Assembly (NCBI GenBank): GCA_018970865.1
Contig: JAGWVN010000032.1
Coordinates: forward strand, 1 to 35,203
Direction: 5' to 3'
Source: Betaproteobacteria bacterium
GTDB lineage: Bacteria > Pseudomonadota > Gammaproteobacteria > Burkholderiales > Burkholderiaceae_E
DNA length: 35,203 bases
Numbering within the stretch: the first letter of the stretch is position 1; every line of letters begins with the position of its first letter. Both the position numbers and the translations under genes were made by a program. Below the pieces are notes generated by a model. It was given only the letters and a program-made list of their open reading frames with translations, ran no database searches and was not told the DNA's origin. Below are positions 1 to 35,203 of this stretch, in pieces.

Positions 1-1
1 G

Positions 2-1132
2 GCCGGTCCCGAGCTGGCCCGCTATGCCGATCCGCAAGGCCGGTATCCGCGCGCCACCCGCGCCAACTGGAACAGCCCGGCGGCCAGCGTCGACGGCTTC
101 TCGCGCCTGGACGAGATCTTCCCCGCCAACACCTCGGCCCGCGCCGCCGCGCCGCGGCCCTGGCGCCGGCCCGCGGCCGGCACCCCGGTGGGCGCGGCGG
201 TCGATGACTACCTCGCGCGCAATCCGGTCACCGGCCTGTTGATCGCGCGCGACGAGGTGATCCTTGCCGAGCGCTACCAGTACGGGCGCGGCGACGCGCA
301 CCGGTTCACCTCCTTCTCGATGGCGGGTGGCCTGCTCGCGCTGATGGCCGGCATCGCGCTGCAGGAGCGCCGGCTGCGGCTCGACGACCCGGCCCAGCTC
401 TATGTGCCGGGGCTGGCCGGCAGCCCCTATGGCGCCACGCCGGTCCGGCATCTGCTCACCATGAGCTCGGGCATGCGCCCGCGCGACGACCTCACCGCCG
501 ACGATCTCGAGGGCATGGGCCTGCCCGGCGGCTGGGAAGCGGGCGGGGTGCGTGCCGCCCGCCTCTACGAGGAGCGGCTCGCGCCGCCCGGCGAGCGCTG
601 GCATCCCTCGGTGGGCGATGCCTTCGTGCTGGGACTGGTGATGCGTGCCGTGGCCGGCCAGCCGCTGTGCGACTTCTTTTCCGACCGCCTCTGGAAGCCG
701 ATCGGCGCCGAGGCCGATGCGTCCTGGATCCTCGAGCGCGGCGGCCAGGAGCTGGGCTTCACCGGCTTCAACGCCGTGCTGCGCGACTACGGCCGCCTGG
801 GCGCCCTGCTTGCCCGCCAGGGCCGCGTCGACTTTCGCCAGGTGGTCTCGGCGGCGTGGCTGCGCGAGCTCACCCGCGCGCAGGTCGGCGCCCGCCAGAC
901 CGGTCGCGGCTGGGGCTATGGCTACCAGACCTGGGTCTTCACCGAGAACGACGGCAGCTTCGCCTGGCTGGGCGAGCGCGGTCAGGCCCTGATGGTCGAC
1001 CCGGCTCGCCGTCTGGTGCTGGTCCAGGCCGCAGTGCGGCCGCAGAGCCGCGACGCCGGCATCGCCGAGACCGTGGCGCTCTGGCAGTCATTGCGCCGCG
1101 TGCATCAGCCGCTGCGGCTGCCGGCCGGCTGA
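2..1132 (+). CDS. Serine beta-lactamase-fold protein, 5'-truncated by window edge, probable pseudoenzyme
   Basis: The frame is open from base 2 to the TGA at 1132, so the gene starts upstream of the window; the first in-frame ATG-like start (GTG at 188) falls inside conserved sequence and is unlikely to be the true start. The protein has the layout of the class C beta-lactamase / 6-aminohexanoate-dimer hydrolase family: an FTSFSMAG segment, then RHLLTMSSGMRP, a WHPSVGDAFVLG segment and GERGQALMVDP near the C-terminus. The nucleophile-lysine motif SxxK reads SMAG (bases 317-328), so the lysine is glycine, and the usual tyrosine motif (YSN/YSS) reads HPS. Serine hydrolysis by the normal mechanism is therefore doubtful. 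Its 3' end overlaps the convergent acyl carrier protein gene by 28 bp. Family assignment is firm; activity is unknown. Confidence 0.85.
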   Translation, partial: AGPELARYADPQGRYPRATRANWNSPAASVDGFSRLDEIFPANTSARAAAPRPWRRPAAGTPVGAAVDDYLARNPVTGLLIARDEVILAERYQYGRGDAHRFTSFSMAGGLLALMAGIALQERRLRLDDPAQLYVPGLAGSPYGATPVRHLLTMSSGMRPRDDLTADDLEGMGLPGGWEAGGVRAARLYEERLAPPGERWHPSVGDAFVLGLVMRAVAGQPLCDFFSDRLWKPIGAEADASWILERGGQELGFTGFNAVLRDYGRLGALLARQGRVDFRQVVSAAWLRELTRAQVGARQTGRGWGYGYQTWVFTENDGSFAWLGERGQALMVDPARRLVLVQAAVRPQSRDAGIAETVALWQSLRRVHQPLRLPAG

Positions 1133-1383
1133 ACCGCGCCGCGCGCGGCCAGCAGCGCGCACAGTCCGCGCAGGCTCAGCCGGGGGCCGGCGTCGGCCTC
1201 GCCGATGTCGGCGCCCGTGCGGGCGTGCAGGTCGGTGAGCAGGTGCAGCCAGTCCATCGAGTCGAGTTCGGCCTGCTCGCGCAGCGGCCGATCGGGGTCG
1301 AGCCTGGCGGGATCGATCTCCGGCGCGATGGCGCGCAGCGCGGCCAGCACCGCATTCGTCAGATCGGCGTCGGATGCGGTCAT
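1105..1383 (-). CDS. Acyl carrier protein
   Basis: A 92-residue protein of typical carrier-protein size. The motif ELDSMDWL places the phosphopantetheine-accepting serine at residue 42, as in ACPs and peptidyl carrier proteins, and the surrounding residues fit a four-helix carrier fold. The ATG at 1383 overlaps the stop of the E2 gene in an ATGA arrangement, so translation is coupled to E2. It is the last gene of the acyl-CoA synthetase/E1/E2 operon; no ketosynthase or fatty acid synthesis gene is nearby, so it is not the housekeeping AcpP. It probably accepts an acyl group produced by the neighbouring dehydrogenase complex or ligase, which is inference from position. The C-terminal coding region overlaps the convergent upstream gene by 28 bp. 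Confidence 0.85.
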   Translation of the reverse strand: MTASDADLTNAVLAALRAIAPEIDPARLDPDRPLREQAELDSMDWLHLLTDLHARTGADIGEADAGPRLSLRGLCALLAARGAVQPAGSRSG

Positions 1384-2681
1384 GGCGGGGGTGGGGACAG
1401 GTCCGATGAAGGGGAGGGCGTGGCGGGCGCGTCGAGCCCGGCCGGCTGCTGCAGGCACTCGCGCAGCGTGGCGAGGAAGACCGCGCCGCGATGCCCGTCG
1501 GACGCGCGGTGATCGGCCGCGAGGCTGGCCACCACCACCGGCATCGGCCGCAGCCAGCCGTCCTGGGCCCAGGCCCGCTCCGCGATCCGTCCGAAGCCCA
1601 CCAGCGCCACCTGCGGCGGACGAATCACCCCGAGCACCGCCTCGGCGCCCTGATCGCCGAGCTGGGTCACCGTGAGGCTGGGCTCGACGAGGTCGGCGCT
1701 GCGCAGCACCCCGGCGCGCGCGCGCCGCACCAGGCCCGAGAGCCCGGCCATCAGCTGCGCCAGCGGGCGATCCGCGGTGTCGGCCAGCGCGGGCGCGACC
1801 AGACCGCCGCCCCGCAGCGAGATCGCCACGCCCAGCGTCACCGTCGAGGCGGGGCTGAACGCGCCGTCGCGCCAGTGGCCGTTGAGCTCGGGCACCCGGG
1901 CCAGGGCCCGCGTGGTGGCGCGCAGCAGCAGCGCGGCCGGCAGCAGCCGTTCCGCCGGTGGCCGCTCGGCATTGCGGGTGCGCAGCCAGTCGAGCGCGGC
2001 CGCCATCGGGATGCGCTCCCACAGGTAGTAGTGCGGGATCTCCCGCTTGGAGCGGCTCATGGCCGCGGCAATCGCGGCGCGCATGGCGACCTGGCGGTCG
2101 GTGACCTCGGCGGGTGCCCGGGCGGATGCCGCGGCCGATGACGATGACGGTCGGGCGCCTGCGGCCTCGACATCGGCAAGGCTCACCGCACCGCCCGGGC
2201 CGTGGCCGATGAGGGATGCGGGGTCGAGCCCGAGCTCGCGGGCCCGCTGCCGTGCCGCGGGTGACATGCGGACGCGGTCGGCCGGGGCAGGCGCAGGCGC
2301 CGGCGCAGGGCCAAAGACAGGGGCACGGGCGGGGATGGGCATGGGCGCGGGCGCCGGGGCAGCCGCGGGCGCGGAAGGCGCGGCGGCGACGGCCGCAGTC
2401 GCCCCCGCTGGCGCCCCCGCCGGCGCCAGACGGGCCAGCACCGTGCCCACCGGCACGCAGGTGCCGGGGCTCACCAGCAGTTCGCGCACGATGCCTTCCT
2501 GCCAGCACTCCACCTCCACCGCGGCCTTGGCGGTGTCGACCACCGCGAGCACCTGACCGCGATGCACCCGGTCGCCCGGGGCCACCAGCCAGCTGAGCAG
2601 CGTGCCCTCGTCCATGTCGGCGCCGAGCGAGGGAAGGCGAAACGCGCCATCGCCGTCGGAGCCACCGGCTGCCGCGCTCAT
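1380..2681 (-). CDS. 2-oxoacid dehydrogenase E2 component (dihydrolipoamide acyltransferase)
   Basis: About 433 residues with the standard E2 order. The N-terminal lipoyl domain carries the lipoylated lysine in VVDTAKAAVEVE (Lys52). A long Ala/Pro-rich linker follows, then a peripheral subunit-binding domain (RMSPAARQRARELGLD onward) and a C-terminal acyltransferase domain with the catalytic DHRASDG motif (His391, Asp395). It transfers an acyl group from lipoyl to an acceptor, normally CoA; here the acceptor may be the adjacent carrier protein. The ATG at 2681 is preferred because a GAGG lies eight bases upstream; a GTG at 2699 would add six residues. No E3 (dihydrolipoamide dehydrogenase) gene is present in the window. 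The natural substrate (pyruvate, acetoin or branched-chain oxoacid) cannot be told from sequence alone. Confidence 0.92.
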   Translation of the reverse strand: MSAAAGGSDGDGAFRLPSLGADMDEGTLLSWLVAPGDRVHRGQVLAVVDTAKAAVEVECWQEGIVRELLVSPGTCVPVGTVLARLAPAGAPAGATAAVAAAPSAPAAAPAPAPMPIPARAPVFGPAPAPAPAPADRVRMSPAARQRARELGLDPASLIGHGPGGAVSLADVEAAGARPSSSSAAASARAPAEVTDRQVAMRAAIAAAMSRSKREIPHYYLWERIPMAAALDWLRTRNAERPPAERLLPAALLLRATTRALARVPELNGHWRDGAFSPASTVTLGVAISLRGGGLVAPALADTADRPLAQLMAGLSGLVRRARAGVLRSADLVEPSLTVTQLGDQGAEAVLGVIRPPQVALVGFGRIAERAWAQDGWLRPMPVVVASLAADHRASDGHRGAVFLATLRECLQQPAGLDAPATPSPSSDLSPPPP

Positions 2682-2717
2682 CGCCGGAGCCTCAGCCACG
2701 GCGCCCTCGATGGCGCC

Positions 2718-3767
2718 TCATCGCGCACCCGCGCCCGCGCCCGCCCCCGCACCCGCACCCGCACCCGCACCCGCACCCGCACCCGCACCGGCGCCCAGCA
2801 GTCCGCGCGCCGCGGCCACCACCCGCTCGGCGCTCGGCAGCGCCGCCTGCTCGAGGTGCCGCGCATAGGGGATGGGCACCTCCTCGGCGCAGACCCGGGC
2901 GGGCGGCGCGTCGAGATCCCAGAAGGCCTGCTCGGCAATGCGCGCGGCCACCTCCGCCGCCAGGCCCACCGAGCGCCAGCCCTCGTCGATCACCACCGCC
3001 CGCCGGCACTTGCGCACCGAGGCGATCACCGTGGCCTCATCGAGCGGCCGCAGCACCCGCAGGTCGATCACTTCGGCCTCGATGCCCTCGGCGGCCAGCG
3101 TGGCTGCCGCGGCGATTGCCAGCGGCAGGCAGCCGCCGTGGGTGATCAGGCTGAGATCGCGCCCGGCGCGGCGCACCCGCGCGCGGGCGATGTCCACCGG
3201 CGGCGCCGTGTCATCGAGCTCGTCTTCCGCGCCGTAGAGCTGCACATGCTCGAACAGCAGCACCGGGTCGGGGTCGGCCAGCGCCGGGCCGAGCATGCCG
3301 CGCGCGTCGGCCACGGTGGCCGGCGCCAGCACCCGCAGCCCCGGCACATGGGCATACCAGGCCTCGAAGCTGTGGGAGTGCTGCGCGGCGAGCTGGCGAC
3401 CGGCGCCCGTGGCCATGCGGATCACCAGCGGCACGCCGAACTGCCCGCCCGACATGTGCCGGTAGAGCGCCGCGGTGTTCACGATCGCGTCGAGGGCGAG
3501 CAGGCTGAAGTTCACGCTCATGATCTCCACCACCGGACGCAGGCCGCCGATCGCCGCGCCGATGCCCGCGCCCACGAAGCCCAGCTCCGAGAGCGGCGTG
3601 TCGCGGATGCGCAGCGGCCCGAACTCGGCGAGCAGCCCGCGCGACACCGCATAGGTGCCGCCGTAGGCGCCCACATCCTCGCCCATCAGCAGCACCCGAG
3701 GATCGGCCAGCAGGGCCTCGCGCAGGGCTTCGCGCAGCGCGTCGCGATAGCTCAGGCGCCGGCTCAA
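2718..3767 (-). CDS. 2-oxoacid dehydrogenase E1 component, beta subunit
   Basis: About 349 residues of the transketolase-type E1 beta family (PdhB/AcoB-like). Visible family segments are [12 protein letters not shown] near the N-terminus, [17 protein letters not shown] (with the conserved Glu of the thiamine diphosphate site), the central [17 protein letters not shown] and the C-terminal DEGWRSVG. With E1 alpha it decarboxylates a 2-oxoacid and acylates the E2 lipoyl arm. The best start is a TTG at 3767 that overlaps the E1 alpha stop as TTGA, because no ATG or GTG lies between the overlap and the conserved N-terminal residues. The C-terminus ends in an odd run of about twelve Gly-Ala pairs encoded by a hexanucleotide repeat. 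That tail lies outside the fold and is probably variable. Confidence 0.92.
2725..2796. repeat. Hexanucleotide tandem repeat, about 12 units of gcaccc
   Basis: Twelve six-base units run in register. Units at 2749-2784 are six identical gcaccc copies, and the flanking units differ by one or two bases (gcgccc, gccccc, gcaccg). On the minus strand the array encodes the Gly-Ala tail of E1 beta just before its stop. Because the unit is six bases, length changes keep the frame. Slippage would alter the tail length and, marginally, the spacing to E2. Confidence 0.9.
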
Positions 3768-4773
3768 GGCGCCGGCTCCGCGGCCAGCAGGTCGCGGGCG
3801 AGATCGCTCGCCGGTTCCCAGCTGCCGGCCTCGGCGAAGGCCACCGCATCGGCCACCTCCTCGTCGGCGGCCTGCTCGATCGCGGCGAAGCCGGTCTCGT
3901 CGAGCAGGCCCTGGGCCTTCAGCCGATCGCGCAGACCCGCGATCGGGCAGCGGGCGAGCCAGTCCTGCACCTCCTGCCGGGAGCGGTAGAGCTCCGGGTC
4001 GAACATCGAGTGGGCGCGGAAGCGGTAGGTGTTCAGCGCGAGGAAGGCCGGCCCGCCGCCCTCGCGCACCAGCCCTGCGAGCGCGCTGGCCGCCTGATGC
4101 ACCGCCACCGCATCCATGCCGTCGACCGCGGCCGCCGGCATGCCGTAGCTCGCGGCGCGCGCCCGCAGGTCGGTCTGCGACTGGCTGCGCGTCAGCGCCG
4201 TGCCCATGGCGTAGCCGTTGTTCTCGCAGCAGAAGAGCACCGGCAGCTGCCACAGCGCGGCGAGGTTCATTGCCTCGTGGAACGCGCCCTCGGCCATCGC
4301 GCCCTCGCCGAAGAAGCAGGCGGTGAGCGCGCGCCGGCGCAGGGTCTTGTCGGCCAGCGCCAGCCCCGCGGCCAGCGGCAGGCCGCCGCCCACGATGGCG
4401 TTGCCGCCATAGAGCCGCGCCTCGCGGCTGAACAGGTGCATGGAGCCGCCGCGGCCGCGCGAGCAGCCCTGCTCGCGCCCGTACATCTCGGCCATGATCG
4501 TGCGCATGGACACACCGCGCAGCAGGGCGTGGCCGTGCTCGCGGTAGGTGGCCACCACGTTGTCGGCCGGGGTGAGCGCCGCGATCACGCCGGTGGCCAC
4601 CGCCTCCTCGCCCACATACAGGTGAAGGAAGCCGCGGATCTTCTGCTCGCCGTAGAGCTGCGCGCAGCGCTCCTCCATGCGACGGATGCGCACCATGTCG
4701 GCCAGCCGCGCCCGGGCGAACTCGGGCGTCCAGCCGAGCGTGTCGGGGGCAGGCGCGGTCATCGGCGCCGCGC

Positions 4774-4777
<4 letters not shown>
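3764..4777 (-). CDS. 2-oxoacid dehydrogenase E1 component, alpha subunit
   Basis: About 337 residues, the usual length for E1 alpha subunits of the AcoA/PdhA type. The thiamine diphosphate-binding region is clear: [20 protein letters not shown] followed by [11 protein letters not shown], corresponding to the family GDG-to-NN motif (here GEG). [10 protein letters not shown] and the later [15 protein letters not shown] are also characteristic. The ATG at 4777 overlaps the stop of the acyl-CoA synthetase gene as ATGA, and the gene ends in a TTGA overlap with E1 beta, so the three genes are translationally coupled. It catalyses decarboxylation of a 2-oxoacid with E1 beta. Whether the substrate is pyruvate, acetoin or another oxoacid is not decidable here. 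Confidence 0.93.
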
Positions 4778-6594
<1,817 letters not shown>

Positions 6595-6603
6595 GGCGAC
6601 CCG

Positions 6604-6792
6604 CTAGCGTTGCTGGCCGTGGGCGATCCACATCGCGCGCAGTCGCGCCTGATGCGCTGGCCAGGCCGGCGTGGACGGGGTCGATGCGCGCGCCGCGGGA
6701 CGAGGGCCGCCGGCGGCGCCGAGCAGCCACTGTCGGGAGACGCTCAGGAAGCGGATGATCGCGGGCGGCAGCGGGGGTTGCGGTTCGGGCAT
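6604..6792 (-). CDS. Small hypothetical protein at head of the acyl-CoA synthetase operon
   Basis: A 62-residue frame starting at an ATG (6792) and ending nine bases before the acyl-CoA synthetase start. The product begins with a Pro-rich stretch, then IIRFLSVSRQWLLGA, and ends with HQARLRAMWIAHGQQR; it has no signal peptide, metal motif or known domain that I recognise. Position supports it as the first gene of the operon. The lack of a clear ribosome binding site and the short length argue for caution. It could be a leader peptide, a small partner protein or a chance frame. Confidence 0.45.
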   Translation of the reverse strand: MPEPQPPLPPAIIRFLSVSRQWLLGAAGGPRPAARASTPSTPAWPAHQARLRAMWIAHGQQR

Positions 6793-6863
6793 GGGCGCAA
6801 TCGGTGAGGGGTGGCGGATGAGCGCACGATGCCGCCGGGAGCGCCCGCCTGCCTTGCGCTGGG

Positions 6864-9299
6864 TCAAGCCCGGCGTCGGGCGGGCTTGGGTGGCGCGGCC
6901 TCGTGGCGGGAATGCTCGGCAAGCTGCAGCAGCCGGGCCTCCACGCGGGCATTGACCGAGCCCGGCGGGTAGCGCCCCGCGGCATCGCGCGCGCCGGCGG
7001 GCAGGCCGGTGAGCAGGGTCATGAGCTCGTCGATGCCGGACACCGCGTGCACATGGAAGAGCCCCTGCGCCGCCGCGTCCACCAGCGCCGCCTCCAGCAT
7101 CAGGTCGCCGAGATTGGCGCGGGGCACCACCACGCCCTGCGCGCCCGTCAGGCCGCGCTCGCGGCACAGCCGGAAGAAGCCCTCCACCTTCTCGTTGACG
7201 CCGCCCACGGCCTGCACTTCGCCGTGCTGGTTCACCGAGCCGGTCACCGCCAGCCACTGCCGCAGCGGCAGCCGCGCGATCGCCGACAGCAGCGCGCACA
7301 GCTCGGCAGCCGAGGCGCTGTCGCCCTCGATGCCGCCGTAGCTCTGCTCGATCACCAGCCGCGCCGACAACGAGAGCGGTCGCTCGGGGCAGTAGCGCGC
7401 CGCCAGGCAGCCGCCCAGGATCAGCACGCCCTTGGCATGCACCGGCCCGCCGAGCTGCACCTCCCGCTCGATGTCGAGCACGCCGCCCTGGCCCTGGCGC
7501 ACGCTGGCGGTCACCCGCATCGGCGCGCCGAAGCTGTCGGCGCCCAGGCCGATCACCGACAGCGCGTTGACCTGTCCGGTGCGCTCGCCCTCGGTGTCGA
7601 TCAGCACCCGACCGCGCAGGGCCTGCTCGCGCAGCCGGTCGCTGATGCGCGCGCCGCGCCGCGCGCGGGCATCGATCGCGGCCTGCACCTGCGCCCGTCC
7701 GGTGAGGCTGGCGCCGTCGCGCTGCGCGAGATGGTCGGCTTCGCGCATCAGATCGGCCAGGGCGTCGATGCGCAGCGACAGCTTGGCCGAGTCGGCGGCC
7801 CAGCGCGCGGCCTGCTCCACCAGTCGCGCGACCGCCCCGGCGGCCAGCGGCTGCAGCGCCTCGCGCCGCGCGAGCGTGGCCAGCAGCCGCGCGAAGTCGG
7901 CATCGGCGCCGTTGCCGCGGTCCATGTCCTCGGCGAAATCCGCCGCCACCTTGAAGAGCTCGTCGAAATCCGGATCGAGCGCGCGCAGCAGGTAGTAGAG
8001 CCGGCGCTCGCCCACCAGCACCACCTTGAGGTCGAGCGGAATCGGCTCGGGCGCGAGCGAGACCGTGCTGATCAGCCCCAGCGCCTGGGCGAGCGACCCG
8101 GTGCCGATCTCGCCGCTGCGCAGCGCCCGCTTGAGCGCATCCCAGGCCAGCGGCTCGGTGAGCACGCGCAGCGCGTCGATCACCAGGTAGCCGCCGTTGG
8201 CCCGGTGCAGGGCGCCGGCGCGGATCAGGCCGAACTCGGTGACCATCATGCCCATGCGCGACTCGTGCTCGATGCGGCCGAGCAGCCGGTCGTGCGTGGG
8301 CTGGTCCTCGAAGACCACCGGCGCGCCGGCGGCCGGGTCGTGATGCACCAGCACATTCACCGCGTAGCGCGCGGCCGGCGTCTCGACCGCTTCGCCGCGC
8401 GCCATCGCCAGGGCGAGCAGCGACGGACCCTCGGTCTCGCGTGGCGCCTGGAAGCTGTCGGCATGGTCGAGCACATCGGCATGCACGGCTTCAAGATGCG
8501 CTCTCACCGCCTCGATGCCGGCGTACTCGGTCTTCACCTCGGCGATCAGCGCATCCACCACCCGCTGCGTCACCCGCCGATCGAGCTCGCGCAGCTGGCG
8601 CTGCGTCTCGCGCCGCCAGGTGGGGATCTGCGCCACCACCGCCTCGAGTTCCTGCTGCAGGCGCTCGATCGCCGCGTCGATCGGCTGTCGTTCGGCCGCG
8701 CTCAGGGCCTGATACTCGGCCGGCGGCATCACCGCGTCGCCCCTGAGCGGCGCGAAGCCGAAGCCTGCCGGCGTGCGCAGCAGCGCGATGCCCTCGGCGC
8801 GGGCCCGGTCTCCCACCTCGCCGATGGCGCGGTCCTGGCGGGCGATCAGACCGGTCTCGAGGGCCTCGCGCTGGCGCCGGTAGTCGTCGGCCTCGAAGGC
8901 GGCCGGGATGCCGGCGCGCAGGTCGCGCACCAGCTGGGCCATGTCGCGCTGCAGGGCCGGCGCGCGGCCGGTGGGCAGGCGCAGCCGGGTCGGCCGGTGC
9001 GGGGTGGCGAAGTTGAACACGTAGCACCAGTCATCGGGCGCCGCCCGCCGGGCCGCCCGCTCGCCGAGCACGCGCTCGAGCAGCGCGCGCTGGCCCAGTC
9101 CGGGCGGGCCCATCACGAACAGGTTGTGACCGCGGGCCGGCATGTCGATGCCGAAGGCCAGCGCCTCGGTGGCGCGCTGCTGGCCGAGGGCAAGATCGAT
9201 GTCGGCCAATGACTCGCTGGTCGGGCCGGGCAGGCAGGCGGGATCGCAGGGGCGGTACAGGTCGGCAGGCGCGACGCGCCAGCGATCGGGCTCGGGCAT
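6864..9299 (-). CDS. Lon-like AAA+ ATP-dependent protease (LonB/YcbZ-type)
   Basis: About 811 residues. An AAA-type ATPase region with a long inserted helical segment precedes a C-terminal Lon protease domain. The Ser-Lys dyad is visible: EGDSAS (Ser661) and NEKVEGF (Lys704), 43 residues apart as in Lon. The start at 9299 (MPEPDRW) is chosen because homologous-looking sequence (ADLYRPCDP) begins just after it; an upstream in-frame start would add an unlikely Arg/Pro-rich leader. The P-loop reads GPPGLGQR at residues 64-71, so the usual lysine is Gln70. A degraded P-loop may weaken ATP binding or be a trait of this subfamily. It is a cytoplasmic quality-control protease, transcribed divergently from the flavin monooxygenase. 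Confidence 0.9.
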   Translation of the reverse strand: MPEPDRWRVAPADLYRPCDPACLPGPTSESLADIDLALGQQRATEALAFGIDMPARGHNLFVMGPPGLGQRALLERVLGERAARRAAPDDWCYVFNFATPHRPTRLRLPTGRAPALQRDMAQLVRDLRAGIPAAFEADDYRRQREALETGLIARQDRAIGEVGDRARAEGIALLRTPAGFGFAPLRGDAVMPPAEYQALSAAERQPIDAAIERLQQELEAVVAQIPTWRRETQRQLRELDRRVTQRVVDALIAEVKTEYAGIEAVRAHLEAVHADVLDHADSFQAPRETEGPSLLALAMARGEAVETPAARYAVNVLVHHDPAAGAPVVFEDQPTHDRLLGRIEHESRMGMMVTEFGLIRAGALHRANGGYLVIDALRVLTEPLAWDALKRALRSGEIGTGSLAQALGLISTVSLAPEPIPLDLKVVLVGERRLYYLLRALDPDFDELFKVAADFAEDMDRGNGADADFARLLATLARREALQPLAAGAVARLVEQAARWAADSAKLSLRIDALADLMREADHLAQRDGASLTGRAQVQAAIDARARRGARISDRLREQALRGRVLIDTEGERTGQVNALSVIGLGADSFGAPMRVTASVRQGQGGVLDIEREVQLGGPVHAKGVLILGGCLAARYCPERPLSLSARLVIEQSYGGIEGDSASAAELCALLSAIARLPLRQWLAVTGSVNQHGEVQAVGGVNEKVEGFFRLCRERGLTGAQGVVVPRANLGDLMLEAALVDAAAQGLFHVHAVSGIDELMTLLTGLPAGARDAAGRYPPGSVNARVEARLLQLAEHSRHEAAPPKPARRRA

Positions 9300-9543
9300 T
9301 CGGGTCTCGGTGGGCTGCGCGCCAGCACCGGGGCCCGGCCGGCGCGGTCGGTGGTTGATGGTGAGGGCAGCCGGCGCGGCCCGCATTGAGCCGGGTCAGC
9401 CCGGCCAGTGGCGGGCGCCCCCGCCGCACGCCCCCGCCGCACGCGCCCCCGCCGCGCCCCGCTTCCGCTTTCCCCGGCGGCCCGGTCACCGCCCGGGCCG
9501 CGCCGGCGTATGCTCGACGGCTCCACCGTCACCGCTGCACGCC

Positions 9544-11172
9544 ATGACCGCTTCTGCTGCCACCCCCTCATCCGCCCCTGATTCCGCCGTCGATGTCGTC
9601 ATCGTCGGCGCCGGTTTTGCCGGCCTCTACATGCTGCACAAGACCCGTCGCCTGGGCCTGAGCGCCGTGGTCTTCGAGGCCGGCGACGGCGTGGGCGGCA
9701 CCTGGTACTGGAACCGCTATCCCGGCGCGCGCTGCGATGTCGAGAGCATGGAGTACTCCTACCAGTTCGACGACGACCTGCAGCAGGAGTGGCACTGGAG
9801 CGAGCGTTTCGCGCCGCAGCCCGAGATCCTGAAGTACGCCAACCATGTGGCCGACCGCTTCGACCTGCGTCGCGACATCCGCTTCTCCACCCGGGTCATG
9901 GCCGCCCACTTCGACGAGTCGGCCCTGCGCTGGACGGTGCGCACCGACCGCGGCGATGCGGTCACCGGCCGCTTCGTGGTCATGGCCACCGGCTGCCTGT
10001 CGTCCACCAACAAGCCGGCCTTCAAGGGCCTCGACTCCTTCAAGGGTCCCACCTATCACACCGGCGAGTGGCCGCATGAGCCGGTGGACTTCACCGGCCA
10101 GCGGGTGGCGGTGATCGGCACCGGCTCCTCGGCGGTGCAGTCCATTCCGATCATCGCGCAGCAGGCCAGCGCGCTCACGGTCTTCCAGCGCACCGCCAAC
10201 TTCTCCATCCCGGCGCGCAATGCCCCCCTCGACCCGGCCTATGAATCCCGCATCAAGGCCGACTACCGCGGCTTTCGCGCGCGCAACAGCCAGATGCTGA
10301 GCGGCTTCGGCTCGAACCATCCGCGCAGCGAGATCTCCATCTTCAGCGTCGACGAGGCAACCCGTCACCGGGCCTTCCAGGAGCGCTGGGACCGCGGTGG
10401 CCTGGGTTTCCAGGGTTCCTTCGCCGATCTCATGATCGACATGAAGGCCAACCAGATTGCCGCCGACTGGGTGCGCGCGCGCATCCGCGAGGTGGTCAAG
10501 GACCCGGCCACCGCCGAGCTGCTCTCGCCGCGCCAGGTGCTCGGCTGCAAGCGCATGTGCGTCGACACCGGCTACTACGCCACCTTCAACCTGCCCCATG
10601 TGAAGCTGGTCGACATCAGCCAGGGTGGCATCGAGGCCATCACCCCGCGCGGCGTGATGGCTGGCGGCCAGGAGTACGAGGTCGACCGCATCGTGTTTGC
10701 CACCGGCTTCGACGCCATGACCGGCACGCTGATGAAGATCGACATCCGCGGCCGCGGCGGCCTGAGCCTGCGTGAGGCCTGGTCGGCCGGTCCGCGCACC
10801 TACCTGGGCCTGAATGTGGCGGGCTTCCCCAACCTGTTCACCATCTCGGGTCCGGGCAGCCCCTCGGTGCTCACCAACATGATCGTGTCCATCGAACAGC
10901 ATGTGAACTGGATCGCCGAGTGCATGGACTGGATGCGCCGCGAGGGCCGTCGCAGCATCGAGGCGCTGCCGCAGGCGCAGGACGCCTGGGTGGGTCATGT
11001 CAATGCGGTGGCTGACGCCACGCTCTATCCGCAGTGCAATTCCTGGTACCTGGGCGCCAATGTGCCCGGCAAGACCCGGGTGTTCATGCCGCTGCTGGGC
11101 TTCCCCGACTACGCCCGGCGCTGCAGCGAGGTGGCGGCGGCCGGCTACGAGGGCTTCGCGCTGTCGGCCTGA
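9544..11172 (+). CDS. Flavin-containing monooxygenase, Baeyer-Villiger type
   Basis: A 542-residue protein with two Rossmann motifs: GAGFAG at residues 22-27 for FAD and GTGSSA further on for NADPH. Between them lies the type I Baeyer-Villiger fingerprint FKGPTYHTGEWP (residues 166-177), matching FxGxxxHTxxWP. GVGGTWYWNRYPGARCD is also characteristic of cyclohexanone monooxygenase relatives. Such enzymes insert oxygen next to a ketone to give an ester or lactone using NADPH and O2. The ATG at 9544 follows a 244 bp divergent intergenic region shared with the Lon-like gene. No Shine-Dalgarno is obvious; a TATGCT at 9509-9514 could be a -10 element but has no good -35. It overlaps the convergent Fe-S gene by 28 bp. 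The substrate is unknown. Confidence 0.92.
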   Translation: MTASAATPSSAPDSAVDVVIVGAGFAGLYMLHKTRRLGLSAVVFEAGDGVGGTWYWNRYPGARCDVESMEYSYQFDDDLQQEWHWSERFAPQPEILKYANHVADRFDLRRDIRFSTRVMAAHFDESALRWTVRTDRGDAVTGRFVVMATGCLSSTNKPAFKGLDSFKGPTYHTGEWPHEPVDFTGQRVAVIGTGSSAVQSIPIIAQQASALTVFQRTANFSIPARNAPLDPAYESRIKADYRGFRARNSQMLSGFGSNHPRSEISIFSVDEATRHRAFQERWDRGGLGFQGSFADLMIDMKANQIAADWVRARIREVVKDPATAELLSPRQVLGCKRMCVDTGYYATFNLPHVKLVDISQGGIEAITPRGVMAGGQEYEVDRIVFATGFDAMTGTLMKIDIRGRGGLSLREAWSAGPRTYLGLNVAGFPNLFTISGPGSPSVLTNMIVSIEQHVNWIAECMDWMRREGRRSIEALPQAQDAWVGHVNAVADATLYPQCNSWYLGANVPGKTRVFMPLLGFPDYARRCSEVAAAGYEGFALSA

Positions 11173-12149
11173 GGCGCCTCGGTCGGTGGCCCGCCGCGGC
11201 GGGTCAGCTTGTCCAGCAGGCGCGGCGCCACCCCGGGCCGGCTCCAGGGGCACACCGCCACGCAGATGCCGCAGCCGCCGTGCTCGTTGAAGTACGGCAG
11301 GCAGCGGTCGAAGTCCACATACCAGCGCACTTCGCCGCGCACCCGCTGCTTGTCGGGGGCGATCGCCGCCGGCGGGCAGGCGTCTTCGCACACCCGGCAG
11401 CGCGTGCAGAAGTCGTCGGCGCCGAACACATCGGGCGCATCGGGCAGCAGCGGCACATCGGTGAGCACCGCCGCCAGCCGGAAGCTCGAGCCAAGGCTGC
11501 GGTGGATGATCGAGCCGTGCTTGCCCAGCTCGCCAAAGCCGCAGGCCAGCGCCGGTGGAATCAGCGTCACCGGCCCGGCCATCGGCCCGCCATGCGGATG
11601 GGCCTCGTGGCCCTGCGCGCGCAGCCACGAGGCCAGCGCCCGCGCCGCGCGGTTGCCGCGGGCGTACTGCGTCACCACCTCGGCCACCGAGGGCTCCTCG
11701 GGCGCGGTCTTCATGCGCTCCCAGTCGTGGGCCACGCCCAGCATCACGATGTAACGGCCGGTGGCGACATGACCCTCGAACACCCACTCGGGCCGCATCA
11801 GGGCGATGCCGACAATGTCGGCGCCGCCGGCCAGCGCCTCGCGCCGGACCGCCTCGGTCCACTCGGCGGCGCTGCGGTTCACCGCCTGCGCGGCCAGCGG
11901 CGCCAGCGGCGTGTCGAGCACCCGCTGCCGTTCGGCGCGCGCCTGGGCAACCAGCGGGCCGCCGGGGTTGCGCTGCTGGAACCAGCGCTGCAGCGGGCCG
12001 TGCGGCGTGGCCTCGGGAGCGTGCCAGTAGACCGGCGTGGGCCGGCGCGGCGCGGTCTCGCCCAGGCCGTTGAGGGTGTTGCCCGAGACCTCGGGCCACA
12101 GCGCCATCTGCTCGGCGCTGGGTTGCCAGGGACGGGTGGGACGGGTCAT
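11145..12149 (-). CDS. Reductive dehalogenase-like 4Fe-4S protein, cytosolic
   Basis: A 334-residue protein ending in a two-cluster ferredoxin region: Cys248, 251, 254 and 258 (CTRCRVCEDACP), then Cys283, 293, 296 and 300 (C-x9-CGICVAVCPW). The CPW ending and the preceding GELGKHGSIIHRSLGSSFRL and TDVPL segments match the core of corrinoid-dependent reductive dehalogenases (RdhA) and, more distantly, epoxyqueuosine reductase QueG. It lacks the Tat signal and the extra length of respiratory RdhA, so a soluble enzyme is expected. It lies 13 bp downstream of the EamA transporter gene on the same strand, suggesting one transcript. The substrate is unknown; reductive dehalogenation is a family-based inference. 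Confidence 0.82.
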   Translation of the reverse strand: MTRPTRPWQPSAEQMALWPEVSGNTLNGLGETAPRRPTPVYWHAPEATPHGPLQRWFQQRNPGGPLVAQARAERQRVLDTPLAPLAAQAVNRSAAEWTEAVRREALAGGADIVGIALMRPEWVFEGHVATGRYIVMLGVAHDWERMKTAPEEPSVAEVVTQYARGNRAARALASWLRAQGHEAHPHGGPMAGPVTLIPPALACGFGELGKHGSIIHRSLGSSFRLAAVLTDVPLLPDAPDVFGADDFCTRCRVCEDACPPAAIAPDKQRVRGEVRWYVDFDRCLPYFNEHGGCGICVAVCPWSRPGVAPRLLDKLTRRGGPPTEAPQADSAKPS

Positions 12150-12162
12150 GACATCGGGCGTT

Positions 12163-13122
12163 TCAGTGGGCGCGTGAGGGGGCCGGCGCCCGTGCGGGCG
12201 CCGGGGCCAGCAGCGCGATCGCCGCCGCCGGAATGATCAGCGCGAAGCCGAGCAGGTCGGGCAGGCCCGGCCGCTCACCGAGCAGGCTCATGGCGCTGAT
12301 CACGCCCACCACCGGCACCAGCAGCGTGCCCAGCGCGGCCACCCCCGCCGGGAGCCGCGCGATGATGTCGAACCAGAGCAGGTAGGCCAGCGCCATCGCC
12401 AGCAGGATGTGATAGGCCAGGGCCACCCAGAAGGCCGACACCGGCCAGGGCGGCGTGCCCTGCGGCGCGCCCGAGAGCACCGGATGCGCCCCGAAGGCCA
12501 GCCAGCCCAGCGCGCAGGTGAGCGCGCCCACCGCGAGCTGCCAGCCGGTGGCGGCCACATGCGGCATCGACAGCGGATAGCGCTTGAGCAGCACGGTGCC
12601 GGCGGCCCAGCTCATGCCGGCGCCCAGCGCCAGCATCACCCCGGCCGGCGAGGCGCGTGACTGCAGCAGCGGCAGCGCCAGCAGCGCCAGACCCCCGCCG
12701 CCCAGCGCCAGCGCCAGCCATCGCCGGCGGTCGGGCCGCTCGCCCAGCAGCGGCCAGGCCAGCAGCGTGGCCCACAGCGGCATGGTGAAGGTGATGATCG
12801 CCGCGCGCGAGGTGCTGCCCGCCACCTGCGCGAAGGCGGTGCCGAGGTTGAAGCCCACGATGGTGAACAGCGCCGAGCCCACCAGCCGCAGGCGCTGGCC
12901 CGGCGGCACGGCCAGCGCCTGCCCGCGGCTGCGGGCCAGGGCCAGCAGCAGCAGCGCGCCCGCGCCCAGACCCACCGTGCGGATGGTCCAGGGCGACCAC
13001 CAGCCGAGCAGCACCCGCACCGTGGGCCAGTTCAGGCCCCAGAGCAGACCGAGCGCGGGCACGGCCAGCGCGGCGGCCAGGGTGCCGGCGGGCGCGCCGG
13101 CGGCGGGGGCGGATCGGCTCAT
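12163..13122 (-). CDS. EamA/DMT-superfamily permease
   Basis: A 319-residue, strongly hydrophobic protein with about ten predicted membrane helices arranged as two EamA repeats, typical of the drug/metabolite transporter superfamily. Segments such as LGLLWGLNWPTVRVLLGWW at the start, ITFTMPLWATLLAWPLLGERP at the end of the first repeat and the matching ISAMSLLGERP in the second are characteristic. It probably exports a small metabolite across the inner membrane; the substrate cannot be deduced. The ATG at 13122 is preferred over longer frames, which run through low-complexity Arg/Gly sequence. A TACACT lies six bases upstream of the ATG, which would make the message nearly leaderless if it is the -10 element. 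Confidence 0.88.
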   Translation of the reverse strand: MSRSAPAAGAPAGTLAAALAVPALGLLWGLNWPTVRVLLGWWSPWTIRTVGLGAGALLLLALARSRGQALAVPPGQRLRLVGSALFTIVGFNLGTAFAQVAGSTSRAAIITFTMPLWATLLAWPLLGERPDRRRWLALALGGGGLALLALPLLQSRASPAGVMLALGAGMSWAAGTVLLKRYPLSMPHVAATGWQLAVGALTCALGWLAFGAHPVLSGAPQGTPPWPVSAFWVALAYHILLAMALAYLLWFDIIARLPAGVAALGTLLVPVVGVISAMSLLGERPGLPDLLGFALIIPAAAIALLAPAPARAPAPSRAH

Positions 13123-13267
13123 GCCGGCAGTGTATCGGTGCGCCCCAGCCGCGGCCCCGCCGCCTCGACGCGTCAGGGTCCGAAGCCCGCCCCGGCGCGA
13201 TTGCGCCCGGCGCGGCCCGGGTGGCACAGTGCCTCGCCGTCCACCCTTCAACCGCCGTGAGCGCCTG

Positions 13268-14503
13268 ATGCCCGCCATCCACGAGGCCTATCCGCCCGAG
13301 ATCGTCGCCCTGCGCGACGGGCTCGACGGTTTCCTGAGGCAGGAAGTCATCCCGCGCCACGAGCGCCATGCCGCGCTGCTCGATGACGAGCGCCGCCTGT
13401 TCACCGACGAGGGCCGCTACCACCCCGACGCGCTCGCCCTCATCCGCGAAGTGCGCATGGCCGCCGCGCGCGCCGGCTACTACGCGATGTGCGTGCCGGC
13501 TTCGCTGGGCGGCGGCGGTCTCGGGCACCTGGCCTGGTTCGGCGGCTGGGAGCGGGTGTTCCATCGCTGCTCGGAGCAGTACTGGCTGGGCCACTATGCG
13601 ATCAGCCACTGGGCCTTCGGCCCATCGGCGGTGCTGGCGCAGGTCAGCCCGCGGGCGCGCGAGGAGATGCTGGCGCCCATGATGGCGGGTCGCCAGAGCA
13701 TGTGCTTCGGCATGTCCGAGCCCGGCGCCGGCTCCGACGCCATGATGATGAAGTCGCGCGCGGTGCCCGACGGCAGCGGCTGGCGCCTGTCGGGCAGCAA
13801 GATCTGGACGACCAACAGCCCCTATGCCGACTACTGCATCGTGTTCGCGGTCACCGATCCCGAGCGGGCGGCGCAGCGCCGCGGCGGCATCAGCGCCTTC
13901 CTGGTGCCCACCGCCTCGCCGGGCTTCGTGGTCGAACGGGTGATCCGCATGTGGGGCAGCGCCGGCGGCGACGAGGCGGTGCTCCACTTCGACGACATCC
14001 GCGTCGAGCCCTGGCAGCTGGTGGGCGAACTGCACAAGGGTTTCGCCATCGCCATGCTCGGCGTCAACCTGGGCCGGCTCTACAACTCGGCGCGCGCGGT
14101 GGGGCAGTCGCGCGCCGCGCTCGAGAAGGCCTTCGAGTACATCAAGGTGCGCGAGGCCTTCGGCCACCCCATTGCCGAGTACCAGGGCGTGAGCTTTCCG
14201 CTGGCCGAGTCGGCCATGCAGATGCACGCGGCCCACCTGATGTGCCTGAATGCCGCCCGCCTGCTCGACGCCGGCCTGCCGGCGCGCAAGGAGGTGGCCA
14301 TGACCAAGGCCTTCGCCACCCAGATGGGCGCCCAGGCCCTCGACCGGGTGATCCAGGCCCACGGCGCCATCGGCATGACCAACGAGCTGCATCTCACCGA
14401 GGCCTGGCAGTCCCTGCGCAAGGTCAACATCGCCGACGGCAGCAACGAGATCCTGCGCCGGACCATCGCGCGCGAGATGCTTGACGGCGACATGGACTGG
14501 TAG
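13268..14503 (+). CDS. Acyl-CoA dehydrogenase family protein
   Basis: A 411-residue flavoprotein. The FAD/substrate motif CFGMSEPGAGSDA and the following GSKIWTTNSPYADY are diagnostic, and the C-terminal QAHGAIGMTNEL...ADGSNEILRR holds the glutamate position used as base in medium/short-chain enzymes. It oxidises an acyl-CoA to the 2,3-enoyl-CoA and passes electrons to ETF. The ATG at 13268 starts a normal-length protein and is chosen over longer upstream frames lacking family sequence. The enoyl-CoA hydratase two genes downstream supplies the next beta-oxidation-like step, so the pair probably acts on one acyl-CoA; the acyl group is unknown. A short GC palindrome (14507-14520) follows the stop but has no T-tract. 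Confidence 0.93.
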   Translation: MPAIHEAYPPEIVALRDGLDGFLRQEVIPRHERHAALLDDERRLFTDEGRYHPDALALIREVRMAAARAGYYAMCVPASLGGGGLGHLAWFGGWERVFHRCSEQYWLGHYAISHWAFGPSAVLAQVSPRAREEMLAPMMAGRQSMCFGMSEPGAGSDAMMMKSRAVPDGSGWRLSGSKIWTTNSPYADYCIVFAVTDPERAAQRRGGISAFLVPTASPGFVVERVIRMWGSAGGDEAVLHFDDIRVEPWQLVGELHKGFAIAMLGVNLGRLYNSARAVGQSRAALEKAFEYIKVREAFGHPIAEYQGVSFPLAESAMQMHAAHLMCLNAARLLDAGLPARKEVAMTKAFATQMGAQALDRVIQAHGAIGMTNELHLTEAWQSLRKVNIADGSNEILRRTIAREMLDGDMDW

Positions 14504-14540
14504 CCTCGGGCCGGGGCCCGCCGGCACCGGCGCGCAAGTG

Positions 14541-14573
14541 GGCGCGAGGCCCCGCGGGGCGCGAGGCCCCGCG
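14541..14573. repeat. Two tandem 16-bp direct repeats containing a palindrome
   Basis: The 16-mer ggcgcgaggccccgcg occurs at 14541-14556 and again at 14558-14573, a 17 bp period. The junction contains a perfect 12 bp palindrome gccccgcggggc (14549-14560). It lies between the acyl-CoA dehydrogenase stop and the LuxR-type regulator. It could be a regulator site or a transcription-attenuating hairpin. Confidence 0.8.
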
Positions 14574-14720
14574 CAGGGCGCGGAGAGTACTGGCGAAGTT
14601 GGCGTCGCGCATCCCAAGAATGGATGAGTTTTCGGCCTGCAAGCCTCGCCCGCTTCGGTGATTGACCCGGGTTTCGCCCGGCTTCGACACTGTCTGCGTC
14701 CCCTCGCGGTCAGGCAGCCC

Positions 14721-15341
14721 ATGACATCCCCGCCCCCCTCCGTTTCCGCCGAGGGGCCCGAGATTCCCTTGAAGTCGGTGGTCGATACCCTCGATCACGG
14801 CGTGTGCCTGCTCGCGCGCACCGCCCGTGTCGTCTACGCCAACCGCAGCGCCCGCCGGCTGATCGCCGAGTCCATCCACCTCGAAATCGTGGGCGGTCTG
14901 CTGCTGCCCACCGAGCCGCTGTTGCGGGCCCCCTGGCAGCGGCTGCTGGCCGAGCTTGCGCCGGGCAGCGCGCCGCTCTTCGACTTCGCCGGCCAGGTGC
15001 CCGAGTCGGCCGGCCCCTGCCTGGGGCAGGTGCGGCTGGTGTCCGCCGACGACGGCGCCGGCGAGCTGGTCTCGCTCAGCCTCGGCCTGCCTGGCGCGGC
15101 GCGGGCGGCCCGCCTGGCGGAGTTCGCCGCGCTGCACCGCCTCACGCCGGCCGAGGCCCGGGTGATGGTGGCCCTGGTCGACGACCTCAGCCCGGCCCAG
15201 GTCGCCGAGCGGCTGGGCGTGTCATCCGGCACGGTGCGCTCGCACATCCGCCGCATCTTCGACAAGACCGGCGTGTCCAGCCAGCGCGGGCTGGCGGTGC
15301 GGGTGGCCAATCTGCCGCTGATGTCGCTGCCGCCAGGCTGA
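14721..15341 (+). CDS. LuxR-family helix-turn-helix regulator with PAS-like N-terminus
   Basis: About 206 residues. The C-terminal 65 residues form a LuxR/GerE-type DNA-binding domain: LTPAEARVMVALVDDLSPAQVAERLGVSSGTVRSHI... with the recognition helix SSGTVRSHIRRIFDKTGV. The N-terminal part (VVDTLDHGVCLLARTARVVYANRSARRLI) looks like a PAS-type sensory fold. The ATG at 14721 has an AGG six bases upstream; a GTG at 14658 would add 21 residues without family similarity. It sits between two acyl-CoA metabolism genes and probably controls that local gene set. The ligand is unknown. There is no receiver domain, so it is not a classical response regulator. Confidence 0.85.
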   Translation: MTSPPPSVSAEGPEIPLKSVVDTLDHGVCLLARTARVVYANRSARRLIAESIHLEIVGGLLLPTEPLLRAPWQRLLAELAPGSAPLFDFAGQVPESAGPCLGQVRLVSADDGAGELVSLSLGLPGAARAARLAEFAALHRLTPAEARVMVALVDDLSPAQVAERLGVSSGTVRSHIRRIFDKTGVSSQRGLAVRVANLPLMSLPPG

Positions 15342-15416
15342 GCCTCGGAACGCGCCGGCTTGCCAAGCGCAGCCGGCTTCAGGACCATGAGCCGGCACCT
15401 TCCCACCGGAGCCGCC

Positions 15417-16229
15417 ATGGCAGCCAGCGCCCTGTTCTCGCAACCCGCCGACGGCGTCGGCCTCATCCTCATCGACAACCCGCCGCGCAACTTCGGCACC
15501 ACCGAGCTCGCGCTGCGCATCATCGACGCGCTGCAGGCCGCGGCCGAGGCCCGCTGCCGGGTGGTGGTGCTCGCCTCCGACCGCCCCGGCTACTTCATCG
15601 CCCACTGGTCGCTGCAGGGCATCATCGACGGCCAGCGGGCCTTCCCGCCGCGCACCAGCCACAAGCCGCGCCAGCCCACGGTGTTCGACCTCATCGAGAC
15701 CACCTCCATGGTGGTCATCGCGGCCAACAACGGCCAGGCCTGGGGCGGCGGCGCCGAGCTTTCCTGGGGCTGCGACCTTCGCATCGCCGCCGAGTCGGCC
15801 ACCTATGGCCAGCCCGAGGTGGCGCTGGGCATCATCCCCGGCGCCGGCGGCACCACCCGGCTGGCCCGCCTGATCGGCCCCACCAAGTGCATGGAAATGA
15901 TCCTCGACGGCCGTCCGATCACCGCGCGCGAGGCGCTCGCCCTGGGCGCGATCAACAAGGTGGTGCCTGATGATCGCCTGCGCGAGGAATCCATCGCCTG
16001 GGCCAGCCATATCGCCCGCTGGCCCGACTGGTCGCTGGCGGCCTGCAAGCGCAGCCTGATCGACGGCCGCGACCTGCCCCTGGAGGCCGCGCGCCGCCAG
16101 GAGAGCCAGATCTTCCAGAGCGTGGCGCGGCGCGAAGACGCCATCGCCATCATGGCCACTGCGCAGGCGCGTTACGATGCCGGCGCCGATTCCTACGAGG
16201 CGCTCGGCCTGCCGCGCCGGCCCGGCTGA
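15417..16229 (+). CDS. Enoyl-CoA hydratase/isomerase (crotonase) family protein
   Basis: A 270-residue crotonase-fold protein. Both catalytic glutamates of classical enoyl-CoA hydratase are conserved in their motifs: NNGQAWGGGAELSWGCD and YGQPEVALGIIPGAGGTTRL. It should therefore hydrate a 2-enoyl-CoA to a 3-hydroxyacyl-CoA. The ATG at 15417 has GGAG five bases upstream and is preferred over the ATG at 15387. It follows the LuxR gene by 75 bp and precedes the TfdA-like gene by 47 bp, on the same strand. The N-terminal half (PRNFGTTELALRIIDALQ) departs from housekeeping FadB/PaaF enzymes, so the substrate may be specialised. Confidence 0.9.
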   Translation: MAASALFSQPADGVGLILIDNPPRNFGTTELALRIIDALQAAAEARCRVVVLASDRPGYFIAHWSLQGIIDGQRAFPPRTSHKPRQPTVFDLIETTSMVVIAANNGQAWGGGAELSWGCDLRIAAESATYGQPEVALGIIPGAGGTTRLARLIGPTKCMEMILDGRPITAREALALGAINKVVPDDRLREESIAWASHIARWPDWSLAACKRSLIDGRDLPLEAARRQESQIFQSVARREDAIAIMATAQARYDAGADSYEALGLPRRPG

Positions 16230-16276
16230 GCCGCCCGCCCGATCGCCACCCGGCGCGTCCATCCCCGGAGTTCGAC

Positions 16277-17158
16277 ATGCCCCTGAGCTTCACCCCCCTG
16301 CATCCGGTGTTCGTGGCCGAGGTGCGCGGCGTCGACCTGCGCACCGTGCCCGATGCCGAGACCCTGCAGCGCATCCACCTCGGCATGCAGCAGTACGGCG
16401 TGCTGGTGTTCCCTGACCAGCCGATCGACGATGACCAGCAGATGGCCTTCGCCCGCGCGCTCGGGCCGCTGGAACCCACCCGCGCGGTGGTGCAGGCGCA
16501 CAAGCACCGGCTCAAGCACGCCGAGATGGCCGATCTCTCCAACCTCGATGTCGACGGCTCGCTGCTGCCGCCCGATGACGCGCGCCGGATGTTCAACCTG
16601 GGCAACCGGCTGTGGCACAGCGACAGCTCGTTCAAGGCCACGCCCGCGCTCTACTCGATGCTGCATGCGCGGGTGATCCCGGATGTGGGCGGCGATACCG
16701 AGTTCGCCGACATGCGCGCCGCCTGGGACGCCCTGCCCGAATCCACCCAGGCGCGCCTGCGCGGGCTGGTCGCCCGCCACAGCCTGCTCTACTCGCGGGC
16801 TCAGCTGGGCTTCTCGGGCTTCTCCGAGGCCGAGCGCGAGCAGTTTGCGCCGGTGCCACAGCGGCTGGTGCGTCGGGTGCCGGGCTCCAACCGTCTGTCG
16901 CTCTACCTGTCCTCGCACATCGGCGCCGTCGACGGCATGCCGGTGCCCGAGGCCATGGCCATGGTGCGCGACCTGATCGAGCACGCCACGCAGCGCCAGT
17001 TCGTCTACCGCCATGTCTGGCGGGTGCACGACCTGGTCATGTGGGACAACCGCGCCACCATGCACCGGGCCCGGGCCTTCGAGGACAACCGCCAGCCGCG
17101 CGACATGCGCCGTGCCACCCTGCAGGATGCGGCGCCCACGCTCGAGCAGCCGGCCTGA
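16277..17158 (+). CDS. TfdA-like alpha-ketoglutarate-dependent dioxygenase
   Basis: A 293-residue Fe(II)/2-oxoglutarate dioxygenase of the TauD/TfdA family. The metal triad is visible: His114 and Asp116 in LWHSDSSFK and His263 in RATMHRAR, with the 2-oxoglutarate-binding arginine in DMRRATL (residues 278-279). Long stretches such as LVFPDQPI, GGDTEFADMRAAWDALP, HATQRQFVYRH and DLVMWDNR closely match the 2,4-D dioxygenase TfdA as I recall it, more than taurine dioxygenase. TfdA cleaves the ether bond of phenoxyacetates by hydroxylating the side chain. Here the substrate may be a phenoxyalkanoate or a natural aryl ether, which is unproven. GGAG lies six bases before the ATG at 16277. Confidence 0.92.
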   Translation: MPLSFTPLHPVFVAEVRGVDLRTVPDAETLQRIHLGMQQYGVLVFPDQPIDDDQQMAFARALGPLEPTRAVVQAHKHRLKHAEMADLSNLDVDGSLLPPDDARRMFNLGNRLWHSDSSFKATPALYSMLHARVIPDVGGDTEFADMRAAWDALPESTQARLRGLVARHSLLYSRAQLGFSGFSEAEREQFAPVPQRLVRRVPGSNRLSLYLSSHIGAVDGMPVPEAMAMVRDLIEHATQRQFVYRHVWRVHDLVMWDNRATMHRARAFEDNRQPRDMRRATLQDAAPTLEQPA

Positions 17159-17212
17159 TCGGTCCTGGCGTTCTGGGCGCGGCCGCTTCGCGTTCCGGCC
17201 TGGCTGGCCATT

Positions 17213-17249
17213 CCATGCAAATTGAAGAAAATTTCTTCAATTTGCATGG
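17213..17249. promoter_or_regulatory. Perfect 18-bp-arm inverted repeat upstream of the DUF4143 ATPase gene
   Basis: The left arm ccatgcaaattgaagaaa (17213-17230) and its exact reverse complement (17232-17249) are separated by one base. The element is AT-rich in an otherwise GC-rich region and ends 17 bp before the ATPase start. A perfect 37 bp dyad here is best explained as an operator for a dimeric or tetrameric regulator, or a cruciform/transcript hairpin. A possible -10 (GTTAAT, 17253-17258) lies just downstream. Confidence 0.85.
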
Positions 17250-17266
17250 GGTGTTAATCTGCCGGC

Positions 17267-18454
17267 ATGATCGCGCGTGATCTAGCCCCGCTGCTGCGGC
17301 GCCTCGCCGGGCGCTACCCGGTCATCACGCTCACGGGGCCGCGCCAGAGCGGCAAGACCACGCTGGCCCGCGCCGAGTTCGCGCAGCTGCCGTATTTCAG
17401 CCTCGAGGATCCCGATACCCGGCGCTTTGCCCTCGAGGACCCGCGCGGCTTTCTGTCGGGCTGTGCGGGTGGCGCCGTGCTCGACGAGATCCAGCGTGCG
17501 CCCGAGCTCACCTCCTACCTTCAGGGCATGGTCGACGCCGATCCCGCGCCCGGCCGTTTCGTGCTCACCGGAAGCCAGCAGTTCGAGCTCATGCGGCGGG
17601 TATCGCAGTCTCTGGCCGGGCGCACCGCGTTGCTGCGGTTGCTCCCCTTCTCGCTGGCCGAACTGGCTCGTCTGCGCGGGCCGGCGGTTTGCACCGACCT
17701 TCCCCAGACCCTCCTCGCGGGCTTCTACCCGCGCATCCACGACCGCGGCCTTGACCCCTCCCAGGCATTGGCTGACTACTTCGCCACCTATGTGCAGCGC
17801 GATCTGCGGGAGCTTGTCGCGGTCCATGACCTGCAGCGCTTCGAGCGCTTCGTGCGGCTGTGCGCCGGCCGGACCGGGCAGATGCTGAACCTGAGCCAGC
17901 TCGGCAGCGATGCCGGCGTATCGCACACCACGGCGCGAGCCTGGACTGACCTGCTGCAAACCAGCCAGATCATCCATCTCCTGCCGCCCTGGTTCACCAA
18001 CACCGGCAAGCGTCTGGTCAGGTCGCCCAAGCTCTACTTCGTCGATGTCGGCCTGGCCTGCTGGCTGCTCGGCCTGCGACACCCCGATCAGGTGGCCAGG
18101 GATCCACTGTGGGGCGCGCTGTTCGAAAATCTCGTCGTCATCGAGGCGCTCAAGGATCGCCTCAACACCGGCGAGTCGGCTGAGCTGTATTTCTACCGAG
18201 ACTCGGCCGGCAACGAGGTCGATCTGCTCGTTCCCGATGGGCCCTCGCTGTGGCCGGTGGAGATCAAGGCGGGCGCGACCGTGAACCCCGACTACTTCAA
18301 GGGTCTGCGGACCTTTTTTGCGCATCAGCCGCAGCGGGCATCCGGCGGCTGTGTGGTGTTCGGTGGCGATGCCGGTCAGGCTCGCAGCCCGTGGCCGGTG
18401 CTGTCCTGGCGGATTCTCGCCCGCGGCCGGCCTGTGGCGCAGGCTGCGGCGTAG
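17267..18454 (+). CDS. AAA-family ATP-binding protein with DUF4143 domain
   Basis: A 395-residue protein. The N-terminal AAA_14-type ATPase domain carries Walker A GPRQSGKTT (Lys30), Walker B-like GGAVLDEIQR and sensor VLTGSQQFELM. The C-terminal DUF4143 region holds FENLVVIEAL and a nuclease-like NEVDLLV...PVEIKAG segment. This family is scattered across bacteria and archaea, often as single mobile-looking genes; its cellular role is not settled. The ATG at 17267 has no Shine-Dalgarno, and the likely -10 is only eight bases upstream, so the transcript may be leaderless. The AT-rich palindrome before it and the less GC-extreme codon use suggest horizontal acquisition. It stands alone between the TfdA-like gene and the convergent helicase gene (12 bp gap). 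Confidence 0.9.
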   Translation: MIARDLAPLLRRLAGRYPVITLTGPRQSGKTTLARAEFAQLPYFSLEDPDTRRFALEDPRGFLSGCAGGAVLDEIQRAPELTSYLQGMVDADPAPGRFVLTGSQQFELMRRVSQSLAGRTALLRLLPFSLAELARLRGPAVCTDLPQTLLAGFYPRIHDRGLDPSQALADYFATYVQRDLRELVAVHDLQRFERFVRLCAGRTGQMLNLSQLGSDAGVSHTTARAWTDLLQTSQIIHLLPPWFTNTGKRLVRSPKLYFVDVGLACWLLGLRHPDQVARDPLWGALFENLVVIEALKDRLNTGESAELYFYRDSAGNEVDLLVPDGPSLWPVEIKAGATVNPDYFKGLRTFFAHQPQRASGGCVVFGGDAGQARSPWPVLSWRILARGRPVAQAAA

Positions 18455-18466
18455 TCCTCCCGCGCC

Positions 18467-20875
18467 TCAGTCCGCCAAGCGCCACCAGCCCGGCAGCAGC
18501 CGGCGCACCTCGGGTCGCCGGAACCGGTCATCGATCAGGAACACCCAGCCACGGTCATGCGGCGTGCGGATCACCCGGCCGGCGGCCTGCACCACCTTGC
18601 GCAGGCCCGGGTAGAGGTAGGTGTAGTCATGGCCCTGGCCGAAGGCGGCGTCCAGACGCGCCCGGGTCAGCTCGTTCAGCGGCTCGGCCGGCGGCAGTCC
18701 GAGCGTGGCCACGAAGGCGCCGATCAGCCGCTCGCCAGGCAGGTCCACGCCCTCGGCGAAGGCGCCGCCGAGCACGGCGAATCCCACCCCCTGGCCACCG
18801 GGCGCGAACTGCGCCAGGAAGGCGGCGCGCGCGGCCGGGTCGGCGCCGCGCGGCTGGCGCCACTGCGGCAGCGCGGGGTGACGCTCGGCGAGCCGGTCGG
18901 CGGCCCTTGCCAGGTAGTCATGGCTGCTGAAGAAGGCGAGGTAGTTGCCCGGCGTCTTCGCGAACTGCGCGGCGATCAGATCGGCGATCGGCGTGAGCGA
19001 GGCGTCGCGGTCGGCCAGCCGGGTGGACACCCCGCTCACGATGCGCACCGTGAGCTGCTCCGGCCGGAAGGGGCCGCTCACCTCCAGCCAGCGCGCGTCG
19101 GCGGGCAGGCCAAGCAGGTCGGCATGGAAGCTCGCCGGCGCGAGCGTGGCCGAAAACAGCACGCTGGCATGGGCGGCCTGCATCCGCGGGCCGATGAAGG
19201 GCGCGGGCAGCAGGTTGCGAAGGCCAAGCACCGTGTCGGGCGCGCGCGCGCCGCGCGGCGGGTCGCCCGCAAGCAGCCGCAGGTCGATGACCGAATGCGC
19301 CGGGTCGTGGGTCTCCAGCAGCCTCAGGAGCGCGAGCGCATCGAAGTGCAGCTGGCGCAGCGCCGGGCTCAGCCCTGCCGGCTCGTCGGCGAGCTGGTCG
19401 CTGCAGGCCTCGGTCACCGCCTCGAGCGCGCGCAGCAGCGGCGCGGGCAGGCTGTCCAGCGCCCGCCAGGGCACATCGGATTCCCGCGCCAGCCGGTTCC
19501 AGGCCCGCTGCAGGCGTTGCAGGGGGCGCCGCAGCGCCGCCGGCGCGTCGGCCATCGCGGCCCGCAGCCCGGGGCTGGCGAGCTCGGCGCTCCACATCGC
19601 GCGGGCCCGCTCGGGCAGGTTGTGCGCCTCGTCCACCGCCAGCGCCACCTGCCAGCCCTGCTCCTGGCTGAGCGCGTGCAGCAAGGCGCTGGTGTCGAAG
19701 TAGTGGTTGTAGTCGGCCACCACCAGATCGGACCAGCGCGCCATCTCATGACCAAGCCAGTAGGGGCACAGGCCGTGAGCCAGCGCTAACTCCCGGAGCT
19801 CGGCGGCGTCAAGCCTGGCCTGACTGGCGCGGTCCGCAGCGGCGGCTCGCGCTGCCGGCAGCCGGTCGTGGAAGCCGCGCGCCAGCGGGCAGGAGTCGCC
19901 ATGGCAGGCCTTGTCGGGATGCTCGCAGGCCTTGTCTTTCGCGGTGAGCGCGAGCACCCGCAGCGGCAGCCCGCTGGGGCGCGCGCGTGCCGCGTCTGTG
20001 CCCGCATCTGCGCCCCCGTCCGCGCGCACGGCGCCCGCGGCCTCCCGCATCGCGTCGGCCGCCTCCAGCGCGAGCGCCGCGCCCGGACTCTTGGCGGTCA
20101 GGTAGAAGACCCGGTCGATGCCCTGGCTCGCACAGGCCTTGAGCAGCGGGAACAGCGTGCCCAGGGTCTTGCCGATGCCGGTGGGCGCCTGCGCCATCAG
20201 GCAGGCGCCGGCGCGCGCGCTGCGAAACACCGCCTCGGCCAGCTCGCGCTGGCCCTCGCGCCAGGCTGCCTGCGGGAAGGGCAGGGCGGCCAGCGCGGCA
20301 TCGCGCGCGGCGCGGTGCAGGGCCTCGCTGCGCGCCCAGGTGAGCCAGCGCTCACACAACGCGATGAAGTCGGCACGCAGTTCGTCGGCCGCGCAGTCCT
20401 CGTCGTGGCGGGTCTCGCGCAGATCCTCGATCGCCACATAGACCACCGACACGGTGATGCGCGGCAGGCCGAAGCGCTCGCACAGCAGCCAGCCGTAGAC
20501 GCGGGCCTGGGCGCGGTGCAGGGCGCGGTGATTGGCGGGCAGGCGGGCGGGGTCGCCGCGATGGGTCTTGATCTCCTCGACCAGGCCGCGGCCCGGATCC
20601 CAGCCATCGGCCCGGCCGCGCACCCGCAGCTCGTCCATGCGGGTCTCGAGCGCGAATTCGGCCTGCCAGCCCGGCTCGCGTCGGCCGGCCACCGCGCGGT
20701 GGCCCTCGATGCCCTGCTGGGCGGTGGGCGCCGGGGTGAAGCGCAGGTCGAGGTCGCCGGCGCGCGCGCCGAACTCGCACAGCGCCCTCACCGCGACCGT
20801 GTACCGGGGCGGCTCGGCCGGCCCGGGCACGGGCGTGGCGGCGGCCAGGCCCGCTGGCGCGCCGCTGCCGCTCAA
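18467..20875 (-). CDS. ATP-dependent DNA helicase, DinG/XPD-like, with N-terminal nuclease-like domain
   Basis: An 802-residue superfamily 2 helicase. The Walker A region is MAQAPTGIGKTLGTLFPLL and the Walker B is VDEAHNLPE (DEAH). Between them lie cysteines in ACEHPDKACHGDSCPLARGF and LCPYW that fit the 4Fe-4S cluster of the Rad3/XPD/DinG group. The C-terminal helicase motifs include AEGVDLPGERL and QAAGRVIRTPHDRGWVFLIDDR. The first 200 residues (RVRGRADGWDPG...VEEIKTHRG) resemble a PD-(D/E)XK nuclease core of the Cas4/RecB type. A DNA repair role is likely. The TTG at 20875 overlaps the fpr stop as TTGA; a GTG at 20830 is an alternative start and loses only low-complexity sequence. Confidence 0.9.
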   Translation of the reverse strand: MSGSGAPAGLAAATPVPGPAEPPRYTVAVRALCEFGARAGDLDLRFTPAPTAQQGIEGHRAVAGRREPGWQAEFALETRMDELRVRGRADGWDPGRGLVEEIKTHRGDPARLPANHRALHRAQARVYGWLLCERFGLPRITVSVVYVAIEDLRETRHDEDCAADELRADFIALCERWLTWARSEALHRAARDAALAALPFPQAAWREGQRELAEAVFRSARAGACLMAQAPTGIGKTLGTLFPLLKACASQGIDRVFYLTAKSPGAALALEAADAMREAAGAVRADGGADAGTDAARARPSGLPLRVLALTAKDKACEHPDKACHGDSCPLARGFHDRLPAARAAAADRASQARLDAAELRELALAHGLCPYWLGHEMARWSDLVVADYNHYFDTSALLHALSQEQGWQVALAVDEAHNLPERARAMWSAELASPGLRAAMADAPAALRRPLQRLQRAWNRLARESDVPWRALDSLPAPLLRALEAVTEACSDQLADEPAGLSPALRQLHFDALALLRLLETHDPAHSVIDLRLLAGDPPRGARAPDTVLGLRNLLPAPFIGPRMQAAHASVLFSATLAPASFHADLLGLPADARWLEVSGPFRPEQLTVRIVSGVSTRLADRDASLTPIADLIAAQFAKTPGNYLAFFSSHDYLARAADRLAERHPALPQWRQPRGADPAARAAFLAQFAPGGQGVGFAVLGGAFAEGVDLPGERLIGAFVATLGLPPAEPLNELTRARLDAAFGQGHDYTYLYPGLRKVVQAAGRVIRTPHDRGWVFLIDDRFRRPEVRRLLPGWWRLAD

Positions 20876-21648
20876 CGCTCGACGAAGGCCCGCTCGATCA
20901 CATAGTGGCCCTGCTCGCCCGAGGCGGGCGAGACCACGAAGCCGCGGGCATCGAGCATCTCGGAGGTCTCCTTGAGCATGGCCGGGCTGCCGCAGATCAT
21001 GCCGCGGTCGGTCTCCACCGAGAGCGGCGGCTCGCCGATGTCGGTGAACAGCTGGCCGCTCTGGATGGCGGTGGTCATGCGGCCGGTGTGCCGGAAGGCT
21101 TCGCGGGTGACCGTGGGGTAGTAGATGAGCTGGCGCGACACCATCTCGCCCAGGTACTCATGGCGCGGCAGCTCGTCGCGGATGAAGTCCGCATAGGCGA
21201 GCTCGCTCACGGTGCGCACCCCGTGGATGAGGATCACCTTCTCGAAGCGCTCGTAGGTGTCCGGGTCCTGGATGATGCTCATGAAGGGCGCCAGGCCGGT
21301 GCCGGTGGCAAAGAGGAACAGCCGCTTGCCGGGCACCAGGTCATCGATGACCAGGGTGCCCACCGCCTTCTGGCCGATGAGCAGCGTGTCGCCGGGCTGG
21401 ATGTGCTGCAGCCGCGAGGTGAGCGGCCCGTTCTCGACCTTGATCGACAGGAACTCGAGATGCTCGGCCCAGTTCGGGCTGGCGATGCTGTAGGCCCGCA
21501 TGAGCGGCTTGCCGTCCACCGGCAGGCCGATCATCACGAAGTGGCCGTTGCGAAAGCGCAGCGACGGGTCGCGGGTGGTGGTGAACGAGAACAGCGACTC
21601 GTTCCAGTGCCGCACGGTGAGCACGGTGACTTCGGAGGAGGCAGCCAT
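20872..21648 (-). CDS. fpr: Ferredoxin/flavodoxin-NADP+ reductase
   Basis: A 258-residue flavoprotein of bacterial Fpr type. The FAD motif RAYSIASPNW (residues 51-60), the NADP-binding GTGLAPFMSI (residues 116-125) and the MICGSPAMLKE segment are all present, and the protein ends in the typical short tail ERAFVER. It exchanges electrons between NADPH and ferredoxin or flavodoxin in the cytoplasm. It lies 47 bp downstream of hyuB on the same strand, so it may be co-transcribed with the preA-hyuAB genes and could feed electrons to PreA. It might equally be a housekeeping gene with its own promoter. Its stop overlaps the helicase start. Confidence 0.94.
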   Translation of the reverse strand: MAASSEVTVLTVRHWNESLFSFTTTRDPSLRFRNGHFVMIGLPVDGKPLMRAYSIASPNWAEHLEFLSIKVENGPLTSRLQHIQPGDTLLIGQKAVGTLVIDDLVPGKRLFLFATGTGLAPFMSIIQDPDTYERFEKVILIHGVRTVSELAYADFIRDELPRHEYLGEMVSRQLIYYPTVTREAFRHTGRMTTAIQSGQLFTDIGEPPLSVETDRGMICGSPAMLKETSEMLDARGFVVSPASGEQGHYVIERAFVER

Positions 21649-21695
21649 GGGGATTCAGGTGAAGGGTTGACCGGGATTGTCCCTCAGGACCGCGC

Positions 21696-23237
21696 TCAGG
21701 CCGGGCCGTAGCCGCCGCCGCCGGGCAGGGCGAGCTCCAGGGTGTCGTTCTCGAGCAGATCGACCACGCTCTTGGGATTGGCCACCGGCTCGCCGTTGAG
21801 CAGCACATGGCCCACCCGTCCGGGCTCGCCGCCCATGATGCCGCGCGCCGGCACGCGGGTGCGCTCGGTGAGCAGCGACACCCGCAGGCGGCCCGGCCAG
21901 CGCGATCGGAACGACACCACCTGGCCCATGCCGCCCTGCTGCGCGCCAGCGCCGCCAGAGCCGTCGGCCAGGCGCTTGGCGCCGAAGATCACCGGGGCCA
22001 GGGTCTCGGCCACCTCCACCGGGGTGTTGGAGATGTTGGCCGGAAAGCCCGAGGCGGGCGGCCCCGAGCGCTCGCGCATGGCGCCCATGCCGCCGTTGAA
22101 GAACAGGATGGTCGAGAACGAGGTGCCTTTCTCGACATCGACGCCGCGCAGCAGAACCGACCACAGCGGGGTGCCGCTGTCGGCCTGCACCCGCTCGGGC
22201 ATCACCGGGGCCAGCGCCTCGAACACCGCGGCCTGCAGCTGGTGGCCGATCAGGTGGCGCGCGCCCACCGCCGCCGGTGGCCGGGCATTCACGATGGTGC
22301 CCTCGGGCGCGATCACCGTGAACAGCCGCGTGAAGCCGTCGTTGTTCGGGATGCCCGGCGAGAGCAGGCACTTGAACGGGTAGATGGTGTAGGCGTAGGT
22401 GTGGTTGAAGGTCTCGTTGATGCCGAAGCGCACCTGCGGCGTGCTGCCGGAGTAGTCGACGGTGACGCCGTCATGGCGCACGGTGATGGTGGCGCGGATG
22501 CTCACCCGCTCGTCGAAGCCGTCGGAGTCGACGCTGCCGGTGTACACGCCCTCGGGAATTCGCCGCAGCTCGCGCAGCGCCGCCTCCTCGGAGGCGCTGA
22601 AGATCGCCTCGGCAATCTCGTCGATGCCGGTGAGGCCGTACTCCTCCAGCATCTCGAGCAGCCGTCGTTCGGCGACCCGCAGTGCGCCCATCTGCGCCTC
22701 GAAGTCGCCGCGCACCTGCTGCGGCAGGCGCACATTGGCCTCGAGCATGGTGAGCGCGAACTCGTTGAAGCGGCCGCCCTCCGAGAGCTTGATCACCGGG
22801 AAGCGCACGCCCTCCTCGTAGACCTCGTTGGCATCGGCCGACCACTGCCGCCCGCCGATGTCCGACAGATGCGCCACCGCCATCACGAAGGCGATCAGCC
22901 GGCCGCCGGCGAACACCGGCGCGGCCATGGTCGCGTCGGGCAGGTGGCCGGTGCCGATCCAGGGATCGTTGGTGAACAGGATGTCGCCGGGCTGCAGGCT
23001 CTCCTTCGGGATGCGCTGGAGCATGGCGCGCAGCGACAGCGGCGCGGTGCCGATGAAGCCGGGAATGCTCAGGGACGACTGCGCCAGCAGCCGCGCCTGG
23101 CTGTCGAGGAGCACGCAGGCGAAGTCGTTGGACTCGCGCACCACGGTGGAGAACGAGGTGCGCTTGAGCGCGGCGCCGGCCTCGTCGGTGATGGCGATCA
23201 GCCGGTTCCAGTAGATCTCGAGATCGATCGGGTTCAT
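21696..23237 (-). CDS. hyuB: Hydantoinase/oxoprolinase family protein, subunit B
   Basis: A 513-residue HyuB-type subunit. Typical segments are TSFSTVVRESNDFACVLLD near the N-terminus, LFTNDPWIGTGHLPDATM, RQWSADANEVYEEGVRFP and a C-terminal GGMGQVVSFRSR...PGGGGYG. With HyuA it forms an ATP-dependent amidohydrolase acting on cyclic imides or lactams such as hydantoins and 5-oxoproline; related enzymes are acetone and acetophenone carboxylases. The ATG at 23237 has GAGG seven bases upstream. It follows hyuA by 29 bp and precedes fpr. The cofactor and metal sites belong mostly to this subunit; the substrate cannot be fixed from sequence. Confidence 0.92.
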   Translation of the reverse strand: MNPIDLEIYWNRLIAITDEAGAALKRTSFSTVVRESNDFACVLLDSQARLLAQSSLSIPGFIGTAPLSLRAMLQRIPKESLQPGDILFTNDPWIGTGHLPDATMAAPVFAGGRLIAFVMAVAHLSDIGGRQWSADANEVYEEGVRFPVIKLSEGGRFNEFALTMLEANVRLPQQVRGDFEAQMGALRVAERRLLEMLEEYGLTGIDEIAEAIFSASEEAALRELRRIPEGVYTGSVDSDGFDERVSIRATITVRHDGVTVDYSGSTPQVRFGINETFNHTYAYTIYPFKCLLSPGIPNNDGFTRLFTVIAPEGTIVNARPPAAVGARHLIGHQLQAAVFEALAPVMPERVQADSGTPLWSVLLRGVDVEKGTSFSTILFFNGGMGAMRERSGPPASGFPANISNTPVEVAETLAPVIFGAKRLADGSGGAGAQQGGMGQVVSFRSRWPGRLRVSLLTERTRVPARGIMGGEPGRVGHVLLNGEPVANPKSVVDLLENDTLELALPGGGGYGPA

Positions 23238-23266
23238 GCGCAAGCCTCTCTCATCGGTTGCCGGGC

Positions 23267-25393
23267 TCAGCGGCCGGCGCGCGCGCCCAGGGTGATGCGC
23301 AGGTTGCCGGCGGCGTCGATGCCGAAGCGATCGCCCGGCCCGATGACCACGGTGGAGCCGGGCTGCTCCACCAGGGCCGGGCCCTCGTGGCGCTCGCCGG
23401 GGCGCAGCTCGGTCTCGTCGATCACCGGGGTGTCGATGAAGGCGCCGGCATCGGGGAAGTAGGCCGGGCGCGAGCGGCGCGCGCCCGCGGCCGCAACGCC
23501 GGTGCGCGCGGCCGGCCGTGCCGGCGTGGGCGGCGCGGGCGCGAAGCCCTCCACCCGCCAGTTCACCGCCTCGAGCCGCTGGTTCTCGAGGCGCACCCCG
23601 AAGCGCGCGATGTAGGCCTGCTCGAAGCTGGCCTGCACCGCGCCGGCCTGGTCGGGCCCGAGCTGCGCCGGCAGCTCGGTCTCCACCTCGAAGCCCTGGC
23701 CCACGTAGCGCATGTCGGCGGTACGGCGGAACCGCACCTCGGACGGCGGCACCCCGGCGGCGGCGAGCTCGTCGCGCAGGCGGTCCTGCATCTGGCCGAG
23801 CAGGGCCTCGGTGGCTGCCCAGTCGATGCCGGCCATGCGGGTGAATCGGGTGCGCACCGCATCGACCTTCATGGGCGCCACCAGCAGGCCGAAGGCCGAG
23901 AACACGCCGGCGTTGGCCGGGATGAGCACCTCGGTGCAGCCGGTGCGGCGGGCCACCTCGCGGGCGTGGATGGGGCCCGCGCCGCCGAAGGCGAGCAGGG
24001 TGTAGCGGCGGACATCGCGGCCGTTTTCCACCGCATGGATCTTGGCCGCCGCGGCCATGTGCTCGCACACGATGCGGTGGATGCCGTTGGCCGCCTCCAT
24101 CACGCTCAGGCCAAGCGGCTGGGCGATGTGCTCGGCCACCGCGCGCTCGGCGAGGTCGGGGCGGATCTGCACCGCGCCGCTGAGATTGCCGGCGGGGTCG
24201 AGGTAGCCCATGAGCAGGGCCGCATCGGTCACCGTGGGCTGGGTGCCGCCCAGGCCGTAGCAGGCCGGGCCGGGCTTGGAGCCGGCGCTGTGCGGTCCCA
24301 CCTTGAGCAGCCCGGTGGCATCCACATGCGCGATGCTGCCGCCGCCCGCGCCGATCTCGATCAGGTCGACGGTGGGCAGGCGCACCGGCAGGCCGCTGCC
24401 CTTCTTGAAGCGCTGCAGGCGCGCCGCCTCGAAGTCGGTGGTCACCGAGGGCGTGCCGTCGGTGACCAGGCAGGCCTTGGCGGTGGTGCCGCCCATGTCG
24501 AAGGCGACCACATTGGCCACGCTCGCCTGGCGCGCGGCATGGGCCGCGCCCAGCGCGCCGGCCGCCGGACCCGACTCGAGCATGCGGATGGGCATGCGCT
24601 CGCCGAACTCGCGCGAGATCACCCCGCCGTTGGACTGCATGATGCGCAGCGTGGCCGGGATGCCCATGGCCCGCAGGCCGTCCTCGATGGTGCCGAGATA
24701 GCCACCCACCATGGGCATGACATAGGCGTTGAGCACCGTGGCCACGGTGCGCTCGTATTCGCGCAGCTCGCCGAGCACCTCGCTGGAAAGCGACACCGGC
24801 AGCTGCGGCGCCACGCGCTGCGCCACCGCCTTGATGCGCTGCTCGTGGTCGGGATTGGTGAAGCTGTGCAGCAGGCACACCGCGATGGCCTGTGCGCCCG
24901 CGGCCACCAGCGCGCGCACCGCGCGCTCGGCATCGGCCTCGTCCAGGGCCTGCACCACCGCGCCGGCGGCATCGATGCGCTCGGCCACCTCCATGCGCAG
25001 CTCGCGCGGAATCACCGGGTCGGGGCCGGGCGCGGTCAGGTCATAGAGGTCGTAGCGCAGCTCGCGCGCGATCTCGATCACATCGCGAAAGCCGGCGGTG
25101 GCGATCAGTCCGGTGCGCGCGCCCTTGCGTTCGATCACCAGGTTGGTCACCGCGGTGGTGGCGCCCACCACCACCTCGCTCACCTGGCCGATGGCGATGC
25201 CGTGCTGCGCCAGCAGCCGCGCCAGTCCGGCGCGGATGGGGCCGACCACATCGATCTGGTCGCTGAGCACCTTGGCGGTGAGCACCGAGCCGTCGCTGCC
25301 GAGCAGCACCAGGTCGGTGAAGGTGCCGCCGATGTCGAAGGCGAACCGGTAGCGCACCGCGCCGGGCGCGGTGGCGGGAGCCGCCGCGCTCAT
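23267..25393 (-). CDS. hyuA: Hydantoinase/oxoprolinase family protein, subunit A
   Basis: A 708-residue HyuA-type subunit with the ASKHA-type ATP-binding start AFDIGGTFTDLVLL, the central MQSNGGVISRE and SGPAAGALGAAHAAR, then FDMGGTTAKACLV, IGAGGGSIAHVD and GPACYGLGGTQPTVTDAAL. All are family hallmarks, so ATP use is expected. The C-terminal domain (AYFPDAGAFIDTPVIDETELRPG) is also complete. The ATG at 25393 overlaps the preA stop as ATGA, so translation is coupled to the PreA-like enzyme. This suggests reduction of a ring by PreA followed by ATP-dependent ring opening by HyuAB. Alternative: a carboxylase of the acetone/acetophenone type, though no third subunit is visible. Confidence 0.93.
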   Translation of the reverse strand: MSAAAPATAPGAVRYRFAFDIGGTFTDLVLLGSDGSVLTAKVLSDQIDVVGPIRAGLARLLAQHGIAIGQVSEVVVGATTAVTNLVIERKGARTGLIATAGFRDVIEIARELRYDLYDLTAPGPDPVIPRELRMEVAERIDAAGAVVQALDEADAERAVRALVAAGAQAIAVCLLHSFTNPDHEQRIKAVAQRVAPQLPVSLSSEVLGELREYERTVATVLNAYVMPMVGGYLGTIEDGLRAMGIPATLRIMQSNGGVISREFGERMPIRMLESGPAAGALGAAHAARQASVANVVAFDMGGTTAKACLVTDGTPSVTTDFEAARLQRFKKGSGLPVRLPTVDLIEIGAGGGSIAHVDATGLLKVGPHSAGSKPGPACYGLGGTQPTVTDAALLMGYLDPAGNLSGAVQIRPDLAERAVAEHIAQPLGLSVMEAANGIHRIVCEHMAAAAKIHAVENGRDVRRYTLLAFGGAGPIHAREVARRTGCTEVLIPANAGVFSAFGLLVAPMKVDAVRTRFTRMAGIDWAATEALLGQMQDRLRDELAAAGVPPSEVRFRRTADMRYVGQGFEVETELPAQLGPDQAGAVQASFEQAYIARFGVRLENQRLEAVNWRVEGFAPAPPTPARPAARTGVAAAGARRSRPAYFPDAGAFIDTPVIDETELRPGERHEGPALVEQPGSTVVIGPGDRFGIDAAGNLRITLGARAGR

Positions 25394-26706
25394 CCCTTCA
25401 CCCGGGCCAGCTTGATGCCGCGGTCAAAGCCCTTGGCGAACTTGCCGATCTCGAACACGCCATCGGGGATCTGGAAGAAGGTCTCGCGGGCGCGGTCCTC
25501 GTCGGTGGTGGTGTGCATGCTGGTGGCGTTGAAGGGGCAGGTCTGGGTGCACATCTCGCAGCCGATGCAGTTGTCGTGCAGCGAGGCCACCTTGCCCGGG
25601 CCCTGGGCCAGCGCGTCGTAGAAACAGGTCTGGATGCAGATGGTGCAGCTCGGGTTCTTGCAGGCCTCCTGCGCGATCTCGCTGTGCATGCGCGGCTTGC
25701 GGAACTGGTCGCCGTAGTCCTTCACCGCGCGGCGCGAGGCGATGCCGGTCATCGAGGCGATGTCGGGGTAGCCATGGCTGTCCATGAACTCCTCCAGGCC
25801 CGAGATGATGTGCGGCAGGTACTTGATGCCCTTGAGCATCAGGATGGAGCCCACCTGCACCAGCGGCGCGCCGGTCATGATGAACTCGACCACATCGCGG
25901 TGGTCGTAGATGCCGTTGGAGCCGGTGATCGGCATGCCCAGCTCGTTGTAGATGCGGTGCACCCAGCGCAGCGACAGCGGCTTGGCCCACACGCCGCCGA
26001 TGCCGGCCGGCCCGCCCAGCCGTGGCTGGCCGGTCTCGATGTCCACCGAGAAGCCGGTGTAGCGGTTGGTGGCGGTGACCGCCGCCGCGCCGGCTTCCTT
26101 CACGGCGCGCGCCACCTCCATCACCCGCGACTGGTCAGGCGTGAGCTTGATCACCACCGGGATCTTCACCGCCTCGCACACCCGGGCGGTCACCTCGCGG
26201 GCCACCTCGGGCTCCTGGCCGATCATCGAGCCGCCATGCACGCCGGGCATCATCGCCGGGTGCGGGCAGCCGAAGTTGAGCTCGACCATGGGCAGGCCGC
26301 AGTCCTCGATGGTGCGGCAGATGTCGATCCAGCTCTGCACCGTCTTGCCGCCGGCGCTGCCGATCAGGTGCGAGCCGCGGTCCTGCGCGTACTTGTTGAG
26401 CTCGATGAGATGCGGCACCCATTCGCGAAAGCCGGTGCTGGAATAGCCCGAGCGGCTGTAGAAGATGAAGTTCTTGTTGACCTTGCCTTTGATGAGCTCG
26501 TTCTTCTCGTTGAGGATGGCGTACTTCGAGTTCTCGGTGAGGCGCGCCATGTCCTCGATGTCGGTGAGGGTCTTGACGATCATGCCCGCGGCGCCGGCAT
26601 CGACGCACTCGCGGATCACCTCGGGGCTGTTGGTGGTCTCCAGCGAGGCGATGATGATCGGGTGCTTGAACTTCACGCCGCAGAAATCGAGCTTGAGGTC
26701 GGCCAT
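25390..26706 (-). CDS. preA: PreA-like dihydropyrimidine dehydrogenase subunit (FMN barrel plus 4Fe-4S domain)
   Basis: A 438-residue protein. The N-terminal two-thirds is a dihydroorotate-dehydrogenase-like FMN barrel, with ELNFGCPHP holding the catalytic cysteine, VVIKLTPD, and GSNGIYDHRDVVEFIMTGA near the phosphate site. The C-terminal part binds iron-sulfur clusters: a canonical CIGCEMCTQTCPFN and a first motif CKNPSCTICIQTCF with C-x4-C-x2-C-x3-C spacing and Phe after the last Cys. In E. coli, PreA works with the flavoprotein PreT to reduce uracil or thymine with NADH. No preT is adjacent here. GGAG lies ten bases before the ATG at 26706. A non-pyrimidine substrate is possible given the HyuAB neighbours. 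Confidence 0.92.
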   Translation of the reverse strand: MADLKLDFCGVKFKHPIIIASLETTNSPEVIRECVDAGAAGMIVKTLTDIEDMARLTENSKYAILNEKNELIKGKVNKNFIFYSRSGYSSTGFREWVPHLIELNKYAQDRGSHLIGSAGGKTVQSWIDICRTIEDCGLPMVELNFGCPHPAMMPGVHGGSMIGQEPEVAREVTARVCEAVKIPVVIKLTPDQSRVMEVARAVKEAGAAAVTATNRYTGFSVDIETGQPRLGGPAGIGGVWAKPLSLRWVHRIYNELGMPITGSNGIYDHRDVVEFIMTGAPLVQVGSILMLKGIKYLPHIISGLEEFMDSHGYPDIASMTGIASRRAVKDYGDQFRKPRMHSEIAQEACKNPSCTICIQTCFYDALAQGPGKVASLHDNCIGCEMCTQTCPFNATSMHTTTDEDRARETFFQIPDGVFEIGKFAKGFDRGIKLARVKG

Positions 26707-26731
26707 CTGATGGGTCTCCGGTGCCTTGGGT

Positions 26732-26767
26732 GGTGTCGTTGACGGTGTCGCTGTCGGTATCGGAATC
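26732..26767. repeat. Three imperfect 12-bp tandem repeats in the marR-preA gap
   Basis: The units ggtgtcgttgac (26732-26743), ggtgtcgctgtc (26744-26755) and ggtatcggaatc (26756-26767) are head to tail. They lie 26-61 bp upstream of the preA ATG in a 106 bp intergenic gap, where a promoter or activator site would be placed. No function can be assigned. Confidence 0.6.
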
Positions 26768-26812
26768 GTGTCTCGCGCCGCGGCCGGCGGCGCCGTGATG
26801 CATGCGAGGGGT

Positions 26813-27361
26813 TCAGTCGGGCGTGCCGAAGGCCTTGCCGCCGGGGCGCAGCGCGGTGCGGCCGCTGTCGTTGTTGCCTTCCACCAGCCGCGTGAGCAGG
26901 TCGATGAACTGCTCGCGCTCGGCCGCCGAGAGCGGCGCGAGCAGCTTGCGCTGCGACTGCTGCATCTGCGGATGGTGGGCCTTCAGGAAGGCCTCGCCGC
27001 GCGGCGTGACCAGGCACAGCTTGCGGCGGCGGTTGTCGGCGTCGACCACCCGCCGCACCCAGCCGCGGGCTTCCAGGCGCTTGAGGATGCCGGCGACATT
27101 GGCGCGATCAAGCCCGAGCTCCTCGCCGAGCGTGAACTGGTCGATGCCGGGGTTCATCGAGAGGATGCTGAGCAGCCCGTACTGGATGGGCGTGACCTCG
27201 CCATCGGCCACCTGCTCGAGGAACAGCGCCACATGGATCTGGTGCAGCCGGCGCACCAGGAAACCGGGCCGATCCCAGATGCCGCGATCACGGGTTCCGG
27301 CGCCTTGCCGGGCGGCCTGCGGTTTGTTGACAAGCCCTCGGGCCACGCCTATTGTTTGCAT
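26813..27361 (-). CDS. MarR-family transcriptional regulator
   Basis: About 182 residues with the MarR winged helix: VADGEVTPIQYGLLSILSMN, FTLGEELGLDRANVAGILKRLEARGW and the wing RVVDADNRRRKLCLVTPRG. MarR proteins are dimeric, usually repress divergent catabolic or efflux genes, and release DNA on ligand binding. Three starts are possible: ATG 27370, ATG 27361 and GTG 27346. I prefer 27361 because a minus-strand promoter candidate (TTGACA at 27398-27393) would place transcription start near 27362, downstream of the 27370 ATG. A 14 bp palindrome at 27354-27367 overlaps this start, so autoregulation is likely. It probably controls both the preA-hyuAB genes and the divergent TRAP/Mo-hydroxylase operon. 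Confidence 0.9.
   Translation of the reverse strand: MQTIGVARGLVNKPQAARQGAGTRDRGIWDRPGFLVRRLHQIHVALFLEQVADGEVTPIQYGLLSILSMNPGIDQFTLGEELGLDRANVAGILKRLEARGWVRRVVDADNRRRKLCLVTPRGEAFLKAHHPQMQQSQRKLLAPLSAAEREQFIDLLTRLVEGNNDSGRTALRPGGKAFGTPD
27327..27355 (+). promoter_or_regulatory. Sigma-70 promoter for the TRAP/Mo-hydroxylase operon
   Basis: A perfect -35 TTGACA (27327-27332) and a -10 TATTGT (27350-27355, four of six consensus bases) are separated by 17 bp. Transcription would start near 27362 and read into the TRAP binding protein gene at 27491, leaving a leader of about 130 bases. The -10 overlaps the first bases of the MarR-type palindrome, as expected for a repressed promoter. Confidence 0.65.
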
Positions 27362-27367
27362 GCAAAC
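27354..27367. promoter_or_regulatory. Probable MarR operator palindrome
   Basis: gtttgcatgcaaac is a perfect 14 bp palindrome, of the size and TTGCATGCAA-like core seen at MarR-family operators. It overlaps the plus-strand -10 and presumed +1 and also the 5' end of the MarR coding region. One bound dimer could block both divergent promoters. Confidence 0.7.
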
Positions 27368-27392
27368 CATGGTTCCACGCGGGCCGAGTTTC

Positions 27393-27398
27393 TGTCAA
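27393..27398 (-). promoter_or_regulatory. Candidate -35 element for the marR gene
   Basis: The minus strand reads TTGACA here. With an 18 bp spacer the -10 would be AACCAT (27374-27369), only three of six consensus bases. The predicted start is close to 27362, inside the operator palindrome. Weak but consistent with autoregulation. Confidence 0.4.
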
Positions 27399-27490
27399 GG
27401 CTCGCGGCATCCGGGGCGGCTGTCGGCCCCGCGCGCGGGGCCGGCCTGTCTTCTGATGTTCCTTTCTCCACCAACCACTGGGGCGCACTC

Positions 27491-28576
27491 ATGCAGCGAA
27501 GAGGATTTCTAGGCAAGGCGGCGGCCGGCACGGCCGCGTCGCTGGCGGTTTCTTCCACGGTTCATGCCCAGGCCGGCACGCGCTGGCGCATGCAGACCGC
27601 CTGGCCCAAGAGCCTCGACACCATCTACGGCTCGGCCGATGCCCTCGCCAAGCGCGTCACCGCCATGTCGGGCGGCTCGTTCGATCTTCGCGCCCATGCC
27701 GCCGGCGAGATCGTGCCCGCCGGGCAGATCTTCGATGCCGTCTCGGCCGGCACGGTGGAGTGCGGCCATGTGTTCTCGTCGTTCTTCGTCGGCAAGAACG
27801 CGGCGCTGGGTTTCGATGCCGGTCTGGCCTTCGGCCTGAACGCGCGCCAGCAGAACGCCTGGATGCTCTACGGCGGCGGCCTCGAGCTGCTGCGCGAGCT
27901 CTACAAGCCGTACAACATCGTGCCCATCCCCTGCGGCAATGTCGGCGTGCAGATGGGCGGCTGGTATCGCAAGGAGATCAAGACCGTCGAAGACCTCAAG
28001 GGCCTGAAGTTCCGCATCGGCGGCCTGGGCGGCACCATCATGGCCAAGCTCGGCGTGGTGCCGCAGCAGATCCCCGGCGGCGAGATCTACACCGCCCTCG
28101 AGAAAGGCACCATCGATGCCGCCGAGTGGGTGGGCCCCTATGACGACGAGAAGCTCGGCCTGAACAAGGTGGCCCGCTTCTACTACTACCCCGGCTGGTG
28201 GGAGGGCAGCGCGCAGATCACGCTGCTGGTCAGCACCAAGGCCTGGGAGGCCCTCTCCAAGACCCAGCAGGAAATGCTCGAGGCCGCCAGCACCGAGCAG
28301 ATGGCCGCCATGATCGCCCACTACGACACCAAGAACCCCGAGGCGCTCAAGCGCCTGGTGGGCAGCGGCACGCAGCTGCGCGCCTTCCCGCGCGCGGTGA
28401 TGGACGCCTGCTACAAGGCCACCGAGGAAACCTTCAACGAGATCGCCGAGAAGAACCCCCAGTTCGCCAAGATGCTCACCTCCTGGCGGCGCTTCCGCGA
28501 CGAGCAGAACCTCTGGTTCCGCGTGGCCGAGAACACCCTCGACAGCTATCGTTACGGGGTGTCGGCAAACCGCTGA
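27491..28576 (+). CDS. TRAP transporter substrate-binding protein, TakP/DctP-like
   Basis: A 361-residue periplasmic binding protein. The N-terminus MQRRGFLGKAAAGTAA...VHAQA is a Tat-type signal (RRGFLGK) with cleavage after an Ala near residue 28. The mature part follows TakP, the 2-oxoacid receptor of Rhodobacter, as I recall it: WPKSLDTIYG, GGNVGVQMGGW-like CGNVGVQMGGWYRKEI, VVPQQIPGGEIYTALEKGTI and EWVGPYDDEKLG are near-identical segments. A carboxylate or 2-oxoacid ligand is therefore likely. No dctQ or dctM membrane genes follow; the next gene is the Mo-hydroxylase large subunit, so the permease must be elsewhere. It is the first gene after the MarR-controlled promoter. Confidence 0.92.
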   Translation: MQRRGFLGKAAAGTAASLAVSSTVHAQAGTRWRMQTAWPKSLDTIYGSADALAKRVTAMSGGSFDLRAHAAGEIVPAGQIFDAVSAGTVECGHVFSSFFVGKNAALGFDAGLAFGLNARQQNAWMLYGGGLELLRELYKPYNIVPIPCGNVGVQMGGWYRKEIKTVEDLKGLKFRIGGLGGTIMAKLGVVPQQIPGGEIYTALEKGTIDAAEWVGPYDDEKLGLNKVARFYYYPGWWEGSAQITLLVSTKAWEALSKTQQEMLEAASTEQMAAMIAHYDTKNPEALKRLVGSGTQLRAFPRAVMDACYKATEETFNEIAEKNPQFAKMLTSWRRFRDEQNLWFRVAENTLDSYRYGVSANR

Positions 28577-28592
28577 TCCGCGGGAGCGTTTC

Positions 28593-30935
28593 ATGAGTTC
28601 CTCTGCCACGGGCATCGGCGCGCGCGTCCTGCGCAAGGAAGACGAGCGCCATCTGCACGGCCGCGGCCGTTTCATCGACGACCTGGTCTTTCCGCGCCTG
28701 CTCGAGGCAGCCTTCGTGCGCAGCCCGCTCGCCCACGGGCGGCTGCGCGGCATCGGCCTGCCGGCCGGCGCCGAGGGCCGCATCTTCACGGCAGCGCATC
28801 TCGCCGGTTCGGTCCTGCCCATCACCGCGCAGTCCTCGCTGCCCGGCTATCAGGTGTCCGACTATCCGGTGCTCGCGCAGGGCAAGGTGCGCTTCGTGGG
28901 CGAGCCGCTCGCGGTGTGCGTGGCGCCCACCCGCGCCCAGGCTGAAGACCTCGCCGCCGAGGTGGTACCCGACATCGAGCCGCTCACCCCGCTGCCCGAT
29001 GCCGCCACCGCGCGGGCCTCGTCGGTGCAGGTGCACGAGCACTGGAACAGCAACCTGTTCATCCATCTCAAGCGCGAGGAAGACCTCAGCGAGGTTGCCC
29101 GCCGCGCCGCCCATGTGGTCACCCGTGAGTTCCGCATGGCGCGCCAGAGCATGTCGCCCATGGAAGGCAAGGCGGTGCTCGCCTACTGGGATGACCATCG
29201 CTCGCAGCTGGTGGTGTATTCCTCCACCCAGGTGCCGCACATGATCCGCTCGGGGCTGGCGCAGTGCCTGGGCCTCGAGCTGGCCAGCCTGCGGGTGATC
29301 GCGCCCGATGTCGGCGGCGGCTTCGGCTACAAGTGCAACCTCATGCCCGAGGAGGTGGCGGTCGCCTGGCTCGCGCTCACGCTGCGTCGCCCGGTGCGCT
29401 GGATCGAAGACCGCCGCGAGCACCTCGTGGCCGGCACCAACTGCCGCGAGCATCAGTACCGCATGTCGGCCTATGTCGATGAGCGCGGCCGTCTGCTCGG
29501 CCTCGATGCCGAGGTGCATGTCGACAGCGGCGCCTACTCGGTGTGGCCCTTCACCGCCTGTCTGGAAACCGGTCAGATCATCGGCAACCTGCCCGGCCCC
29601 TACCGCATGGAGAAGTACCGCTGCCATGTGTACGGCGTGGCCACCAACAAGCCGCCCTTCTCGCCCTACCGGGGCGTGGCGCGGCCGGGCGTGGCCTTCG
29701 CCATGGAGCTCATGATCGACGCCATCGCCCGCACCGTCGGGCGCGATCCCTGCGCGGTGCGCCTCGAGAACCTGGTGCGCGGCGCCGACATGCCCTTCAC
29801 CAACATCGCCGGCAAGGCCTTCGATTCCGGCGACTACCCGTCCAGCCTGCATCGGGTCATGGCCATGCTCGACCACGCCGGCTTCGCGCAGCGCCAGGCG
29901 CAGGCCCGGGCGCAGGGCCGCTTCCTCGGCCTGGGCTTTGCCACCTACACCGAGCAGGCGGCGCACGGCACCTCGGTGTTCGCATCCTGGGGCCTGCCCA
30001 TCGTCCCCGGCTATGACGGCGCCACGGTGCGGCTGGCCGCTGACGGCACGCTGGAGGTCAAGGTGGGCGTGCACTCGCACGGCCAGGGCATGGAGACCTC
30101 GCTCGCCCAGGTGGCCAGCGAGATCACCGGCCTGCCGCTCGAGCGCATCGTGGTCACCCACGGCGACACCAACGAGACCCCGTTCTCCACCGGCACCTAT
30201 GCCTCGCGCTCCATCGTCATGGCCGGCGGCGCGGTGTCCAAGGCCTGCGAGGTGCTGGTCGCGCGGGTGCGGCCGCTGGCCGCCCACCTCGGCGCGGGCG
30301 CGCCCGATTCAGTGCGCCTGCAGGATGGCCGTTTCGTCGGCGATGCCGGCGAGGTCAGCTGGCAGCAGCTTGGCGAGGCCTGGTACCACCGGCCCGAGCG
30401 CCTGCCGCGCGAGATGCACACCGGCGGGCTCGAGGTCACCGAGAGCTACAAGCCGGCGGTCGACACCGGCGTGTTCAGCTACGCCAGCCACGGCGCGCTG
30501 GTCGAGGTCGACCCTGGCAGCGGTCAGGTGAAGCTGCTCGACTACGCCATCTGCGAAGACTGCGGCACGCTGGTCAACCCCATGATCGTCGAGGGCCAGA
30601 CCATCGGCGGCGCGGTCCAGGGCATCGGCACCGCGCTCTTCGAAGAGATGCCCTACGATCGCTCGGCGCAGCCGCTTGCCTCCACCTACGCCGACTACCT
30701 CCTGCCCGGTGCGGCCGAGATGCCCACCATCCGCATCGACCACACCGAGACACCCTCGCCGCACACCCGGCACGGCATCAAGGGCGTGGGCGAGGGCGGC
30801 GCCATCGCGCCGCCGGCGGCCATCCTCAACGCGGTCAATGCCGCGCTCGCCGAGTTCGGCGTCGAGTTCGCGGAAACCCCGCTCACGCCGCGCCGCCTGC
30901 TCGGCGGGCTGCTGGCCGCCAGGGGCAGCGCATGA
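28593..30935 (+). CDS. Molybdenum hydroxylase large subunit (xanthine dehydrogenase/CoxL family)
   Basis: A 780-residue molybdopterin-cytosine-dinucleotide-type catalytic subunit. GRGRFIDDLVFP marks the N-terminal a/b hammerhead, APDVGGGFGYK the first Mo-cofactor motif, FSPYRGVARPG the active-site loop (Tyr359-Arg364) and GVGEGGAIAPPAA the catalytic glutamate (Glu734). The loop lacks the Cys of form I CO dehydrogenase (AYRCSFR), so CO is not the expected substrate; hydroxylation of an N-heterocycle, aldehyde or similar carbon with water as oxygen donor is. GGGAG lies seven bases upstream of the ATG at 28593. It overlaps the FAD subunit gene by four bases. Confidence 0.94.
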   Translation: MSSSATGIGARVLRKEDERHLHGRGRFIDDLVFPRLLEAAFVRSPLAHGRLRGIGLPAGAEGRIFTAAHLAGSVLPITAQSSLPGYQVSDYPVLAQGKVRFVGEPLAVCVAPTRAQAEDLAAEVVPDIEPLTPLPDAATARASSVQVHEHWNSNLFIHLKREEDLSEVARRAAHVVTREFRMARQSMSPMEGKAVLAYWDDHRSQLVVYSSTQVPHMIRSGLAQCLGLELASLRVIAPDVGGGFGYKCNLMPEEVAVAWLALTLRRPVRWIEDRREHLVAGTNCREHQYRMSAYVDERGRLLGLDAEVHVDSGAYSVWPFTACLETGQIIGNLPGPYRMEKYRCHVYGVATNKPPFSPYRGVARPGVAFAMELMIDAIARTVGRDPCAVRLENLVRGADMPFTNIAGKAFDSGDYPSSLHRVMAMLDHAGFAQRQAQARAQGRFLGLGFATYTEQAAHGTSVFASWGLPIVPGYDGATVRLAADGTLEVKVGVHSHGQGMETSLAQVASEITGLPLERIVVTHGDTNETPFSTGTYASRSIVMAGGAVSKACEVLVARVRPLAAHLGAGAPDSVRLQDGRFVGDAGEVSWQQLGEAWYHRPERLPREMHTGGLEVTESYKPAVDTGVFSYASHGALVEVDPGSGQVKLLDYAICEDCGTLVNPMIVEGQTIGGAVQGIGTALFEEMPYDRSAQPLASTYADYLLPGAAEMPTIRIDHTETPSPHTRHGIKGVGEGGAIAPPAAILNAVNAALAEFGVEFAETPLTPRRLLGGLLAARGSA

Positions 30936-31762
30936 AGGCCGCCCCCTTTGCCTGGCAACGGCCGGCCAGCCTGCCCGCGGCGTTGCAGGCCCTGCAGGCC
31001 GAGGGCTGCAGCGCGGTGGGCGGCGGCCAGTCGCTCGGCCCCATGCTCAACCTGCGTCTGGCCCGTCCGGCCGCGCTGGTCGATCTGCGTCGCCTGCCCG
31101 AGCTGCGCGGCAGCGCGCTGCAGGATGGGGTCCTGCGCCTGGGGGCTGCCGTCACCCACGCCGAGATCGAAGACGGCCTGGTGCCCGACACCACCCGCGG
31201 CATGCTGCCCACCGTGGCCCGCGGCATCGCCTACCGGGCGGTGCGCAACCGCGGCACGCTCGGCGGCAGCCTGTGTCACGCCGACCCGGCCGCCGACTGG
31301 GTCAACGCGCTCATGGCGCTGGGCGCCACGGTGAGCCTGAGCAGCCCGCAGGGTACGCGGCAACTGCCGCTGGAAGACTTCATCATCGCCGGCTATGCCA
31401 CCGCGCTGCAGCCTGGCGAGGTGCTCACCGAGGTCGAGCTGCCGGCCTTCGGCCCGGGCCTGCGATGGGGCTATCACAAGCTCTGCCCCAAGGTGGGCGA
31501 GTTCGCCGACGCGATCGGCGTGGTGGTGGTCGATCCCGGCATCGGCTTCTGCCGGGTGCTGGTGGGCGCCATCGAGACCCGCCCGGCGCTGCTGCCGGAC
31601 GCCGCCGGCCTGCTGCGCGAGGCCGCGCAGGCCCCTGACCCGCACGCCCTCTTCTCGGCCGCGGTCACCCGCGCCTGCCCGGGCGCAGACCCGGTCTTCA
31701 TCCACCAGCACGCGGTGGCGCTGGTGCGCGCCCTCGCCCAGATGAACGCCCGCCAGCCATGA
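30932..31762 (+). CDS. Molybdenum hydroxylase FAD-binding subunit (CoxM family)
   Basis: A 276-residue FAD subunit. The flavin-binding motifs VGGGQSLGPMLNLRLA near residue 29 and RNRGTLGGSLCHADPAAD near residue 105 match the family pattern (AGGxSL...TxGG). It shuttles electrons from the 2Fe-2S subunit to an acceptor such as quinone or NAD. The start overlaps the large subunit stop (ATGA), and the end overlaps the small subunit start in the same way, so the three are made together. The product is slightly shorter than many CoxM proteins, but no domain appears missing. Confidence 0.93.
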   Translation: MKAAPFAWQRPASLPAALQALQAEGCSAVGGGQSLGPMLNLRLARPAALVDLRRLPELRGSALQDGVLRLGAAVTHAEIEDGLVPDTTRGMLPTVARGIAYRAVRNRGTLGGSLCHADPAADWVNALMALGATVSLSSPQGTRQLPLEDFIIAGYATALQPGEVLTEVELPAFGPGLRWGYHKLCPKVGEFADAIGVVVVDPGIGFCRVLVGAIETRPALLPDAAGLLREAAQAPDPHALFSAAVTRACPGADPVFIHQHAVALVRALAQMNARQP

Positions 31763-33105
31763 TCACCCAGCTCGTCCAGCTCAGCGTCAACGGCGAGCGC
31801 GTGCAGCGGGTCTGCGAGCCGCGCACCCACCTCGGCGACTTCCTGCGCAAGGAGCTCGGCCTCACCGGCACGCACCTGTCCTGCGAGCACGGCGTGTGCG
31901 GCGCCTGCACCGTGCTGATCGACGGCGCGCCGCAGCGCTCGTGCATCACCTTCGCGGTGGCCTGCGAAGATGCCGAGGTCACCACCATCGAGGGTTACGG
32001 CACTGATCCCGTCATGGCGGCGCTGCGTCGCGCCTTCCATGAGCACCACGCCCTGCAGTGCGGCTACTGCACGCCCGGCATGCTGTGCACCGCCCGCGAC
32101 ATCGTGCTGCGCCTGCCCGGGCCCGATCCACAACGGGTGCGCAACGAGCTTGCCGGCAACATCTGCCGCTGCACCGGCTATGTCGGCATCGTCGAGGCCA
32201 TCAACGCGGTGCTGCAGGCCAAGGCCAGCGGAACGCTGACCATGCCGGCCGTGCAGCCCGCACCGGCTGCGGGCCTGGGCCACGGCGCGGGCCAGGCCAG
32301 CGTGCTGCCCGCGGCCACCGCAGCCACCGCAGCCACCGCAGCCACCGCAGCCACCGCGGCCACCGCGGCTCCCGGGACTCACGCCATGCCGGTGGCCGCG
32401 CCGCCTGAGGCCGCGGCGGCAGCCGCCACGCCAGCGCCCTCTGTCGCGGGCGCGGCCGGCGCCGATGCCCCCGCCACCTTCTCCGCCTGGACTCCCATCG
32501 TCCTGCCCGAGCACGGCGACTGGATCACCGTCACCCAGTCGCTGGCCCTGCCGGTGGCGCCCGACGCGGTCTGGCAGCGCCTGCAAGACCTGCCGCTGGT
32601 GGCGCGCTGCCTGCCCGGGGCGCGGGTGCTGCGCCATGAGGCCGAGCGCGCCGAGGGTCAGATCGACATCCGCTTCGGCCCCATCACCGCGGCCTTCGCC
32701 ATGCGCGCCGAGCTCTTCCTGCAGCCCGAGTCTCGCACCGGGCGCATGCATGCCGAGGGCACCGACCGCTTCAGCGGCACGCGGGTGCAGTCACGCCTGA
32801 ACTACCAGGTGCTGCCCGAGGGCGAGGGTGCGTGCCGGCTCGCCCTGCAGCTCGCCTTCCAGCTCGCCGGGCCGCTCGCGCAGTTCTCGCGCAGCGGGCT
32901 GGTGGCCGACTATGTCAACGAGCTGTCGCGCCGCTTCGGCCGCAATCTCGAGCAGGCCGCGCTCGCCGGCGCCGGTCAGCCCGGTGCGGGCGGCGCTGCG
33001 GGCGCGGCGCCGGGGCTGCCCGAACTGCCGGCCGACAGCGCCCAGGCGCCGAGCCTGCTGGCCCTGCTCTGGGCCCGGCTGCGCCGATGGCTGGGCATGT
33101 CCTGA
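31759..33105 (+). CDS. 2Fe-2S subunit of Mo hydroxylase fused to a CoxG/SRPBCC domain
   Basis: A 448-residue fusion. Residues 1-160 are a CoxS-type small subunit with a plant-type 2Fe-2S site (Cys42, 47, 50, 62 in CEHGVCGAC...C) and the second site Cys101, 104, 136, 138 (CGYC...CRC). A low-complexity Ala/Thr/Pro linker of about 85 residues follows. Residues 250-400 form an SRPBCC/CoxG-like domain (LPVAPDAVWQRLQDLPLVARCLPGA; FSRSGLVADYVNELSRRFGRNL). CoxG is normally a separate gene and in CO oxidisers is implicated in membrane attachment of the enzyme. The C-terminal LLWARLRRWLGM tail is amphipathic and could aid membrane contact, which is inference. About three times the usual small-subunit length. 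Confidence 0.92.
   Translation: MITQLVQLSVNGERVQRVCEPRTHLGDFLRKELGLTGTHLSCEHGVCGACTVLIDGAPQRSCITFAVACEDAEVTTIEGYGTDPVMAALRRAFHEHHALQCGYCTPGMLCTARDIVLRLPGPDPQRVRNELAGNICRCTGYVGIVEAINAVLQAKASGTLTMPAVQPAPAAGLGHGAGQASVLPAATAATAATAATAATAATAAPGTHAMPVAAPPEAAAAAATPAPSVAGAAGADAPATFSAWTPIVLPEHGDWITVTQSLALPVAPDAVWQRLQDLPLVARCLPGARVLRHEAERAEGQIDIRFGPITAAFAMRAELFLQPESRTGRMHAEGTDRFSGTRVQSRLNYQVLPEGEGACRLALQLAFQLAGPLAQFSRSGLVADYVNELSRRFGRNLEQAALAGAGQPGAGGAAGAAPGLPELPADSAQAPSLLALLWARLRRWLGMS
32311..32364. repeat. Six 9-bp tandem repeats (gcagccacc) in the fusion linker
   Basis: Units at 32311, 32320, 32329, 32338, 32347 and 32356; the inner four are identical gcagccacc and the outer two are gcggccacc. They encode Ala-Ala-Thr repeats between the 2Fe-2S and SRPBCC domains. 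Copy-number change keeps the frame and only alters linker length. Confidence 0.9.
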
Positions 33106-33151
33106 ACCGGCACGCGCACGCGCTTCAGGCGCCGTGAGCGATGATGGCGCC

Positions 33152-33853
33152 ATGAACCCTCAGGACATCACCCAGGCACCCCTGGCCGCGGCGGCCCCGG
33201 TCACCGTCGCCGCCACCGAATCCTTTCGGGCCGAGTTTCGCCAGGCGGTGCCGGCCGACTACAACGGCATCCGTCACGGCCTCACCATCCTGGGCATCGG
33301 CCTGCTGGGCATCGCCGCGGCGCTGGCCTGCCTGCGCGCCCCGGTGCAGGCCTGGGAGTGGGCCGTCGCGCTGCCGGTGGTGCTGATCTGGAACTGGCTG
33401 GAATGGCTCGGCCATCGCGCGCTGCACACCCCGGGCCGCGGCGCGCTGGCGCGGGCGCTCTACACCCGCCACACCCTCACCCATCACCGCTTCTTCACGC
33501 GGCAGGCCGGCGCGCTGCGCGACAGTCGTGACCTGAAGATCGTGTTCTTCCCGTGGTTCGCCATCCTCGTGCTCGCCGCCATGGCGCTGCCGGCGGTGCT
33601 GCTGATCGGGCTGCTGGTCTCGGTCAATGCCGCGGCGGTCGCGTTCGCGGCCTGGGTGGGCATCTACCTGGTCTTCGAGTTCATGCACCTGTGCGCCCAT
33701 CTGCCCGAGGGTGCATGGCTTGCACGCGTGCCGGGCATCGCGGCCATGCGCCGCCACCATCTCGCGCATCATGATCCGCGGCTCATGATGCAGGCCAACA
33801 TGAACTTCACCCTGCCGCTGGCCGACTGGCTGGCCGGCACCCGCCAACCCTGA
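33152..33853 (+). CDS. Fatty acid hydroxylase / sterol desaturase family membrane protein
   Basis: About 233 residues with four hydrophobic segments and the histidine clusters of the di-iron fatty acid hydroxylase superfamily: HRALH, HTLTHHRFF, HLCAH and HHLAHHD. These ligate two iron atoms for O2-dependent hydroxylation or desaturation of a lipid at the inner membrane. The substrate is unknown. The ATG at 33152 is listed; a GTG at 33134 (adding six residues) has an AGG four bases upstream and is a real alternative. It starts 46 bp after the Mo-hydroxylase genes and ends 26 bp before the selenoprotein gene, so readthrough transcription is possible. Confidence 0.85.
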   Translation: MNPQDITQAPLAAAAPVTVAATESFRAEFRQAVPADYNGIRHGLTILGIGLLGIAAALACLRAPVQAWEWAVALPVVLIWNWLEWLGHRALHTPGRGALARALYTRHTLTHHRFFTRQAGALRDSRDLKIVFFPWFAILVLAAMALPAVLLIGLLVSVNAAAVAFAAWVGIYLVFEFMHLCAHLPEGAWLARVPGIAAMRRHHLAHHDPRLMMQANMNFTLPLADWLAGTRQP

Positions 33854-33879
33854 AGCAAGCCCTCACCGGAGAATCGCGC

Positions 33880-34983
33880 GTGATCACCGTCATCCATGAA
33901 GACCGCTGCAGCGAGCTGCCCGCGGCCGTGCCCGACCCGCACTCGCTGTGGCTCGACCGCGCCGAGATCGCGCAGGCCACCGGCTGGGACTGGAAGCCCG
34001 AAGGCCTGTGCAAGGACGACACCTGCCTGCCGGTGCCGCCGGCCCGCGCCGAGGCCCTGGTGCGCGGCGACCGGCTCGACCTCGCCGGCATGTGGCGTCA
34101 TCTCGGCCAGCCGCTCGCGGCCAATCCCGGCGGCGAACACTGGGTGCTCGGCACCGATGCCGCCCAGCGCGGCCAGGCGCTGGCCAGCCTGCATGCGCCC
34201 GACTTCGCGCTGCCCGACCTCGACGGCCGGATGCACCGGCTCTCCGATCACCGCGGCCGCAAGGTCTTCCTGGCCACCTGGGCCTCGTGGTGAGGCTGCC
34301 GAACTGACCTGTCCGTGTGGCAGGCCCTGTTCGAGGAGCTTCAATCCCATGGCTTCATGGTGCTGGCGGTGGCGCTCGATCAGCCCGAGGCGGCCGCGCC
34401 CTGGGTGGCGACCGTCAGGCCGACCTATCCCTGCCTGATCGACCGGGATCACCGGGTGGCCGAGCTCTACAACCTGGTGAATGTGCCCGAGGCGGTCTGG
34501 ATCGACGAAACCGGTCGCATCGTGCGCCCGCCCGAGAGCGCGGGGGCCACGGACGGCTTTCGCGCCATGGACCGCAAGACCTTCACCGTGCCCGAGGCGG
34601 TGCTGGCCGAGCGCGCCCGGGTGCGCTCGGTGTATCAGCAGGCCTTGCGTGACTGGGTGCTCAAGGGCACGGGCAGTGAGCACGCGCTCACCGCCGAGCG
34701 CGCGGCGCAGAAGGTGGCGCGGCCCGATCCCGCCGTTGCCCAGGCCCACGCCCACTTCCGTCTCGGGCTGCACCTGCGGCGCCTGAACCGCGAGGACGAG
34801 GCCCTGGCCGAGTTCGCGCAGGCCATCCGTCTGCACCCTGACTCCTGGGCGATGTGGCGGGAGTCGGCGCCCAAGGACGGCCGTGGCCTGGCCGCGGGTG
34901 AGGCCTTCTGGTCGCGGGTCGATGCCCTGGGCGAGCGGCCCTACTACCGGCCGATCGACCTGCCGGGCGTGCAGTCGGCATGA
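33880..34983 (+). CDS. Redoxin selenoprotein, ResA-like WAxxUGC family (in-frame TGA = Sec138)
   Basis: One frame of 368 codons from GTG 33880 (GGAG eight bases upstream) to TGA 34983, interrupted only by a TGA at 34291-34293. The thioredoxin-fold domain begins near residue 105 (APDFALPDLDG), and the TGA is residue 138 in W134-A-S-W-U-G-C140, exactly where a redox-active Cys is expected. Downstream sequence continues the fold without loss (VALDQPE..., then NVPEAVWID with the cis-Pro at 203), followed by a C-terminal TPR-like region (residues 287-325). The WAxxUGC pattern is, to my knowledge, that of a recognised bacterial selenoprotein family. The N-terminal 100 residues carry Cys10, Cys44 and Cys49. 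It ends in an ATGA overlap with slyX. Alternatives are a TGC-to-TGA mutation or a sequencing error. Confidence 0.85.
34294..34326 (+). promoter_or_regulatory. Candidate bacterial SECIS hairpin after the Sec codon
   Basis: Directly after the TGA, ggctgcc (34294-34300) can pair with ggca-g-gcc (34319-34326), giving a seven-base-pair stem with one bulged G and an 18-base loop that contains a GU (34311-34312). SelB-binding bSECIS elements lie in this position and often carry a G and U in the apical loop. The loop is larger than in E. coli fdhF, so the fold is tentative. Confidence 0.4.
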
Positions 34984-35198
34984 GCGGGCCGCGCGGTGCC
35001 GAGGAGCGCCTGATGGATCTCGAGGTGAAGGCGAGCTTCGCCGAGGATCTGCTCGAGGAGCTCAACGGCATCGTGGCCCGGCAGCAGCAGCAGCTCGAGG
35101 CGCTCACCCGCGAGGTGATCCGGCTGCGCGAGCAGCTCGCCGGTCTGGAGGCCGGGCGCCAGCCCAGCCTGCGCGACGAGCTGCCGCCGCACTACTAG
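34980..35198 (+). CDS. slyX: SlyX family protein
   Basis: A complete 72-residue protein. EERLMDLEVKASFAEDLLEELN followed by a Gln-rich helix (ARQQQQLEALTREVIRLREQL) forms the coiled coil typical of SlyX, and the end DELPPHY is the family's characteristic C-terminus. The cellular role of SlyX is not established. The ATG at 34980 overlaps the selenoprotein stop (ATGA), so the two are translationally coupled. Confidence 0.92.
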   Translation: MSGPRGAEERLMDLEVKASFAEDLLEELNGIVARQQQQLEALTREVIRLREQLAGLEAGRQPSLRDELPPHY

Positions 35199-35203
35199 GC
35201 GCA

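Follow-up and report, generated by a model that had tools for sequence, protein, structure and literature searches.

An in-frame TGA at the active site of a betaproteobacterial ResA-like redoxin gene is a probable selenocysteine codon

Introduction

Near the end of a 35,203-nucleotide stretch of betaproteobacterial DNA (the window in what follows), a gene for a redoxin is interrupted by an in-frame TGA at the position where the redox-active residue would be expected. The question is whether this codon is read as selenocysteine (Sec), read as something else, used as a stop, or is simply an error. Our reading is that the product is a probably cytoplasmic protein of 367 residues with a thioredoxin fold, a ResA-like WAxxUGC selenoprotein, and that UGA138 would be decoded as Sec by means of a hairpin just downstream. 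We give this reading a probability of about 0.95.

Results and Discussion

The reading frame and its internal TGA

The features of the gene are as follows.

33868..33871, + strand, likely ribosome-binding GGAG, 8 nt 5′ of the GTG, as read from the sequence
33880..34983, + strand, probable selenoprotein gene, 367 residues, with a GTG start and a TGA stop
34291..34293, + strand, in-frame TGA, the putative Sec codon 138

Between the GTG at 33880 and the TGA ending at 34983 there is a single internal stop, the TGA at 34291-34293, which lies in the motif WASW(U)GC. The column of the 33880 GTG is common to relatives L020-L028 in alignment A1, which is made up of the window plus 36 of the 68 related loci described below (37 rows). 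A first-pass annotation of the DNA had claimed that one frame runs on either side of the TGA, that both halves show normal codon use and belong to one thioredoxin-fold protein, and that standard gene callers would yield a 137-residue fragment and a separate 222-residue frame. All of this was borne out, codon use being judged by G+C at the three codon positions. The joined product is 367 residues long, and G+C by codon position is 0.77/0.53/0.93 on the 5′ side of the TGA and 0.76/0.50/0.90 on the 3′ side, resembling the values of the two upstream genes compared. The Pfam domain AhpC-TSA (PF00578) matches the read-through product at residues 105-215 (1.6e-19) and spans the TGA. The list of table-11 open reading frames splits the gene in two, into 137 aa (33880-34293) and 222 aa (34315-34983). 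A SlyX gene of 72 aa follows, its start codon overlapping the stop of the redoxin gene (ATGA, window 34980-34983), and so both may be translated together.

Residue 138 in related loci

A search of genome contigs gave 68 related loci, all of which carry the motif WASW[U/C]GC. The alignment of homologues that had been suggested as a check places either Sec (TGA) or Cys at residue 138 in 68 of 68, the codon being TGA in 21, TGC in 43 and TGT in four. The ratio of 21 Sec to 47 Cys is not to be read as a frequency, because one stretch among the search patterns had Cys written in at residue 138. Judged by record titles, the TGA forms come from Betaproteobacteria (Burkholderiales, Rubrivivax) and Alphaproteobacteria, and the Cys forms from Actinomycetota, Myxococcota, Planctomycetota, Verrucomicrobiota and some Proteobacteria. 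Within A1, Trp134, Ala135, Ser136, Trp137, residue 138 (U read as C), Gly139 and Cys140 are invariant.

The part of the gene that lies beyond the TGA is conserved. L020, at 91% identity the nearest relative, carries the TGA as well, and compared with this relative the 3′ part shows 93% amino-acid and 80% third-position identity, with 88% and 87% respectively for the 5′ part. Conservation on the two sides was similar in the six relatives compared; in five of them the 3′ side was the better conserved, and in L036 it was slightly less so.

The counts given below for 30 TGA rows leave out L096, L097 and L098, whose alignments are the same as those of L020, L021 and L026, and L099, which is the window itself; L088 and L089, which do not differ over the 120 nt compared, are both included. 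Alignment A2 has 22 rows, one for each of the 21 TGA loci and one for the window. On a tree of 77 rows the 30 Sec rows fall within one group of 36 (SH-aLRT 98) together with six Cys rows. A minimum of four changes between Sec and Cys is needed on this tree, three of them forced by well-supported branches; the two residues have been swapped at least three times, whichever the direction. Cys rows lie nested among the Sec rows, which suggests that Sec-to-Cys swaps have taken place, Myxococcus included. The three Myxococcus copies (L029, L030 and L031) carry Cys, sit amid proteobacterial Sec forms, and come from genomes that keep both SelA and tRNA-Sec; transfer and a Sec-to-Cys swap are the probable history. 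One Sec-form relative, L037, has an additional in-frame TAG at 2241 (codon 99 of the match), which is either a sequencing error or the mark of a decaying copy.

Selenocysteine machinery in the genome and in relatives

The genome from which the window comes (3.9 Mb in 192 contigs, 99.63% complete) holds a tRNA-Sec (77.6 bits), SelA (514 bits), SelB (368 bits once the pieces of a single 672-aa frame are put together) and SelD (308 bits, in a match without an in-frame stop). The four components of the bacterial selenoprotein criterion, selA, selB, selD and tRNA-Sec, each score above their family cut-off, and the genome search that the first-pass annotation had put forward as a check thus found all of them present. 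The SelD match (L018, own genome, C128) lies within an open frame of 802 aa, which resembles an FAD/NAD oxidoreductase close to its start, as in fused forms of SelD.

As a control, 14 named genomes were searched in the same way. SelA gave matches in 2 of the 14; SelB and SelD matched in all 14, exceeding the cut-off in two, and tRNA-Sec also matched in all 14, exceeding its gathering score of 47 in five. The gathering score for tRNA-Sec is therefore weak by itself, and at least 60 bits was asked for here. Likewise, the SelA cut-off of 22.8 admits distant paralogues, and so a match of at least 298 bits was used. Both thresholds were set in this analysis.

Among the 74 genomes of the host family, a full-length copy of the gene is present in 12, our own included, at 281-303 bits, and every one of the 12 has exactly one TGA (among the matches listed, as for all counts of carriers that follow). 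SelA was found in 12/12 carriers vs 24/62 non-carriers (Fisher p 5.7e-5, with kinship ignored), and tRNA-Sec at 60 bits or more in 10/12 carriers and 25/62 non-carriers. In genus g15, SelA occurs in seven of seven carriers and in none of five non-carriers, and in our own genus in five of five and one of five; in these two genera the presence of selA follows that of the gene. For the 68 related loci, the machinery was looked up in 50 of the genomes (21 TGA and 29 Cys, with 18 Cys loci left out). SelA was present in 17/21 TGA vs 9/29 Cys genomes. Among the matches listed, tRNA-Sec was present in 16/21 vs 8/29, and one or the other in 18/21 vs 9/29; the three TGA genomes with no tRNA-Sec and no full SelA among those matches (L028, L036 and L040) are metagenome assemblies. 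When Sec and the machinery were compared on the tree by independent contrasts, there were only three to four contrasts and the association was not significant.

It is conceivable, if doubtful, that in our own genus and g15 this redoxin, and not formate dehydrogenase, is the selenoprotein for which the Sec machinery is retained. The presence of selA in 24 of the 62 family genomes that lack the gene implies that other selenoproteins exist there, which counts against the redoxin as sole keeper. Formate dehydrogenase was considered as a second selenoprotein of our own genome and rejected, the nine TIGR01553 stretches found being below the cut-off and having no in-frame stop.

A candidate SECIS hairpin

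A little downstream of the TGA is a short hairpin that we propose as the SECIS element.

34309..34323, + strand, proposed SECIS hairpin, with a 5-bp stem (34309-34313 with 34319-34323) and the loop CGTGT (34314-34318)

The loop of this hairpin starts 20 nt past the UGA, and its second base is G. The bacterial SECIS model, as set out in the relevant passage of PMC13188914, has an apical loop of 3-9 nt with G among its first two bases and an upper stem of 4-16 bp, the loop lying 16-37 nt after the UGA. With a 5-nt loop, G at position 2, 5 bp and a spacing of 20 nt, the local hairpin fits the model in that passage, although the usual pair between the first and last loop bases is absent (C and T).

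The consensus of the hairpin over the 30 TGA rows is YTGYC-CGTGT-GGCAG. In the same rows the third base is invariant in 11 of the 341 codons that are not Trp or Met (start and TGA counted), and the only run of neighbouring invariant third positions is formed by codons 144, 145, 146 and 148 around Trp147. Stem and loop G are present together in 30/30 TGA rows and in 7/47 Cys rows. A looser search for any SECIS-like stem of at least 5 bp discriminates less well, with 30/30 TGA rows and also 30/47 Cys rows giving a hit. No compensatory change was seen in the local stem, where variation is one-sided at two of the five pairs and three pairs never vary; since the 3′ arm is invariant, there is no RNA covariation. 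In the 22 TGA rows of A2 the local hairpin appeared in 10 of the 22 minimum-energy folds of 42 nt, counted by eye.

A second hairpin competes for the same 3′ arm, with nine base pairs between 34296-34304 and 34315-34323. The protein could be a selenoprotein whose SECIS is this longer hairpin rather than the local one, and it has some claim, with its nine pairs formed in 87.9% of cells over the 22 TGA rows and a fold of this type being the minimum-energy structure in several rows, such as L025. Yet its pairs are broken in 4-7 of the 22 rows at four of the nine positions, and in one row at a fifth, whereas every cell of the local stem is paired in the same rows (110 of 110) and its codons are the ones that form the only run with invariant third positions. 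We therefore regard the longer hairpin as an unlikely, though not negligible, candidate and prefer the local 5-bp stem. The 30 TGA copies, with their invariant hairpin codons, their Cys twins and the tied presence of selA, make up a clean natural set, which would suit experiments on which of the two hairpins SelB reads and on why Sec and Cys were swapped on the tree.

Other readings of the TGA

The UGA might instead be read by a near-cognate or suppressor tRNA as Trp or Cys, or be used as a stop so that two short proteins are made, and two open frames with possible starts do exist (33880-34293 and 34315-34983). We hold this to be very improbable: all 47 relatives without the TGA have Cys at the column, which is what Sec, but not Trp, would lead one to expect, two separate proteins would have the redoxin domain cut at its active site, and SelA accompanies the gene in all 12 carriers of the host family among the matches listed. 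That the TGA is a miscalled or mutated TGC in a dead gene is hardly credible, for although TGC, the codon of 43 of the 68 relatives, is one base away from it, a TGA stands at the same column in 30 loci of Alpha- and Betaproteobacteria (the window included, three duplicates excluded), the part 3′ of the TGA is conserved about as well as the 5′ part in six relatives, and the genome has the full Sec machinery.

Fold, active site and probable function

Read as a selenoprotein, the product has the following parts.

N-terminal region, residues including Cys44 and Cys49
34009..34026, + strand, codons Cys44 to Cys49 (CxxxxC), both cysteines at least 90% conserved in A1
Residues ~104-216, ResA-like redoxin domain
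34297..34299, + strand, Cys140 codon (TGC), putative partner of Sec138 in the UGC motif, invariant in A1
Residues ~287-321, single TPR-like hairpin

An AlphaFold2 model, calculated from 37 sequences with Cys in place of Sec, has a mean pLDDT of 94.2 and a pTM of 0.91. In a Foldseek search of the PDB, ResA structures are among the top eight and the first eleven matches, led by 1su9 and 1st9, and the alignments of the first nine cover 113-118 columns at 1.3-1.5 Å. In the alignment Sec138 falls on the first Cys of CxxC in ResA, with one residue fewer before Cys140 (UxC). A profile search of the PDB placed designed TPR proteins at the top, above the thioredoxin-fold matches, through repeated weak matches to the tail. 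The N-terminus, MITVIHEDRC, has no signal peptide evident by eye, and so the protein is probably cytoplasmic.

We infer that the protein is a ResA-like reductase with Sec as the nucleophile and Cys140 as the resolving residue. A reductase is favoured over a peroxidase, since the ResA model scores 71.3 bits and the peroxiredoxin models 27.4 at most. In such a scheme SelB and Sec-tRNA-Sec would decode UGA138 as selenocysteine, with insertion directed by the hairpin whose loop lies 20 nt further on. Sec138, at the place of the attacking first Cys of ResA, would attack a disulfide or peroxide substrate and Cys140 would resolve the adduct as a selenenylsulfide. The Cys44/Cys49 pair may serve as an electron relay or as a second disulfide, and the TPR-like tail may be a site of partner binding.

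Relation to known families

The best NCBIfam match is NF041054 (WAxxUGC_long, 'ResA-like WAxxUGC motif-containing protein'), at 287.5 bits over residues 24-328 (E 1.6e-85). The WAxxUGC motif in a ResA-like domain is shared (WASWUGC, residues 134-140), and all 37 members of A1, Sec and Cys forms alike, match the model at E 0.001 or better. The assignment to a ResA-like WAxxUGC family made from the sequence alone was therefore right as to the family, which exists and gives the best match, but 287.5 bits is under its cut-off of 300, and by NCBI's rule the product is not a member, though the kinship is clear. Among the matches listed for the host family, eight of the 12 full-length TGA copies are below this cut-off (281 to 297.5 bits, short by 2 to 19) and four are above, so that a lower cut-off would recover the eight that are missed. 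The description of the gene as a hidden selenoprotein overstated its novelty; it is a further member of a selenoprotein family that has already been catalogued.

Similar proteins have been in print for some time. A 'Prx-like (UGC-containing)' selenoprotein with pfam00578 is given in the 2008 Global Ocean Sampling survey (PMC2398784), and the corresponding passages of two reviews name a 'UGC-containing Prx-like protein' (PMC9312934) and a 'UGC-containing TlpA disulfide reductase family protein' (PMC13188914). The example records that the reviews name are MDE0950781.1 and MBL6689828.1. The passage in PMC13188914 also cites PMC5029168, the main text of which does not contain 'UGC', for the UGC-containing family. 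According to the passage in PMC9312934, it is not clear what most such predicted selenoproteins do. Our product has PF00578 AhpC-TSA and the UGC motif in common with these entries. From domain and motif NF041054 would appear to be the 'UGC-containing' Prx-like family, and the gene product probably belongs to the UGC-containing Prx-like selenoproteins reported since 2008. Searches of the literature for WAxxUGC and for ResA-like selenoproteins returned no study of this protein among the best matches.

The thiol-disulfide oxidoreductases ResA, TlpA and DsbE share the thioredoxin fold, with Sec138 at the position of the first Cys of their CxxC. They differ in that the gene product has UxC, an extra N-terminal region with CxxxxC and a C-terminal TPR-like tail, and is without an evident signal peptide (by eye). 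Peroxiredoxins (PrxQ, thiol peroxidase and PrxU) share the AhpC-TSA Pfam domain, but their NCBIfam models match weakly (PRK09437 27.4, PrxQ 25.3 and PrxU 11.7 bits) compared with ResA (71.3).

Genomic neighbourhood

Open reading frames within 3 kb on each side of the related loci were clustered, and four flanking proteins of the window were searched for in the loci. A conserved gene neighbourhood was rejected: common neighbours occur within close groups, and no function was drawn from context. Such neighbours are common to 16 Nocardioides-type Cys loci and, likewise, within five alphaproteobacterial TGA loci. Short-chain dehydrogenases form one cluster that extends across seven loci of several groups; genes of this kind are common. 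Among L020-L098, many of which have short flanks, only L020 and its duplicate L096 have the SlyX gene and the fatty-acid-hydroxylase-like gene next to the redoxin gene.

Directly upstream in the window (28593-33102) is an operon resembling those for molybdenum hydroxylases or CO dehydrogenase. A simple pattern search of its large subunit found neither the AYxCSFR nor the AYRGAGR signature. A linker of Ala-Thr repeats connects its [2Fe-2S] small subunit (31759-33102) with a fused CoxG-like domain, and in the TGA relative L043 a similar small-subunit gene lies ~2.1 kb downstream.
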